Shown piece after piece: positions 1 through 64,000 of a stretch of 64,000 nucleotides of DNA. The notes beneath the pieces are model-generated. The model saw only the letters and a program-made list of their open reading frames with translations, was not told the DNA's origin and ran no database searches. The position numbers were made by a program, and so were the translations under genes. Every line of letters begins with the position of its first letter. Within the stretch, counting starts at the first letter, position 1. The stretch is from Lentzea tibetensis (GTDB lineage Bacteria; Actinomycetota; Actinomycetes; Mycobacteriales; Pseudonocardiaceae): assembly GCF_007845675.1 (NCBI RefSeq), contig NZ_VOBR01000005.1, forward strand, positions 296,439-360,438, written 5' to 3'.

Positions 1-72
1 AACCATAACATGGGCCCGCCGGGTGTTGTTTCTTTGGGAGCGTCATCCCGCACCAAAACACACACGACCGTC

Positions 73-3018
73 TTACAGCTCTTTCCAGTCCAGCACGGGC
101 GCCGCGTAGTCGCGGATCGACGCGAGCAGGCCCAGGCGCGCCGCCTTGACCTTCGCGTCCTCGGCCATCACCAGCACCTCGTCGAAGAAGGTGTTGATCG
201 GCGCGGTGAGCCCACCGGCCGCCGCGACGAACGCCGCGAGTCCGGCCGGTCGCTCGCCCAGCGAGCTGAACGCCTTGTGCAGAGCCAGTTCCGCGGACTC
301 CGACAGCGCCGACGCGTCGTAGGACGCGGTGACGTCGGCGGGCACGATGCGGCGAACCCGTTGCAGCGCGGCCACGAGCGACGCGAAGTCCGGGTCGCCC
401 GCGAGCTTCGTCAGCTCGGCGAGCGTCTCGTCCGCGAGCACCGGCGAGTCCGCCAGCGGCAGCACCGCGTTGACGAACCGGTGGTCGTTGCCCGCGTCGA
501 GCAGCTGCTGCTCGTAGCGCCGCACGGCGAACTCGCGCGCCGTCTCCAGTGCCTCGGGGGTGACCTCGAGCCCTTCCGCCGCAAGGGAAAGAGCCCGCGT
601 CAGCGTGATCTCCCTCAGGTCGGGGAAGGCGCGCAGGATGCTCACCGCGCCCAACGCCGCGCGGCGCAGGCCGAACGGGTCCGAGCTGCCGGTCGGGTTC
701 GCGCCGATGCCGAACAGTCCGGCGAGCAGGTCGAACCGGTCCGCCAGCGCGAGCACGGCACCCGGAGCCGACGCCGGCATGGCGTCGCCCGCCGAGCGGG
801 GCAGCTCCATCTCGTACAACGCCTGCGCGACCTCGGGGGTCTCCCCCGCGCGCGTCGCGTACTCGCGCGCCATGACACCGGCGAGCGACGACAGCTCGAT
901 CACCATCTGCGAACCCAGGTCGAACTTCGCGAGCTGGCCCGCGCGGGTGAGCGTCTCGACGTCGACGGACACGTGCTGCGCCAGCCGTCCCGCCAGTGCG
1001 GCGATCCGGGCGGCGCGGTCCGCCATCGAGCCGAGCTTGTCGGCGAACGTCAGCTTGGCGAGACCGGACTTCATCTCCTCCAGCGGCGTCTTGAGGTCCG
1101 CGCGCCAGAAGAACGCCGCGTCCTCGTACCGGGCGCGCAGCACGGCCTCGTTGCCCGCGCGGACCAGGTCCGCGTCCACCGAACCGTTCGCCACCGCGAC
1201 GAAGTGCGGCAGCAGCGCGCCGTCGGCCGTGCGCACCGGCAGGTACCGCTGGTGCTTGCGCATGACGGTGGTGAGGATCTGGCCGGGCAGCTCGAGGTAG
1301 CGCTCCTCGAACGAGCCGAGGATCGGCGTCGCGAACTCGACGAGGTTCGTCACCTCGTCCAGCACGCCGTCGAACTCCACGACGCCGCCGACCGACGCCG
1401 CGAGCTCGTTGGCCTTGTCGACGATCTTCTGCCTGCGCACCGACGCGTCGGCGTCGATGCCGTGTCCAGCAAGGAAGTCCAGGTAACCGTCCGCAGTGGA
1501 CACCTCGACGACCGGCTCGTTCGCCGTGCGGTGCACGCGGGTCTTCGTGTCCGCGGCGAGCGTGGACACCGAGACCGGCACCGGCGTCTCGCCGAGCAGC
1601 GCGAGCAGCCAGCGGATCGGGCGGGTGAACGACAGCTTCGGGTCGTTCCACTTCATGTTCTTCTCGGCGCGCAGCTCGGCGACGACCTCGGCGAGCAGCC
1701 CGCTCAGCACCTCGACCGCCCCGCGACCGGTGTCGGTCTTCACCAGCGCGACGAACTCCACGTCGTTCTCGGTGACCCGGCCCAGCGCGGTCACGTCGAC
1801 ACCCTGGCCGCGCGCGAAGCCCTGCACGGCCTTGGTGGGCTGGCCTTCCGCGTCGAAGGCGGCCGAGACGCGCGGACCGCGGACGGTGCGCTCGGCGTCC
1901 GGCTCGCGCGGCGAGACCTCGTCGACCAGCACGACGACGCGGCGCGGCGTGCCGTGGACGGTGACGTCGCCGTGGGTGAGGCGGGTGGCGGCGAGCTTGT
2001 CCGTCACGGCCTGGCGCACCGCGTCGACGGTCCTGGTGACCTCGGCGGGCGGCAGCTCCTCGGTGCCGATCTCGAACAGCAGCGTCGCGGGCGCGGAAAC
2101 GTCCACGAAGGACGTCGGCGCGGGCGCGAGCGCGGGCGACTCGGCGAGGCCGAGCGGGTGACCCAGCTCCTCGCGGCGCTCGGCCCACAGCGCGGCGACT
2201 TCGCGTGCCAGGCCGCGCATCCGGCCGAACGCACGGGCGCGCTCGGTGGTGCTGATCGCGCCACGCGCGTCGAGCACGTTGAAGATGTGCGAGCACTTGA
2301 GCACGAAGCTGTGCGCGGGCACGGGAAGTCGCGCGTCGAGCATCCGCCGCGCCTCGACCGCGAACTCCTCGAAGAGGCGCTTGTTGGCCTCCACGTCCGC
2401 GTCGTCGAGGTAGTAGCGCGACATCTCGTACTCGGACTGGCCGAACGCCTCGCCGTAGGAGATGCCGGGGGCGTAAGCGATCTTCTTGAAGTGGTCGACG
2501 CCCTGCAGCGCCATCATGATCCGCTCGATGCCGTAGGTGATCTCCACCGACACCGGGTCGAGCGTCTGGCCACCGGCCTGCTGGAAGTACGTGAACTGGG
2601 TGATCTCCAGGCCGTCGAGCCAGACCTCCCAGCCCAGACCCCACGCTCCCAGAGCGGGGGATGCCCAGTTGTCCTCCACGAACCGCACGTCGTGCCCGCG
2701 GACGTCGATGCCGAGCGCCTCCAGGCTGCCCAGGTACAGCTCCTGCGAGTTGCCGGGGTCCGGCTTGAGGATCACCTGGAACTGGGTGTGCGTCTGCAGG
2801 CGGTTCGGGTTCTCGCCGTACCGGGCGTCGTCGGGCCGCACGCTGGGCTCGACGTAGGCCACCCGCCACGGCTCGGGGCCCAGCACGCGCAGCACGGTGG
2901 CGGGGTTCAGCGTCCCGGCTCCGACCTCGGTGTTGAACGGCTGCACCACGATGCAGCCCCGATCGGTCCAGTACTTGGTCAGCGCGAGCAGCGCGTCCTG
3001 CATCGTCAGCACGGCCAC
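73..3018 (-). CDS. glyS: Glycyl-tRNA synthetase, fused alpha and beta chains
   Basis: Charges tRNA-Gly with glycine in the cytoplasm. The 981-residue protein joins the two chains of the tetrameric bacterial enzyme. Residues 1 to about 290 are the class II alpha chain (TKYWTDRGC near the start, then [14 protein letters not shown] and [12 protein letters not shown]). From about residue 310 comes the beta chain, opening with [12 protein letters not shown]. The GTG start gives MAVLTMQ; an ATG five codons later is a possible alternative. The better-known actinobacterial GlyRS, as in mycobacteria, is the unrelated dimeric alpha2 type, so the fused type is notable here. It stands alone, divergent from the LCP gene. 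Confidence 0.95.
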
Positions 3019-3156
3019 GAGTCTACGAACGTCTCAAAACAGCTGGTCAAGGGCCCATGACTACGTGGCATCTGCCACTGTGCCACCCTTTGCACAACCT
3101 GGGGGACATCCGCCGCGTCCTTCTGGGGTACCGGGATTGACCTGAGAGGAGAGGGT

Positions 3157-4971
3157 GTGGAGAACCGGCCGCCACGTTCGGGCGAACCGAGCGGGAACCC
3201 CAGGCGACCATCGGCGAACCCCCGCCCACCTGCGGCTCAGCCCCGCAGGCCCCAGGTCCCTCCGCGTTCGGAACCCCGCCGCGCGGAACCCCCGCGCCGC
3301 TCTGAACCGCCCCGCTCGGAGCCCCCTCGCCGGGCCGAGCCGCCCCGCCGTTCGGAGGCATCGCGGCGAGCCGAGCCCACGCCCAGGCGCACCCCCGACG
3401 AACGCCGCAGCATCGTCGACCGGCCCACCGTGAAGACCGCACCGGCTCCGCGCAAGCGTCCCAGTCGCCCTGCGTCACCACCGCCGCGCAGGCCCAGCGG
3501 CGCGCAGCGCGGCGCGTCGAACACCGGCAAGGTCGTCGTCAGCCTGCTGTCCGCGGTGATCCTGCTGGTCACCGGCATCGCGTGGAAGAACATCAAATCG
3601 CTGACCGACGGGCTCACGACGCAGGACGTGATCGGCGAGGGCGCCGGCGGCGAGAGGCCCACCGACGGTGCGATCGACATCATGCTGGTCGGCATGGACA
3701 GCCGCACGGACTCGAAGGGCAACCCGTTGCCCCAGGAGATCCTGAACGAGCTGCAGGCCGGTGGCAGCGACGACGGCGGCCTGAACACCGACACGTTGAT
3801 CATGATGCACATCCCGAACGACGGCGGCAAGGCGTACGCGGTGTCGTTCCCGCGCGACTCCTACGTGAAGATCGCCGGCGACTTCGGCCGCCACAAGATC
3901 AACTCGGCGTACGGCTACGGCAAGTCGGCCGCGCTCGAGAAGAGCCAGGGCGAGAAGGACGCCGCCAAGCGGGAGATGGACTCCCGCCGCGAGGGCGCCA
4001 AGAACCTGATCGCCACGATCGAGGGCCTGACCGGCGCGACGATCGACCACTACGCCGAGGTCAACCTGGTCGGCTTCTACGACATCACCAAGGCGATCGG
4101 CGGCGTCGACGTCTGCCTGAACGCCCCGGTGAAGGACAAGTTCTCCGGCGCGAACTTCCCGGCGGGCCAGCAGACCATCGAGGGCCGCGACGCGCTCGCG
4201 TTCGTCCGGCAGCGCCACGGCCTGGTGATGGGCGACCTCGACCGCGTCGTGCGCCAGCAGGTCTTCATGGCGGGCCTGGCGAAGAAGATGCTGTCCGCGG
4301 GCGTCATGACCGACAGCAAGAAGCGCACCGACCTGATCCAGGCCGTGACGAAGTCGATCGTGCTCGACAAGGACTGGGACATCACCAAGTTCGCGCTGCA
4401 GATGAAGGACCTGTCCGGCGGGAACATGACGTTCCAGACCATCCCGACCGGCACTCCCGAGCTGCAGACCGAGGAGGACGGCGTCGCGATCGAGGTCGAC
4501 GAGCGCGAGGTCAAGAAGTTCGTCGCGAACCTGGGCAAGGCACCCGCGTCCACCTCCTCACCCGCGGACCCGAAGTTCGACCCCGGCACGCTGACCGTGG
4601 ACGTGCGCAACGCCTCCGGTGTGGGCGGACTGGCGGGCAGCGTCCTGAAGTCGCTCGTGGCGAAGGGGTTCGTGGAGGGTGAGGCGGCCAACGCCGAGTC
4701 CAACATGGCCAAGTCCGTCGTCCGGTACGGCAAGGGCGGCGAGACCGGTGCGGACGCCGTGCAGAAGGCGCTGGGCGGGATGAAGACCGAGCAGGACCCG
4801 AACCTGCCCGCCGGTCGCGTCCGCGTCTACGTGGGCTCGGACTACGCGGGTCCGGGGGCGCAGTCGATGGCTCCGAAGCCGCTGGTCGCGCTGGACGGGG
4901 CGCACCAGCAGCCGGCCACCCCCACAGCGCCGGCGCCCATCAGCGCCGATGGCGTGCGCTGCGTCAACTAG
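3157..4971 (+). CDS. LytR-CpsA-Psr (LCP) family wall-polymer ligase
   Basis: LCP proteins transfer lipid-linked anionic glycopolymers, such as arabinogalactan or teichoic-type polymers, to peptidoglycan outside the membrane. The protein has 604 residues. Residues 1-120 are a Pro/Arg-rich cytoplasmic tail with repeated RSEPPRR/RAEPPRR units. A TM helix (VVVSLLSAVILLVTGIAW) lies at about 126-143. The LCP domain runs from about 172 to 340 with IMLVGMDSRTD, DTLIMMHI and VSFPRDSYV, and a LytR_C domain occupies about 480-565. A strong Shine-Dalgarno (GAGGAGAGGG) precedes the GTG start. Family membership is sure; the polymer transferred is unknown. Confidence 0.93.
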   Translation: MENRPPRSGEPSGNPRRPSANPRPPAAQPRRPQVPPRSEPRRAEPPRRSEPPRSEPPRRAEPPRRSEASRRAEPTPRRTPDERRSIVDRPTVKTAPAPRKRPSRPASPPPRRPSGAQRGASNTGKVVVSLLSAVILLVTGIAWKNIKSLTDGLTTQDVIGEGAGGERPTDGAIDIMLVGMDSRTDSKGNPLPQEILNELQAGGSDDGGLNTDTLIMMHIPNDGGKAYAVSFPRDSYVKIAGDFGRHKINSAYGYGKSAALEKSQGEKDAAKREMDSRREGAKNLIATIEGLTGATIDHYAEVNLVGFYDITKAIGGVDVCLNAPVKDKFSGANFPAGQQTIEGRDALAFVRQRHGLVMGDLDRVVRQQVFMAGLAKKMLSAGVMTDSKKRTDLIQAVTKSIVLDKDWDITKFALQMKDLSGGNMTFQTIPTGTPELQTEEDGVAIEVDEREVKKFVANLGKAPASTSSPADPKFDPGTLTVDVRNASGVGGLAGSVLKSLVAKGFVEGEAANAESNMAKSVVRYGKGGETGADAVQKALGGMKTEQDPNLPAGRVRVYVGSDYAGPGAQSMAPKPLVALDGAHQQPATPTAPAPISADGVRCVN

Positions 4972-5001
4972 CAGGGCCTGCGCTGCACCAACTGATACCC
5001 A

Positions 5002-5019
5002 GAGTAGAGATCTATACTC
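5002..5019. promoter_or_regulatory. 18-bp near-perfect palindrome before the BldD-like gene, likely operator
   Basis: GAGTAGAGATCTATACTC reads the same on both strands except for one mismatched pair. It lies 93 bp before the GTG of the helix-turn-helix gene and is AT-rich against the surrounding sequence. A dimeric regulator site, possibly autoregulatory, is an inference. Confidence 0.45.
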
Positions 5020-5111
5020 CATTCGGGGGATTCTCTCGGTAAGTTGCGTAAGCGACGAAGCTTTCACGCCTTCCATCACCGTGAAACCCGCTCACGGGGT
5101 GGAGGACGACG

Positions 5112-5591
5112 GTGGAGATCGACACAGCGGCGTACCAGAGGGTGCTGGGCGATGAGCTCCGCACTCTGCGCAAGCAACGCGGCTGGACGCGCAAGGAGCT
5201 GAACAAGCGCCTGCAGACGGAGATCTCGCTGCAGACGCTGGCGACCTACGAGCTGGGCACCAGGCAGTGCTCGGTGGTGCGCCTGGTCGAGATCTGCCAC
5301 GCGCTGGACATCCCGGCCCACGAGGTGATGGCCCGCGTGCACGAGCGCGTCTTCGGCGACACCCCGGACGGGCACCTCGCGCTGAACCTGGACGAGATCG
5401 TCGCGAACGACACCCCGAAGCTGGGGCCGTTGCGGCGGTGGGCGCAGGGGCGCCTGCTGCAGCTGCCGCCCGGCCACACCCGCGAGGTGCACCTCGACCT
5501 GCCCGCGCTCGAGTACATGGCCCAGTTGTGCCAGCTCAGCACTGTCGAGCTGATCAGGACCCTCAGGGGGCTGGGAAAAGCGCCCCGTTGA
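5112..5591 (+). CDS. BldD-like helix-turn-helix regulator without c-di-GMP motifs
   Basis: A 159-residue DNA-binding protein. Residues 10-70 form an XRE-type HTH (LRTLRKQRGWTRKELNKRL, then LATYELGTRQCSV). The C-terminal half (LALNLDEIV, LGPLRRWAQGRLLQLPPG, VHLDLPALEYMAQL) follows the layout of the BldD C-terminal domain. BldD of Streptomyces binds c-di-GMP through RGD and RxDD signatures; the matching stretch here reads LPPGHTREVHLDLPALE, so both signatures are missing. I infer a BldD paralogue not controlled by c-di-GMP. A GGAGG sits about 7 nt before the GTG start. The palindrome 93 bp upstream may be its own operator. Confidence 0.75.
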   Translation: MEIDTAAYQRVLGDELRTLRKQRGWTRKELNKRLQTEISLQTLATYELGTRQCSVVRLVEICHALDIPAHEVMARVHERVFGDTPDGHLALNLDEIVANDTPKLGPLRRWAQGRLLQLPPGHTREVHLDLPALEYMAQLCQLSTVELIRTLRGLGKAPR

Positions 5592-5601
5592 CACCCTCGT
5601 C

Positions 5602-5822
5602 ATGAACTGCCGTCCGGCGCGGGCGGCTTTGTACTCCAACACCGCCACGAATGTCGACCATCCGGCATCGTGCACAGATTTGGCCGAGCACGTGCGGGCG
5701 AGCCCGTACACCGCCAGGTCTTCCACCGCAATCGCTTGGTTTTCGCGGATCAGGGCAGTGGACAACTGGTGGTGGAAGTCGTGTCGCGCGTCGGCTACCC
5801 GCGCGTGCCAACGTGCGCCCTT
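5602..5822 (-). pseudogene. Fragment of an IS200/IS605-type TnpB
   Basis: About 72 codons on the minus strand read like the middle of TnpB: WHARVADARHDFHHQLSTAL, then IRENQAIAVEDLAVYGL, then SVHDAGWSTFVAVLEYKAAR. The AVEDL segment holds what would be the RuvC-II catalytic Glu of RNA-guided TnpB nucleases. The N-terminal part, the CxxC zinc ribbon and the last RuvC Asp are absent, and no start is visible, so this is a dead remnant. It fills most of the gap between the BldD-like gene and murT; the murT promoter probably lies in or beside it. No left or right end hairpins were recognised. Confidence 0.7.
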
Positions 5823-5885
5823 CGGGCGGGCGTGCTCGCGCGACCGGCCGAAGGCCACGCAGAGCCCGCCGGTAGCATCGCCGGG

Positions 5886-7133
5886 GTGAACGATTCGCCC
5901 GCCCGCCTGCCCCTGCGGACCGCCGCCGCCGTGCGGCTGGGCAACATGAGCTCCAAGCTGTCGCAGAAGATGGGCCTCGGCGCCGGCGGCATGATCGGTG
6001 GCCGCATCGCGCTGAAGCTCGACCCGCAGGCGCTCGCCCACCTCACCGACGGCCGGCACGTCGCCGTCGTCACCGGCACCAACGGCAAGACGACGAGCAC
6101 GATGATGCTGGCCCGCGCGACAGGTGCGCTCGGCGAGGTCGCGACGAACCACAGCGGCGCGAACATGCCCGACGGCCACGTCACGGCGCTGTCCAAGCAG
6201 CCGGACGCGCCGTACGCCGTGCTGGAGTGCGACGAGGGCTACTTCCCCGCCGTCGCCGGTGCGTCGTCGCCCGAGGTCGCCGTGCTGCTGAACCTGAGCC
6301 GCGACCAGCTGGACCGGGTCGGCGAGGTGCGCACGATCGAGCGCTCGCTGCGGGACGCGATCAACGCGCTGGAGAACTGCACGATCGTCGCGAACTGCGA
6401 CGACGTCATGGTCACCAGTGCCGCCAAGGACGCGAAGACGGTCATCTGGGTCGCCACCGGAACGGGCTGGCACCAGGACTCGGCGAGCTGCCCCCGTTGC
6501 GGCGACCCGATCCGCTGGGAAGGCGAGCACTGGCACTGCACCGGGTGCGATCTCCAGCGCCCGAAGCCGGACTGGCTGACCGTCGACAACGCGCTCGTCA
6601 CGCCGGAGGGCGTGAAGGTCGAGCTGGCGCTGCGGCTGCCCGGCAAGTTCAACCAGGCCAACGCGGTCATGGCCACGGCCGCCGCGCACACCATGGGTGT
6701 CCCGGTCGACGAGGCGGTGCGCCGGCTGCGCGGCGTGTCGAACGTGTCCGGCCGCTACCGGACGATCGAGCGCAACGGCCGCAAGGCGAGGCTGCTGCTG
6801 TCGAAGAACCCGGCCGGCTGGAGCGAGACGCTCACCGTGGTCAAGGAAGCCGACCACCCGGCCGTGCTCGTGATCAACGCGCAGGAGGCCGACGGCCGCG
6901 ACCTGTCGTGGCTGTGGGACGTGCCGTTCGAGCGGCTGCAGGGGCGCACGGTCATCGCGTCCGGCGAGCGCGCGACCGACCTGGCCGTCCGGCTCACCTA
7001 CGCCGAGGTCGAGCACTCGATCGTGCCCGACCCGCTGAAGGCCGTCGACGCGATGCCGCAGGGCGACGTCGAGGTCATCGCCAACTACACCGCGTTCCGC
7101 GACCTCAACGCCAGGGCGGCCGAGAATGAGTGA
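5886..7133 (+). CDS. murT: Lipid II isoglutaminyl synthase, MurT subunit
   Basis: With GatD, MurT amidates the alpha-carboxyl of D-Glu in lipid II, giving D-isoglutamine, on the cytoplasmic face of the membrane. The 415-residue Mur-ligase-like protein has the ATP loop VVTGTNGKTTSTMML, the Mur-type NHSGANMPDGH segment, and a four-Cys zinc ribbon (CPRCGDPIRW to HWHCTGCD) inserted in the central domain, as is typical of MurT. GTG 5886 starts VNDSPARLPLR; in-frame upstream codons lie in the TnpB remnant. It overlaps gatD by 8 bases, so the two are translationally coupled. Confidence 0.95.
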   Translation: MNDSPARLPLRTAAAVRLGNMSSKLSQKMGLGAGGMIGGRIALKLDPQALAHLTDGRHVAVVTGTNGKTTSTMMLARATGALGEVATNHSGANMPDGHVTALSKQPDAPYAVLECDEGYFPAVAGASSPEVAVLLNLSRDQLDRVGEVRTIERSLRDAINALENCTIVANCDDVMVTSAAKDAKTVIWVATGTGWHQDSASCPRCGDPIRWEGEHWHCTGCDLQRPKPDWLTVDNALVTPEGVKVELALRLPGKFNQANAVMATAAAHTMGVPVDEAVRRLRGVSNVSGRYRTIERNGRKARLLLSKNPAGWSETLTVVKEADHPAVLVINAQEADGRDLSWLWDVPFERLQGRTVIASGERATDLAVRLTYAEVEHSIVPDPLKAVDAMPQGDVEVIANYTAFRDLNARAAENE

Positions 7134-7833
7134 GTCCACAGTCCAGATCGCACTCGTTCTCCCCGACCTGCTCGGCACCTACGGCGACTTCGGCAACGCC
7201 GTCGTGCTCGAGAAGCGGATGAACTGGCGCGGTATCAAGGCCGAGATCGTGCCGGTCATGTTCGGCGAGCCGGTGCCGGACTCCTGCGACATCTACGTGG
7301 TCGGCGGCGGCGAGGACACCGCGCAGACGCTGGCCGTGAAGCACCTGCGCGAGCACCCCGGCCTGCAGCGCGCGGTCACGAAGAACGCGGTGGTGCTCGG
7401 CGTGTGCGCGGGCATCCAGATCTTCGGTGAGTCGTTCACCCGCGCGGACCAGATCACGCATCCCGGCATGGGCCTGATCGACTCCACGTCGCACGCGGGC
7501 GGCAGCCGCGCGATCGGCGAGGTGCTGGCGACGCCGGCGAACAACCTGTTCGAGGGCGTGCTGACCGGGTTCGAGAACCACCAGGGCCGCACGGTCCTCG
7601 GTCCGGCCGCCCAGCCGCTGGCGCACGTGAAGGTCGGCACGGGCAACGACGGCAGCGTCGAGGGCGCCGTGCAGGGGCGCATCGTGTGCACATACCTGCA
7701 CGGCCCGGTCCTCCCCCGCAACCCGCAGCTGGCGGACCTGCTGATCGAGTGGGCGACGGGCGCGAAGCCCGCGCCGCTCGACCTGCCCGCGGTCACCCAG
7801 CTGCGGAACGAACGGCAGCGCGCCGCGAGCTGA
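7126..7833 (+). CDS. gatD: Lipid II isoglutaminyl synthase, GatD glutaminase subunit
   Basis: Supplies ammonia from glutamine to MurT. The 235-residue protein is a class I glutamine amidotransferase of the CobB/CobQ type. The nucleophile Cys sits in VVLGVCAGIQIFGESF, with GGGEDTAQTL and ENHQGRT elsewhere in the fold and a late His in CTYLHGPVLP. The ATG lies inside the end of murT. Its last 41 bases overlap the convergent monooxygenase gene. Confidence 0.95.
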   Translation: MSESTVQIALVLPDLLGTYGDFGNAVVLEKRMNWRGIKAEIVPVMFGEPVPDSCDIYVVGGGEDTAQTLAVKHLREHPGLQRAVTKNAVVLGVCAGIQIFGESFTRADQITHPGMGLIDSTSHAGGSRAIGEVLATPANNLFEGVLTGFENHQGRTVLGPAAQPLAHVKVGTGNDGSVEGAVQGRIVCTYLHGPVLPRNPQLADLLIEWATGAKPAPLDLPAVTQLRNERQRAAS

Positions 7834-9286
7834 CGGAATAGTCCTGGGTGCGCACCTTCTTGGTGCGCATCCAATAACGCCAGGTGAAGCCGGGCCAGAT
7901 GGTCCGGTTGATCCCCTGCGCGTCGAGGTACCAGCTCTTGCAGCCGCCCTGCGTCCACACGCCCTTGCTGAGCTTGCGGTGCAGCTCGGTGTTGAACCGC
8001 CGCTGCGCGTCCGGGCGCACGTCGATCTCCTCGGCCTGCAACGAGTTCATCAGCTCCAGGCACTGCGACACGTACCGGATCTGCGACTCGATCATGAAGA
8101 CGACCGAGTTGTGGCCGAGCCCGGTGTTGGGGCCCAGCAGGAAGAACAGGTTCGGGAACCCGGCGACGGTGATCCCGAAGTACGTCTCGATGCCCTGCTC
8201 GCGCCACTTCTTCGCGAGGTCGACGCCGCCCTTGCCCTGGATGTCCAGGTAGTCGAACGAGTCGGCGACGTGGAACCCGGTGCCGTAGATGATGACGTCC
8301 ACGTCGTGCTCGACGCCGTCTGCGTCCACGATGGACGACTCGCGGACCTCGCTGATGCCGGACGTCAGCAGGGACACGTTGGGCCGCTGCAGCGCCGGGT
8401 AGTAGTCGTCGGAGATGAGCACCCGCTTGCAGCCCATGGTGTAGTCGGGCTTCAGCACCTCGCGCAGCGCGGGATCGGGCACCTGCGTCTTCATGTGCTT
8501 GAGCGCGATGCCCTGCGCGAACTCCATGATCTTCGGGTTGACCGCGAACCCCAGCGCGCTCGACTCGCGCACCCAGTAGACGAAGTTCCGGTAGAGGCGC
8601 TGCGTGAACGGCAGTGCGCGGAACATCCGGTGCTCCCAGCCGCGGATCTCCCGGTCGGCCTTGGGCATGATCCACGGCGGCGTCCGCTGGAAGATCTTCA
8701 GCGAACCGACCTCGGGGGCGATCTCCGGCACGAACTGGATCGCGGACGCACCGGTGCCGACGACGGCGACCTTCTTGCCCGCCAACGAGTACGAGTGGTC
8801 CCACTCGGCGGAGTGGAACGTCTTGCCGTTGAAGTTCTCGATGCCCGGCAGTGACGGGATGTTGGGGATGTGCAGCGCGCCGACACCGGCCACCAAAGCG
8901 TGCGCGGTGTAGGTGTCGCCGTGCTCGGTGGTGACGTGCCAGCGCTTGGCCTCGTCGTCCCACTGCGCGCCGGACACCTTGCTGCCGAACCGGATGTGCG
9001 GCCGCAGGCCGTACTTCTTGGCCACCTCCCGCAGGTAGTCCCATATCTCCTGCTGGCCGGCGAACGTCCGCGACCAGCGCGGGTTCAGCTCGAACGAGAA
9101 GGAGTACATGTGCGACGGGACGTCGCAGGCGCAGCCGGGGTAGGAGTTGTCCCGCCAGGTGCCGCCGAGGTCGTCCGCCTTCTCCAGGACCACGAAGTCG
9201 TGCTCACCGCGCCGCTTGAGTTCGATCGCCATGCCGAGGCCCGAGAATCCGGAGCCGACGATGAGCACTTTGGTCTCACGGTGCAT
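7793..9286 (-). CDS. Baeyer-Villiger-type FAD/NADPH monooxygenase
   Basis: Inserts one oxygen next to a ketone, giving an ester or lactone, or oxygenates a related substrate. The 497-residue protein has the FAD site GSGFSG (11-16), the family fingerprint FNGKTFHSAEW (152-162, FxGxxxHxxxW) and the NADPH site VVGTGASA (about 175-182). A GGAGG precedes ATG 9286. It is divergent from a TetR gene and 0.7 kb from a zinc alcohol dehydrogenase, which together suggest ketone/alcohol oxidation. The substrate cannot be told from sequence. Its 3' end overlaps gatD. Confidence 0.88.
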   Translation of the reverse strand: MHRETKVLIVGSGFSGLGMAIELKRRGEHDFVVLEKADDLGGTWRDNSYPGCACDVPSHMYSFSFELNPRWSRTFAGQQEIWDYLREVAKKYGLRPHIRFGSKVSGAQWDDEAKRWHVTTEHGDTYTAHALVAGVGALHIPNIPSLPGIENFNGKTFHSAEWDHSYSLAGKKVAVVGTGASAIQFVPEIAPEVGSLKIFQRTPPWIMPKADREIRGWEHRMFRALPFTQRLYRNFVYWVRESSALGFAVNPKIMEFAQGIALKHMKTQVPDPALREVLKPDYTMGCKRVLISDDYYPALQRPNVSLLTSGISEVRESSIVDADGVEHDVDVIIYGTGFHVADSFDYLDIQGKGGVDLAKKWREQGIETYFGITVAGFPNLFFLLGPNTGLGHNSVVFMIESQIRYVSQCLELMNSLQAEEIDVRPDAQRRFNTELHRKLSKGVWTQGGCKSWYLDAQGINRTIWPGFTWRYWMRTKKVRTQDYSVSSRRAAVRSAAG

Positions 9287-9318
9287 TGGCGCATCCTCCC
9301 GTCTCTACTGGCCGGTAG

Positions 9319-9337
9319 GTTACTCCAAGTAAGTTAC
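9319..9337. promoter_or_regulatory. Putative TetR operator between monooxygenase and TetR genes
   Basis: TTACT-CCA-AGTAA forms a perfect 5-bp inverted repeat (9320-9332), and GTTAC is repeated directly at 9319-9323 and 9333-9337. It lies midway in the 70-bp gap between the two divergent starts, where a TetR protein would be expected to control both promoters. Function is inferred. Confidence 0.5.
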
Positions 9338-9356
9338 GAGCGGTAGACTCCTTTTC

Positions 9357-9965
9357 GTGGAAGCGGAGACCGTCAAACGGCGGCGCATGCCCAAGGCCCA
9401 GCGCATGGAGCAGATGCTGTCCGTCGCGGAAGAGGTGTTCGCCGAGCGCGGGTACCTGGCGGCTTCGATGGACGAGATCGCGGAACGCGTCGGCGTCTCG
9501 AAGCCGATGCTCTACGAGTACTTCGGCTCGAAGGAAGGCCTGCTCATCGGCTGCGTCCACAAGGCGCGGACCGAGCTGCGGACGAGGACGGAGGCGGCGA
9601 TCGCGAAGGCGTCGACGCCGGAGGAGTTCCTGCGGCTGGGCCTGCTGGCGTTCTTCGAGTTCATCGCCGAGCACACGAAGTCGTGGGCGCTGCTGCGGCA
9701 CGAGGCGTCGATCACCGTGCCGTCCGCGCAGGAGGAGGTCGAAGGCATCCGGCAGCAGCAGACGGACCTGATCGCGTCCGTGCTGTCGGGGTTCGCGCCG
9801 GACATCGACGCGCTGGAGGCGGAGGCGTTCGCAGAGATCGTCGTCGGCGCCTGCGAACGGCTCGCGCTGTGGTGCGAGCGCAGGCCCTCGGTGGGACCCG
9901 CGCTCGCGACCGACTACGTCGTGAACCTCGTCTGGAACGGCGTGGCCGCCCGGATCAAGGCTTGA
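9357..9965 (+). CDS. TetR family transcriptional regulator
   Basis: A 202-residue repressor-type protein. The HTH lies at about residues 14-60 (MEQMLSVAEEVFAERGYLAA, then VSKPMLYEYFGSKEGLL). The C-terminal ligand domain is all-helical with no recognisable ligand signature. GTG start at 9357. It is divergent from the Baeyer-Villiger monooxygenase with an inverted repeat between them, and convergent with the alcohol dehydrogenase (11-bp overlap). The arrangement suggests it controls the oxygenase and itself. Confidence 0.88.
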   Translation: MEAETVKRRRMPKAQRMEQMLSVAEEVFAERGYLAASMDEIAERVGVSKPMLYEYFGSKEGLLIGCVHKARTELRTRTEAAIAKASTPEEFLRLGLLAFFEFIAEHTKSWALLRHEASITVPSAQEEVEGIRQQQTDLIASVLSGFAPDIDALEAEAFAEIVVGACERLALWCERRPSVGPALATDYVVNLVWNGVAARIKA

Positions 9966-10989
9966 CGATCACCTTGAGCGCGGTGCGCTCGTCCATCGCC
10001 TGGTAGCCCGCGGCGACGTCGTCCAGCGAGACCGTCTTGTCGAACACCGGGCTCGGGTCGATGCGGCCGGCGAGCACGTCCGCCAGCAGCTCGGGCAGGT
10101 ACGCGCGAGCGGGCGCGACGCCGCCGCCGACGTTGATGTTGCGGCCGAACAGCTTGCCCAGCGGCAGGCCCGGCATCTCGTGCGGGACGCCCACGTAGCC
10201 GATGCGGCCACCGTCGCGGACGATGTCCATCGCGGTCGTCCACGACTGCTCGGTGCCGACGCACTCGAGCACGGACGTCGCGCCGAGCCCGCCGGTCAGC
10301 TCCTTGATCTGCTCGACAGCGGCCTCACCGCGCACCGAGACCTGGTCCGTCGCGCCGAACAGCTTGGCGACAGCGGCGCGGTCCTCGTGGCGGCCCATCG
10401 CGATGATCCGCTCCGCGCCGAGGCGCTTGGCGGCCAGCACGCCGCACAGGCCGACCGCGCCGTCACCGACGACCGCGACGGTCGAGCCGGGGCCCACGCC
10501 CGCGGAGACAGCCGCGTGGTGGCCGGTGCCCATGACGTCGCTCAGCGACAGGAACGCGGGCAGCAGCTTCGCCTCGGCGTCCGATGGCACCCGCACGAGC
10601 GTGCCGTCGGCGTGCGGCACGCGCACGGCCTCGCCCTGGCCGCCGTCCGAGCCCTTGGAGCCCCAGAAGCCGCCCTCGGGGCAGCTGGTCTGCAGACCGG
10701 CCGCGCAGTACGCGCACGTGCCGTCGCTCCACACGAACGGCGCGATGACCCGGTCGCCGACCTGCACGGAGCTGACGTCGCCGCCGACCTCCTCGACGAT
10801 GCCGATGAACTCGTGCCCGATGCGCGCGCCGCCCTCGCGCTTGGCGACGCCGCGGTACGCCCAGAGGTCGCTGCCGCAGATGCACGCGAGCTCGACCCGC
10901 ACGACGGCGTCGGTCGGCTGGCGGACGGCCGCGTCGGGCACCTCTTCCACTCGGATGTCATTTGCGCCGTGGATCGTGGTTGCCCGCAC
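9955..10989 (-). CDS. Zinc-dependent alcohol dehydrogenase (MDR family)
   Basis: Oxidises alcohols or reduces carbonyls with NAD(P). The 344-residue protein has the catalytic zinc ligands in ACICGSDLW and GHEFIG, a reduced structural-zinc loop (TCAYCAAGLQTSC, fewer Cys than the usual four) and a Rossmann site VVGDGAVGLCGV. Length and order fit the medium-chain dehydrogenase family. A role with the nearby Baeyer-Villiger enzyme in alcohol-to-ketone-to-ester catabolism is inferred from position only. Confidence 0.9.
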   Translation of the reverse strand: MRATTIHGANDIRVEEVPDAAVRQPTDAVVRVELACICGSDLWAYRGVAKREGGARIGHEFIGIVEEVGGDVSSVQVGDRVIAPFVWSDGTCAYCAAGLQTSCPEGGFWGSKGSDGGQGEAVRVPHADGTLVRVPSDAEAKLLPAFLSLSDVMGTGHHAAVSAGVGPGSTVAVVGDGAVGLCGVLAAKRLGAERIIAMGRHEDRAAVAKLFGATDQVSVRGEAAVEQIKELTGGLGATSVLECVGTEQSWTTAMDIVRDGGRIGYVGVPHEMPGLPLGKLFGRNINVGGGVAPARAYLPELLADVLAGRIDPSPVFDKTVSLDDVAAGYQAMDERTALKVIVKP

Positions 10990-11102
10990 CGGGCCCCTCC
11001 TCGAAGTCAGTGGTCAGAAGAGTCCATGGTCCTCCTCGAGACCACGTCACGCCGAATCGAAACGGTGTGGACTTGCTCTCAGGACTTCCGGGAATGCCGT
11101 GG

Positions 11103-11143
11103 GGGGGAGCTTTCCCAGCGGTCAGCGCTGGGAAAGCTCCCCC
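11103..11143. repeat. Long hairpin, copy 1 of a two-copy repeat; likely terminator
   Basis: Two perfectly complementary 18-nt arms (11103-11120 and 11126-11143) enclose a GTCAG loop; the left arm begins GGGGGAGCTTTCCCAGCG. Nearly the same hairpin occurs at 27074-27126. It lies 12 bp beyond the stop of the minus-strand alpha-galactosidase gene, so it probably ends that transcript, though without a T-run. Confidence 0.65.
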
Positions 11144-11154
11144 ATGGCGAACGA

Positions 11155-12819
11155 CTACGCGCAGGTGATGCGGGGCGTGCCCCAGTCCGCGTGGTCGGAG
11201 TTGATGCCGTCACCGGCGTCGGTGACGACCAGGCGCAGGTTCTCCGCGTCGGCCAGCGAAGCCGTCAGCGTCTTCTGGGCATCGGTCCCGGTCAGCTTCC
11301 CGCTGTCCGCGACCTTGGCGTCGTCGGCGAAGACTTGGAACACCACGCTGCCCTTCCCGACCGCGACCTCGTCGTCGACACCCACCGCGACGGAGATCGT
11401 CGAGCACTTCTTGCCGAGGTAGAACTCGATGGTCGACGCGGCGTGCGCACCGAAGCCCTTCGCGTGCGTGACGCCGTTGATGGTCAGCGCCTTGCCGTCG
11501 AGCGCACCGCTGCCGCCGACGCTCTTGTCGATCTCCACCGGGCCCCAGCCGTTGGTGCTGGACGAGGCCTCGAACGCCGACAGGTCAGTGGTGCCCGCGG
11601 GCGGGGTCGGACGCGGGCCGCCGTCGGTCTTGGACACCCGGTAGATCACGGTCGCGAGCGTCGGGACCGAGGCGCTGATCGCGCCGGTGGTGGTGCGGTT
11701 GGACTTGGACCAGAGGTCCTTCAGGTTGTACGTCCCGGCACCGAAGCCGATCTCCGACAGCGAGGTGCTGATCGTCTGGGTCGAGCCGCTCTTGTTGAAC
11801 AGCGCCACGGCCTTGTCGCCGTTGGCCAGCGGCTTCACGATCACGTCCACGCCGGTCTTGCCGGTGGTCTTGATCCGCTTGCCCTGCTTGCCGAGCTTGT
11901 CCTGGTCGATGTCGATGACGTCCTTGTTCTCCAGGATGGTGAAGGTGTCGGCGTTGACCTTGCGCAGGTCGGAGCCGATCAGCAGTGGGGCCGCCATGAT
12001 CGACCACAGGGTGAAGTGGCTGCGGTACTGGGTCGCGGACATCTTGCCGTTGCCGACCTCGAGCATGTCGGGGTCGTTCCAGTGGCCCGGACCGGCGTAC
12101 GAGTCCAGCACGACGTTCTTCTCGTAGATGTCCATCGTGCGCGGCCAGGTGTCGTTGATGTCACCGGTGGTGCGCCACAGGTGGCCGGTGTCCGACGCCC
12201 ACTCCCACGGCTTGTTCTGGCCCCACTCGCACAGCGAGAACACGATGGGACGGCCGGTCTTCTTCAGCGCGTCGCGCATCTTGCGGTAGCGCTGCTTGGC
12301 GTCGACGCCGCCGTTGTTGCAGTTGTCGTACTTGAGGTAGTCGACGCCCCAGGAGGCGAACTGCTGCGCGTCGGACTCCTCGTGGTTGAGACCGCCGGGG
12401 AAACCGTTGTCCTTGTTGCAGGTCTTGGTGCCGGCCGAGGTGTAGATGCCGAACTTCAGGCCCTTGGAGTGCACGTAGTCCGCCACGGCCTTGATGCCGT
12501 TCGGGAACCGCGTCTTGTTCGGCACGAGCTTGCCGTTGGCGTCACGGGTCTTCTCGGCCCAGCAGTCGTCGATGTTGACGTACTCGTAGCCGGCGGCCTT
12601 GAGGCCCTTGTTGACGAAGATGTCCGCGATGCCCTTGACCATCGCCTCGTTGAACTCCGCCCGGCAGGCGGTGGTGTTCCAGTTGTTGAAGCCCATCGGC
12701 GGGGTGAGCGCCAGACCGTCGGGCAGTGCCTGCGCGGCCGGGGCCGCGGTCAGGGCGAGCACACCGGAGCTGACCAGGGTGGCCAGCGCGGTGGTCAGCG
12801 CGAGAACTTGCCTGCGCAT
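11155..12819 (-). CDS. Secreted GH27 alpha-galactosidase with C-terminal NPCBM domain
   Basis: Removes terminal alpha-galactose outside the cell. The 554-residue precursor has a Sec signal peptide (residues 1-31, ending AAPAAQA). The GH27 barrel has LTPPMGFNNWN, nucleophile Asp165 in YLKYDNCNNG and acid/base Asp220 in LWRTTGDIND. A Pro/Gly linker near 405 leads to an NPCBM-type domain (THAKGFGAHAASTIEFYLG). ATG 12819 is chosen because the signal peptide and an AAAGGA Shine-Dalgarno fit; upstream codons are low quality. It lies 37 bp after the GH95-like gene, probably in one transcript. Confidence 0.92.
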   Translation of the reverse strand: MRRQVLALTTALATLVSSGVLALTAAPAAQALPDGLALTPPMGFNNWNTTACRAEFNEAMVKGIADIFVNKGLKAAGYEYVNIDDCWAEKTRDANGKLVPNKTRFPNGIKAVADYVHSKGLKFGIYTSAGTKTCNKDNGFPGGLNHEESDAQQFASWGVDYLKYDNCNNGGVDAKQRYRKMRDALKKTGRPIVFSLCEWGQNKPWEWASDTGHLWRTTGDINDTWPRTMDIYEKNVVLDSYAGPGHWNDPDMLEVGNGKMSATQYRSHFTLWSIMAAPLLIGSDLRKVNADTFTILENKDVIDIDQDKLGKQGKRIKTTGKTGVDVIVKPLANGDKAVALFNKSGSTQTISTSLSEIGFGAGTYNLKDLWSKSNRTTTGAISASVPTLATVIYRVSKTDGGPRPTPPAGTTDLSAFEASSSTNGWGPVEIDKSVGGSGALDGKALTINGVTHAKGFGAHAASTIEFYLGKKCSTISVAVGVDDEVAVGKGSVVFQVFADDAKVADSGKLTGTDAQKTLTASLADAENLRLVVTDAGDGINSDHADWGTPRITCA

Positions 12820-12856
12820 CGGGGTTTTCCTTTCGGGGGTTTTCAAGCGACGGTTT

Positions 12857-15154
12857 TCAGCCGGGCAGACCCCAGGGCTTGCCCGGGGCGGTGATGGCGA
12901 CGGGCTTGATGGTGAGGTCGGGGCGCTTCCCCTTCGGGTGCACGAGCACCTCGCGTCCCTTGGCCAGCTCGATCTCCAGCGTCCCGTCACCGCGGTCGCG
13001 GTACTTCACGGGTCGGCCGGACGGGGTGCGGACGGTGACCTCACCGGCGATGCCGTGCCGCAGCACGAGCGGCTCACCGGCGCGGCTGCGCACGAGGACG
13101 AAGTCGGTCTTGCCACCGGAACGGCGTGCGGTGACGTCGAAGGCGCCCTCCGCGGAGTGCCGGTCGAGCACGGCGTCCTTCCACGCGGACGGCACGGCCG
13201 GGAAGACGCGGATCACGCCGCCCCAGCTCTGCAGCAGGAAGTCGTGGATGGTCTGCGCACCGGACAGCGGCGTCTCGACCACCGGCCCGGCCTCGAGGTA
13301 CATCGTGTTCTCCAGCACCGGGAACCGCTTGGTGGTGTCGAACATCTGGATGAAGTAGGCGTAGGCCTCGTCACCGCGGAACATGCGGGCGGCGATCGAG
13401 CCGGACCCCGAGTAGCTGTAACCGCGGTGCGCGGGCTCCAGCGACATCCAGTGCTTCAGCGACTTCTCGATGAGCGCCCGGTTCTCCGGCTGCTCCCAGT
13501 TGATCGTCATCAGCGGGAAGATCGCGAGCATGTGCGAGTAGTGCCGGTGCGACACGACGAACGGCACGCCCGCGCCGACCATCAGCCCGTTCTCGTTGAC
13601 CGGGTACGGCACGAGGTTGTCGAGCACCTCCTGCCACTTCGGCGCCAGCGGGTCGTCGATCTTCAGCGTCTTCGCCGAGTCGATCAGCGTCTGGCAGCCC
13701 CAGCGGAGCAGCTGGAGGTCGTAGTTGCAGTCCGGCGCGTTGCCGTACTCCGGTGACGTCGTCTCGTCGAGGTGCAGCTTGCCGTCGCTGCCCTTGGTGA
13801 GGAAGTGCAGGTAGTAGTTGATCGCCCTGCGCAGCAACGGGAACACGACGTCGGACAGGATCTTCTTGTCCATCGTGTGCCGGTACGACAGCCACACGTT
13901 GTGCAGCGCCCAGGTGAGGTTGCCGAGCTCCTTCGTGCCGCCGCCGGGGCTGGGCACGGCGAGATAGCCCGCGTTGCTGGTGAACCGGTCGGTGCTGCGG
14001 TTCACGCCGGCCGAGTCGTGCTGGTACTCGGGCCGGACGTTGCGGACCAGCTGCTCCTGGTTCGCCTTGAGCGTCGTGGTGATCGCGTCGAGCTCCAGGT
14101 GGCCGGAACCGTGCAGCACCCAGTACTGCAGCTGCATGTTCAGGTTCCACCAGGCGGCGGCCCACGGCGTGCTCTCCAGCCACGGGCCGGTCGTCGCCAT
14201 GACGGGGCTGCCCGCGCGCGAACCGGCCGCCACCTTGTACAGCTGGATCCAGTAGAAGCTCTGCAGCCGCTGGTCGGGGATCGACAGGAAGCTCTTGGGG
14301 TAGAAGTCGTTCCACCACATGCGGTGCGTGCGCTCCAGCATCCGGTCACCCAGTGCGGCTGCCGAACGGACCAGCTTCAAGGCTTCCGTCTCAGCGGTCG
14401 CCTCGGGGAACGTGTGCGCGACGCCGAGGAGCAGCTCCTGGGTGCGGCGGCGCTTCGTGAGCCGGTACGCGGTCGCGGTCTGCCCGCCGACCAGCAACGA
14501 CTGCAGCGCCAGCTGTTCCTTGCCGTCCGTCTTCGTCGTCGGGTCCGGGTTGAACACGTACCCCTCGGGCAGCGGGTTGAAGGCCGCGCGCGGTGGAATG
14601 GCCTTCGAAGGGGTGAACACGAGCGCCGGATCCTCATCACCCGATCCGGTCACGGACAACACCAAGACCGAACGCGAGGTGTGGACGTAAGCCCGGAACT
14701 CGATCACGCCCTTGTCGGTGACGACCTTGCCGCGCAGCTCCGCGTTCCACAGGTCGAGCCGCCAGTCGACGCCGGTGACGGTGCCGGTCGCGGTGAGCAC
14801 GAGGTTGCCGACCGGCAGGCGGCACAGGCCGAACTGGGTGCCGTTGACCTGCCGGTGGTCCTGCGAGTGCGCGTGCTGCACGGTGAACCGGACGGTGTTG
14901 CCCTCGGCGTAGACGACGCTGCCGAGCTTGCCGTCGCCGAGGAACGGCGCCTGCCCGTAGCCCGTCGGACCCTTCTTCCAGATCAGGTCCTGCTGTCCGA
15001 TGAACTCGCGCCAGTCGCGCTCGGACATGCCGTCGCAGCCGAAGACCTCCGAGGACACACTCTCGTTTCGTGCCGCCGCGGTGGCGGGCGTGAGGAGCCC
15101 CGCCGTGACCGCGACCGTGGTGCCTCCGATGAAAGCCCTTCTGTCCACGACCAT
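12857..15154 (-). CDS. Tat-exported glycoside hydrolase, GH95-like
   Basis: A 765-residue protein with a twin-arginine signal (DRRAFIGG at 4-11, then a hydrophobic stretch ending ATAAA), so it is exported folded. It has the GH95 layout: an N-terminal beta domain with FLGDGKLGSVVYAEG, a central six-hairpin barrel with LDETTSPEYG and SHRHYSHMLAIFPL, and a C-terminal beta domain. GH95 members are alpha-L-fucosidases or alpha-L-galactosidases; which applies is not visible. GAGGAGCGGGAG precedes the ATG. It is upstream of the GH27 gene in the same direction, so both may degrade one galactose/fucose-rich glycan. Confidence 0.8.
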   Translation of the reverse strand: MVVDRRAFIGGTTVAVTAGLLTPATAAARNESVSSEVFGCDGMSERDWREFIGQQDLIWKKGPTGYGQAPFLGDGKLGSVVYAEGNTVRFTVQHAHSQDHRQVNGTQFGLCRLPVGNLVLTATGTVTGVDWRLDLWNAELRGKVVTDKGVIEFRAYVHTSRSVLVLSVTGSGDEDPALVFTPSKAIPPRAAFNPLPEGYVFNPDPTTKTDGKEQLALQSLLVGGQTATAYRLTKRRRTQELLLGVAHTFPEATAETEALKLVRSAAALGDRMLERTHRMWWNDFYPKSFLSIPDQRLQSFYWIQLYKVAAGSRAGSPVMATTGPWLESTPWAAAWWNLNMQLQYWVLHGSGHLELDAITTTLKANQEQLVRNVRPEYQHDSAGVNRSTDRFTSNAGYLAVPSPGGGTKELGNLTWALHNVWLSYRHTMDKKILSDVVFPLLRRAINYYLHFLTKGSDGKLHLDETTSPEYGNAPDCNYDLQLLRWGCQTLIDSAKTLKIDDPLAPKWQEVLDNLVPYPVNENGLMVGAGVPFVVSHRHYSHMLAIFPLMTINWEQPENRALIEKSLKHWMSLEPAHRGYSYSGSGSIAARMFRGDEAYAYFIQMFDTTKRFPVLENTMYLEAGPVVETPLSGAQTIHDFLLQSWGGVIRVFPAVPSAWKDAVLDRHSAEGAFDVTARRSGGKTDFVLVRSRAGEPLVLRHGIAGEVTVRTPSGRPVKYRDRGDGTLEIELAKGREVLVHPKGKRPDLTIKPVAITAPGKPWGLPG

Positions 15155-15343
15155 TTCTCCCGCTCCTCACCGCGCACGCTGACAACAGCGGTCCAGGTGC
15201 GCGGCGGTGCAGCCTGGTCCAGACAACCGGAAAGGTAGGAGTTCTACGTCACATCGCGCAAGAGCCAACTACAAGAAACATGAAGCAACATCGGGCTGTC
15301 GGCGAGGTTTGTCCTTGCCCGCGACCGGGGACGCCTAGGATGT

Positions 15344-15358
15344 CCGCCCTAAGGGCGG
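15344..15358. promoter_or_regulatory. Perfect inverted repeat before the TetR gene
   Basis: CCGCCC-TAA-GGGCGG lies just after a -10-like TAGGAT (15336-15341) and 37 bp before the TetR ATG. Its place near the likely transcription start fits an autoregulatory operator; a small RNA hairpin in the leader is the alternative. Confidence 0.4.
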
Positions 15359-15394
15359 GAAAGCGCGTGCTGTGCCCGTTCGCGAGGAGGTGGC

Positions 15395-16009
15395 ATGGCC
15401 GTGACGACAGCGGCGTACAGCGGCGACAACAGATCCGCGCAACGCGGACGGCCGCGGGACGCCAGCAGGGACGACGCCTTACGTCAGGCGGCGCTCGAAG
15501 TGATGGCGGAGGTGGGGTACCGCGCACTGACGATGGACGCCGTCGCCGCACGGGCGCGCGCGGGCAAGGCGACCATCTACCGGCGCTGGGAGTCCAAGCT
15601 AGACCTGGTGATCGATACCTGCACGCAGCTCGCGTCGCAGAACCTCGCCACGCCGGACACCGGCACGCTGGACGGTGACCTGCGCGAGTTCCTGTCCTCG
15701 TTCGCCGCGTTCCTGTCCGGGCCGATCGGCAAGGCCGCTCAGGCGCTCGTCGGCGAACTGCCGCACGAACCCGAGCTGGCCGCCGCGTTCCGCGAGACGT
15801 TCCTGATCTCCCAGCGCAACGTGCTGCGCGGCATCATCGACCGCGCGGGCGACCGCGGCGAGCTGCGTCCGGACGCACCGCGCGGGATGGCGGTCGAGCT
15901 GGCGGGTGCCGCACTCACCTACCGCCTCATGCTGACGGGTGATCCGCTCGACGAGACGTTCGTCAACAAGATCGTCGATCAGGTGCTGGTTCCGCTGATC
16001 AAGTCGTGA
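15395..16009 (+). CDS. TetR family transcriptional regulator
   Basis: A 204-residue TetR/AcrR protein. After a short basic leader (QRGRPRDASRDD) the HTH runs from about residue 28 to 75 (ALEVMAEVGYRALTMDAVAA, then ATIYRRWESKLDLV). The C-terminal half resembles the common TetR_C ligand domain of actinobacterial AcrR proteins. GGAGG lies just before the ATG. It is divergent from the GH95-like/GH27 genes across a 240-bp gap and may control them, itself, or both; no effector is evident. Confidence 0.88.
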   Translation: MAVTTAAYSGDNRSAQRGRPRDASRDDALRQAALEVMAEVGYRALTMDAVAARARAGKATIYRRWESKLDLVIDTCTQLASQNLATPDTGTLDGDLREFLSSFAAFLSGPIGKAAQALVGELPHEPELAAAFRETFLISQRNVLRGIIDRAGDRGELRPDAPRGMAVELAGAALTYRLMLTGDPLDETFVNKIVDQVLVPLIKS

Positions 16010-16042
16010 AAGGTGGGGGTCCGTTCGCGACCCCCACTTTCA
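16007..16042. terminator. Bidirectional hairpin terminator
   Basis: Arms 16007-16021 and 16029-16042 (GACCCCCACTTTCA) pair with one bulged G around a 7-nt loop. The hairpin covers the stop codons of two convergent genes, TetR (+) and the DUF3618 gene (-), and can end both transcripts. Confidence 0.7.
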
Positions 16043-16261
16043 GCGGAAGAGTTTGCGCAGGAGCGCGAAACCGACCACCGCACCGACGGCGATCAGCGTG
16101 TACTTGACCTTGGGCTCGTTCAGCGTGGCCAGGATGCCGGCCTTGCCGGTGTCGACCAGCTTCTGCGGGTTGGCCCGCTCGCCCAGCGAGTCGAGGGTGG
16201 CGGCCAGCGCGTCGCGCGCCTGCTCGATCTCGCGCTGAATGATGTCAGGATCGCGGGCCAC
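16040..16261 (-). CDS. DUF3618 small membrane protein
   Basis: A 73-residue protein. Residues 1-35 have the DUF3618 pattern (RDPDIIQREIEQARDALAAT), a charged helix, followed by one TM helix (YTLIAVGAVVGFALLRKLF) at the C terminus. DUF3618 proteins are common in actinobacteria beside stress or envelope genes; their role is unknown. GTG 16261 is chosen because AGGAGG lies directly upstream. It ends at the shared terminator and faces the convergent TetR gene. Confidence 0.8.
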   Translation of the reverse strand: MARDPDIIQREIEQARDALAATLDSLGERANPQKLVDTGKAGILATLNEPKVKYTLIAVGAVVGFALLRKLFR

Positions 16262-16324
16262 ATGTCCTCCTAGCTGCGGTGTACGGAACACCGTAGTGGA
16301 CAGACCTATAGGCTTGCGCGCGCC

Positions 16325-16401
16325 GGGGTCATAGCCCAATTGGCAGAGGCACTGGATTTAGGTTCCAGCCAGTAGGGGTTCGAGTCCCCTTGACCCCACC
16401 A
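16325..16401 (+). tRNA. tRNA-Leu-like, anticodon UAG, with short variable loop
   Basis: A complete cloverleaf: acceptor GGGGTCA/TGACCCC, a D arm, anticodon stem CTGGA/TCCAG with loop TTTAGGT (anticodon UAG, reading CUA Leu), T stem AGGGG/CCCCT with TTCGAGT, and an encoded CCA. The variable loop is only CCAGT (5 nt). Bacterial tRNA-Leu normally has a long class II variable arm, so the Leu identity rests on the anticodon alone. A strong terminator follows 17 bp downstream. Confidence 0.9.
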
Positions 16402-16417
16402 CTCGGAAACGAACGCA

Positions 16418-16458
16418 ACGTGGCCCGCCGCGGGGGCTGGACCCGCGGCGGGCCACGT
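16418..16458 (+). terminator. Strong GC hairpin terminator after the tRNA
   Basis: Arms 16418-16434 and 16442-16458 are perfectly complementary (17 bp) around a 7-nt loop. It sits 17 bp after the tRNA CCA end. No T-run follows, as is common in actinobacteria. Confidence 0.75.
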
Positions 16459-16576
16459 GGGCCCCGCTCACCGGTGACGGGTACCCGGACCTGTGACGTC
16501 CGCAGGGACAACGCTAGGCCGACAGGTGATCATGCGTTAGTCGCGAAAACCCGCACCCGTAACACGAGACGGCCAG

Positions 16577-18880
16577 TTACAGGTGTTGCGCCGCCCAGGC
16601 CGCGATCTGAGTTCGCGATCTCAGTTCGAGCTTCTGCCGGACGCGCTGCAGGTGAGCCTCGACCGTGCGCTCGGAAATGCGCAGCGTGGACCCGATGCGC
16701 TGGTTCGTGTGACCGGCCGCGACGAGCGACACGACCTGGCGTTCGCGGTCGCTGAGCACCTGCTCGGGTTCCTCGTCGAGCACGTAGTCGACGACCTGCT
16801 CCTGCGTCATCTCCCGGCCGGACGCCAGCACGTCCTCGGCCTCGGACGTGGACAGCGCGGCACGGCACGCGGTGATCGTCGCGTGCAGCTCCTCCTGCCA
16901 CTGGGCGTCCTGCTTCGCCTGCCCGACGGTGCGCACGCGCGACGCCGCGCCGACGAGCCGCAACGCGCGCCGCGGATCACCGCGCCGCAGCGCCACCATC
17001 GCCAGGCCCTCGATGACGTGGGAGAACCAGAAACTGCCCACCGAGCACGTCCGGACGGACTCCTGGAACCGGGCCAGCGCCTCGTCCAGGTCGTCGCGGC
17101 GCAGCGCGCGGATGCCGACGGTGTGCAGGAAGATCGCGAGCCGCGGCGGCGGCGCCAGCCTGCGGTACACGGGCAGGACGTCGTCGATCAGCTCGTCGGC
17201 GAACTCGGTGTCGCCGCTCTGCAGCGCCACCCAGGCGAGATTGTGCTCGACGATCGCGATGTCGAGCGGTTCGCCGACCGGCGCGAGCAGCGCGATGGCC
17301 TCCTCGTAGTACTTCCGCGCGGCGTCGAGCCGTTCGGCGCGGGTGTGCTCGCCCGCGAGGCCGTTGAGCGCGCGGGCCAGCGCGATCGGCGAGTCGAGGC
17401 CGCGGGCGAGCTCGACGGCCTGCTCGGCGAACCGGAAGCCCGCCGAGTCGTTGAGGTCGGTGCCCGCCAGGAACGCCAGGTGGCACAACGCGATGCAGCG
17501 GTCCTCCGGCGTGGCGTCGGACGAGCGGACGGCGTTGTCCAGCAGCCTGCGGCCTTCTGAGACGTAGCCCTGGTCGCGCCACGTGACGGCGAGCAGCGTC
17601 GCCAGCGGCAGCTCGCGCTGGTCGTGCCGCGACGTGCTCCAGTCGACGGCGAGCTGCAGCGCGCCGGAGTCGCCCGCGAGCGGTTCGAGCAGCTCGGACG
17701 GGCTGAACATGGCCAGCGAGAACCGCCGCCACACGACCATGAACCAGGTGACGACGCCTTCGCAGGTGGCGCCGTGCTCGCCGGACTCGACGAGCTTCTC
17801 CTTGCCGTACAGGCGAACGGACTCGAGCTGGTCGAACCGGGCGACGCCGCTCGGCGACGTCGTCGCGACCAGCAGCGACTTGGCGACGAGCACGGACAGC
17901 AGACCGAGCACCCGGTCCGGCGGCAGCGCCTCGTCCGCGCACGCGGCGACCGCGATGTCGACGCTGAAGCCGCCGGAGAACAGCGACAGCCTGCGGAACA
18001 CGCGCTGCTCGTCGCCGTCGAGCGTGTCGTAGCTCCACTCGATCGCGGCGCGCAGGCTCTGATGTCGTTCGGCCGCGGTGCGGTTGCCGCGGTTGAGCAG
18101 CGCCAACCGGTCGTCCAGCCGGGCCAGCACCTCGGCGACCGGCAGGACCGTCACGAGCCGCGCGGCCAGCTCGATCGCGAGCGGCAGCCCGTCGAGCCGG
18201 GCGCACACGCTCGACATGATCTCCTGGTCGGCGAGGTCGAACGTGAGGCCGAGGTTGTTGGCCCGCGCGCGGTCGGAGAACAGTTCGACGGCGCTCGCGA
18301 TCGGCAGCGGGTGCACCTGGTAGACGACCTCGCCGGGCACCCGCAGCGCTTCCCTGCTGGTCGCGAGCACGCGCAGGCCGGGACAACCGAGCAGCAGCGC
18401 CTCGACGAGGTGCGCGCACTGGGCGACCAGGTGCTCGCAGTTGTCCAGCACCAGCAGCAGCGATCGTTCGGCGAGCGCGGTGAGCAGCGTCCGCACGACG
18501 GGTTCGCGGGCGACCTCGGCGATGCCCAGCGCGGTGGCGACGGACTGCACCACGAACTCGCCCTGGGAGACCGACCCGAGCTCCACCCACACGGCGTCCG
18601 GCGCGAACTCCTTGGCGAGCCTGGTCTTCCCGACGCCTGCCGGTCCGACGAGCGTCAGCATCCGGCACGCACCGGCCAGGCGGTGCAGGTAGTGGAGCTC
18701 GTCCGCACGGCCGATGAAGCTGTCCAGCGACGTCGAAAGCTCGATCTCGCGAGAGGCGCGCTCCCGGTAAGCCCGCTGACGGCACGCGTTCGAGCAGTAC
18801 CTCGCGTGCCTTCGCCTGCTGGAGGAAGTCGCGGCTCCGCAGGTCTCACAGGTACCCGCCAGCTCGCTCACCACACGCAT
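16577..18880 (-). CDS. Large LuxR-family regulator with NB-ARC-type ATPase and zinc-ribbon N terminus
   Basis: A 767-residue STAND-type regulator. The N terminus has a CxxC...CxxxC cluster (Cys11, Cys14, Cys29, Cys33: CETCG and YCSNACRQRAYRERA), resembling a small zinc ribbon. The ATPase has a Walker A GPAGVGKT at about 79-86, then LLLVLDNCEHL as Walker B and a GLPLAIELAARL segment as in AfsR/NB-ARC proteins. The middle is TPR-like helical repeats, and the C terminus is a LuxR HTH (LSDRERQVVSLVAAGHTNQR). ATG 18880 is preferred over TTG 18889. It is divergent from the GH97 gene, which it might regulate. Confidence 0.85.
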   Translation of the reverse strand: MRVVSELAGTCETCGAATSSSRRRHARYCSNACRQRAYRERASREIELSTSLDSFIGRADELHYLHRLAGACRMLTLVGPAGVGKTRLAKEFAPDAVWVELGSVSQGEFVVQSVATALGIAEVAREPVVRTLLTALAERSLLLVLDNCEHLVAQCAHLVEALLLGCPGLRVLATSREALRVPGEVVYQVHPLPIASAVELFSDRARANNLGLTFDLADQEIMSSVCARLDGLPLAIELAARLVTVLPVAEVLARLDDRLALLNRGNRTAAERHQSLRAAIEWSYDTLDGDEQRVFRRLSLFSGGFSVDIAVAACADEALPPDRVLGLLSVLVAKSLLVATTSPSGVARFDQLESVRLYGKEKLVESGEHGATCEGVVTWFMVVWRRFSLAMFSPSELLEPLAGDSGALQLAVDWSTSRHDQRELPLATLLAVTWRDQGYVSEGRRLLDNAVRSSDATPEDRCIALCHLAFLAGTDLNDSAGFRFAEQAVELARGLDSPIALARALNGLAGEHTRAERLDAARKYYEEAIALLAPVGEPLDIAIVEHNLAWVALQSGDTEFADELIDDVLPVYRRLAPPPRLAIFLHTVGIRALRRDDLDEALARFQESVRTCSVGSFWFSHVIEGLAMVALRRGDPRRALRLVGAASRVRTVGQAKQDAQWQEELHATITACRAALSTSEAEDVLASGREMTQEQVVDYVLDEEPEQVLSDRERQVVSLVAAGHTNQRIGSTLRISERTVEAHLQRVRQKLELRSRTQIAAWAAQHL

Positions 18881-19052
18881 CGTAATCAAGCGACTACATG
18901 GCGGAAAGGGCTTTCCGGCACACGCGGGTCACATCGCTGCCCCCACCCGATCTCTGCATGCCGAATGGGACGCAAGGGCGTAGACCGGACGAGCTTTGTT
19001 GCGTATACATCGGATCTATCGCCGCCGCGATGTGACGTTGGAGGACTCGACG

Positions 19053-21695
19053 ATGCTGTCTTCAGCCGCGCGGCGGTGCGCGGTCGGGCTACTGGCGCTG
19101 ACTCTGTCAGCCGCGGTGGCACCGCAGGCCGTCGCGGACAGATCCGGTGCGGCGTGGCCGAAAGCCGAGGTCCGGGTGGACAACGGCGTGGTGACACTCG
19201 GGGTGAGCCGCGAGGGCCGGACGGTGCTGGAACCCGGACCGCTCGGCGTGGTCACCGAACGCGCCGACCTGTCGAAGGACCTGAAGCTGGTGCGGCGGAC
19301 GTCGCGGCAGGTGTTCGAGCAGTACACGGCGACGACCGGCAAGGAGCGGCGCCGCACGGTCCAGCACCGCGAGGACCGCTACGTCCTCCAGGGCGCGGCG
19401 CGGCTGGACGTGGTGGTGCGGACGTCCGCGGACGGCGTCGCCTACCGCTACGAGCTGCCCCAGAACACCGGTGCCGTGCTGAGCGAGACCTCGGCGTTCG
19501 TGTTCCACACGGCGGCGACCGCGTGGCTGGCGAAGTACCGGCGCGACTACGAGAACCCGTTCGTGCAGACCACGGCCGGTGCGACCGAGACGGCCGAGTA
19601 CCTGCACCCGGCGTTGTTCGAGGTGGCGGGCTCGTACGCGCTGCTCACCGAGTCCGATGTGGACGGACGCCACTCGGGTGCGCGACTCGTGCACACGGCG
19701 GGCTCCGGCGCGTTCCAGGTGAAGTACTGGGACGAGAAGGTGCTGGTCGACGGGCCGTGGACCTCGCAGTGGCGCACCGCGATCATCGGCGACCTGGCGA
19801 CCGTGTCGGCGTCGACGCTGGTAGACGACCTGGCGGCGCCGTCGCGGGTGCGCGACACGTCGTGGATCAAGCCGGGCAAGGTGTTCTGGAGCTGGCTCGC
19901 GGGCGGCCGCGAGGCGGGGCAGAGCCTGGCGCTGCAGAAGGAGTACGTGGACTACGCGGCGGCGCACGGCTGGCCGTACGCGCTGGTCGACGCGGGGTGG
20001 TACTTCGACCCGAACTGGGACTACGACCCGGCGTGGGAGAAGACGAGCTGGATCCCCGACCTCGTCGCGTATGCCAAGGCGCGCGGCGTGAAGATCCACC
20101 TCTGGGTGCACTACGACGAGCTGGACACCGCGGCGGAACGGGCCACGCGGCTCGCGTTGTTCGAGTCGTGGGGCATCTCCGGCCTGAAGATCGACTTCAT
20201 GGACTCCGACGGCCAGGACCGGTACCGCTGGTACGACCAGATCCTGCCGGAGACCGCCCAGCACCACCTGATGGTCAACTTCCACGGCTCGACGATCCCG
20301 CACGGCCTGCAGCGGACGTGGCCGCACGTGATGACCATGGAGGCGGTGCACGGCGGCGAGAAGTCGAGCGGGCTGACCGGCCAGCACCTGACGGCGTTGC
20401 CGTTCACCCGCAACGTGGTCGGCTCGATGGACTACACGCCGATGGCGTGGCACCGGCCGAGCCGCACGTCGTCCGACGCGCACGAGCTGGGGCTCGCGGT
20501 CGTCTACGAGTCGGCGCTGGCGAACTTCGCGGGCAAGCCGGCCGACTACGCGGCGCGGCCGCTCGCGGAGCGGTTCCTCGACCAGGTGCCGACGACGTGG
20601 GACGAGACCCGGTTGCTGAGCGGCCGTCCCGCCGACCACGCGGTGTTCGCGCGGCGCAGCGGTGACCGCTGGTTCCTCGGCGGCGGCTACGCGGGCGCGG
20701 CGCGAACCGTGCAGGTGCCGCTGTCGCTGCCGTCCGGCCGCTGGCTGGTGGAGATCGTCCGCGACGGGCCAGCCGGGCTGGTGCGCGAGCAGCGGACCGT
20801 GCGGTCGGGCGACGCGCTGACCTTGGACGTCAAGGACAACGGCGGTTTCGCGGCGATCGCGTGCCGGGCCGGTGCGCGCACGTGCGACGAGCCGGTGCGC
20901 CGGGTGCCCGCCACGACGGTGACCGCGTCCGCTCGCGGCTTCGAGGTGACCGGCACGTTCAAGGCGGACGAGGCGGTGTCCCGCGTGTCGTTCGCGCCGC
21001 GCGTGCCCGCTGGGTGGTCGCTGTCCGGAGCACCGGTGACCGCGCCACGACTGGTGGCCGGCGCGTCGATCTCCGGCAAGTGGACCGTCACGCCGCCCGC
21101 CTCACCGTCCTCGTTCGGCTACTTCGACGTGCCCGTCGTGGCGTCGTTCAACGGCGGCGTCGAGGACGAGAAGACGGCGCGCGTGCACCTGGTCAAACCG
21201 CTCGAGGCCGGCTGGTCGTACGTGAGCGACAAGCCGTTCCTGACCGCGGTCGGCGGTGACGGACCGGTCGAGCGCGACCTGTCGAACGGTGGTGCGGCGG
21301 CCGGTGACGGGCGTGGCATCGCGGTGCGCCGGGCGACGTTCGGCAAGGGCATCGGGACGCACGCGTCGTCCGAGGTGACCGTGGCGCTGGACGCGCGGTG
21401 CACGTCGTTCGCGGCGTCGGTGGGCGTCGACGACGAGGCCGGGCTGGACGTGGCGCGGCAGCGGGTCGGCGGCACCGTGTCGTTCCAGGTGCTCGGCGAC
21501 GGCGTGGTGCTGGCGGACACCGGTGTGCTCGGCGTGCGGACGCCGGTGCGCGATCTCGCGGTGGACGTGTCCGGCGTGAAGGTGCTGACCCTGCGGGTCG
21601 GCGACGGCGGTGACGGCACGCAGAACGACCACGCCTCGTGGGGCGACGTCAGGGTGCGTTGTTCGCCCAGCGGAGCAACGGCAGCATCGAGCTGA
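19053..21695 (+). CDS. Secreted GH97 glycosidase with NEW3 and NPCBM domains
   Basis: An 880-residue exported alpha-glycosidase, probably an alpha-galactosidase. A signal peptide covers residues 1-29 (ending PQAVADR). A GH97 N-terminal beta domain follows, then the barrel with YALVDAGWYFDP and GLKIDFMDSDGQD, whose Asp residues fit the retaining GH97 nucleophile, and TMEAVHGGE. The C terminus adds a NEW3-type beta domain (about 650-745) and an NPCBM domain (FGKGIGTHASSEVTVALD) much like that of the GH27 enzyme. GGAGG lies 8 nt before ATG 19053. Its last 47 bases overlap the convergent HxlR gene. Confidence 0.88.
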   Translation: MLSSAARRCAVGLLALTLSAAVAPQAVADRSGAAWPKAEVRVDNGVVTLGVSREGRTVLEPGPLGVVTERADLSKDLKLVRRTSRQVFEQYTATTGKERRRTVQHREDRYVLQGAARLDVVVRTSADGVAYRYELPQNTGAVLSETSAFVFHTAATAWLAKYRRDYENPFVQTTAGATETAEYLHPALFEVAGSYALLTESDVDGRHSGARLVHTAGSGAFQVKYWDEKVLVDGPWTSQWRTAIIGDLATVSASTLVDDLAAPSRVRDTSWIKPGKVFWSWLAGGREAGQSLALQKEYVDYAAAHGWPYALVDAGWYFDPNWDYDPAWEKTSWIPDLVAYAKARGVKIHLWVHYDELDTAAERATRLALFESWGISGLKIDFMDSDGQDRYRWYDQILPETAQHHLMVNFHGSTIPHGLQRTWPHVMTMEAVHGGEKSSGLTGQHLTALPFTRNVVGSMDYTPMAWHRPSRTSSDAHELGLAVVYESALANFAGKPADYAARPLAERFLDQVPTTWDETRLLSGRPADHAVFARRSGDRWFLGGGYAGAARTVQVPLSLPSGRWLVEIVRDGPAGLVREQRTVRSGDALTLDVKDNGGFAAIACRAGARTCDEPVRRVPATTVTASARGFEVTGTFKADEAVSRVSFAPRVPAGWSLSGAPVTAPRLVAGASISGKWTVTPPASPSSFGYFDVPVVASFNGGVEDEKTARVHLVKPLEAGWSYVSDKPFLTAVGGDGPVERDLSNGGAAAGDGRGIAVRRATFGKGIGTHASSEVTVALDARCTSFAASVGVDDEAGLDVARQRVGGTVSFQVLGDGVVLADTGVLGVRTPVRDLAVDVSGVKVLTLRVGDGGDGTQNDHASWGDVRVRCSPSGATAASS

Positions 21696-21954
21696 CGAGG
21701 TCGCGGCCTCGTTCGGTGAGGGCGTACTCGACGCCGGGAGGCACGGTCGGGAAGACCGTCCGCTCGACGTAGCCCTCGTCCTCGAGGCCGCGCACCGTGT
21801 AGGTGAGCATCCGCTGGGAGATCCCGGTGATCTCCCGGCGGAGCTCGTTGTACCGGTGCGGCCGCTGGTGCAGCAGGCACACGACGACCATGCTCCAGCG
21901 GTCGCCGATGCGGCGCAGCACCGGCGTCACGGGGTGGTCTTCGGGCGGGAACAC
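21649..21954 (-). CDS. HxlR family transcriptional regulator
   Basis: A 101-residue winged-helix regulator with the HxlR pattern: PVLRRIGDRWSMVVVCLLHQ, RYNELRREITGISQRMLTYT and LTERGRDLVSSMLPLLRWA. Many relatives sense redox state or aldehydes, but those have an N-terminal Cys; the only Cys here is in the first helix region (VVVCLL). It is divergent from the SDR gene 48 bp away, which is its likely target. Confidence 0.9.
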   Translation of the reverse strand: MFPPEDHPVTPVLRRIGDRWSMVVVCLLHQRPHRYNELRREITGISQRMLTYTVRGLEDEGYVERTVFPTVPPGVEYALTERGRDLVSSMLPLLRWANNAP

Positions 21955-22002
21955 GAATGTGCCTCCTTACGCGGGCGCGCTCGTGGTTCCAGGATGCCTG
22001 AC

Positions 22003-22794
22003 ATGGGGAAGAAGACGATCGTGATCGCGGGCGGCACCGACGGCATGGGGCGGGCCGTCGCGCTCGACCGGATGGCGCGCGGCGACGACGTCGTCGTGAT
22101 CGGCAGTTCCGCGGAGAAGGGTGCCGCGCACCCGTGGAGGTTCGTCCAGGCGGACCTCAGCTCGGTCGCCGAGGTGCGGCGGGTGGTCCGCGACATCGGC
22201 GACGAGTTCCCGTCGGTCAACGCGTTGCTGCTGACGGCGAACCGGATCGAACGGCACCGGCGCGAGACGCCGGAGGGCCTGGAAGCGACGTTCGCGCTCT
22301 ACTACCTGAGCCGATACCTGCTGGCGCACGGGCTACCGGTCACCGACGTGATCATCTCGGTGTCCGCGCCCGGCATGCGGGTGGGCCGGATCCACTGGGA
22401 CGACCTGCGGCTGACCCGCCGCTGGAGCCGGGTCCGCGCGCAGCTCCAGGCTGGCAGGGCCAACGACCTGCTCGGGGTCGCGTTCGCCGAGGAGACCGGT
22501 GGCCGGGTGCCGTTCGTGATCTACAACCCGCGCTTCACCGCCACCGACGGCGTGCTGCGCGCAGGCGGGCTGGTGCGGCTGCTGGCCCGCGTGGCGGCCA
22601 GCCCGGTGGTCGAGGTGGTCGCGCCGCTGGTCGAGTGGATCGACGATCCGCCCGCTGTGCCGTTCGCCGCGTTCGACCGGAACAAGCCGGTCGACATCGG
22701 GCTGCGCACGTTCGACCCCGCCGACGCGCGGCGGCTCAGCGAGGTGTCGAAGCGGTTGAGTACAGGTCCAGGAACAGCTCCATCGCCTCGTTGA
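22003..22794 (+). CDS. Atypical short-chain dehydrogenase/reductase-like protein
   Basis: A 263-residue Rossmann protein beginning KTIVIAGGTDGMGRAVAL, the SDR nucleotide loop. The usual catalytic YxxxK is not seen: after IISVSAPGMRVG the expected position reads AGRANDLLGVAFAEE. It may bind NAD(P) without classical SDR chemistry. ATG 22003 has AGGA 8 nt upstream; ATG 21994 is an alternative. It is next to a divergent HxlR regulator, and its 3' end overlaps the convergent TetR gene by 59 bp. Confidence 0.75.
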   Translation: MGKKTIVIAGGTDGMGRAVALDRMARGDDVVVIGSSAEKGAAHPWRFVQADLSSVAEVRRVVRDIGDEFPSVNALLLTANRIERHRRETPEGLEATFALYYLSRYLLAHGLPVTDVIISVSAPGMRVGRIHWDDLRLTRRWSRVRAQLQAGRANDLLGVAFAEETGGRVPFVIYNPRFTATDGVLRAGGLVRLLARVAASPVVEVVAPLVEWIDDPPAVPFAAFDRNKPVDIGLRTFDPADARRLSEVSKRLSTGPGTAPSPR

Positions 22795-23287
22795 CCGCTT
22801 CGAGGTCGTCGGTGGCCACGAGGTCGAGCAGCAGCCCGCGCGAGACGGCGAGGGCCAGCCGTGCGCTGGCCCTCGCGCGCTGCGGCGTCATCCCCTGGCT
22901 GAGACCGAGTGCGACGAGCGCGGGCAGCCAGTCGTCGACGATGCCGTCCAGCAGTCCCGTCTCCCCCAGCCTGCCCTGCGCGGCCTGCCCGTAGAGCTCG
23001 AAGAACAACCGCTCCAGCGGCCGCAGCTCCGGCGAGGTGAGCCGCTTCCAGAACAGCCGCCCCATCTCCTCGGGCGGGCAGTCGGCGAGGTCCGCGAGCG
23101 CGGCCTTCTGCCGGGCCTCGACCTCGCGGACGACGTCGACGAGCAGCTGCTCCTTGGAACCGAAGTGGTAGATCAGCATCCGGTGGCTCGTGCCGACGGC
23201 CGCCGCGATCCCGCGCAGCGTGACGTCGCCCGACCCGCCGGACGCCAGGTGGCCGACCACTGCATCGAGCAACCGTTGCTTCTGCAT
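22736..23287 (-). CDS. TetR family regulator
   Basis: A 183-residue TetR protein with HTH TLRGIAAAVGTSHRMLIYHF in the first 50 residues and a helical ligand domain. Its ATG lies only 14 bp from the first ATG of the divergent SRPBCC gene, and the gap is filled by tandem palindromes (23288-23317). There is no room for a normal leader or Shine-Dalgarno, so its mRNA is probably leaderless or the true start is internal. I infer that it represses itself and the SRPBCC gene. Confidence 0.87.
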   Translation of the reverse strand: MQKQRLLDAVVGHLASGGSGDVTLRGIAAAVGTSHRMLIYHFGSKEQLLVDVVREVEARQKAALADLADCPPEEMGRLFWKRLTSPELRPLERLFFELYGQAAQGRLGETGLLDGIVDDWLPALVALGLSQGMTPQRARASARLALAVSRGLLLDLVATDDLEAVNEAMELFLDLYSTASTPR

Positions 23288-23317
23288 GTACCAGATGGTA
23301 CATGTACCACATGGTAC
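23288..23317. promoter_or_regulatory. Tandem 14-bp palindromic operators
   Basis: Two perfect palindromes, GTACCAGATGGTAC (23288-23301) and GTACCACATGGTAC (23304-23317), lie two bases apart. The arms are GTACCA/TGGTAC in both. They abut the TetR start codon and cover the first ATG codons of the SRPBCC gene. This is a textbook layout for two dimers repressing both directions; binding itself is inferred. Confidence 0.8.
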
Positions 23318-23733
23318 AGAGAGTGGACGTCACGGTGCGCTCGGCCGCCGCGCCGAGCGAGGTGTACGCGTACGTGCGCGACGGCGCCACCTGGCCGTCG
23401 TGGACGTCGCTCGAGTCGTTCGAGCTGGAGAAGGGACCCGAGGACGTCGGTGGCGTCCGCGTGTTCCGGCGCAAGAACGTCGTGAGCCGCGAGGAGATCG
23501 TCGAGCTCGTGCCGGACAAGCGACTCAGCTACGTGTTGCTGTCCGGGTTGCCGCTCAAGGGGTACCGCGGGTTCGTCGACCTCGAACCGGACGGCGGCGG
23601 CACGCGGATCCACTGGTACTCGTCGTTCGAGCCGAAGGTGCCTGGCACCGGGTGGCTCTACCGGATCGCGCTCCAGAAGATCATCCAGTCGTTCGCGACG
23701 GGCCTGGCCGCTGTCGCGGAAGGTGCGGCGTAG
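23302..23733 (+). CDS. SRPBCC (polyketide cyclase/START-like) family protein
   Basis: A small 143-residue helix-grip protein (DVTVRSAAAPSEVYAYVRDG, WPSWTSLESFEL, GGTRIHWYSSFEP) of the polyketide cyclase 2 type, with a hydrophobic ligand cavity and unknown ligand. Possible starts are ATG 23302, ATG 23311 and GTG 23323; the first two lie inside the operator. A TTGCTT/TACATG promoter-like pair at 23276-23304 would place the transcript start near 23311. Control by the divergent TetR is inferred. Confidence 0.82.
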   Translation: MYHMVQRVDVTVRSAAAPSEVYAYVRDGATWPSWTSLESFELEKGPEDVGGVRVFRRKNVVSREEIVELVPDKRLSYVLLSGLPLKGYRGFVDLEPDGGGTRIHWYSSFEPKVPGTGWLYRIALQKIIQSFATGLAAVAEGAA

Positions 23734-23786
23734 TACCCGATTGTGGGCTTGGCAGCGGATCCAACGGCTGCGAATGATGATTCCCC

Positions 23787-25085
23787 GTGAGTTCGATTGG
23801 GATCGTCGGAGCGGGTCAGGCCGGCATCGTGCTGGGCGCGGGTCTGCTGCGCGACGGGTTCGACGTGACGGTCTACTCGGACCGGACACCCGACGACTAC
23901 CTGCACGACCGGGGCCGCCCGACGGCCTGCCTGTGGGGCGACCAGGTCGTCGCGGAACGCGAGCTCGGGCTCGACTTCTGGGACGACACGGCGCCCGCGA
24001 TCACCAGCATCCACCTGGACCTGTGCCTGCCGGACCCGATGATCGCGTTCTCGATCAGCGCCGGACTGCGGGCACCCGCGCTCGCGGTGGACCAGCGGCT
24101 GAAGTTCGCGCACGGCATGCGCGCGCTGGCCGAGCGCGGCGCGCGGATCGTCGTCGACCACATCTCGGCGCAGAAGCTGGAGAAGGTGGCCGCGGAGCAC
24201 GACCTGGTGGTCGTGACGGCCGGGCACCGCTCGCTCGGCGACCTGTTCCCGCGTGATGACGCGCGCAGCGTGCACACCGAGCCGCGGCGTTCCCTGTTCA
24301 TGATGAACGTCGCGGACTACGACCTGTCCGCGCGGAGCGAGCACGCGGACCTCGCGTTCTCGTTCATGCCCGGCGTGGTGGAGCTGTTCTGGGTCCCGTT
24401 CCTGGACAAGGACCGCGGCGTCACGCGCAGCATCGTCGTCGAGGCGGTGCCGGGCGGTCCCGCCGACCGGTTCAGCGACGTGAAGACCGCCGACGAGGGC
24501 CTGGACGTGTTGCGGGGCCTGGTGCGCGACCTGCTGCCGTGGGAGTCGGACTTCCTCGCACCAGCGCGGCCGACGTCACCGGTGACGTGGCTGAACGGCT
24601 CGGTCGTGCCGATCGTGCGGCAACCCGTTGACACGTTGCCGTCCGGCAGGCACGTGCTCGGACTCGGTGACGCCGTCGTGCTCAACGACCCGCTCGCCGG
24701 CCAGGGCGCGAACAACGCGACCCGCATGGCGACGTTCTTCACGTCGCGGATCACCGCGCGCGGCAAGGACTTCACAGCCGAGTGGCTGGCCGCGCAGTTC
24801 GACGACTTCTGGGACTACGGCAGGCACGTCAACGACTTCTCGAACGTGCTGCTGGAGCCGCTGGAGCCGTTCCAGCAGGAGCTGCTGCTCGCCGCGTCGC
24901 GCAACCAGGAGATCGCGGGGTGCGTGTTCGAGGGGTTCAACGACCCGGCCAGCTTCACGCCCTGGTTCACCGACCGCACGCGGGCGCGCGGGTTCCTCGC
25001 CGACCACGGCGTTGGACGGTCTTCGGTGCTGCGCTACAAGCTCGACGTCGCGTGGAAGGTGTTACGCCACAAGGTGTTCGGTTAG
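23787..25085 (+). CDS. Styrene monooxygenase StyA-like flavoprotein
   Basis: A 432-residue single-component-like FAD protein. The N-terminal FAD site is GIVGAGQAGIVLGAGL, and a second FAD segment is VLGLGDAVVLNDPLAGQGAN. Overall it matches StyA, the FADH2-dependent epoxidase of styrene and indole oxidation, which needs a separate flavin reductase, StyB. No reductase gene is adjacent, so reduced flavin must come from elsewhere. The substrate is unknown. GTG start at 23787; the 3' end overlaps the convergent FMO-like gene by 24 bp. Confidence 0.85.
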   Translation: MSSIGIVGAGQAGIVLGAGLLRDGFDVTVYSDRTPDDYLHDRGRPTACLWGDQVVAERELGLDFWDDTAPAITSIHLDLCLPDPMIAFSISAGLRAPALAVDQRLKFAHGMRALAERGARIVVDHISAQKLEKVAAEHDLVVVTAGHRSLGDLFPRDDARSVHTEPRRSLFMMNVADYDLSARSEHADLAFSFMPGVVELFWVPFLDKDRGVTRSIVVEAVPGGPADRFSDVKTADEGLDVLRGLVRDLLPWESDFLAPARPTSPVTWLNGSVVPIVRQPVDTLPSGRHVLGLGDAVVLNDPLAGQGANNATRMATFFTSRITARGKDFTAEWLAAQFDDFWDYGRHVNDFSNVLLEPLEPFQQELLLAASRNQEIAGCVFEGFNDPASFTPWFTDRTRARGFLADHGVGRSSVLRYKLDVAWKVLRHKVFG

Positions 25086-26090
25086 CTGCTTGACCGCGGC
25101 CCTGCCCGCCCGGTTCGCGCCGACCGTGCTCGCGGACGGCCCGTAGCCGACGAGGTGGACGCGCGGGTCGACGACGACGCGCGTGCCGTCCACGACGATC
25201 CCGCCGCCGGGTGCGCGCAGGTGCAGCGGCGCGAGGTGGTCGAGGTCGTGCCGGAAGCCGGTGGCCCAGAGGATCACGTCCGCGTCGAACGTCTCGTCTC
25301 CCCAGACGACGCCGGTCGGCGTGATGCGGTCGAACATCGGCCTGCGGTCGAGCACTCCGGCGCGGATGCCTTCCCGGACCTCGGGCGTGAGCGCGAGCCC
25401 GGTGACGCTGACGACGCTGGTGGGCGGACGTCCCGCGCGCACGGCCTCGTCGACCATCGCGACGACCGCGCGGCCGTACTCGTGCGTGAACGGGCCCTCT
25501 CGCCACACCGGCGGCTTGCGCGTGACCCACCGCGTCTCCGCGGCGTGCTGCGCGATCTCCAGCAGCTGCTGGACGGCCGACGCGCCGCCACCGACCACGA
25601 CGACCCGCTTGCCCGCGAACTCCTCGGGTCCGCGGTAGTCGGCGGTGTGCAGCTGGCGGCCGCGGAACGTCTCCTGGCCGGGGTAGTGCGGCCAGAACGG
25701 CCTGCGCCACGTGCCGGTCGCGTTGATCAGGCCCTTGGCGAGCCACGTGCCGCTGTCCGTGGTGATCCGCAGCCGCTCGCCTTCGTCGGTGACCGTGCGG
25801 ACCTGAACGGGCCGCACGACCGGCAGGCCGAACTCCCGCTCGTAGCGGGCGAAGTAGGCGGGGATGACGTCGCTGGCGCGCGCGTCGTCGTCGGGCGGCT
25901 CGAACTCCATGCCGGGCAGGTCGTAGATGCCGTGGACGGTCTTCATCCGCAGCGTGTCCCACCGGTGCCGCCACGCGCCGCCGGGCCCGTGCTCGGCGTC
26001 CAGCACCACGTGGTCGACGTCGTGCCTGCGCAGGAAGTACGAGCTGGACAGGCCAGCCTGCCCCGCTCCGATCACGACGACGTCCGTCAT
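25062..26090 (-). CDS. Flavin-containing monooxygenase-like protein (CzcO/FMO type)
   Basis: A 342-residue FAD/NADPH protein with VVIGAGQAGLSSSYFL at the N terminus, an FMO-like fingerprint FRGRQLHTADY (142-152, FxGxxxHxxxY) and the NADPH site RVVVVGGGASAVQQL. It is short for the family and ends with the GYGPSASTVGANRAGR FAD segment. Related proteins oxidise amines, sulfides or ketones or act as cation-efflux-linked oxidoreductases; no substrate can be named. It is divergent from the beta-lactamase-like gene. Confidence 0.85.
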   Translation of the reverse strand: MTDVVVIGAGQAGLSSSYFLRRHDVDHVVLDAEHGPGGAWRHRWDTLRMKTVHGIYDLPGMEFEPPDDDARASDVIPAYFARYEREFGLPVVRPVQVRTVTDEGERLRITTDSGTWLAKGLINATGTWRRPFWPHYPGQETFRGRQLHTADYRGPEEFAGKRVVVVGGGASAVQQLLEIAQHAAETRWVTRKPPVWREGPFTHEYGRAVVAMVDEAVRAGRPPTSVVSVTGLALTPEVREGIRAGVLDRRPMFDRITPTGVVWGDETFDADVILWATGFRHDLDHLAPLHLRAPGGGIVVDGTRVVVDPRVHLVGYGPSASTVGANRAGRAAVKQLTEHLVA

Positions 26091-26169
26091 GATGACTGCA
26101 ACCTGTCACTGTCGTGATTTCTGCCCGAATGTGAGCGAGAAGTCAGCGGCGGTCGGTAACTTTCCACCC

Positions 26170-27060
26170 GTGAAGGTCTTCCGCACTCTGGCCACGGTCG
26201 CGACCGTGGCATCCGTGGCCATGCTCACCTCAACCATGCCCGCGGGCGCCGACCCGCGCGCCGAGATCGCGCCGGACGCCACCGCGGCGTTCGCCGTGTT
26301 CGACCGCACGACGGGCCGCACGACGCTGGCCTACAACGAGCACAAGCAGATCCGCTCGGCGTCGATCGTCAAGATCCTCATCGCACTGGACTACCTGGAG
26401 ACGCGCGGCCCGTCCGCGGAGATCCCGGAGGCCGACCTCAAGCGGCTGGTGCCGATGCTGCGCTCCAGCGACGACAACGCCGCCTCCGAGCTGTGGGTGC
26501 AGGAGGGCTGGGAGAAGATCGTCGAGCGGATGGTCGTCAAGCTCGGCCTCGAGGACACCGCACCGCCCGTCAACGTCGGCTTCTGGGGTTACACGGCGCT
26601 GAGCGCGTCGGACGTCGTCAAGATCTACCGGTACGTGCTGGAGCAGGCGCACCCGAAGTTCCGCGACTTCATCATGGGCAACCTGCACGAGGCGACCAAG
26701 TGCGCCACGGACGGGTTCGACCAGTCCTTCGGCATCCCCAGCGCGGTGCCCGGTGAGGTGGCGTTCAAGCAGGGGTGGTCGCGCTTCGGCGACACGCCGC
26801 CCCGTCCGTGCGTCGAGCCGCAGAAGCCGCGGACCGACCTCGGTGCCGCCGAGGACGGGCCCGTGACGCGGTCCGGTGCCGCTGCCGACATCGACCTGAC
26901 CAGGCCCGCCATGCACACCAGCGGGACCTACGGGAAGAAGGACCGCAAGATCATGGTCGTGCTCACGCTGGAGCCCGAGGGCACCACGTGGGACGTCTCG
27001 ACCGAGCGGATCACGAAGCTCACGCGCGCCGTCTACCTGGCCGACCGCCACGCCGACTGA
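26170..27060 (+). CDS. Secreted serine hydrolase of the class A beta-lactamase fold
   Basis: A 296-residue exported protein with a signal peptide at residues 1-28 (ending MPAGADP). It has the beta-lactamase/PBP motifs SIVK (Ser65 to Lys68), SDDN (100-103) and a KQG box (VAFKQGWSRFG). The classical class A Glu166 loop is not obvious, so it may be a carboxypeptidase- or esterase-like hydrolase rather than a true resistance enzyme. GTG 26170 is chosen because the signal peptide follows at once. A long hairpin (27074-27126) follows its stop. Confidence 0.82.
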   Translation: MKVFRTLATVATVASVAMLTSTMPAGADPRAEIAPDATAAFAVFDRTTGRTTLAYNEHKQIRSASIVKILIALDYLETRGPSAEIPEADLKRLVPMLRSSDDNAASELWVQEGWEKIVERMVVKLGLEDTAPPVNVGFWGYTALSASDVVKIYRYVLEQAHPKFRDFIMGNLHEATKCATDGFDQSFGIPSAVPGEVAFKQGWSRFGDTPPRPCVEPQKPRTDLGAAEDGPVTRSGAAADIDLTRPAMHTSGTYGKKDRKIMVVLTLEPEGTTWDVSTERITKLTRAVYLADRHAD

Positions 27061-27073
27061 CAACTCGCCACTC

Positions 27074-27126
27074 GCCATGAGGGGAGCTTTCACAGCGGTC
27101 AACGCTGGGAAAGCTCCCCTCATGGC
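27074..27126. repeat. Long hairpin, copy 2 of a two-copy repeat; likely terminator
   Basis: Arms 27074-27097 and 27103-27126 (24 bp, one mismatch) enclose a GTCAA loop. Its core, AGCGGTCAACGCTGGGAAAG, differs in only one base from the copy near 11.1 kb. It stands 14 bp after the beta-lactamase-like gene and 45 bp before the luciferase-like gene, fitting a terminator. That two unrelated loci share one sequence suggests a dispersed repeat family. Confidence 0.7.
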
Positions 27127-27171
27127 ACAGGTCACAGAAATACGAACGGCAGGTTCGATGTTGCTCGTACT

Positions 27172-28200
27172 ATGAGCCGACTTCGTGACATCCCGCTGTC
27201 CGTTCTAGACCTGGCCCCGATCACCTCGGGGTCGGACGCGACGACGGCCCTGCGCAACACGCGCGAACTGGCCCAGCACGCGGAGACCTTGGGCTACACG
27301 AGGTACTGGGTCGCCGAGCACCACAACATGCCGGGCATCGCGAGCTCGGCCCCCGCGGTCCTGATCGGCCACATCGCGGACGCCACGAAGACGATCAGGG
27401 TCGGCTCGGGCGGCGTGATGCTCCCCAACCACCCGTCGCTCGTGGTGGCGGAGCAGTTCGGGATGCTCGAAGCACTGCACCCCGGCCGCATCGACCTGGG
27501 CATCGGCCGCGCACCCGGTACGGACCAGCGCACCGCCAAGGCACTGCGCCGCTCGGAGGCGGGCCTGTCGGCGGAGGACTTCCCGCAGCAGCTGACCGAG
27601 CTGATGCAGTACTTCAACGGCACCGCGGAGATCGCGGCCGTCCCCGCGACCGGCATGAAGCCCCCGCTGTGGCTGCTGGGCTCGAGCGGCTACAGCGCGC
27701 AGGCGGCCGGCGTGCTCGGCCTGCCGTTCGCGTTCGCCCACCACTTCAGCGCGCAGAACACGCTGCCCGCGCTGGCCCTGTACCGGAAGCACTTCCGTCC
27801 GTCCGAGGTGCTGAGCGAGCCGTACGCCATGGTCTGCGCGTCGGTCGTCGTCGCGGACACCGACGAGCACGCCCGCTGGATCGCCGGTCCGGGCGCGCTG
27901 TCGTTCGTGCGGTTGCGCCAGGGTCGTCCCGGTCCGCTGTCGAGCCCGGAGGAGGCCGCGGAGTACCCGTACACCGAGATCGACCGCCTGGTGATCGAAG
28001 ACCGGATGACCACCCAGGTGATCGGATCCCCCGAGACGGTCTCCGCTCAGCTGGACCGACTGCTGGAGGACACGGCCGCCGACGAGCTGATGGTCACGAC
28101 CATCGTCCACGGGCACTCGGACCGCCTCCGTTCCTTCGAATTGCTCAGCGGTCTGGCCGAACGGACGCCGCAGCTGGGCCGTTCAGCCGTACGTACGTGA
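27172..28200 (+). CDS. Luciferase-like (LLM class) flavin-dependent oxidoreductase
   Basis: A 342-residue TIM-barrel FMN/F420 enzyme of the alkanal monooxygenase-like group: [13 protein letters not shown] at the N terminus, [40 protein letters not shown] and [12 protein letters not shown]-type barrel strands ([14 protein letters not shown]). This subgroup (MsnO8-like) has no settled substrate. It follows the long hairpin, so it is probably its own transcript. Confidence 0.9.
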
Positions 28201-28548
28201 GTCGGCCACGCGGGAGCTTCACGTTTCGCACGTATGGCGTTGCTCTGAACGGGTGATAAACGGCTCCGCTTGTAGCGCGGGGCACACCCTGCGCGATGAT
28301 CGGTGTGAGCGCGCACGCCCCCCGACGCGCTCCCTAACTTCTCAACACGGCCGCCGCCGCGGTCGGCGTGGGTGCCGCCACCACCGTGTGGCGCCGCCCA
28401 CGCCGACATGGCCCGCCCATCACGAGACGGCCACGGCCCGGCACCCATTCGGCTCCAAGGGCCGGTTTTCGTCCCCAGTTCACGCTCCGCACCGTCATCG
28501 TTGACGGGGAGTCGTGACGCCCGCCGCCGGGGCGGGAAGGGGGAGTTC
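28201..28548. other. 348-bp intergenic region with one strong hairpin
   Basis: No convincing gene is seen. A long hairpin spans 28362-28407: outer arms GTCGGCGTGGG / CCCACGCCGAC pair perfectly, inner CGCCAC / GTGGCG pairs around a short loop, with a 3-nt internal mismatch. It could be the terminator of the oxidoreductase gene or part of the leader of the lipoprotein gene. The promoter of the lipoprotein should lie here but I cannot place it. Confidence 0.5.
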
Positions 28549-29070
28549 GTGAAGTTCGCCGTGAAGGCCGCGGGCCTGTGCCTGCTGTTGGCCGTGGCGG
28601 GATGTGCGGGCCCCAGTGTTGCGGTAGCCCCCGATGAGAACCCAGCTGTTCTGCAGCGCGCTGAGCCGCGCGGTGGTTTCGCCGACTTCGGCACCCAGCG
28701 CGTGTGGGCCAGCGGCCTCTCCATCACCGTGGGACCACCCCAGTCGCTCAAGCCGAGTGAAACCGCTTTCCCGCAGGCGGCCAGGACCGCTGTGTTCACG
28801 GTGACCGTGTTCAACGGCTCGAAGGTGACGTTCCGCCCCTCCCAGCTGTCCGTGCGGGCGCTGGCGGGCGGTCAGCCGACTCCTGAGCTCACCGACTCCG
28901 TGCAGGGCCTCAACGGCCTCGCCGCGGCCGTGCGAGAGCTCCAGCCGGGGCAGGACACCAAGCTGACGCTGGCGTTCGCCGTCCCCGAGAACCCGGTCGA
29001 CCTGCGGCTGACCGTCCTACCTGGTGGACCGGGACAGGACACCGCGACCGACTTCGAGGGCCAGGCGTAA
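28549..29070 (+). CDS. Secreted lipoprotein with DUF4352-like domain
   Basis: A 173-residue lipoprotein. The signal peptide ends in the lipobox LAVAGC (Cys at about residue 18), so the mature protein is lipid-anchored outside. The rest is a beta-rich domain (AVFTVTVFNGSKVTFRPSQL, then LQPGQDTKLTLAFAVPE) like the DUF4352/immunoprotective extracellular fold, whose role is unknown. GTG 28549 is chosen because GGAAGGGGGAG lies directly before it and the lipobox fits. It lies 11 bp before bcp. Confidence 0.8.
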   Translation: MKFAVKAAGLCLLLAVAGCAGPSVAVAPDENPAVLQRAEPRGGFADFGTQRVWASGLSITVGPPQSLKPSETAFPQAARTAVFTVTVFNGSKVTFRPSQLSVRALAGGQPTPELTDSVQGLNGLAAAVRELQPGQDTKLTLAFAVPENPVDLRLTVLPGGPGQDTATDFEGQA

Positions 29071-29081
29071 GTTCTAGCGCC

Positions 29082-29549
29082 ATGAGTGATCGCCTCTCAC
29101 CCGGTGACCAGGCGCCGGCCTTCACGCTGTCCGACAGCGAGGGCAAGCCGGTGTCGCTGTCGGACTTCCTGGGCAAGTCCGTGGTCGTGTACTTCTACCC
29201 GGCGGCATCGACGCCCGGCTGCACCAAGCAAGCGTGCGACTTCAGGGACAACCTGTCCGTGCTCGGCGAATCCGGCTTCGAGGTGCTCGGCATCTCCCCG
29301 GACAAGCCCGAGAAGCTGGCGAAGTTCGCGGCCGAGGAGGAGCTCAACTTCCCGCTGCTGTCCGACCCGTCGCGCGAGGTGCTGACGGCGTGGGGCGCGT
29401 TCGGCGAGAAGCAGAACTACGGCCGCACGGTCCAGGGCGTCATCCGTTCCACGTTCCTCGTCGGCCCCGACGGCAAGATCGTCAAGGCCATGTACAACGT
29501 CCGCGCCACGGGTCACGTCGCCAAGCTGCTGCGCGAACTTCCTGCGTGA
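29082..29549 (+). CDS. bcp: Thioredoxin-dependent thiol peroxidase
   Basis: Reduces hydrogen peroxide and lipid peroxides in the cytoplasm with electrons from thioredoxin. The 155-residue protein has the peroxiredoxin Bcp/PrxQ fold with FYPAASTPGCTKQACDFRD, in which Cys47 is the peroxidatic and Cys52 the resolving cysteine. Length and motif are standard. It ends at a hairpin terminator. Confidence 0.95.
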   Translation: MSDRLSPGDQAPAFTLSDSEGKPVSLSDFLGKSVVVYFYPAASTPGCTKQACDFRDNLSVLGESGFEVLGISPDKPEKLAKFAAEEELNFPLLSDPSREVLTAWGAFGEKQNYGRTVQGVIRSTFLVGPDGKIVKAMYNVRATGHVAKLLRELPA

Positions 29550-29556
29550 TTCCCCA

Positions 29557-29587
29557 GGTTGTCGCCGCAGGTCTTGCGGCGGCAACC
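29557..29587 (+). terminator. Hairpin terminator after bcp
   Basis: Arms 29557-29569 and 29575-29587 pair over 13 bp with one G-U around a GGTCT loop, followed by CTTT. It stands 7 bp after the bcp stop. Confidence 0.7.
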
Positions 29588-29643
29588 CTTTCCCCCAGTA
29601 CTCTCGTCCGCGGGCGGAAGACCCTCTCAAGCAGGGACTCTTC

Positions 29644-29961
29644 ATGCTCAAGTGGATTCTTCTCTCCATCGCCGTCGGCGCGGAGGTCTTCGCGACCCTG
29701 TGTCTCAAGGCGTCGAACGGTTTCACCAAGCCGCTGCCGATACTCGGCGTCGCGCTGGGTTTCGCCGTCGCCCTCTACCTCGAGTCGGTGGTGATCCGCC
29801 TCGGCCTGCCCGTCGCGATCACCTACGCGATCTGGGCGGGCGCGGGCATCGCGCTCGTGGCGGTGGTGAGCCGTGACCCGCTCAACCTGGCGATGGTGTC
29901 CGGAATCGTCCTGATCACCGCGGGCGTCTGGGTGGTTTCCGTCGCACAGGCCAACGCCTGA
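29644..29961 (+). CDS. Small multidrug resistance (SMR) family transporter
   Basis: A 105-residue membrane protein with four TM helices, typical of EmrE/QacE/Gdx. The conserved Glu of helix 1 is in ILLSIAVGAEVFATLCLKAS, and helix 3 has LPVAITYAIWAGAGIALVAV. It exports cationic drugs or guanidinium in exchange for protons. No guanidine riboswitch was recognised upstream, so drug-type versus guanidine-type is left open. Confidence 0.9.
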   Translation: MLKWILLSIAVGAEVFATLCLKASNGFTKPLPILGVALGFAVALYLESVVIRLGLPVAITYAIWAGAGIALVAVVSRDPLNLAMVSGIVLITAGVWVVSVAQANA

Positions 29962-29978
29962 CCGATAACGTCGCGCGG

Positions 29979-32900
29979 GTGGGGTTGGAGATCGCTGCCG
30001 GCAAGATCGGTCAGGCCGTCGCGCAACAGGCTGCTCGAGCCTGGCTGGCCAAGCGCCGCAAGGACCGCGACCGCACCGCCTCGCTGGCCGAGCTGGCGGC
30101 CGAGGAACTGGCGAAACCCCACCAGCGCGCGAGGCTGGAGCACCTGGTCGAAGGCATCGGCCACCAGGTCACCGAACAGCTGGAGCCCGTGCTCGAACGC
30201 TGCGGCTCGTTGCCGGACAACGAGATCGAGGCCGCGCTGACCGCCGTGCTCGACGCGCTGCGGGAGATCGACCTCTCCGACGACGCGCTGCTCGCCGACG
30301 ACGCCGACCCCGAGGTGCTGGCGCGCCGGATCCGCAGGCAGATCCCCGCCGAGAACGGGCCTGCCGTCCGCCTGTACGACCTGGCGCTCGACCAGGCGTG
30401 CCGGTACCTCGTGCAGGTCGTCCGCCAGCTGCCGTCGTTCCAGCCGCGGGCGCTGGCCGAGGTGCTGAGCCGCGCATCGGCCCAGACCGCGCAGCTCGAC
30501 GAGATCCTGGCACGTCTCCCCCGCACGAGCCTGCACGCGCCGCAGGGCACCAGCACCGACGACGAGTTCCGCGACGAGTACCTGCGCTACCTCGCCGCGT
30601 CGCTGGACCGCCTCGAACTGCTCGGCCTCAGCATGAAGAACCGTCCGAAGCTCGCGCTGAGCGTCGCCTACCTGAGCCTCACGGTGTCCGGCACAGGCCG
30701 CGGGAACCGCGACTGGTTCGGCTCCCCCGACGACCGCGCCCACAGCGGTGTGCGCATCGAGTCCGCGCTGCGGCACCGGACGCTGGTGCGCGGCGAGGCG
30801 GGCTCGGGCAAGACGACCCTGCTCGACTGGGTCGCCGTCACGGCCGCGCGGGCCGGGTTCACCGGCGACCTCAGCGAGTGGAACGATCGCGTCCCCTTCC
30901 CGATCCGCCTGCGCCGCTACGCCGACGCACCGCTGCCCGCGCCCGAGCAGTTCCTCGACCACGCCGCGCCGTGGCTGGCCGGCCTGATGCCGCAGGGCTG
31001 GGCGCACCGCTGCCTCCGGTCCGGCCGCGCGCTCGTGCTCGTCGACGGCGTGGACGAGGTCCCGCCCGGCAAGCGCCACGTCGTCCGCGACTGGCTGCGC
31101 GAGCTGTGCCTCGCCTTCCCGGACGCACGCGTCGTCGTGACGTCACGCCCCGCCGCGGCGGACCAGGAGTGGTTGGGGGAACAGGGATTCGCGTCCGTCC
31201 TCTTGGAACAGATGGGCCCGACGGACGTCAAGGTCTTCATCGAGCGCTGGCACGAAGCGGCCCGAGGCGCGGCCTCGCTGCCGTGCCCGGTGGACGCGCT
31301 GCCCGAAGCACAGCGCAAGTTGCTCAGCCAGCTCGACAGCCGCGAACACCTGCGCGCACTGGCCGCGAACCCGTTGCTGTGCGCCATGTTGTGCGCGCTG
31401 AACCTCGGCCGCACGTCCGAACTCCCGCGCAACCGGATGGAGCTGTACCAAGCCGCGCTCACCATGCTGCTGGACCTGCGCGACGCGGAGCGCGAGATCG
31501 CCGGACTCCTCACCACCACCGAGAAGACCGTGCTGCTGCGCGACCTCGCGTGGCGCCTCACGCTCGGCGGCCGCAGTCAGCTCCCCACGCTCAAGGTCCG
31601 CGAGCACGTCGCGCGCAAGGTCGGCTCGATGCCGAACGTCGACGCGGACCCGGACGCGATCGTCACCCACCTGCTCGAACGCAGTGGTGTCGTGCGCGAG
31701 CCCGTCCCCGGCCAGGTGGACTTCGTGCACCGCACGTTCCAGGAGTACCTGGCCGGGCAGGAAGCCATGCAGGACGGCCAGGTCGAGACGCTCGCCGGTC
31801 ACGCGCACCAGGACTCGTGGTCCGAGACGATCGTCCTCGCCTGCGGGCACGGCCAGCGCGCCCAGGTCAGCGAGCTGCTCACGGAGGTGCTGGACCGCGC
31901 CGACCGCGAACCCACCCGCGCCCGGCGGCTGCGTCTCCTCGCCGCCGCCTGCCTGGAAACCATCACGGACATCGACGCCGGTGTGCACGACCGCGTCGAC
32001 GAGGTGATCAGGACCAGGCTGGTTCCTCCCCGCAGCAAGAAGGAAACCCGTTCCCTGGTGACGATCGGGCACCGGGTGCTGCGCTACCTGCCGGCCTGCC
32101 TCGACGAACTGTCCGAGGCGGCCGCGGTCGCGACCGTCCGCACCGCCGCGCTGACGGCGACCCCCGAGGCGCTGACCAAGCTGGCCGGGTACGCGAACGA
32201 CCCGAGGTCGGAGGTGCAGCGGGAGCTCGCCGAGGGATGGCTCCACTTCGATCCGCAGCGCTACGCCGAGGAAGTCCTCGCCGACGCACCACTGCAGCGC
32301 GGGGCGATCATGGTGAAGGCGCGGCGCCTCTTTCCGCACCTGCCCGTCCTGCAACACCTCGCCGCGGTCAAGGTGGCGGTGTCACGCGAGGACACACCGG
32401 ACACCCTGAGCTTCCTCGACGACGTGCCGAGCCTGGTGCAGGTGTCGCTGTCGCTCAGAGGCGAAGTCGACCTCTCACCGCTCGGCGCCCATCCGCGACT
32501 CAGCGTCGTGGCGCTGTTCGGCGCGCGGGAGTTCACGGGTCTCGACACGATCACCGGCCTGCGCGAGCTGCGCACCGCCAACATCCACCAGGACAAAGCA
32601 CTCGCCGACATCGAGTTCCTGCGCGGGACCAGGTTGGAGCACGTCTCGCTCAGCGCGGTCGAGCCGGGAGCCGACGTCAGCCCGTTCGACGGTCTGCCCC
32701 TCGACTACCTCGGGCTGCACGACTGGCCGCCCTACGACGACCTCAGCCTGCTGGCGCTGCTGCCCCGGCTCACCGACCTCGCGTTGCTCGGCTCGACCGC
32801 CTCGAGCGCGGTGCTGGGACTGGAGAGGTACGCCCCGAAGCTGGTGACGTTGCGCCTGCTCGGGCCGGTCGCCGAAGGGCTGTCCGTGGCACGCGTGCTG

Positions 32901-33044
32901 CCGAACCTCCGGTTGCTCGTCCTCTGGGGGAAGGGCATGACCCTCGACCTGAGGCCGCTCGAGGGTCTGCCACTGCGCATCCGGTTGGACCGGAGCGACC
33001 GGCACGTCGGGCTGGACCGGGTGACGGTCGACCGCTGGATCTAG
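29979..33044 (+). CDS. NACHT-domain NLR-like protein, candidate anti-phage defence gene
   Basis: A 1,021-residue STAND NTPase. Residues 1 to about 205 match, from memory, the NNH1-type N-terminal helical domain of actinobacterial NACHT proteins (MGLEIAAGKIGQAVAQQAAR, VRQLPSFQPRALAEVLSR). The NACHT domain has Walker A GEAGSGKTT (272-280), Walker B ALVLVDGVDE (351-360) and sensor VVVTSRP (385-391). Helical repeats follow, and residues from about 810 to 1010 are degenerate leucine-rich repeats. Bacterial NACHT proteins of this plan protect against phage; here that is inferred. It starts at GTG 29979, 17 bp after the SMR gene, with no clear Shine-Dalgarno. Its stop overlaps that of rdgB. Confidence 0.88.
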   Translation: MGLEIAAGKIGQAVAQQAARAWLAKRRKDRDRTASLAELAAEELAKPHQRARLEHLVEGIGHQVTEQLEPVLERCGSLPDNEIEAALTAVLDALREIDLSDDALLADDADPEVLARRIRRQIPAENGPAVRLYDLALDQACRYLVQVVRQLPSFQPRALAEVLSRASAQTAQLDEILARLPRTSLHAPQGTSTDDEFRDEYLRYLAASLDRLELLGLSMKNRPKLALSVAYLSLTVSGTGRGNRDWFGSPDDRAHSGVRIESALRHRTLVRGEAGSGKTTLLDWVAVTAARAGFTGDLSEWNDRVPFPIRLRRYADAPLPAPEQFLDHAAPWLAGLMPQGWAHRCLRSGRALVLVDGVDEVPPGKRHVVRDWLRELCLAFPDARVVVTSRPAAADQEWLGEQGFASVLLEQMGPTDVKVFIERWHEAARGAASLPCPVDALPEAQRKLLSQLDSREHLRALAANPLLCAMLCALNLGRTSELPRNRMELYQAALTMLLDLRDAEREIAGLLTTTEKTVLLRDLAWRLTLGGRSQLPTLKVREHVARKVGSMPNVDADPDAIVTHLLERSGVVREPVPGQVDFVHRTFQEYLAGQEAMQDGQVETLAGHAHQDSWSETIVLACGHGQRAQVSELLTEVLDRADREPTRARRLRLLAAACLETITDIDAGVHDRVDEVIRTRLVPPRSKKETRSLVTIGHRVLRYLPACLDELSEAAAVATVRTAALTATPEALTKLAGYANDPRSEVQRELAEGWLHFDPQRYAEEVLADAPLQRGAIMVKARRLFPHLPVLQHLAAVKVAVSREDTPDTLSFLDDVPSLVQVSLSLRGEVDLSPLGAHPRLSVVALFGAREFTGLDTITGLRELRTANIHQDKALADIEFLRGTRLEHVSLSAVEPGADVSPFDGLPLDYLGLHDWPPYDDLSLLALLPRLTDLALLGSTASSAVLGLERYAPKLVTLRLLGPVAEGLSVARVLPNLRLLVLWGKGMTLDLRPLEGLPLRIRLDRSDRHVGLDRVTVDRWI

Positions 33045-33643
33045 GCGAGCTTGCCCAGGTGGGGCAGGAGGAGCCGCAAAGCCCTGCCGCGGTGCGACAG
33101 CGAGTCCTTCTGCTCCGCCGTCATCTCGGCCGAGGTGACGTCGTAGCCCTCCGGCTGGAAGATCGGGTCGTACCCGAACCCGTTCGCCCCGGACCGCTCG
33201 CGCCGAATCGTCCCCGGCCACTCGCCCCGCACGACGACCTCGTCGCCACCGGGCACGACCAGGGCCACGACGGACACGAACGCGCCGCCACGCCGCTCAT
33301 CAGGCACGTCGCCGAGCTGCCCGAGAACGAGGTCGATGTTGGCCTCGTCGTCGCCGTGCTTCCCGCACCACCGCGCGGACAGGACGCCGGGCATCCCGTT
33401 CAGCGCGTCGATCGAGATGCCGGAGTCGTCGGCAACCGACGGCAGGCCGGTGGCCGCGGCCGCGTCGCGCGCCTTCGCGAGAGCGTTCCCCTCGAAGTCG
33501 GGGGCGGTCTCGGGCGCCTCTGGGAACGCGGGCACGTCGTCCAGCGACAGCACCTCGATACCGGACAGGCCCTCCGCGGCCACGATGCGCTGCAGTTCCC
33601 GCAACTTCTTGGCGTTGCGGGAGGCCAGCAGGATCCGGGTCAC
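33041..33643 (-). CDS. rdgB: dITP/XTP pyrophosphatase
   Basis: Hydrolyses deaminated purine triphosphates (dITP, XTP) to keep them out of DNA and RNA. The 200-residue protein has the HAM1/RdgB signature: [17 protein letters not shown] at the N terminus, [20 protein letters not shown] and [15 protein letters not shown], then SHRGRAL near the end. The GTG start overlaps the rph stop in GTGA, so the two are translationally coupled, as in other actinobacteria. Confidence 0.95.
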
Positions 33644-34404
33644 TTCTTCGACGCCTTCGGCTCGGGCAGCACGCCGGGGTACGGCGCCGACAGTGCCTCG
33701 GCCTGGATGCGGTTCAGCTCCGCGCACCCGGCGAGCGCCAGGTCGAGCAGCTTGTCCAGAGTGGAGCGCGCGAACGTGGCGCCCTCGCCGGTGCCCTGGA
33801 CCTCGATCAGCGTCCCCAGGTCGGTCGCGACGACGTTCATGTCGACGTCCGCGCGCGAGTCCTCCTCGTAGGGCAGGTCGAGCCGGACGCGGCCGTCGAC
33901 CAGTCCGACGGACACCGCCGACACCGCGCACGACAACGGCTGCGGGTCGGCCAGCCTGCCCGCGGCGCCGAGCCACGTGACGGCGTCGGCCAGCGCGACG
34001 TACGCGCCGGTGATGGCCGCGGTGCGGGTGCCGCCGTCGGCCTGGATGACGTCGCAGTCGATCACGATGGTGTTCTCGCCGAGCGCGGCGAGGTCGATGC
34101 ACGCGCGCAGAGATCGCCCGATCAGGCGACTGATCTCGTGCGTGCGGCCGCCTACGCGGCCCTTGACCGACTCGCGGTCGGAGCGGGTGTGCGTCGCCGA
34201 CGGGAGCATCGCGTACTCCGCGGTCACCCAGCCGAGGCCTGATCCGGAGCGCCAGCGCGGCACCCCTTCGGTGACACTCGCGGCGCACAGCACCTTGGTG
34301 TTCCCGAACTCGACCAGCACGGACCCCGCAGGCCACTGCTGATACCCACGCGTGATCCGGATGTCACGCAACACGTCATCGTTTCTGCCGTCGGTCCTCG
34401 CCAC
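33640..34404 (-). CDS. rph: Ribonuclease PH
   Basis: A 3'-5' phosphorolytic exonuclease that trims tRNA 3' ends. The 254-residue protein has the family pattern: [48 protein letters not shown] and [20 protein letters not shown]. It heads the rph-rdgB pair on the minus strand, and the DUF2231 gene is divergent 49 bp away. GTG start. Confidence 0.96.
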
Positions 34405-34453
34405 GCGCCCTACCCTAATGAACCCTTACCGGGCCATCGGCGTAGGGAGAGAC

Positions 34454-34954
34454 ATGTTCCAGACGGTCTTCGGTCTTCCGGCACATCCGCTGCTCGTGCA
34501 CGCCGTCGTTGTGCTCCTGCCCCTCGCCTCGGTCAGCTCCATCGCGCTCGCGGTCGTTCCGCGCTGGCGCCAGCGCTACGCCTGGCCCGTCCTGTTCGTC
34601 ACGCTGGGCGGCGTCGGCGCCGCTGTCGTCGCCAAAATCGCAGGTGAGGACTTCCAGGAGAAGCTCAAGCAGAACGGTGTCGACAACGAGCTGATCCAGA
34701 AGCACGCCGAGCTCGGCACGACCCTGCAGCTGTGGGCGCTCAGCTTCGGCGTCGCGGTCATCGCGCTGGTGGTCGCCGGGCGACTCGCCGACCGCGAGCG
34801 CAGCGCCGACGGCCCCGGCGTCACGAAGACGTGGCGGCGCATCTCGGTCGTCGTGGCGGTGCTCGTCGTCGGGCTGGCGGTGATGACGACCGTGGAGACG
34901 GTCCGCACCGGTCACTCCGGTTCGGAGGCCGTCTGGAAGGGCATCGGCAGCTGA
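34454..34954 (+). CDS. DUF2231 membrane protein
   Basis: A 166-residue protein with four TM helices: LVHAVVVLLPLASVSSIALA, WPVLFVTLGGVGAAVVAKIA, LWALSFGVAVIALVVAGRLA and ISVVVAVLVVGLAVMTTVET. It has the DUF2231 features PAHPLLVHAVV at the N terminus and the C-terminal GHSGSEAVW. His residues in both places suggest heme or metal binding, as proposed for the family, but its function is unknown. GGGAGAG lies before the ATG. The 3' end overlaps the convergent OsmC gene by 43 bp. Confidence 0.85.
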   Translation: MFQTVFGLPAHPLLVHAVVVLLPLASVSSIALAVVPRWRQRYAWPVLFVTLGGVGAAVVAKIAGEDFQEKLKQNGVDNELIQKHAELGTTLQLWALSFGVAVIALVVAGRLADRERSADGPGVTKTWRRISVVVAVLVVGLAVMTTVETVRTGHSGSEAVWKGIGS

Positions 34955-35322
34955 AGCGGCGCGTCGGCGCCCTGCTTCAGGGTGCGGGTGACCGTGCACA
35001 GCTGCTCGACGGCCCTGCGGATCACCGCGAGCCGCTCTTCGTCCACACCGGACGCGTCGAAGTCGAGCACGACGGGGACGGCGTCCAGCTGGTGCGCGCC
35101 CGGCGGCCGGACGTCCGACGCGCGCGCGACGATCGGCCCGTCGGTGGTGCGGGTGATCAGCGTTTCTGCGGTCACGGCGGCGCATCCGGCCGCCGCGGCG
35201 AGCAGCAGCTCGACCGGGCTGAACGAGCCGGGCTGGTCCTTGCGTCCCACCCGGACCGACGCCCCGCGGTCGTTGGTCGCGACGAACTCGTGCTGTCCTA
35301 CGCGGCGAACCTCAACTTCCAT
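34912..35322 (-). CDS. OsmC family protein
   Basis: A 136-residue OsmC/Ohr-fold protein, a family that reduces organic hydroperoxides through two Cys. The two candidate redox Cys lie in AAAAGCAAVTAE and RRAVEQLCTVTRTL, and the fold opens with VEVRRVGQHEFVA. It overlaps the end of the upstream hemerythrin gene by 11 bp, so the two are translationally coupled; both fit an oxidative-stress role. Confidence 0.85.
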   Translation of the reverse strand: MEVEVRRVGQHEFVATNDRGASVRVGRKDQPGSFSPVELLLAAAAGCAAVTAETLITRTTDGPIVARASDVRPPGAHQLDAVPVVLDFDASGVDEERLAVIRRAVEQLCTVTRTLKQGADAPLQLPMPFQTASEPE

Positions 35323-35803
35323 GCTTCGAAACTAGCTTGCGGACGTACTCGATCTCGCCGCACCGCTGGTCCAGCCTGCGGTTGCGCGCCTCCCAGAACG
35401 CCTTGCCCAGCTCGTCCTTGCGTTCGGCGGGCACCTCGGAGCGCGCGTCGTTGAGGATCGTCCGCTCCTCCTCGTCGAGGTGGTGGTTGGTCGCCTTGAC
35501 GAGCTCCTCCAGCTTGGCCTCCCACTCCTCCGACGAGGTGTCGGCGACCTCCATCAGCGCGAGCAGCTTCTCGTTGCCCTCGTGATGCTCTTCCGCGCCG
35601 TGGTCGACCTCTTCGTTCTCCACCGCGGAGTACCGCTTGAGCGCCGGGTAGACCTCGGCCTCCTCGGCTTCGGCGTGTGCGACGAGCACGGCCGCGAGCT
35701 CGCCGAGCACCGTGGCGCGGTTCGAGGTCCGGTCCCGCAGCTCGCGGAACATCTCCTCGAAGCGGCGGTGGTCGGCCAGGATCAGTTCAACGACATCAGC
35801 CAT
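35312..35803 (-). CDS. Hemerythrin domain protein
   Basis: A 163-residue four-helix protein with di-iron ligands of the hemerythrin cation-binding domain: ILADHRRFEEMFRE, VLVAHAEAEEAEVYPAL, HGAEEHHEGNEKLL and ATNHHLDEEERTIL. Such proteins bind oxygen or nitric oxide or serve in iron handling and stress. ATG 35803 (MADVVELI) is preferred over an upstream in-frame GTG because it matches the usual N terminus. Coupled to osmC. Confidence 0.85.
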   Translation of the reverse strand: MADVVELILADHRRFEEMFRELRDRTSNRATVLGELAAVLVAHAEAEEAEVYPALKRYSAVENEEVDHGAEEHHEGNEKLLALMEVADTSSEEWEAKLEELVKATNHHLDEEERTILNDARSEVPAERKDELGKAFWEARNRRLDQRCGEIEYVRKLVSKHGS

Positions 35804-35822
35804 GCCCGAGTGGTACCCGGCA

Positions 35823-36584
35823 TCAGCCGATTTCGAACACGTCACCCTCGCGCACCAGCTCCGACGGCCCGTCGAACGCCTCGCGGGCCTCGGCGAACAC
35901 GGCGTCGCGGTCCGTCCACGGCGGCACGTGCGTCACGAGGAGCCGCCCGGCTCCCGAGCGGGTCGCGAGCTCGCCCGCCTCGCGCCCGGACAGGTGCAGG
36001 TCCGGCACCCGGCCGTCGGCGTGCGTCCAGCTGGCCTCGCACAGCAGCACGTCCGCGCCGCGCGCGATGGCGTCGAGACCGGCGCACGGCCCGCTGTCGC
36101 CGGTGTACGCGAGCGACACACCGCCGGCCGAGATGCGGAAACCATAGGCCTCGCAAGGATGTGCGACGAGCGCGGACGTGACCTCGAACGGTCCGATGTG
36201 GACCGTCTCGTCGGCGAGCGCGCGGAAGTCGAAGACGTCGCAGAAGTCGAGCTCGTCGCGTTCGGCCGCGTTCGGCGCGTAGGCGGCGACGAACCGCGAC
36301 GGCGCCTCGGCGGGCGCGTACACGGGGAGCCGGTCCCGCGGCGGCACCGGGTGGTACTTGCGCACGACGTACAGCGCGGTCACGTCGATGCAGTGGTCCG
36401 GGTGCAGGTGCGACAGCAGCAGCGCGTCCATCGTGAACGGGCCGTGGAGTTGTTGGTAGCGCGCGAAAACCCCGTTGCCGAAGTCCACGACGAGCCGGAA
36501 CCCCTCGGCCTCGACGAGGTAGCCGGACGCGGCGGCGCCCGGTCCGGGCACGCTGCCGGAGCAGCCCAGGACGGTGAGCTTCAA
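35823..36584 (-). CDS. MBL-fold hydrolase, Rv1339-type, probable cyclic nucleotide phosphodiesterase
   Basis: A 253-residue metallo-beta-lactamase-fold enzyme with the zinc motif LLLSHLHPDHCIDV (HxHxDH), a metal Asp in LAYTGDSGPCAG and a late His in LLVTHVPPWTD. In M. tuberculosis the gene in this place, Rv1339, was reported as an atypical class II cAMP phosphodiesterase; orthology here rests on the shared murI-MBL-rph order. The only good start is TTG 36584, one base after the murI stop. Confidence 0.85.
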   Translation of the reverse strand: MKLTVLGCSGSVPGPGAAASGYLVEAEGFRLVVDFGNGVFARYQQLHGPFTMDALLLSHLHPDHCIDVTALYVVRKYHPVPPRDRLPVYAPAEAPSRFVAAYAPNAAERDELDFCDVFDFRALADETVHIGPFEVTSALVAHPCEAYGFRISAGGVSLAYTGDSGPCAGLDAIARGADVLLCEASWTHADGRVPDLHLSGREAGELATRSGAGRLLVTHVPPWTDRDAVFAEAREAFDGPSELVREGDVFEIG

Positions 36585-36585
36585 G

Positions 36586-37350
36586 TCAGCCCCAGTACTC
36601 GAAGGACGGCAGGAATCGGTTGGCCATCTTGGCGAACGGCTCGAACTCACCCGTGCACGTGATGTGGTGCTCGGCCGGGCCTTCGCTGAACTCGTCGCGG
36701 TCGGTCAGGACGCGCACGACGTCCTTGACCGTCTCCTCGGCGCTCGACACGAGCGTCACCTGGTCGCCCATGACGATCTGCAGCACGCCGGTGAGCAACG
36801 GGTAGTGCGTGCAGCCGAGCACGACCGTGTCCACATCGGCGCGCTGCAACGGTTCCAGGTACGCCTGCGCGAGCCCGAGCACCTGGCGTCCGGTGGTGAT
36901 GCCGCGCTCGACGAAGTCCGCGAACCGCGGGCACGCGGCGGCGGTCACCTGGATGTCGCGGGCGGCCTGGAACGCGTCCTGGTACGCGCCCGAGTTGATC
37001 GTGCCGACCGTCCCGATCACGCCGACGCGCCCGGAGCGCGTGGTGGCGACGGCCCGGCGCACGGCGGGCAGGATCACCTCGATCACCGGGACGTCGTAGC
37101 GCTCCCGCGCGTCGCGCAGACATGCGGCGGACGCGGTGTTGCAGGCGATGACCAGCATCTTCACGCCGTCGTCGACGAGCTGGTCGCACAGTTCGAGCGC
37201 GTGTTTGCGAGCCTGCGCGATGGGCAGCGGCCCGTACGGCCCGTTCGCGGTGTCACCGACGTAGCGGATCGACTCGGCCGGTAGCTGGTCGATGATCGCG
37301 CGCGCGACCGTCAGACCTCCCACGCCGGAGTCGATGATGCCGATTGTCAC
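36586..37350 (-). CDS. murI: Glutamate racemase
   Basis: Makes D-glutamate for peptidoglycan. The 254-residue protein has both catalytic Cys: [10 protein letters not shown] (Cys70) and [11 protein letters not shown] (about Cys184). It begins [16 protein letters not shown]. Its GTG start overlaps the rhomboid stop (GTGA), and its stop is one base before the MBL start, forming a tight rhomboid-murI-MBL operon. Confidence 0.97.
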
Positions 37351-37958
37351 TTCGTGAGATTACCCGCGCGGTTGTCCCTCGCGACGCCCCATGCAGCCAA
37401 GATCCCGCCGATGGCGCCGAACAGATGGCCCTCCCACGAGACGCCGGGCTGGCCGGGCAGCACGCCCCACAGCGCGTACCCGTAGATCGCGAACACGACG
37501 GCCGAGATGAGGATCTGCAGCGCGCTCCGCGCGAAGATCCCGCGCACCAGCAGGAAGGCCAGGTACCCGAACACGAGCCCGGACGCGCCGATGTGGCTGG
37601 CCTCGCGGGCGAACACCCAGACGCCCAGCGCGCTGGACAGCCAGATGACGACGGTGACCTGGAAGAACTGCTTGATCCCGCCGGAGCTGGACAGGAAACC
37701 GAGCACCAGCAACGGACCCGCGTTGCCGATGAGGTGTCCCCAGTCGCCGTGGATCAGCGGATACCAGATGACGTTGTCCCACTCGCTGAAGTCGCGCGGG
37801 AGAACGCCGTCGTCCTCGAGCGACCCGCCGGTGAGGGTGTCGATCGTCTCGACGACGAACAGCAGCCCGACGAACCCGAGCACGACGAGTGCGGACAGCA
37901 CCGGGTGCGGCGGAATGACGCGCTTGGAGACGTCTCTGCGAACGGCGATGGGGTCCAC
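37347..37958 (-). CDS. Rhomboid family intramembrane serine protease
   Basis: A 203-residue membrane protease. The catalytic Ser126 lies in [14 protein letters not shown] and His178 in [28 protein letters not shown] gives the conserved loop and second helix. Six TM segments can be traced. The place between cysM and murI matches mycobacterial Rv1337. Its substrates are unknown. Confidence 0.92.
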
Positions 37959-37984
37959 AGTCCCAGCGTACGTCCACCTAAGCT

Positions 37985-38851
37985 GTGCCGGTGGAGATCG
38001 AAGTAGCGGTGCGCACCCCGGCGGTCCTCGGCGAGGGCCCCACGTGGGACCACGGCAGCTCGACGTTGCTCTGGGTGGACATCCTGTCCAGCGAGGTGCA
38101 CCGCTACGCCCCGGCGCGCGACGACGACGCGGTGCTCACCGTGCCGCAACACGTCGGCGCCGCGAAACCGCGCACGATGGGCGGCATCGTGGCGAACCTG
38201 CGCGACGGCATCGCGCTGATCGACCGCGACGGCACCCGCCGGTGGCTCGTCTACTGGGCTCGCGAGGGCGTCCGCGGCAACGACGCGGGCATCGACCCGT
38301 CGGGCAGGCTGTGGGCCGGGACGATGCGCTACGACCAGGCGGCCGACGAGGGCTGGCTCGCGCGCGTGTCCGGCGACGGGTCCGCCAAGGTGATGGTGGA
38401 GAAGGTCAACACGTCCAACGGCGTCGGCTGGTCACCCGACGGACGGCTCATGTACTACATCGACACGCCCACCCGCCGGATCGACGTGTTCGACTTCGAC
38501 GACGCGTCCGGTGACGTGTCCAACCGGCGCACGCTGTGCATGGTCGGCGGGACCGACGGGTGGCCCGACGGGCTGTGCGTCGACGCTTCCGGGTGCGTGT
38601 GGGTCGCGCTGTGGGGCGGGCACGCGGTGCGGCGGTACACGCCTTCCGGCGAGCTGGACCGGGAGATCCGGTTGCCGGTCGACCAGCCGAGCGCCTGCTG
38701 CTTCGGCGGCGACGACTTCGCCGACCTGTACGTGACTTCCGCGCGGGTCGGGTTGTCCGAGGACGCCTTGGCGGCGCGACCGCTGTCCGGGTCGGTGCTC
38801 GTGCTGCCCGGTGTCGGCTCGGGAGTTCCGTCGGCGGCCTTCGCCGGCTGA
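37985..38851 (+). CDS. SMP-30/gluconolactonase-like beta-propeller lactonase
   Basis: A 288-residue six-bladed propeller. Likely metal ligands are the Glu in VLGEGPTWD, the Asn in GNDAGIDPSGRLWAGTM and the Asp in WPDGLCVDASGCVWVALW, as in regucalcin and gluconolactonases. It probably opens a sugar lactone ring. Starts GTG 37985 and GTG 37991 are both possible, with no clear Shine-Dalgarno. It stands alone on the plus strand between rhomboid and cysM, genes that are adjacent in mycobacteria, so it looks like an insertion. Confidence 0.87.
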   Translation: MPVEIEVAVRTPAVLGEGPTWDHGSSTLLWVDILSSEVHRYAPARDDDAVLTVPQHVGAAKPRTMGGIVANLRDGIALIDRDGTRRWLVYWAREGVRGNDAGIDPSGRLWAGTMRYDQAADEGWLARVSGDGSAKVMVEKVNTSNGVGWSPDGRLMYYIDTPTRRIDVFDFDDASGDVSNRRTLCMVGGTDGWPDGLCVDASGCVWVALWGGHAVRRYTPSGELDREIRLPVDQPSACCFGGDDFADLYVTSARVGLSEDALAARPLSGSVLVLPGVGSGVPSAAFAG

Positions 38852-38890
38852 AGTGGCTCGTGAAAGCCACCTCCGCCACCTGACCTCAGC

Positions 38891-40572
<1,682 letters not shown>

Positions 40573-40645
40573 GAGCCCATCCTACGGGCTGGCAAGAGCT
40601 GTCCCGCTCTGTGAGAACCCGCACGCACCAGCTTGTTTCAGCATT

Positions 40646-40659
40646 GACTTATATAAGTC
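40646..40659. promoter_or_regulatory. Perfect 14-bp palindrome, likely ArsR operator
   Basis: GACTTATATAAGTC is identical on both strands and strikingly AT-rich for this DNA. It overlaps a -35-like TTGACT (40644-40649); TACTCT at 40668-40673 is a -10 candidate with 18-bp spacing. The transcript would start at about 40680, so the arsR mRNA may be leaderless. Binding by the ArsR protein is inferred. Confidence 0.65.
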
Positions 40660-40680
40660 CTCACTACTACTCTCGCCTGC

Positions 40681-41025
40681 GTGCACGCCTTCGACGTACT
40701 GGGAGACCCGGTCCGCCGGCGCATCCTGGAGCTGCTGGCGAGCGGCGAACGGGCGGCCGGCGACGTCGGGCACGACGTGCAGCGGGAGTTCGGCATCAGC
40801 CAGCCCGCGGTGTCGCAACACCTCAAGGTGCTGCGCGAGCACGGGTTCGTGCAGGTGCGGCCGGAGGGCACGCGCCGCCTCTACGCGGTGGCACCCGAGC
40901 CGCTCCAGCAGGTCGACCTCTGGCTGGACCACTTCCGGCGCTTCTGGGAGCCGCACCTGGACGCACTGGCCACCGAACTGGCGCGCGGCAAGCGCGAACG
41001 CAGGCTCAAGGAGGACGAGGCGTGA
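40681..41025 (+). CDS. ArsR family regulator paired with SRPBCC gene
   Basis: A 114-residue winged-helix regulator (FDVLGDPVRRRILELLASGE, then ISQPAVSQHLKVLREHGFV, then RRLYAVAPEPLQQVDLWLDH). The usual metal-binding Cys of ArsR/SmtB metal sensors are absent. It belongs to the class in which ArsR is coupled to an AHSA1/SRPBCC gene. A perfect palindrome lies 22 bp before the GTG. It overlaps the next gene in GTGA. Confidence 0.9.
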   Translation: MHAFDVLGDPVRRRILELLASGERAAGDVGHDVQREFGISQPAVSQHLKVLREHGFVQVRPEGTRRLYAVAPEPLQQVDLWLDHFRRFWEPHLDALATELARGKRERRLKEDEA

Positions 41026-41564
41026 CCGAACGCGAGCTGCACGACCACGAGTCCGGGCTGAAGAAGCTCGTCATCCGCCGCCACTACAAGGCCACGCCGG
41101 ACGACGTGTGGGACGCCATCACCGACCCGGACCGCCTGGTCCGCTGGTTCCTGCCGATCACCGGCGACCTCCGGGTCGGCGGCCGCTACCAGCTCGAAGG
41201 CAACGCGAGCGGCGAGATCGTCCGCTGCGACCGGCCCACCGAGATCGGCCTGACCTGGGAGATGGGCGGCGGCAGCACGGACGTCATCGTGCGCCTCGCC
41301 CCCGACGGCGACGAGGCCACCGTCCTCACCCTCGAGCACTCCCCCGTCGCAGCAGACCTCATCCCCAACGCCTCGCCGCGGATGTGGGGCCTCGGCGCCG
41401 GCTGGGAGATGGGCCTGCGCGCTCTCGGCAAGCTCCTCAACGGCGAGCTCCCCGATGGCAACGCCAAAGACTGGATCGCCACCGCCAGCCAGGAGGACCT
41501 CATGGCCGCGGGCGTGGAGGCGATCCGGATCAGTGACGTGTGGACCGAGGTGATCGGGAAGTGA
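41022..41564 (+). CDS. SRPBCC/AHSA1 family protein
   Basis: A 180-residue helix-grip protein of the activator of Hsp90 ATPase-like (AHSA1) type: RRHYKATPDDVWDAITDPDR, LVRWFLPITGDLRVGGRY and LTWEMGGGSTDVIVRL. Its function is unknown, but it is regularly coexpressed with an adjoining ArsR, which here overlaps it in GTGA. It may bind the signal or modify the regulated substrate. Confidence 0.88.
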   Translation: MTERELHDHESGLKKLVIRRHYKATPDDVWDAITDPDRLVRWFLPITGDLRVGGRYQLEGNASGEIVRCDRPTEIGLTWEMGGGSTDVIVRLAPDGDEATVLTLEHSPVAADLIPNASPRMWGLGAGWEMGLRALGKLLNGELPDGNAKDWIATASQEDLMAAGVEAIRISDVWTEVIGK

Positions 41565-41581
41565 CGTACGCCGGCGGCTGA

Positions 41582-42064
41582 CTACCAGCCCTGCTCCTTC
41601 ATCACCGGACCGCCGAACTCGTCGTCCGACACCTCAGGGCGACGAGGACGCGCAGGCGGCGCGGCAACGGGCGGCGGAGCGGCCACCTCGGGCAGCAGCA
41701 CCGGCGCCTCCCGCACCACACCCTCGTTCTGCAACGGCGTGTAGACGTCGCGCACCGCGGCCCGTGCGACAGCGGCGGCCTGCTGCGCCACCTGCACCAC
41801 GACGGCCGCCAGTTGACGCGGGTTCTGCTGCAGCGCACCGGGCGCGAGCACCAGGTCGGTCAGCATCCCGCCCGCGTCGACGGACACCCGCACAGCACCG
41901 TCCGAAGAGGACGCGGAACCGGTGGCCGCCACCGCCTGTCCCCTAGCCGCGGCAAGGGTTTCGTTGCGCCGGTGCACGCGGGAGTAGACGTGCGCGGCCT
42001 GATCGGTCAGCTGGGCCGCCCGCGCGTTGATCAGCTCGGCGTTCAGGTGGTCGGGAGAACTCAT
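41582..42064 (-). CDS. YbaB/EbfC-like protein of a WXG cassette
   Basis: A 160-residue protein. Residues 15-110 resemble the YbaB/EbfC DNA-binding fold (DGAVRVSVDAGGMLTDLVLA, then NPRQLAAVVVQVAQQAAAVA). A Pro/Ala-rich tail (PPPVAAPPARPRRPEVSDDE) follows. Such YbaB-like proteins often lie beside WXG100/type VII genes in actinobacteria. It overlaps the upstream gene by 4 bases (ATGA). Confidence 0.7.
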   Translation of the reverse strand: MSSPDHLNAELINARAAQLTDQAAHVYSRVHRRNETLAAARGQAVAATGSASSSDGAVRVSVDAGGMLTDLVLAPGALQQNPRQLAAVVVQVAQQAAAVARAAVRDVYTPLQNEGVVREAPVLLPEVAAPPPVAAPPARPRRPEVSDDEFGGPVMKEQGW

Positions 42065-42996
42065 GCAGGCCCCTGTTCCTCATACCTGTCACCGAAAACG
42101 CCATCGTCGTAGGGACCGTCCTCGTGCCGCTTCGGTTCCGGCACGAGGTCCTTCTTGTCGGTCGGCCGCCTGTGCTTGCCCTGCGCCTCGTCGGTCATGC
42201 CGAACGAGCCGGGGTCGAACGACGGCGCCGTGATGATCACCGGACGATCCGGGCGCACCTCGGCGAGCTTCGAGCCGGACACGAACGTCGACAGCGTCGA
42301 CAGCGCGTTCTCGATCTTCGCGCGCTCGACGTCGATCCCGTGGATCACGTTGACGCTCGACTTGGCCATCGACAGGCACACCGTGAACTCGCTGTCACCG
42401 TCGATGGTCTCGTTCGCGACGCCCGCGGCACCGCTGACCAGGCTGCTGAACACCGCGACCGCGACGCCGGCTCCCGCACCGCCGGTGGCGACCGTGCCGA
42501 CCACGCCCGCGATGGCGCCGACCACGGCCAGTGCGATCTTCCAGCCGTCCGCACCCGCGTTGTCGATGGCCTTCAGCGTCTGGTCGATGAGGTTCAGCGC
42601 GTCGTTGCGCATGCTCAGCACCAGCGCCTGGTAGCTGCGCACGATCAGCAGCAGCGAGTCGATGCACTCGACCAGGACGTTGACCGCGTCCTCGAGCTTC
42701 AGCAGGTAGTTGCGGAAGTCGTCGGCCGCCGCACCGGTCCAGCCGTTCATGTCGAGCTGCGCACCGCCGAGGTGCTCGCGCAGGTCCTTGCCGAGCACGT
42801 ACTTCGCCTCGGTGAGCTCGTCGACCATCACCTGCACGCGGTCCGGGTCGCCGCACTTCATGCACTCGAAGTACCGGCGCAGCCACTGCTCGGGCTCCGG
42901 GAAACGACCGCCCAGCGGGTCTTCCTCGCGGTACACACCGATGATGTGGCTCGCCTGGGCGTCCATGTTGCGGCACCACTCTTCGTAGGTGCTCAT
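42061..42996 (-). CDS. WXG-type protein with membrane hairpin, type VII-like
   Basis: A 311-residue protein. A WXG signature (LDMNGWTGAAADDFRNYL, about residues 90-107) begins a long helical pair, and a Gly/Ala/Val-rich stretch (IALAVVGAIAGVVGTVATGG, then GAGVAVAVFSSLVSGAAGVA) could form a membrane hairpin. The C-terminal 90 residues are charged and Pro-rich. It looks like a substrate or toxin-like partner of a type VII secretion system; no ESX core genes are in the window. ATGA overlaps on both sides. Confidence 0.65.
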   Translation of the reverse strand: MSTYEEWCRNMDAQASHIIGVYREEDPLGGRFPEPEQWLRRYFECMKCGDPDRVQVMVDELTEAKYVLGKDLREHLGGAQLDMNGWTGAAADDFRNYLLKLEDAVNVLVECIDSLLLIVRSYQALVLSMRNDALNLIDQTLKAIDNAGADGWKIALAVVGAIAGVVGTVATGGAGAGVAVAVFSSLVSGAAGVANETIDGDSEFTVCLSMAKSSVNVIHGIDVERAKIENALSTLSTFVSGSKLAEVRPDRPVIITAPSFDPGSFGMTDEAQGKHRRPTDKKDLVPEPKRHEDGPYDDGVFGDRYEEQGPA

Positions 42997-43298
42997 GCCT
43001 GACCGTCCGCCTGCCGGTAGCGGTGCGCGATCTCGCCGATCGCCCTGGCCGCGAGCTCGAGGTTCTCGACGTTGTCCCGCAGCACCCGCTGCATGAAGTC
43101 CGCCGTCGGATCCCACTCCCGCTTGACACCCTCGTACAGGTGTTCCTGCGAGCCCACCGCGACGAACGCGCCGTACGACTCGTCGACGGTCCGGTTGAGG
43201 TGCCCGAGCACCTGCGACAAGCATCGGCTCATGCCGGGCAGTCGGTTCTTCGCCAGGCTGTCCAGGTTGTCCAGCTGGACTGAGAACTGGTCCCCCAT
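42993..43298 (-). CDS. WXG100-like small helical protein
   Basis: A 101-residue all-helical protein (MGDQFSVQLDNLDSLAKNRL at the N terminus). It has no WXG motif but the size, spacing and place (first of a three-gene coupled cassette ahead of a WXG protein) fit an ESX-associated partner such as EspC-type proteins. GAAGGAGGG lies 7 nt before ATG 43298, a better start than GTG 43325. Weak assignment. Confidence 0.6.
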   Translation of the reverse strand: MGDQFSVQLDNLDSLAKNRLPGMSRCLSQVLGHLNRTVDESYGAFVAVGSQEHLYEGVKREWDPTADFMQRVLRDNVENLELAARAIGEIAHRYRQADGQA

Positions 43299-43343
43299 GA
43301 TTCCCTCCTTCGGTCCGCGAGCCACCGTATCGGCGGCCGACGG

Positions 43344-44270
43344 TCACCGCAGGAGGTCGCGGAAAGCCTTCACACCAGCAACGGAGGTGGCCGCGAGGAC
43401 ACCCGAAACGATCGATTCCGCGAACACGTCCGCCGCCGCTGTGCACAATGCGTCGAGCGCGAACGGCCTGGGCTCGGCCAGTGGGACCGCTCCCGTCGCC
43501 AGCGCGAACACCGTGTCACCGTCGAACATGGAGTGCGCGGGACGCACCGCGCGGGCGAGCCCGTCGTGCGCGGCCATCGCGAGCCGCCTGCACTCCGCTT
43601 TGGACAGTGCGGCGTCCGTCGCCACCACGCCGATCGTCGTGTTCAGCCGGGAGCCGACGAACGGCGGCAGCTCCACGGGCACGGTGCCGAGCGACGGCAG
43701 CCACGGCAGGCCGGTCGAGCGGTCGACCACCTCGCCGACGGCGTTCACCGCGGCGAGCGCGCCGACGACGTGCTGTCCAACCCGGACCGAAGCCGAGCCG
43801 ACACCGCCCTTCAGCGACCCGGTCCGCGCACCGGCGCCCGCGCCGACGCAGCCCAGCTCGAAGGACTCGGCAGCCGAAGCGCACGCCGAGTACCCGAACG
43901 ACGAGTCCGGCCAGTTGCCCCACGACGACATGTCCAGGTCGAACAGCACGGCCGCGGGCACGATCGGCACGACCTGGTGCGGCCGCGGCCCCACCGGGAA
44001 CCCGACGTGCTGCTCCGACAACCAGCGCATCACGCCGTCCGCGGCGGCGAGCCCGTACGCACTGCCACCGGACAGGCACACCGCGTGCACCGACGACACC
44101 AGGTTCGACGGTTCCAGCAGGTCCGTCTCCCGCGTGCCCGGCGCGCCACCGCGTGAATCGACCGCGCCGACCGCGCCGTCGCGCACCAGTACCACGGTCG
44201 TGCCGGTCGCCCAGCCCTCCTCGACGCGGGTGTGGTGACCGACGAGGACACCTGGCACGTCGGTTATCAC
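43344..44270 (-). CDS. P1 (DmpA/S58) family peptidase
   Basis: A 308-residue self-processing Ntn-type hydrolase. The motif GSLKGGVGSASVRVGQ carries the nucleophile Ser at the predicted autocleavage site; the protein starts [18 protein letters not shown] as in DmpA aminopeptidases. It matches Rv1333, next to DUF2017 and clpS. The physiological substrate is unknown. GTG start overlaps the DUF2017 stop (GTGA). Confidence 0.9.
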   Translation of the reverse strand: MITDVPGVLVGHHTRVEEGWATGTTVVLVRDGAVGAVDSRGGAPGTRETDLLEPSNLVSSVHAVCLSGGSAYGLAAADGVMRWLSEQHVGFPVGPRPHQVVPIVPAAVLFDLDMSSWGNWPDSSFGYSACASAAESFELGCVGAGAGARTGSLKGGVGSASVRVGQHVVGALAAVNAVGEVVDRSTGLPWLPSLGTVPVELPPFVGSRLNTTIGVVATDAALSKAECRRLAMAAHDGLARAVRPAHSMFDGDTVFALATGAVPLAEPRPFALDALCTAAADVFAESIVSGVLAATSVAGVKAFRDLLR

Positions 44271-44824
44271 GCCATCATCGCCTCGACCAGCGTGTCCTGC
44301 ACCCAGGTCAGCCAGTGGTAGACGCCGAGGTGAGGTGAGCGCGGGTCCTCCGGCGGCAGCTCGTCCGGCATGTCCTCGGTGACGTCCAGCGCGGTGCCCA
44401 GCGCGAGCCGCACGTCGTTCAGCGACGACAGCCACGCCTCGGCCTCGGCGATCTTCAGCCGGATCTCGCCGCCGTCCGGCGCGCACGTCGACAGCACGAC
44501 GTCACACGCGCTCACCTTCTGCTCCAGCAGTTCCGGCTCGTGCAACGAGCGCAGCGCGGCGGCCGAGTCGACGTCGGCCGGGTCCGGCGCGTCGGGGTCC
44601 AGCCGGTGGAAGTCCGGGAGCAGGCGGCCGAGGATCGGGTCGTCGGGCGCTGTCGACGGGCCGGTGCGGATGCCGGTGAGCTCGGCGAGCTCGTCCTGCG
44701 GTGCCTCCTCGGCGCGCGCCATCAGCATGTCCTGGATCTGGCTCACGAGACCCCGGACGACCGCTGCTTCCTGGCGGTCGAGCCTGCCGACGACGATGTC
44801 GCCGTCGCGGATCCAGCGCTTCAC
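44267..44824 (-). CDS. DUF2017 protein
   Basis: A 185-residue actinobacterial protein ([20 protein letters not shown], then [19 protein letters not shown]). Its function is unknown, but it lies next to clpS throughout actinobacteria, suggesting a link with ClpS/ClpC proteolysis. It overlaps the clpS stop (GTGA) and the P1 peptidase start in the same way, forming the conserved clpS-DUF2017-peptidase operon. Confidence 0.92.
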
Positions 44825-45120
44825 GAGGCCCGCTGCATCGTCGCCCACAGGCCGGCGGCGTGCAGCTTCGCCACGTCGCCCTCCACCTTGTCCTTGGTGC
44901 CCGATGTCACGATCGCCTTGCCTTTGTGGTGCACGTCGAGCATCAGCTTCGTGGCCTGGTCTCTGCTGAACCCGAACAGCTTCTGGAACACGTACGTCAC
45001 GTAGGACATCAGGTTCACCGGGTCGTTCCAGACCACGGTCTGCCATGGCCGGTCCTCGGCTGCGATCTCCGCGCCGGTCGGTTCAACCTGCGTCCGCTCT
45101 TGCTCGACGGGCGTGGTCAT
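44821..45120 (-). CDS. clpS: ATP-dependent Clp protease adaptor ClpS
   Basis: Delivers N-degron substrates to ClpC/ClpA. The 99-residue protein has the ClpS core [20 protein letters not shown], then [19 protein letters not shown]. The N-terminal 20 residues are the usual flexible extension. ATG 45120 is preferred over longer upstream forms because it matches the family length. First gene of its operon; divergent from pncB. Confidence 0.93.
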
Positions 45121-45199
45121 ACCGCCAATGGTGTCATGTTCCGGGACGTGACGTAGACCGCCTGCACCGAAAAGCCTCACGACCCTAGGCTTCACCCTC

Positions 45200-46489
45200 A
45201 TGACCTCCACGGCGTTGCTCACCGACCACTACGAGCTGACCATGCTGGCCGCCGCGCTCAGGGATGGCACCGGCGATCGTCCCTGCGTGTTCGAGGTGTT
45301 CGCCCGGCGACTTCCGGATGGACGACGATACGGCGTGGTCGCCGGTGTGAACAGGTTGCTGGCCGCCATTCGAGACTTCACGTTCGGCGAAGCCGAGATC
45401 ACCCAGCTCCGCGACCACGCCGTTGTGGATGACGCAACGCTCGAGTGGCTCGCGAACTACCGGTTCACCGGACAGATCGACGGCTACCCCGAGGGCGAGC
45501 TGTACTTCCCCGGCTCGCCGATCCTCACGGTGCGCGCGTCGTTCGCCGAGGGCGTGGTGCTGGAGACGCTCGCGCTGTCGATCCTCAACCACGACAGCGC
45601 GATCGCGTCCGCCGCCGCACGCATGGTCAGCGCCGCCAACGGCCGCCGCATGATCGAGATGGGCTCGCGCCGCACGCACGAGGAAGCCGCCGTGGCATGC
45701 GCCCGCGCGGCGTACCTCGCCGGGTTCACCGCAACGTCGAACCTCGAAGCGGGGCGCAGGCACGGGATCCCGACCGCGGGCACCTGCGCGCACGCCTTCA
45801 CGCTGCTGCACGACAGCGAGGAGGCCGCGTTCCGCAGCCAGGTGGAGTCGCTCGGTGCGGACACCACGCTCCTCGTCGACACCTACGACATCACCGAGGG
45901 CATCAACAAAGCCGTCGCCATCGCGGGCGCCGAACTGGGTGCCGTGCGCATCGACTCCGGCGACCTCGGCGTCATGGCCAGGCAGGCCCGCGAGCAGCTC
46001 GACGCGCTGGGCGCCAAGAACACCCGCATCGTCGTGTCCGGCGACCTCGACGAGTACTCGATCGCCGCGCTGCGCGCCGAGCCGGTCGACGCGTACGGCG
46101 TCGGCACGTCGGTCGTCACCGGTTCCGGCGCCCCGACCGCGGGCATGGTCTACAAGCTGGTCGAAGTGGACGGTCGCCCGGTCGAGAAGCGCAGCTCCCA
46201 CAAGGAGTCCCGCGGTGGCTGGAAGGGCGCGGTGCGCAGGCACAAGGACACCGGCACCGCGCTGGAGGAGGTCGTCTTCCAGGCCGCCGACCAGCCCGAG
46301 GTCGGCCCGCACGACCGGCTGCTGCAGATCCCCCTGGTGCGCGATGGACAGCAGACCGACCAGGTGCCCACCCTGGAGCAGAGCCGCGAACGCCTGCGCG
46401 CCGCGCTCGTGAGCGTGCCGTGGGAAGGCCTCAAGCTGTCCCGCGGCGAGCCCGCGATCCCGACGGTCCACCTGAAGAAGGAGTCCTGA
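45200..46489 (+). CDS. pncB: Nicotinate phosphoribosyltransferase
   Basis: Converts nicotinate and PRPP to nicotinate mononucleotide in the NAD salvage pathway. The 429-residue protein has the family pattern: [41 protein letters not shown]-type start, [20 protein letters not shown] and [20 protein letters not shown], then [20 protein letters not shown]. It is one base before pncA and divergent from clpS, matching mycobacterial pncB1/clpS order. Confidence 0.95.
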
Positions 46490-46490
46490 C

Positions 46491-47048
46491 GTGAGCAAGG
46501 CGCTGATCGTCGTCGACGTGCAGAACGACTTCTGCGAGGGCGGCTCGCTCCCGGTCGCGGGTGGCGCGGCCGTCGCGGCGGCCATCTCGCGGCACATCGC
46601 GGAGAACGACTACGACCACGTGGTCGCGACCCGCGACTACCACGTCGATCCGGGTGCGCACTTCAGCGAGACGCCGGACTACGTCGACACGTGGCCGGTG
46701 CACTGCGTCGTCGGCACGCCGGGTGCGTCGTTCCACTCGGAGCTGGACGTCGCCCGGATCGAGGCCGTGTTCTCGAAGGGCAGGCACGCGGCCGCCTACT
46801 CGGGTTTCGAGGCGGAGAACGACCTGGCCGGTTGGCTGCGCGCGCACGAAGTGGACACCGTCGACGTCGTGGGGATCGCGACGGACCACTGCGTGCGCGC
46901 GACGGCGTTGGACGCCCAGCGCGAGGGCTTCCGCACCACGGTGCTCGTCGGGCTCACCGCGGGGGTGGCTCCGGCGACCGTGGAGACCGCACTGACCCAG
47001 CTGCGCGAGGCCGGTGTGGCCGTGAGTGGCCAGCGCGGTGGCCACTAA
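46491..47048 (+). CDS. pncA: Nicotinamidase
   Basis: Hydrolyses nicotinamide to nicotinate, feeding PncB next to it. The 185-residue isochorismatase-fold enzyme has the catalytic triad Asp9 (LIVVDVQNDF), Lys96 (VFSKGRHAAAYSGFE) and Cys134 (GIATDHCVRATALDA); metal ligands Asp49, His51 and His57 lie in ATRDYHVDPGAHF. GTG start one base after the pncB stop. Confidence 0.93.
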   Translation: MSKALIVVDVQNDFCEGGSLPVAGGAAVAAAISRHIAENDYDHVVATRDYHVDPGAHFSETPDYVDTWPVHCVVGTPGASFHSELDVARIEAVFSKGRHAAAYSGFEAENDLAGWLRAHEVDTVDVVGIATDHCVRATALDAQREGFRTTVLVGLTAGVAPATVETALTQLREAGVAVSGQRGGH

Positions 47049-47092
47049 CCCTTGCCGTGCCATTTCGTGTTCAGGCGGCCGGATCGTGGTGC

Positions 47093-47127
47093 CGCCCCCA
47101 CGTCCTCGTACTGGCAGTACGGGGGCG
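47093..47127 (+). terminator. Branched hairpin, probable pncA terminator
   Basis: CGTACT-GGC-AGTACG (47107-47121) is a perfect 6-bp hairpin, flanked by CGCCCC (47093-47098) and GGGGCG (47122-47127), which also pair if an 8-nt bulge is allowed. It lies 45 bp after pncA. Confidence 0.5.
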
Positions 47128-47207
47128 CCAGGTGATGGAGCGCTGCGCGGTGCCGCGAGCTGGCCTCTGGGCGCGGAATTGCCGGTGAGGATTGTGGCCA
47201 CCGCGCA

Positions 47208-47223
47208 GGGTCGTTCACGACCC
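47208..47223. terminator. Short hairpin between convergent genes
   Basis: GGGTCG-TTCA-CGACCC forms a perfect 6-bp stem 18 bp beyond the stop of the minus-strand secreted protein gene (ends 47241) and faces pncA. It could terminate either gene. Confidence 0.55.
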
Positions 47224-47240
47224 CAACCACTCACGATCCC

Positions 47241-47897
47241 TCATGGCGTCGGCGAGCAGGCCGCGGAACCGATGCTGACGGTTCCGCTGTACCCGGACGC
47301 GGGTTCGAACGTGATCCTGATCAGGTTCATCGTGATGCTGCCGTCGTTCGGCTCGGGCAGGATCACCTCGGCGAACTTGGCCTTGGCGAGCACCGTGCCG
47401 CCCTTCTTGATCTCGTGCACGTAGTTGGCCGGGATCTGCTGGGGCAGGCCGGTCCAGCCGCTCATGCCGCCGAGCGCCCATCCGGCGTTCGTGCCGTTCT
47501 GGGTCGCGTCGCAGGTGAGCCGCCACGAGCCGATCTTGAGACGCGGGCCGCCCTGCGCGACCAGCGCGGACAGCTCGAAGCCGGTGCCCTTCGCCTCGGA
47601 CTTGGTCGTGGTGACCCACTCCTCCTCGTTGACCACCGTGGTGGTGCACGTCGAGGTGGTCGCGCCGAACTTGACGCCCGTCTTCGTGACGGCGGGCGAG
47701 CCGCCGTTGACGGTGCCTGCCGCGTCCGGGTTGATAGCGCAGGGCGCGAGCGTGCCGATCACGACGGGGGCGCTGTTGCCCCTGGCGAAGTTGGCCGCGC
47801 CCGCCGATGCCTCACCTGCCGGAGTGGCCAGCGCGGGTACCGCGGTGACCAGCATGCCCGCGACTACTGCCGCCGACAGCAAACCGATCCGCTTCAT
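47241..47897 (-). CDS. Secreted choice-of-anchor P-like protein without anchor
   Basis: A 218-residue exported protein with a signal peptide at about residues 1-25 (MKRIGLLSAAVVAGML...ALATP). Its C-terminal region, GGTVLAKAKFAEVILPEPND then SITMNLIRITF, parallels the choice-of-anchor P protein at 49462-50235 (AIAEVIFNEQIKNKDGSLTV). It ends VSIGSAACSPTP, just where that protein goes on to its sorting tail, so it would be released or held by others. Four Cys may form disulfides. A shared 10-mer lies upstream of both genes. Confidence 0.75.
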   Translation of the reverse strand: MKRIGLLSAAVVAGMLVTAVPALATPAGEASAGAANFARGNSAPVVIGTLAPCAINPDAAGTVNGGSPAVTKTGVKFGATTSTCTTTVVNEEEWVTTTKSEAKGTGFELSALVAQGGPRLKIGSWRLTCDATQNGTNAGWALGGMSGWTGLPQQIPANYVHEIKKGGTVLAKAKFAEVILPEPNDGSITMNLIRITFEPASGYSGTVSIGSAACSPTP

Positions 47898-47975
47898 TGA
47901 TTGTCCCCTTCCAGAATCCCTCCGCTCGATCTTTGCGCTCAATGAGCCAGTCAGTAACAGCTCGGCACCCCATGT

Positions 47976-48011
47976 CACTCGGTCGTGCAATCGCAATTAC
48001 CCGACCGAGTG
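47976..48011 (-). terminator. Long-loop inverted repeat after wecB
   Basis: CACTCGGTCG (47976-47985) and CGACCGAGTG (48002-48011) are perfectly complementary with a 16-nt loop. It lies 30 bp beyond the wecB stop and 79 bp before the start of the next minus-strand gene, so it could be a terminator or an operator. Confidence 0.45.
47993..48002 (-). promoter_or_regulatory. Shared 10-mer GGGTAATTGC, copy upstream of the anchorless protein
   Basis: GCAATTACCC on the plus strand, GGGTAATTGC on the coding strand, lies about 96 bp before ATG 47897 and inside the loop region of the 47976-48011 repeat. The same ten bases recur at 50307-50316 upstream of the second choice-of-anchor P gene. A common activator or sigma-factor element is possible. 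Confidence 0.35.
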
Positions 48012-48040
48012 CACAGCGGGCTGTTAGTCACTGGATGAAT

Positions 48041-49213
48041 TCAACGAACGCCCGCGAGTGACTTGTGGGGATCGCGGCGCGGCAACGCGGTGGGCAGTCC
48101 GGCGAGCCGTTCGAGGGCGGCGCAGACCCGCACGGCGGCACGCCCGTCGCCGAACGGGTTGCGCCCCAGCGGCAGCCGCAGCCGGGAACCGAGCACCCAG
48201 CCGGCCTCCGCGAGGATCCGGGTGGTGTCCGTGCCGACGAGCCAGGCGCACCCGGCGTCGACGGCGAGCATGCGTTCGGTGGTCTCGCGCAGCACCAGCA
48301 CCGGGACGCCGAACGTCGGCGCCTCCTCCTGGATGCCACCGGAGTCGGTGAGCACGAGCGCCGCGCGGCGCAGCACGCGCACGAGGTCGGAGTAGTCGAG
48401 CGGTTCGGTGACGACGATGCGCTCGTGGCCGCCGAGCTCGGTGCGGACCTGGTCGCGCACCTCGGGGTTCGGGTGCGCGGGCACCAGCACGTGCACGTCG
48501 GGGTGGCGGTCCGCGATCGAGCGGACGGCGTGCAGCACGCGGGCGAGCGGACGTCCCCACGACTCACGGCGGTGCACGGTGAGCAGGACCAGGCGGTCGC
48601 CGCGCGCGTCGAGGCGGCGTTCCAGCGCGGCGAGCTCGGGGTCGTGCGCGGGCGGGTTGGCCAGCGCGACGCGCTGCACGGCGTCGACGACGGTGTTGCC
48701 GGTGACCACGATGTCGCTGTCCGGCAGGGACTCCCGCTCCAGCGCGTTGGCCGCGTCGTCGGTCGGGGCGAGGTGCAGCGAGGTGATGCGCGAGATCATC
48801 TGCCGGTTGCCCTCCTCGGGGAAGGGGCCGTACAGGTCGCCGGTGCGCAGGCCGGCTTCGAGGTGCGCGACGGGGATGCCGCGCCAGAACGCGGCGAGCG
48901 CGCCCGCCAGCGTGGTGGTCGTGTCGCCCTGCACCAGGACGACGGCCGGGTCGCGGTCGGTGAGCAGGCGGTCGAACTCGGGTAACAGGTTCGCGACCAG
49001 CTCGGCCTGGGTGCCGGTCTGCCTCGGCACGTCCAGCCGGACGTCGGGGACGAGGTCGAACGCGTCGAGCGCCTGCTCGACCATGCCCGCGTGCTGTCCG
49101 CTGTGGACGATCGTGGGGCGCAGCGACGGGTGCCCCCTGAGTGCGATCGCCACCGGGGCGATCTTGACGGCTTCCGGTCTGGTTCCTGCTACTAGAAGTA
49201 CTTCCTTGCTCAT
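48041..49213 (-). CDS. wecB: UDP-N-acetylglucosamine 2-epimerase (non-hydrolysing)
   Basis: Interconverts UDP-GlcNAc and UDP-ManNAc for surface glycans. The 390-residue GT-B-fold protein has VAGTRPEAVKIAPVAIAL, IVHSGQHAGMVEQ, VLVQGDTTTTLAGALAAFW and LTDSGGIQEEAPTFGVPVLV, as in WecB/MnaA. It lies between the two choice-of-anchor P type genes and near a glycosyltransferase, suggesting it supplies a sugar for a polymer or glycan linked to that system. GGAAGGAAG precedes the ATG. Confidence 0.93.
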   Translation of the reverse strand: MSKEVLLVAGTRPEAVKIAPVAIALRGHPSLRPTIVHSGQHAGMVEQALDAFDLVPDVRLDVPRQTGTQAELVANLLPEFDRLLTDRDPAVVLVQGDTTTTLAGALAAFWRGIPVAHLEAGLRTGDLYGPFPEEGNRQMISRITSLHLAPTDDAANALERESLPDSDIVVTGNTVVDAVQRVALANPPAHDPELAALERRLDARGDRLVLLTVHRRESWGRPLARVLHAVRSIADRHPDVHVLVPAHPNPEVRDQVRTELGGHERIVVTEPLDYSDLVRVLRRAALVLTDSGGIQEEAPTFGVPVLVLRETTERMLAVDAGCAWLVGTDTTRILAEAGWVLGSRLRLPLGRNPFGDGRAAVRVCAALERLAGLPTALPRRDPHKSLAGVR

Positions 49214-49231
49214 GTCTTCCTTCCGTGGGAA

Positions 49232-49270
49232 GGGGATCCGGCGGGGTTGGGGGCGACCCCGCCGGACCCC
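49232..49270 (-). terminator. Hairpin terminator between LAXTG gene and wecB
   Basis: CCGGCGGGGT (49238-49247) pairs with ACCCCGCCGG (49256-49265), extended by GGGG/CCCC with a bulge. It lies 5 bp after the LAXTG gene stop and just before the wecB Shine-Dalgarno. It may end or attenuate the anchor-P/LAXTG transcript. Confidence 0.6.
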
Positions 49271-49274
49271 CTCT

Positions 49275-49451
49275 TCACTCGGCCTTCACCGAGACGGCGC
49301 GACGGCGCTTGCGCGTCGCGTGCAGGAGCAGCGCTCCGGCCACGAGCAGCACGACGCCGGCGGTGATCCACCACGTCACGTCCGCTCCGGTGACCGCGAG
49401 CGAGCCGACGCCCGTGCCTACGGCCACCCCGCTACCGGGGACCTTGTACAT
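49275..49451 (-). CDS. 58-residue peptide with LAVTG sorting signal
   Basis: A tiny protein made up almost only of a cell-wall sorting signal: LAVTG (18-22), a TM helix (about 25-44, WWITAGVVLLVAGALLL) and a basic tail RKRRR (47-51). LAXTG is the target of class E sortases in actinobacteria. No N-terminal signal peptide is seen, which is odd for a sortase substrate. A Shine-Dalgarno (TAGGAG) overlaps the stop of the choice-of-anchor P gene just upstream, so its translation is coupled to that gene. No sortase gene is in the window. Confidence 0.65.
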   Translation of the reverse strand: MYKVPGSGVAVGTGVGSLAVTGADVTWWITAGVVLLVAGALLLHATRKRRRAVSVKAE

Positions 49452-49461
49452 GCGCTGGCTC

Positions 49462-50235
49462 CTAGGCGGCGTTGAGCGCGTTGCGCCTGCGGATCGCGGT
49501 GAACCCGACGGGCACCGCGACGAGACCCAGCAGGCCGAGTCCGATCCACAGGCCGGCACCGGACGCCATCGGGATGGGCAGGCCGGCCGGGCCGCACGTG
49601 GCCGATGACAGGATCAGGTCGCCGGTCCCGATGGAACCGAGCTTGCCCTGCAACAACTTCACGTGGATCGCGTTGACGGTGAGGCTGCCGTCCTTGTTCT
49701 TGATCTGCTCGTTGAAGATCACCTCGGCGATCGCGATGTCGAGCAGCTGCACGTCCAGCTTCGTGTTCGGCGCCGGATCGGCGTTGACCTGGCCCAGCTT
49801 GCCGAGGTTCACCCCGGCCAGCTTCGACTTGCCGGTGACACCCTTCTGGGTGGCCTCGCACTCCGCCTCGACCAGCTCCGCGGTGATCTTGCCGGTCACC
49901 TTGCTCAGCAGGTCCAGCCGGACGTCCGCGGTGCTCGCCCGCGAGTACACCCCGCCGGTCTTCTCGTCCCGCGACGCCGACGTGTTGATCACGCCGGTCT
50001 TCAGGACGCCGGTGAGGTCCACGCCCACGAACGTGTTCTTCGTGGGACCGTTCGCATCGGCTGCGGCGAACGGGCCGGCAGACACCGCCGGGCTGTTCAG
50101 CAGCGTCAGGTTGAGCTTCGCGCCGTAGGCCGAGGCGTCCCCCGGTGCAGCTGAGGCCGGTGCGGCACCGACCAGCAGCGCCGCGATGGCGACCACACCG
50201 GCCAGGCCACCGCGACGCGTCATTCGCACACGCAT
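49462..50235 (-). CDS. Choice-of-anchor P family surface protein with exosortase-type tail
   Basis: A 257-residue exported protein. Signal peptide 1-29 (LAGVVAIAALLVGAAPASA). The body (ASAYGAKLNLTLLNSPAV, then AIAEVIFNEQIKNKDGSLTV) matches, by pattern, the choice-of-anchor P family. It ends with a short motif LPIP-MASG (219-226), a TM helix (227-248) and RRR (249-251), the tripartite plan of exosortase targets. A divergent exosortase-like gene is 295 bp away, so it is the likely substrate. ATG 50235 is chosen for the AAAGGA upstream; ATG 50223 is possible. Confidence 0.82.
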   Translation of the reverse strand: MRVRMTRRGGLAGVVAIAALLVGAAPASAAPGDASAYGAKLNLTLLNSPAVSAGPFAAADANGPTKNTFVGVDLTGVLKTGVINTSASRDEKTGGVYSRASTADVRLDLLSKVTGKITAELVEAECEATQKGVTGKSKLAGVNLGKLGQVNADPAPNTKLDVQLLDIAIAEVIFNEQIKNKDGSLTVNAIHVKLLQGKLGSIGTGDLILSSATCGPAGLPIPMASGAGLWIGLGLLGLVAVPVGFTAIRRRNALNAA

Positions 50236-50278
50236 GTAGCTCTTTTTCCTTTCCTCCGGGGCCTTCCAGAGCGCGGTC

Positions 50279-50293
50279 GAACCAATCTGGTTC
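50279..50293. promoter_or_regulatory. 15-bp palindrome upstream of the anchor-P gene
   Basis: GAACCA-ATC-TGGTTC is a perfect inverted repeat 44 bp before ATG 50235, in the divergent region shared with the exosortase-like gene. Operator function is inferred. Confidence 0.45.
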
Positions 50294-50306
50294 ACGCATC
50301 TGGGGG

Positions 50307-50316
50307 GCAATTACCC
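50307..50316 (-). promoter_or_regulatory. Shared 10-mer GGGTAATTGC, copy upstream of the anchor-P gene
   Basis: The same ten bases as at 47993-48002, 72 bp before ATG 50235 and in the same orientation relative to the gene. See that entry for the comparison. Confidence 0.35.
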
Positions 50317-50530
50317 AGATCGGCTTTCCAACGGGGGAATTGAGGGTTACTCCCCGTATCTAGTGACGCGACCACCCAGAACGCCCAATCGAGACCACTC
50401 ATCGTGCGTTTCTGTGGCGAAAACGGGTGAAGGCGTCACCCGATCCGGGGGTGAGGGCTGACGTTGTGTGGACCGATGGCCTTGGGTGTAGCCCGTCTGG
50501 GCGCTCTCCATCGGTGGAAAGGATCCTGGG

Positions 50531-51049
50531 GTGACGCTTGCCGTCCGCCGCACCGCCTTCCCGAGCCGGGTGACGGTCGTCGTCCTGCTCGCCGCAGCCG
50601 CCGGTCTGGTGCTCGCGCACCGCCTGTACCGGACTGCTGAGATCTCGCTGTCCGGCGCGGTGCTCGCACTGCTCAGCTCGGACGGCGTGCACGTGGCCGC
50701 TGAACGGCAGACCGTCTACTTCGGACTCGGCTCGGACACGCCGCTCGGGCTGCGCATGACGCCCGAGTGCACGTCCGCGTTCCTGGTGCTGCCGCTGCTC
50801 GTGGTCGGTGCTGTGATGATCGCGCTGCGGCCGCGCATCCAGCAGCGCGTCCTGGTCGCACTGGGGGTCGCCGCGCTGGCGGTGGTGATCGTCAACCAGT
50901 TCCGCGTGCTCACGCTCGTCGGGCTGGTGAAGTGGCTGGGCGTCGACACCGGGTACTACTGGGGCCACACGCTGCTGGGTTCCATGGTCAGCGTGTTCGG
51001 CGGCGCGGCCGCGCTCGTCGCTTTCGTCTGGCTGGCCACGCGGAAGTGA
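50531..51049 (+). CDS. Exosortase-like membrane transpeptidase (XrtP-like)
   Basis: A 172-residue protein with about five TM helices and the exosortase/archaeosortase catalytic residues: Cys80 in MTPECTSAFLVLPLL, Arg125 in VNQFRVLTLVG and His146 in YYWGHTLLGSMVSVFGG. The family removes the C-terminal motif-TM-Arg tail of target proteins and links them to a lipid or glycan. I recall exosortase P being associated with choice-of-anchor P proteins; here the divergent neighbour has just such a tail. GGAAAGG precedes the GTG. It lies 34 bp before the glycosyltransferase gene. Confidence 0.82.
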   Translation: MTLAVRRTAFPSRVTVVVLLAAAAGLVLAHRLYRTAEISLSGAVLALLSSDGVHVAAERQTVYFGLGSDTPLGLRMTPECTSAFLVLPLLVVGAVMIALRPRIQQRVLVALGVAALAVVIVNQFRVLTLVGLVKWLGVDTGYYWGHTLLGSMVSVFGGAAALVAFVWLATRK

Positions 51050-51083
51050 ACCGCGCCGACGTACTTTTCGCAGCGGAGGCGCC

Positions 51084-52457
51084 ATGAACTTGGACCTGGT
51101 TCTCGGGTTCACGCAGGCGCTCGCTCTCACCATGAGCGTGGCCTTCGTGACGTACGTCTTCGTGATCGTGGTGCCGTACCTGAGACGCAAGCCGGCGCCG
51201 CTGGGCGTGCCGAACTCGCTGGAGTGGCACTTCTTCGTGCCCTGCCGCGACGAGGAGGCCGTCATCGGCGACACGATCAGGTACCTGCGCGGGCACTTCC
51301 CCATCGCGCACGTGTGGGTCATCGACGACGACTCCGACGACAAGACCGCCGGTGTCGTGCGGATGCTGCGGCGCAACGGCGGCGAGACCGACAAGCACAT
51401 CCACCTGGTGCAGCGGCACCGCCCGCAGGCGCGCACCGGCAAGGGCGACGCGCTGAACGACGCCTACCGCACGGTCAAGATGTGGATGGGGCGGCACGCG
51501 GACGCCGACCGCGCGATCATCGTGGTGGTGGACGCGGACGGCCGTCCCGGCACCAACTGCCTCGAGGTGTGCGCGGCGGAGCACCTGTTCGGCGACCCGC
51601 GGATCGGTGCCGTGCAGGTGGACGTCCGGATGATCAACAAGGGTGAGCGACAGGTCGGCGTCGCGCGCTGGCGCCGGTTCTTCGGCGCCTCGCTGGTGCG
51701 CATGCAGGACCTGGAGTTCCGCACGGCCATCGCGGCGATCCAGATGTCGCGCGGCGTCAGCGGCACGATCTCCATGGGCGGCAACGGCCAGTTCACCCGA
51801 CTGTCCGCTTTGGACTCGATCGCGGGCCCGACCGGCAGCCCGTGGCGCGGGTCGCTGCTGGAGGACTTCGAGCTCGGCGTGCACCTGCTGACCGCGGGCT
51901 GGCGCACCGGGTTCACCATGGACACGCACGTGAACCAGGAGGGCCTGTACAGCCTGCGGCGGTTCCTCGCGCAACGCACGCGCTGGGGTCAGGGGACGAT
52001 GCAGTGCATGCGGTACCTGCGCCGCATCTGGGACTCCGAGCACCTGTCCACGCTGGGCGCCGCGGAGATGATGTACTACCTCGCCCAGCCGTGGATGCAG
52101 CTGCTCGGCACGCTCATCTACCCGATCCCGATGTTCCTGATGGGGTGGCGGTTCCTGACAGATCCCGGCGAGGTCGCGGCGTGGTTCTTCGACGGTGCCT
52201 GGATTCTGTTCGCGGTCTATGGTGCGTTCGGACTACTGCCGTTCGTCCTCTGGGGACCCGTCTACCGCGCCAGGTGCGAACCGGGTACGTCCGTGTGGCG
52301 GTCCATCGGCTACGGATTCGGCTACGCGCTCTACATCTACACCTTCTACATCACGTCGTGGCGCGCGCTGATTCGCTTGGTGCGCGGGCACAACGGGTGG
52401 ACGAAGACCCGCCGCAACACCGAGCACGTCGCAGGCAAGGTGGCACTGGATCACTGA
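51084..52457 (+). CDS. Glycosyltransferase family 2, processive type membrane enzyme
   Basis: A 457-residue enzyme with an N-terminal TM helix, a GT2 domain (VIDDDSDD at 79-86; VVDADGRPG at 149-157; LEDFELG at 259-265; QRTRW at 297-301) and about four C-terminal TM helices. The D, DxD, ED, QxxRW set is that of cellulose/hyaluronan/poly-GlcNAc synthases. It follows the exosortase-like gene, so it may build the glycan to which sorted proteins are linked. GGAGG before the ATG. Confidence 0.9.
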   Translation: MNLDLVLGFTQALALTMSVAFVTYVFVIVVPYLRRKPAPLGVPNSLEWHFFVPCRDEEAVIGDTIRYLRGHFPIAHVWVIDDDSDDKTAGVVRMLRRNGGETDKHIHLVQRHRPQARTGKGDALNDAYRTVKMWMGRHADADRAIIVVVDADGRPGTNCLEVCAAEHLFGDPRIGAVQVDVRMINKGERQVGVARWRRFFGASLVRMQDLEFRTAIAAIQMSRGVSGTISMGGNGQFTRLSALDSIAGPTGSPWRGSLLEDFELGVHLLTAGWRTGFTMDTHVNQEGLYSLRRFLAQRTRWGQGTMQCMRYLRRIWDSEHLSTLGAAEMMYYLAQPWMQLLGTLIYPIPMFLMGWRFLTDPGEVAAWFFDGAWILFAVYGAFGLLPFVLWGPVYRARCEPGTSVWRSIGYGFGYALYIYTFYITSWRALIRLVRGHNGWTKTRRNTEHVAGKVALDH

Positions 52458-52564
52458 TGGTGTGTGTCGTGTCACTCGGATGTGATTTGTAGGCAATCGA
52501 CAAAGACCTGCGGCTGTTCGCCGTTTAGCCTCCGAAGTGGAACAGGTGGAAACCGCAGGAGGCC

Positions 52565-53152
52565 GTGGTGTCCGTACTCGCCGTGTCGTCAAGGCGTCGC
52601 GTGGTGCTCGCCGACCTCGTGTCGACCTCTGTCGTGCGCGACCTCGCTCTGGTCGCCACCGGCGCCGTCGTGGTCGGGCTCGCCGCCCAGATCGCCGTGC
52701 CCATCCCGGGATCCCCTGTCCCGCTGACCGGTCAGACGTTCGCCGCGCTGCTCGTCGGCGCGTCGCTCGGCTGGCAGCGCGGTGCCACCTCGATGCTGCT
52801 GTACCTGATCGCGGGTGTGGCCGGTGTGCCGTGGTTCCAGGGCGGCACGTCCGGTGCGCCGGTGTCGCTCGGGTACGTCGTCGGGTTCGTGTTCGCGGGC
52901 GCGCTCGTGGGTGGGCTGGCGTCGCGCGGTGGTGACCGCACGCCGTTGCGGACGGTCGGCACGATGGCGCTCGGCAACCTGGTGATCTACGCGGTCGGTG
53001 TGCCGTGGCTGATGGCCGCCGCGTCGATCGGCTTCTCCCGTGCCGTCGCGGTCGGGGTGCTGCCGTTCCTGCTGGGTGACGCGGTCAAGATCGCGCTGGC
53101 GGCGGGTCTGCTGCCGGGCGCGTGGGCGCTGGTGCACCGCTTCCGCCGGTAG
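52565..53152 (+). CDS. bioY: BioY biotin ECF transporter S component
   Basis: A 195-residue membrane protein that captures biotin for an ECF transporter. It shows the BioY pattern: IAVPIPGSPVPLTGQTFAAL, VGASLGWQRGATSMLLYLIA, GVPWFQGGTSG and LGYVVGFVFAGALVGGLASR. AGGAGG lies just before GTG 52565 (GTG 52568 is equally good). BioM and BioN genes are not adjacent, so a shared ECF module is likely. Confidence 0.92.
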   Translation: MVSVLAVSSRRRVVLADLVSTSVVRDLALVATGAVVVGLAAQIAVPIPGSPVPLTGQTFAALLVGASLGWQRGATSMLLYLIAGVAGVPWFQGGTSGAPVSLGYVVGFVFAGALVGGLASRGGDRTPLRTVGTMALGNLVIYAVGVPWLMAAASIGFSRAVAVGVLPFLLGDAVKIALAAGLLPGAWALVHRFRR

Positions 53153-53162
53153 CGTCGATCGC

Positions 53163-53876
53163 GTGACTTCCGCTGATGAGCTGCTCGCGCAGCTCGATTC
53201 CGCTGCTCCCGGGCTTGTCGTCGGGGCGCACGTCGTCGGGTCCGCGGTCATGGACGACGTCGTGGCCGACTCGGACCTGGACGTCGTCATCGAGCTGGCG
53301 CACGTGCCCGCCGATCTTTCCGTGCTGATGGCCCCCGTCGACGTGGACGTGATCTACGTGCTGGCCGGCGAGCTGGTGAAGCCCGTCTCGTCGGCGTCGA
53401 CCGTGGCGTGGGGCCGGGACGGGAAGGTCGACGCGTCGTCGCAGGGTGACCTCACACCGGTGCTGTGGGAACAGCTGCGCACGCTTTCTTCCACGGTGCG
53501 CGGGACGCGGCCCGCTTGCCCGGTGACGCGCGAGGACGTCGTGGCGCACTGCCGGGAGAACCTGCGGTCGTACTGGGAGCCGTTGCTCCAGCAGGCCGAC
53601 CGCGTGCTGACCAACCGCGAGGAGCACCGGCCGGTGTTCCGCGAGCCGCTGCTGTGGATCGCGTTCGGGCCCGCCCGGCTGTGGCACACCATCCGGACGG
53701 GCGAGATCGTGTCGAAGTCGCGCGCCGCCGAACTGGCCGCCGCTCGGTGGCCGGACCTGGCTCCGCTGCTGCTGGACCTGGTCGCCGCGCGCCGTGACCC
53801 GTCGTCGGTCGAGCTGACCGTCGACCACGGCGCCGCCGCGCTGGAGCTGGGCAAGCGCGTGCTGGCCGCTGGCTAG
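53163..53876 (+). CDS. Nucleotidyltransferase-domain protein
   Basis: A 237-residue protein with an aminoglycoside-adenylyltransferase-like core: VVGSAVMDDVVADSDLDVVI gives the GS...DxD nucleotidyltransferase motif. The C-terminal half (RENLRSYWEPLLQQADRVLT, LLWIAFGPARLWHTIRTGEI) is an all-helical substrate-binding domain as in AadA/DUF4111 proteins. The substrate is unknown; resistance is possible but not shown. It is 10 bp after bioY; the stop overlaps the convergent lipoprotein gene. Confidence 0.75.
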   Translation: MTSADELLAQLDSAAPGLVVGAHVVGSAVMDDVVADSDLDVVIELAHVPADLSVLMAPVDVDVIYVLAGELVKPVSSASTVAWGRDGKVDASSQGDLTPVLWEQLRTLSSTVRGTRPACPVTREDVVAHCRENLRSYWEPLLQQADRVLTNREEHRPVFREPLLWIAFGPARLWHTIRTGEIVSKSRAAELAAARWPDLAPLLLDLVAARRDPSSVELTVDHGAAALELGKRVLAAG

Positions 53877-54301
53877 CAGTAGGAGCGCGCCACCTCGTCG
53901 ACGTCCGGCGGGAGGTCCGGCACGGTGGCCAGGTCGAGCACCACGGGCTGCATGTGGTGGTCGATGAGCTCGCCGTCGCTCCCCCTCACCTTCGCGACCT
54001 TGACGCTCGCCCCCACCCTGACGGTCCCCCGGCCGGGCAGTTCCTCCAGCACGATCCTGCCGACGTCGCCCGAGACGAACGCGTGCTCGTTCACCAGCAG
54101 CTGTTCGTCGTGGCCGGGACCGGCCGCGCCGACCGGGCCTGCCACCTGGAGGTGCACGGAGCGGTCGGTGGCGCAGATGCCGAGCACCGCCACCACGTCG
54201 CCGTTCTCGCCCTTGCCCACGATCACCTTGCCGTCGCTGCCCGGCGAGCACGCGCTGAGCGCCAGACACCCGGCCAGGACCGCCCCCAGTCTCCGGTTCA
54301 T
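53873..54301 (-). CDS. Lipoprotein of unknown function
   Basis: A 142-residue lipoprotein: signal peptide with the lipobox LALSAC at residues 13-18 (Cys18), followed by a beta-rich domain (VVAVLGICATDRSVHLQVAG, GRIVLEELPGRGTVRVGAS) with no family I recognise. It lies between a nucleotidyltransferase and dinG. ATG 54301 is chosen over GTG 54307. Confidence 0.65.
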   Translation of the reverse strand: MNRRLGAVLAGCLALSACSPGSDGKVIVGKGENGDVVAVLGICATDRSVHLQVAGPVGAAGPGHDEQLLVNEHAFVSGDVGRIVLEELPGRGTVRVGASVKVAKVRGSDGELIDHHMQPVVLDLATVPDLPPDVDEVARSYC

Positions 54302-54379
54302 GCGCACATCATGACGGAGTTGTCCACAGGTGCGGCCGTGCCGCCCGAACCTGTCGGTGCGTCCAGGTACGGTTCACCC

Positions 54380-56383
54380 GTGCCCGAAGTACCCCCCACC
54401 CGCAGCCTGCTCGCCTCCGCCGTCGAGTCCGTCGGTGGTGCGGAACGGCCAGGCCAGGTGGAGATGGCCGAGGCGGTCGACCACTCGATCCGCACCGGCG
54501 AGCACCTGGCGGTGCAGGCGGGGACGGGTACTGGGAAGTCGTTGGCGTACCTGGTTCCCTCGATCAGGCACGCCGTGGCCGAGGACGAGACCGTGGTCGT
54601 GTCGACGGCGACCATCGCGCTGCAGCGACAGCTGGTCGACCGGGATCTGCCGCGGCTCGCGAAGGCGCTGAAGCCCGAGCTGGGGCGGACGCCGACGTTC
54701 GCGATCCTCAAGGGCAGGCGCAACTACCTGTGCATGCACCGGGTGCACAACGGCGCGCCGGACGAGCCGGACGAGGCGGCGCTGTTCGACCCGTTCGCGG
54801 TGTCGCGGCTCGGCCGGGAGGTGAAGCGGCTGCACGAGTGGTCGTCGGACACCGAGACCGGCGACCGCGACGAGCTGGTGCCCGGCGTCAGCGACCAGGC
54901 GTGGCGCCAGGTGTCGGTGACGGCCAAGGAGTGCCTGGGCGTCAGCAAGTGCCCGATCGGCGCCGACTGCTTCGCCGAACGCGCTCGCGCCGAGGCGGGC
55001 AAGGCGGACGTCGTGGTCACGAACCACGCGATGCTCGCCATCGACGCGCTGGAGGGCTACCAGGTCCTGCCCGACCACGACGTCGCGGTGATCGACGAGG
55101 CGCACGACCTGGTCGACCGCGTGACGTCGGTGGCCACTGAGGAGCTGAGCGGCTCGCTGGTGGCGACGGCCGCCCGCCGCTGCGGCCGCCTGATCGACCA
55201 GGACGTGGCGGACCGGGTGGCCGAGGCCAGCGACGGCCTGGCGATGATCCTCGAGGACATGCCGATCGGCAGGCTCGACGCACTGCCCAAGGCGTTGGCC
55301 GGCGCTCTGGCGGCGACCCGCGATGCCGCGCACATGTGCATCAGCGCGCTGGGCCCGGACCGCAAGGAGGACGTCGAGGGCGCGACGGCCCGCAAGCTGG
55401 CCCTGTCGTCGCTGGAGGAGATCCACGACTGCGCGGTGCGCATCCTGGAGGCGTTCGACGAAGAGCACGACGTGGTGTGGGTGTCCGGCGACTTCAACAA
55501 CCGCAACCCCTCCCTGCGCGTCGCCCCGCTCGGCGTGGGCGGACTGCTGCGCGAGCGCCTGTTCGGCAAGCGCACCACCATCCTGACGTCGGCGACCCTC
55601 ACCCTCGGCGGCGCGTTCGACACCATGGCCCGCCAATGGGGCCTGCCGCCGTCCGACCAGGTCCGCAAGATCGAGGGCGCCGCCACCGACAAGGGCATCG
55701 ACGGTCCGAAGTGGACAGGCCTCGACGTGGGCTCCCCGTTCGAGCACGGCACGTCCGGCATCCTCTACGTGGCACGGCATCTGCCCCCACCGGGCCGCGA
55801 CGGCCTGCCGCCCGCCTACCTCGATGAGATCGAGGAACTGGTCAACGCGGCAGGCGGCCGCGCACTCGGCCTGTTCTCGTCCATGCGCGCCGCGAAGGCC
55901 GCCACCGAGGCCCTGCGCGACCGGCTGTCCTACCCGGTGCTGTGCCAGGGCGACGACGCGACCGGCCTGCTGGTGAAGAAGTTCGCCGAGGACGAGCGCA
56001 GCTGCCTGTTCGGCACCCTGTCGCTGTGGCAGGGCGTCGACGTGCCGGGCCCCGCGCTCCAGCTCGTGATCATGGACCGCATCCCGTTCCCGCGGCCGGA
56101 CGACCCGCTGGCGTCCGCCCGCCAGAAGGCCGTGTCAGCACGTGGTGGCAACGGCTTCCTCACGGTCGCCGCCACCCACGCCGCCCTGCTGCTCGCCCAG
56201 GGCGCGGGCCGCCTGCTCAGGTCGATGAACGACAAGGGCGTCGTCGCGATCCTCGACCCGAGGCTGGCCACCGCCCGCTACGGCGGCTTCCTGCGCGCCT
56301 CACTCCCCCCGTTCTGGACGACCTACGACCCCACCGTGGTGCGCGCGGCCCTTCAACGCCTGGACGCGTCCGTCACGCCCTGA
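54380..56383 (+). CDS. dinG: DinG-type ATP-dependent helicase with Fe-S cluster
   Basis: A 667-residue superfamily 2 helicase of the XPD/DinG type that unwinds structured DNA. Walker A is AGTGTGKSLAYLVPSI, Walker B is VIDEAHDL, and the helicase C-terminal motifs include LTSATLTLGGAFD and LFGTLSLWQGVDVPG. The four Fe-S Cys are in NYLCMHR, AKECLGVSKCPIGADCFAE. GTG 54380 is preferred because the start then matches mycobacterial DinG (PEVPPTRSLLASAVESVGG); ATG 54311 would add 23 residues. Rv1329c is the M. tuberculosis homologue, beside pncB there. Confidence 0.93.
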   Translation: MPEVPPTRSLLASAVESVGGAERPGQVEMAEAVDHSIRTGEHLAVQAGTGTGKSLAYLVPSIRHAVAEDETVVVSTATIALQRQLVDRDLPRLAKALKPELGRTPTFAILKGRRNYLCMHRVHNGAPDEPDEAALFDPFAVSRLGREVKRLHEWSSDTETGDRDELVPGVSDQAWRQVSVTAKECLGVSKCPIGADCFAERARAEAGKADVVVTNHAMLAIDALEGYQVLPDHDVAVIDEAHDLVDRVTSVATEELSGSLVATAARRCGRLIDQDVADRVAEASDGLAMILEDMPIGRLDALPKALAGALAATRDAAHMCISALGPDRKEDVEGATARKLALSSLEEIHDCAVRILEAFDEEHDVVWVSGDFNNRNPSLRVAPLGVGGLLRERLFGKRTTILTSATLTLGGAFDTMARQWGLPPSDQVRKIEGAATDKGIDGPKWTGLDVGSPFEHGTSGILYVARHLPPPGRDGLPPAYLDEIEELVNAAGGRALGLFSSMRAAKAATEALRDRLSYPVLCQGDDATGLLVKKFAEDERSCLFGTLSLWQGVDVPGPALQLVIMDRIPFPRPDDPLASARQKAVSARGGNGFLTVAATHAALLLAQGAGRLLRSMNDKGVVAILDPRLATARYGGFLRASLPPFWTTYDPTVVRAALQRLDASVTP

Positions 56384-56502
56384 GCAGGCTCCCCCAGCCG
56401 AAGGGCCAGCTCGGCCCCGAACTCCAGTGCCGCCGCACGATCCTCCGCGGGCGCGTCGACCTCCCGCTCGTCCCCTGGTCAGCACGACCCGGCAAAGTCC
56501 TG

Positions 56503-57909
56503 CTAGCCGTCGACGAGCAGTCCGCGCAGCGGTCCCTGCAACCTCCCCGCGCGCCGTGACACGTCGGGGAGTGCGGACAGCCGGTGCCGGGCGCCGCTCT
56601 CGATCGTGCCGCGCCACAACCGGTCGACGACGTCCGTGGGATCGCCGTCGACCTCGTCGCGCGGTCGCTGCAGGTGCTCGGACCACAGCCGCAGCCGGGT
56701 GTCACGGGCCAGCGCGGCGTCGTCGGTGACGATGTTGACCTCGGTGTCGTTGAACAGCGAGTGCTCGTTGAGGTTCGCGCTGCCGACGGTGAGCCAGCGG
56801 TCGTCGACGATGCCGATCTTGGCGTGCACGTACACCGGGGTGGCGGTGGAGCCGTCGTGGGACGTGAGCGTGGCCGCCAGCAGTCTGCCGCCGCCGTCGT
56901 CGGCGTCGAGCAGCCTGCCCAGCTGGCCGCGCGTGGTGTCGGCGCCGTTGCTGGGTTTGCGCGGCAGCACGAGCACCACGCGGAAACGGTCGTCGGGCGG
57001 GTCGCGCAGCTTGTCGATCAGGATCTCGGTGATCTCCGGCGACCAGAGGAACTGGTTCTCCAGGTACACCAGGCGTTGCGCCGACTTCAGCGCGCCGACG
57101 TAGGCGTCGAGCAGACTGAACTCGCCCTTCGGCGCGAAGTCGTAGGTGTGCTCCGGAACCGTGCGCACGAGCTGAACCGCTGACGTGCCAACGGGTTCCG
57201 GCACCTCGGGCGGTGGTGGTTGCTCGCGGGCGATCTCGGTCCACCGCAGGCGGAAGTGCTCGGCGACGTCGGCGACGATCGGGCCTTCGAGGCGCACGAC
57301 CACGTCGTGCCAGCCGAGCGGGCGCGTCGGCGGGTGGTCGGTGCTGTCGTGCCGGTCTCCCTCGACGGCGGTCAGGTCGAGTCCGCCGACGAACGCGATC
57401 TCGTCGTCCACGACGACGATCTTCTCGTGGTGACAGTGCAAAGTGCGTTCCCGCGCGTCCAGCTCGCACCGCACGCTGCTGTTCTCCGTGAAGGCGCGCT
57501 GCGCGTTCCTGGCACGTGTGCGCGTCGGTTCGAAGAACGGCATCGGCGGCCCCGCCCACAGCAGCACCCGCACCGGCACCCGTTCCGCCGCCGCGGACAG
57601 CAGCTCGCGCAACTGCGGTGCGCCGGGTTCGCGGGTGAGCCGGAAGTCCGGGCTGGCGTGCCAGTTCGCGAGGTGCACGAGCTTCCTGGCTCCCTCGATG
57701 GCGTCGGCGATCTGCGGCAACGCCTCGTGCCCGTCGACCAGCACCTGCACCCGGTTGCCCTGGCGCACCGGCCTGCGCGGGGAGAACCAGCTGTGGCCTT
57801 CGAGCGCGTCCTCCCACCCGAGCTTGCGCAGGCGGCGCGTGTGGTGGGCGCACAGGAGGCTCTCCAGCCCGTCACCGAGCCGTTCGTCGAGCACGTCGAG
57901 TACGCCCAC
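56503..57909 (-). CDS. Phospholipase D-like protein with two HKD motifs
   Basis: A 468-residue cytosolic-looking protein with both HKD motifs: HHEKIVVVDDEIAFVGG (about 160-176) and HAKIGIVDDRWLTVGSANLN (about 358-377). The family hydrolyses phosphodiesters in phospholipids, or synthesises cardiolipin; no signal peptide or TM is seen. GTG start. The 119 bp between it and dinG holds no clear gene. Confidence 0.9.
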   Translation of the reverse strand: MGVLDVLDERLGDGLESLLCAHHTRRLRKLGWEDALEGHSWFSPRRPVRQGNRVQVLVDGHEALPQIADAIEGARKLVHLANWHASPDFRLTREPGAPQLRELLSAAAERVPVRVLLWAGPPMPFFEPTRTRARNAQRAFTENSSVRCELDARERTLHCHHEKIVVVDDEIAFVGGLDLTAVEGDRHDSTDHPPTRPLGWHDVVVRLEGPIVADVAEHFRLRWTEIAREQPPPPEVPEPVGTSAVQLVRTVPEHTYDFAPKGEFSLLDAYVGALKSAQRLVYLENQFLWSPEITEILIDKLRDPPDDRFRVVLVLPRKPSNGADTTRGQLGRLLDADDGGGRLLAATLTSHDGSTATPVYVHAKIGIVDDRWLTVGSANLNEHSLFNDTEVNIVTDDAALARDTRLRLWSEHLQRPRDEVDGDPTDVVDRLWRGTIESGARHRLSALPDVSRRAGRLQGPLRGLLVDG

Positions 57910-57946
57910 AGCAGGTGCTTTGCCCGGTTTCGAGGGGTTTCAAACG

Positions 57947-58780
57947 TCAGCGGAAGTCTTCGACGTGGTCCCGTGCCCATTCTGCGCAGGTGCGCGCGGA
58001 GCGACCGGTCGCGTCCTGCACACCCGGCCACGGCTTCATCAACGCGGAGTAGTCGTCGTCGGAAAAGCCCTTGCTGTCACCGGATTCGCTGCCGTCGTAG
58101 TTGACGAACCCGAGCATGAAGTCGACGAACTCCGCCGGATGTCCTTCAGCGAGCCAGAGTTCGCGGGCCCGCGAGCGCGTGACCTCCTCGAAGCGGACGT
58201 CCTCCCCCAGTGCCGCACCGATCGCCGCGACCTGCTCGCGCACGGTGACGAGCTCGGGACCGGTGAGCGTGTACTCCCGGCCCGCATGCCTGTCCTCCAG
58301 CAGCGCCGCCACCGCGACGGCCGCGATGTCCGCCTCGTGGACCGGCACGCCCACCTCGTCCGGGAACGGGTAGCGCACCACGCGGTCCGCGCGGACCGAC
58401 GGCGCCCACAGCGGCAGCAGGTTCGCCATGAAGCCCGCCGGGCGCACGTGCGTCCACTCGAGACCGGACTCCTCGACGGCCTGCTCCACCGGGTTCACGT
58501 GCAGGCCGATGGTGACCGACGCGGCCGACAGGTCGACGATCCGCCGCACCCCGGCCTCCCGAGCCCGTGCGACGACCTCGCGGGCGGTCTCGTCGACCGG
58601 GAACAGGTACACGCGGTCCACGCCGTCGAAAGGCACGGTCTCCGGCTTCAGCAGGTCCCCGTACACGGCTCCGTCCGCCGGACGGCGGCTCATCACCCGC
58701 ACGTCCTCGCCCGCCTCGACGAGCTGCCGCACCACGTTCCGCCCCACCACGCCGGTCGCGCCGGTCACCAGAATCGTCAT
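57947..58780 (-). CDS. NmrA-like NAD(P)-binding protein
   Basis: A 277-residue atypical SDR of the NmrA family. The dinucleotide motif is ILVTGATGVVGRNVVRQL; VRPAGFMANLLPLW and VHEADIAAVAVAALLEDRHA are typical later segments. No catalytic YxxxK. NmrA-like proteins sense or use NADP(H). It stands alone, 37 bp before the PLD gene. Confidence 0.85.
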   Translation of the reverse strand: MTILVTGATGVVGRNVVRQLVEAGEDVRVMSRRPADGAVYGDLLKPETVPFDGVDRVYLFPVDETAREVVARAREAGVRRIVDLSAASVTIGLHVNPVEQAVEESGLEWTHVRPAGFMANLLPLWAPSVRADRVVRYPFPDEVGVPVHEADIAAVAVAALLEDRHAGREYTLTGPELVTVREQVAAIGAALGEDVRFEEVTRSRARELWLAEGHPAEFVDFMLGFVNYDGSESGDSKGFSDDDYSALMKPWPGVQDATGRSARTCAEWARDHVEDFR

Positions 58781-58818
58781 GGCACCGACGCTACGAGCGA
58801 TGTAGGTCAGGTCAGGGC

Positions 58819-59257
58819 CTAGATCGCGACGCGCACCGCGGCGGCCACCTCGTCCAGCTCGGCACGCGAACGGATCCGCCAGTCCGCGCGCAGCACGAAC
58901 CCGTCACCGGCGAACCGCGGGATCACGTGCAGGTGCACGTGGAAGACCTCCTGCCCGGCGGCGACGCCATCCGCCAGGAACATGTTCACGCCCTCGCACC
59001 GCAGGTCGGTGCGCCGCAACGCCGCGGCCAACCGCTGGCCGGCCTGGAACATCCGTCCACCGACCTCGGCGGGCAGGCCGGCCAGGTCGGTGCTGTGCGC
59101 CTTCGGGATCACCAGCAGGTGCCCGGTCGTCACCGGACGCAGGTCGGCGAAGCCCAGCAGCTCAGCATCCTCGTAGACGACGCTCGCGGGCGAACGGCCA
59201 CCGACGATCGCGCAGAACACGCACTCGCCGTCGACGGTCGCGGGCAGCTCAACACGC

Positions 59258-59265
<8 letters not shown>
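58819..59265 (-). CDS. HIT family nucleotide hydrolase
   Basis: A 148-residue histidine-triad protein with GECVFCAIVGGRSPASVVYE at the N terminus and the catalytic triad FHVHLHVIPRF. The family hydrolyses AMP-linked substrates such as AMP-lysine or Ap4A. The only good start is TTG 59265, which overlaps the last 8 bases of the upstream peptidyl-tRNA hydrolase-like gene. Confidence 0.9.
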
Positions 59266-63013
<3,748 letters not shown>

Positions 63014-63129
63014 GGTTCCTCCAGGCCTTGGTGGGACCAGTCGTTCGGAAAACTCCCCGGATCGTAGACGGAGGCGATCAGCCGTTCGCGAGTGGGCTGG
63101 GGCCGGTGGCCAGCGACGTAGCGCAAGTC

Positions 63130-63146
63130 ACACCTGCTCGGGGTGT
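63130..63146. promoter_or_regulatory. Inverted repeat before the DUF6153 gene
   Basis: ACACC-N7-GGTGT lies just before a -10-like TATTCT (63149-63154) and 15 bp before GTG 63161. It may be an operator. The predicted transcript start is near the GTG, so the mRNA could be leaderless. Confidence 0.4.
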
Positions 63147-63160
63147 CCTATTCTGGCGGC

Positions 63161-63439
63161 GTGCCGACCCGTGCTCTCCTGGTGCTCACGCTGCTCTTCG
63201 GCGTCTTCGCCATGCACCAGGTCGCGCAACCTTCCGAAGCCCACGGCGACCACGACCCGAGCCTCCACCTGTGCATTGGTCTGGTCGTGACGGCCGTCGG
63301 CCTCGTCGCGCTGCGGAAGGCCGGCACATCCGGTACCACTTTCCCGCCGCCTCCGGCGCGTGCCGCGGCGGTGCTGCTGCCGCGCGCGGCGCCCGTGGTG
63401 GCCGACGTGCCCACCCGGCTGGTCGTGCTGCGGTTGTGA
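63161..63439 (+). CDS. DUF6153-type small membrane protein
   Basis: A 92-residue protein with a first TM/signal helix (ALLVLTLLFGVFAMHQVA), a His-rich loop (EAHGDHDPSLHLC) and a second TM helix (IGLVVTAVGLVALRK). It resembles the DUF6153 proteins that precede DUF305 genes in actinobacteria. The His/Cys loop suggests metal binding; the function is not known. It is transcribed with the DUF305 gene 41 bp downstream. Confidence 0.65.
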   Translation: MPTRALLVLTLLFGVFAMHQVAQPSEAHGDHDPSLHLCIGLVVTAVGLVALRKAGTSGTTFPPPPARAAAVLLPRAAPVVADVPTRLVVLRL

Positions 63440-63479
63440 GGAGACCAGGCCCCCGTCTCCCATCAGCACGAACAAAGGA

Positions 63480-63989
63480 ATGAAGATCTTGCGCACCGCG
63501 CTCATCGGCGTGGCGGTACTCGCTGCGCTCACGGCGTGCGGCTCACCCGCGACGCACAACTCGGCGGACGTGAAGTTCGCCCAGGAGATGGTCCCGCACC
63601 ACGAGCAGGCGCTGACCATGGCGAAGCTCGTGGAGAGCCGCACCGAGAACACCCACGTCATCGAACTGGCCTCGCGGATCGAGAAGGGCCAGCAGCCGGA
63701 GATCGACAAGCTCAACGGCAAGCTGAAGGAATGGGGCTCGCCCGCGTCCCACTCTGACCACGGCGGTCACGGCATGGTCGACACGTCGACCCTGACCGCG
63801 CTGAAGGGCACCGAGTTCGACCGGCAGTGGCTGGCGCTGATGATCACGCACCACCGCGGTGCCGTGCAGTCGGCGCGCGACCAGCAGGCGAAGGGCACCG
63901 ACCCGGACACCAAGAAGCTCGCGGGCGACATCATCACCGCACAGGAGAAGGAGATCGCCGAAATGGAGTCGCTGCTGCCCCAGGGCTGA
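63480..63989 (+). CDS. DUF305 lipoprotein
   Basis: A 169-residue lipoprotein: signal peptide and lipobox ALTAC near residue 20, then two DUF305 repeats with paired His motifs: FAQEMVPHHEQALTMAKLV and WLALMITHHRGAVQSARDQQ. The His-rich spacer SHSDHGGHGM lies between them. DUF305 proteins (e.g. CopM) are linked with copper binding in some bacteria. AAAGGA precedes the ATG. It ends 11 bases before the edge of the window. Confidence 0.9.
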   Translation: MKILRTALIGVAVLAALTACGSPATHNSADVKFAQEMVPHHEQALTMAKLVESRTENTHVIELASRIEKGQQPEIDKLNGKLKEWGSPASHSDHGGHGMVDTSTLTALKGTEFDRQWLALMITHHRGAVQSARDQQAKGTDPDTKKLAGDIITAQEKEIAEMESLLPQG

Positions 63990-64000
63990 TGTGACTCTCT

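What the first reader, a model, noticed from the sequence alone, without database searches (positions are those of the whole stretch)
47241..52457. Putative exosortase/anchor-P surface-protein and glycan cluster in an actinobacterium
Six genes fit one pathway: an exosortase-like protease (Cys80, Arg125, His146), a processive GT2, UDP-GlcNAc 2-epimerase, a choice-of-anchor P protein with a motif-TM-RRR tail, an anchorless paralogue, and an LAVTG mini-peptide. The two halves are divergent around a 295-bp promoter region holding a palindrome. A lipid or glycan carrier made by WecB/GT2 might receive the sorted protein. Exosortase systems are best studied in Gram-negative bacteria, so this one is worth testing.
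Basis: partly seen in the sequence, partly recalled or inferred. Interest (0 to 1): 0.85.

Follow-up and report, generated by a model that had tools for sequence, protein, structure and literature searches.

The report
Exosortase-P surface-protein and sugar-polymer locus
A soil-type actinobacterium carries a known kind of protein-sorting enzyme with its one surface-protein client beside a sugar-polymer synthase, and the tiny 58-residue protein encoded with them seems to belong with the sugar-polymer enzyme rather than to be a client of the sorting enzyme.

Summary
In detail: all six genes are at the stated places. NCBIfam places five above curated cut-offs: exosortase XrtP, its client CoaP, the XrtP-associated processive GT2, WecB and a 58-aa "LAXTG small" protein. 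It is a new member of a catalogued system on which I found no paper, from a Lentzea-like actinobacterium.

New here is how the parts divide. In 80 named GT2 loci the mini is present in 80. CoaP is in 74, and all 74 have an exosortase with intact Cys/Arg/His. The six loci without CoaP have no exosortase (3) or one lacking active-site residues (3), yet keep the mini. CoaP is thus the likely client. Class-wide, 12 of 13 stand-alone minis outside the window lie beside a GT2, eight without a nearby exosortase; 0 of 15 similar tails of longer proteins do. The mini lacks a signal peptide by inspection; Tyr follows the start in 104 of 108, Pro-Tyr in 4. Its LAxTG tail suits a class E sortase.

Caveats: these losses are 2-3 events; among closest GT2 relatives class-wide, mini and exosortase co-occur perfectly (9 of 9 against 0 of 6); one mini is fused to an exosortase; nothing was measured.

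The parts
47241..47897 (-). 218-aa secreted anchorless paralogue of CoaP (no C-terminal tail)
   Evidence: No NCBIfam family, no Pfam family above its cut-off; profile-profile match to CoaP, probability 99.5, E 3e-22 over 204 columns; a homologue in 36 of 80 named loci (37 hits, one of them a weak fragment)
48041..49213 (-). WecB, non-hydrolysing UDP-GlcNAc 2-epimerase
   Evidence: TIGR00236, 392 bits, cut-off 210; present in 78 of 80 named loci (table)
49275..49451 (-). 58-aa mini-protein: Met-Tyr, Gly-rich N tail, LAVTG, one TM segment with WW, basic C tail; no signal peptide by inspection
   Evidence: NF058583 LAXTG_small_WW, 97 bits, cut-off 65; 80 of 80 named loci; substitutions between the window and 16 Lentzea-type minis fall 129/73/295 on codon positions 1/2/3, as in a real gene
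49462..50235 (-). CoaP, choice-of-anchor P surface protein
   Evidence: NF040603 98.9 bits, cut-off 27, and NF053845 CoaP_CTERM 67.3 bits, cut-off 35
49477..49581 (-). CoaP C-terminal sorting tail: PIPMASGAGLW, TM segment, RRR
   Evidence: CoaP_CTERM match at residues 219-253; motif PxP[ML]ASGxG[LM][WY] in 73 of 74 CoaP tails, the other one unreadable
50236..50530 (.). 295-bp divergent promoter region with conserved blocks
   Evidence: Aligned with 13 other loci
50436..50454 (.). Imperfect palindrome TCACCC-7 nt-GGGTGA, probable operator
   Evidence: Inverted repeat I9; core almost invariant; function inferred
50531..51049 (+). Exosortase P (XrtP), 172 aa, Cys80/Arg125/His146
   Evidence: NF012139 272 bits, cut-off 200; TIGR04178 33.6 bits, cut-off 23; residues
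51084..52457 (+). XrtP-associated processive family-2 glycosyltransferase, 457 aa
   Evidence: NF053846 726 bits, cut-off 520; D81/D82, D150-A-D152, E260-D261 and Q297-R298-x-R300-W301 invariant in 17 aligned sequences

Best explanation
The locus joins two modules. (1) Sorting module: XrtP cuts the C-terminal PxPMASGAGLW-TM-RRR tail of one client, CoaP, through Cys80 and passes the new C terminus to an unidentified acceptor at the outer face of the membrane. The tailless paralogue is simply secreted. (2) Polymer module: WecB supplies UDP-ManNAc, the processive GT2 builds and extrudes an amino-sugar polymer, and the 58-aa mini-protein, inserted N-out without a signal peptide, is the small membrane partner of the GT2. 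Its LAxTG tail is probably cut by a housekeeping class E sortase, leaving the Tyr-2 peptide on the wall. Shown by comparison: identity of the parts, the CoaP-exosortase pairing, adjacency of minis to GT2s. Inferred: cleavage, acceptor, polymer chemistry, sortase action on the mini and the role of Tyr2.
For: Five of six proteins match NCBIfam models above cut-off. Order sample of 150 genomes: XrtP over cut-off in 10, LAXTG_small in the same 10, CoaP_CTERM in 9 of those plus one other genome, GT2 in those 10 plus 7. Named loci: 74 of 74 with CoaP have intact C/R/H; 6 of 6 without CoaP have no exosortase or one lacking active-site residues; mini in 80 of 80. CoaP tail motif in 73 of 74, the other unreadable. 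The two genomes with only altered XrtP copies keep three other choice-of-anchor P proteins, none with that tail. GT2 adjacency: 12 of 13 stand-alone minis outside the window (8 of the 12 with no exosortase in the fetched stretch) against 0 of 15 long-protein tails. Tyr at position 2 in 104 of 108 minis and Pro-Tyr in 4; Tyr2 in 4 of 505 other genes. C tail more basic than N tail in 103 of 108. Sortases in 24 of 24 genomes tested; in one genus a sortase gene lies about 4 kb from the exosortase. Class E sortases use LAXTG (PMC5148588, abstract and passages).
Against: Of the 16 strongest GT2 matches in the class sample (398 bits or more) I looked at 15: nine have an exosortase and all nine a mini; six (L053, L057, L179-L182) have neither. 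In the order sample three more exosortase-less GT2 loci (L051, L055, L056) have no mini, against one with a clear mini (L045) and one weak (L052); six exosortase loci (L044, L046-L050) have no mini. So within this GT2 family the mini mostly goes with the exosortase. One metagenome-type locus fuses mini and exosortase (L186). The CoaP/exosortase losses are few lineages: L127 alone, and L098/L099 perhaps sister to L102/L103/L109, so 2-3 events. G125 has a CoaP-tailed protein but no XrtP over cut-off. The mini-like gene on contig 44 of the window's genome has no GT2 neighbour. No activity, topology or structure was measured.
Confidence: 0.55

Rival explanations
1. The mini-peptide is itself an exosortase substrate or partner: XrtP recognises both the CoaP tail and the LAxTG tail, perhaps joining one to a product built on the other.
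For: In all 80 named loci; perfect co-occurrence with XrtP in the order sample; among the strongest class-wide GT2 matches looked at, mini in 9 of 9 with an exosortase and 0 of 6 without; a mini-exosortase fusion in one genome (L186); minis in 8 of 14 fetched loci with other exosortases.
Against: LAxTG minis persist where the exosortase is absent (L102, L103, L109) or lacks active-site residues (L098, L099, L127), in G115 and weakly G035 with no TIGR04178 match, and beside other GT2s without an exosortase in the fetched stretch (L173-L177, L190, L191, L193, L205-L207).
Confidence: 0.26
2. The mini is an unprocessed structural subunit of the GT2, as PgaD is for PgaC; LAxTG is only a membrane-boundary motif.
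For: GT2 adjacency across several GT2 subfamilies; membrane anchor plus conserved N terminus.
Against: The motif is LAxTG in 103 of 108 minis, LPxTG in 4 and VATTG in 1, which fits the class E sortase signal; several GT2s of the family lack a mini.
Confidence: 0.3
3. XrtP does not transfer CoaP to an acceptor but only clips and releases it, so that CoaP becomes a matrix protein of the polymer like its tailless paralogue.
For: A secreted tailless paralogue sits beside it in many relatives; no acceptor-making gene could be identified apart from the GT2 and WecB.
Against: A simple secreted version would need no exosortase; archaeosortase A gives lipid-anchored products (PMC7157517, passages).
Confidence: 0.25
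4. Altered or absent exosortase loci are in decay, and the retained mini and GT2 are passengers.
For: The GT2 branches to L098/L099 (0.26) and to L102/L103/L109 (0.28) are longer than most in the tree, and L053, which lost mini, CoaP and exosortase, has 0.67.
Against: In L098, L099 and L127 the altered exosortases stay open reading frames over the domain, and in all six loci the mini keeps LAxTG and WW.
Confidence: 0.12

Closest known systems
NCBIfam XrtP / CoaP system (NF012139, NF053845, NF040603, NF053846)
   Same: All four models match above curated cut-offs; gene order conserved in relatives
   Different: Nothing essential; the window is a member. What the mini does is not told by the model names, and no paper was found
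PEP-CTERM/EpsH exosortase of Gram-negative bacteria (PMC1569441, passages read)
   Same: Cys, Asn-x-x-Arg and His-x-x-x-Gly motifs; tripartite tail; link with exopolysaccharide genes
   Different: EpsH model TIGR02602 15.5 bits, cut-off 105.55; 172 aa, whereas EpsH homologues have at least eight helices; one client instead of a median of eight; monoderm host. That paper found no PEP-CTERM in actinomycetes
Class E sortase LAXTG substrates (PMC5148588, abstract and passages read)
   Same: LAxTG, TM segment, basic tail; sortases in the host genome
   Different: The mini is 58 aa without a signal peptide or ectodomain; processing not shown
Processive GT2 polysaccharide synthases (PgaC/IcaA, cellulose synthase)
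   Same: D, DxD, ED and QxxRW motifs; profile matches cellulose and chondroitin synthase chains
   Different: PgaC model 45 bits, cut-off 422; no PgaD recognised among the six proteins; neighbour is the LAxTG mini
Archaeosortase A (PMC7157517, passages read)
   Same: Membrane Cys enzyme acting on C-terminal tails, with a gene needed for the lipid modification nearby in Methanosarcina
   Different: There the modification depends on lipid-synthesis genes; here the neighbour is a sugar polymer synthase

Membership tests
Exosortase P (XrtP) | Score over the curated NF012139 cut-off | tested here: met
   272 bits, cut-off 200
Exosortase P (XrtP) | Conserved Cys, Arg and His | tested here: met
   C80, R125, H146; kept in 98, 100 and 99 of 101
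Exosortase P (XrtP) | Adjacent client with the CoaP tail | tested here: met
   CoaP_CTERM 67.3 bits; the only match listed in this genome
Exosortase P (XrtP) | Cleavage or transpeptidation of the client | not testable with these tools
   Needs an experiment
Exosortase P (XrtP) | Several membrane helices with the active site at the outer face | not tested
PEP-CTERM/EpsH exosortase | Over the TIGR02602 cut-off | tested here: not met
   15.5 bits, cut-off 105.55
Choice-of-anchor P / CoaP | Ectodomain plus CoaP_CTERM tail | tested here: met
   98.9 and 67.3 bits
LAXTG_small_WW (NF058583) | Over the curated cut-off | tested here: met
   97 bits, cut-off 65; nine distant minis from other loci score 17.6-38.8, below it, and the L186 fusion did not match it
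Sortase (LPXTG-type) substrate, considered for the mini | Pentapeptide motif, TM segment, basic tail | tested here: met
   LAVTG; TIGR01167 20.3 bits, cut-off 15.9
Sortase (LPXTG-type) substrate, considered for the mini | N-terminal signal peptide | tested here: not met
   Only 17 residues before LAVTG, by inspection of the translation; so it is not filed as an ordinary sortase substrate
Sortase (LPXTG-type) substrate, considered for the mini | Sortase-dependent wall attachment | not testable with these tools
   Sortase genes exist in 24 of 24 genomes, which is permissive only
Processive GT2 polysaccharide synthase | D, DxD, ED and QxxRW motifs | tested here: met
   Invariant in 17 sequences; motif meaning recalled
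PNAG synthase PgaC/IcaA | Over the TIGR03937 cut-off | tested here: not met
   45.4 bits, cut-off 422.3

The most novel reading that the evidence does not exclude
The Met-Tyr LAxTG mini-proteins are a new class of glycan-anchoring peptides. The GT2 polymer is built on, or joined to, the exposed Tyr-2 of a 50-70-aa membrane peptide, and a sortase (or, in the fused form, an exosortase) then links that peptide to the wall, so that a transpeptidase anchors a polysaccharide instead of a protein. The CoaP/exosortase pair would be a detachable add-on that decorates the same polymer.
Probability: 0.12. Interest if true: 0.88.

Novelty: new member of a known kind. Interest (0 to 1): 0.55.

Why it matters
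Exosortases were linked to exopolysaccharide genes in 2006 without a known reason (PMC1569441, passages), and I know of no identified acceptor for a bacterial one (recalled). This actinobacterial version is compact, appears to have one client per genome in the relatives tested, and occurs in named, mostly cultured strains (Lentzea, Amycolatopsis, Saccharothrix), so the question can be tested directly. Natural loci whose exosortase lost active-site residues suggest which neighbour depends on catalysis (the client) and which does not (the mini). The near-universal start-Tyr on a signal-less LAxTG mini-protein beside glycosyltransferases points to an overlooked small-protein partner of polysaccharide synthesis in actinobacteria.

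Tried and rejected
Mini as exosortase client: weakened by the loci with absent or altered exosortase, but kept as a serious rival because of the L186 fusion and the co-occurrence found on rechecking. PEP-CTERM/EpsH membership: rejected. PNAG synthase PgaC identity: rejected. A link between mini and exosortases across the whole phylum: of the 21 non-window exosortase matches I fetched 20; 15 have a GT2 homologue 49-1207 bp away, one has a mini. Chance origin of the mini ORF: rejected by codon-position bias (129/73/295 at positions 1/2/3) and conservation. Alternative cargo in the six CoaP-less loci: a crude tail scan listed only the two altered exosortases of L098 and L099 themselves and one 532-aa frame in L127 that I did not follow up. 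Solved structures: none for the exosortase profile; nothing useful for CoaP. A treekit tree ran but its display failed on a row-name error, so FastTree was used. A first count of minis excluded frames over 260 aa and missed 8 loci; it was redone without that limit. Of the top 31 matches, 29 were examined (one of them the window itself); the two not fetched were one in G000 contig 55 outside the window and one in G699. Of the 16 GT2 matches of at least 398 bits, one (G849 contig 8) was not fetched.
Full report
What is there. NCBIfam assigns five above curated cut-offs: exosortase P (272 bits, cut-off 200), XrtP-associated glycosyltransferase (726, 520), choice-of-anchor P plus CoaP_CTERM (98.9, 27 and 67.3, 35), WecB (392, 210) and LAXTG_small_WW (97, 65). 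The 218-aa protein has no NCBIfam model and no Pfam match above cut-off but is a full-length paralogue of the CoaP ectodomain (probability 99.5, E 3e-22, 204 columns) and stops where CoaP's tail starts. The window lies in a 9.36-Mb draft genome. Its GT2 is 91% identical to that of Lentzea sp. NBRC 105346.

Regulatory spacer. The two halves diverge from a 295-bp spacer. Aligned with 13 other loci, it shows several nearly invariant blocks, among them CACCCGATCCGG within the palindrome TCACCC-7 nt-GGGTGA. An operator role is inferred.

Co-occurrence. In an order-level sample of 150 genomes, XrtP passes its cut-off in 10, LAXTG_small in exactly those 10, CoaP_CTERM in 10 (9 shared; G125 has it without XrtP over cut-off; one XrtP genome scores below the CoaP cut-off), and the GT2 in 17 (those 10 and 7 more). 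The layout CoaP-mini-WecB divergent from XrtP-GT2 is present in the window and the nine other XrtP genomes. CoaP_CTERM has one listed match per XrtP genome (only part of the first-look candidates was scored), so the exosortase looks dedicated to one client.

Eighty named loci. The mini is in 80 of 80, WecB in 78, CoaP in 74, an exosortase homologue in 77. All 74 CoaP loci have exosortases with Cys, Arg and His. Of the six without CoaP, L102, L103 and L109 have no exosortase; L098 has N/R/A, L099 H/R/A and L127 V/H/H at the three positions. All six keep the mini. CoaP against intact exosortase gives Fisher p = 3e-9, but a GT2 tree reduces the six to two or three independent losses, so the p value overstates the case. 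Genomes G152-G154 (L102, L103, L109) have another XrtP over cut-off elsewhere. G150 (L098 and L127) and G151 (L099) have none over cut-off. The three choice-of-anchor P proteins found there lack the ASGAGLW tail; G150 also holds a third exosortase of another type with its own differently tailed protein. The tail motif PxP[ML]ASGxG[LM][WY] is in 73 of 74 CoaP proteins, the other being unreadable.

What the mini goes with: for the GT2. A profile of 18 minis (A3; M1, Y2, A19, T21, G22 and G39 invariant, starts having been chosen) was run on a class sample of 394 genomes. I examined 29 of the top 31 matches. One is the window. Thirteen others are stand-alone short ORFs; 12 of these lie within about 620 bp of a GT2, and 8 of the 12 have no exosortase in the fetched stretch. 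Fifteen are tails of longer proteins, and none has a GT2 in the fetched stretch (Fisher p = 4e-7; some of those stretches end at a contig end). The exception is a second mini in the window's own genome, beside a short-chain dehydrogenase. The neighbouring GT2s of seven distant minis were confirmed with Pfam. A clear mini also occurs in G115 and a weak one in G035, genomes without a TIGR04178 match.

What the mini goes with: for the exosortase. Among the 16 strongest GT2 matches of the same class sample (398 bits or more) I looked at 15. Nine have an exosortase and all nine have a mini; six (L053, L057, L179-L182) have neither (Fisher p = 2e-4). In the order sample, 8 of 14 fetched loci with exosortases other than XrtP have a mini (not L044, L046-L050), and of seven fetched GT2 loci without an exosortase one has a clear mini (L045), one a weak one (L052) and five none (L051, L053, L055-L057). 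Within this GT2 family the mini therefore mostly travels with the exosortase. It is the named loci that lost the exosortase or its active site but kept the mini, and the minis of other GT2 subfamilies, that point to the GT2 as the common denominator.

Features of the mini. In 108 loci examined with A3 (81 of them the window and the 80 named loci), every mini has a start codon followed by Tyr (104) or Pro-Tyr (4). The start was chosen as the nearest such codon upstream of the motif, which favours this outcome; by comparison 4 of 505 other predicted genes carry Tyr2. L178, L185 and L186 were not in that count. Length is 48-72 aa, median 59. The motif is LAxTG in 103, LPxTG in 4 and VATTG in 1. 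The C tail is more basic than the N tail in 103 of 108, which by the positive-inside rule (recalled) suggests N-out topology. NCBIfam's model covers the XrtP-linked form: nine of ten distant minis tested score 17.6-38.8 bits, under its cut-off of 65, and the tenth, the fusion, did not match it.

A fusion. In genome G655 (68% complete) the mini and an exosortase with Cys, Arg and His at the aligned places form one 233-aa ORF between WecB plus a 189-aa protein without a Pfam match and the GT2 (L186). It is a single case and could reflect an assembly error, but it keeps a mini-exosortase contact possible.

Wider exosortases. TIGR04178 matches 21 of 396 genomes of the phylum sample. Of the 21 non-window matches I fetched 20. 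Fifteen have a GT2 homologue 49-1207 bp from the exosortase, and one of these (L171) also has a CoaP-like protein and a mini. Exosortase with GT2 is thus a broad association; the mini is specific to some GT2 groups. Clients also vary: an Ice-binding-like protein beside the exosortase of L043, and a DUF11-like protein (label recalled) in L038.

Mechanism. The GT2 has the D, DxD, ED and QxxRW residues of processive synthases (meaning recalled) and its profile matches cellulose and chondroitin synthase chains in the PDB. With WecB this suggests a GlcNAc- or ManNAc-containing polymer (inferred). XrtP most likely processes CoaP by sortase-like chemistry, as proposed for EpsH (PMC1569441, passages) and for archaeosortase A (PMC7157517, passages). 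LAXTG is the class E sortase signal in Streptomyces (PMC5148588, abstract and passages), and sortases occur in all 24 genomes tested. In G125 and G138 (one genus) a sortase gene lies about 4 kb from the exosortase. I therefore place the mini with the GT2, processed by sortase, at moderate confidence only.

Novelty. The XrtP/CoaP system is already modelled in NCBIfam, so the finding is a member of a known kind. No paper on it was found (listings and starts of abstracts; the library holds open-licence PMC papers, and the 2012 exosortase/archaeosortase survey was not held). The division into a client-exosortase pair and a mini-GT2 pair, and the start-Tyr feature, did not appear in those listings.

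Noticed in passing
L057 (G000:C33:360000-377000): The same genome has a second GT2-WecB locus with a homologue of a DUF2334 (polysaccharide-deacetylase-like, recalled) protein, without exosortase or mini.
   Followed up: partly
L172:7696-7875 (G000:C44): A second Met-Tyr mini-protein (LANTG motif) in the same genome, with no GT2 neighbour, beside a short-chain dehydrogenase and an unannotated 246-aa protein.
   Followed up: partly
L186:6614-7315: Fusion of a LPYTG mini to the N terminus of an exosortase in one ORF.
   Followed up: partly
L183:8759-11098: Three adjacent predicted proteins with near-identical VGEDCADDIPxVAPAVA tails beside an exosortase-GT2-mini locus: possibly one exosortase with several clients.
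   Followed up: no
L046-L050: These exosortase loci without a mini carry one or two adjacent proteins of one family, GAF-domain by Pfam in L047, suggesting a different regulatory partner.
   Followed up: partly
L045:5623-6999: A GGDEF (diguanylate cyclase) protein is near the mini-GT2-WecB-DUF2334 locus of an exosortase-less genome, hinting at c-di-GMP control.
   Followed up: no
window 45200-47048 and 52601-53152: Flanking genes are ordinary: nicotinate phosphoribosyltransferase, an isochorismatase-family (nicotinamidase-like, recalled) protein and BioY.
   Followed up: yes
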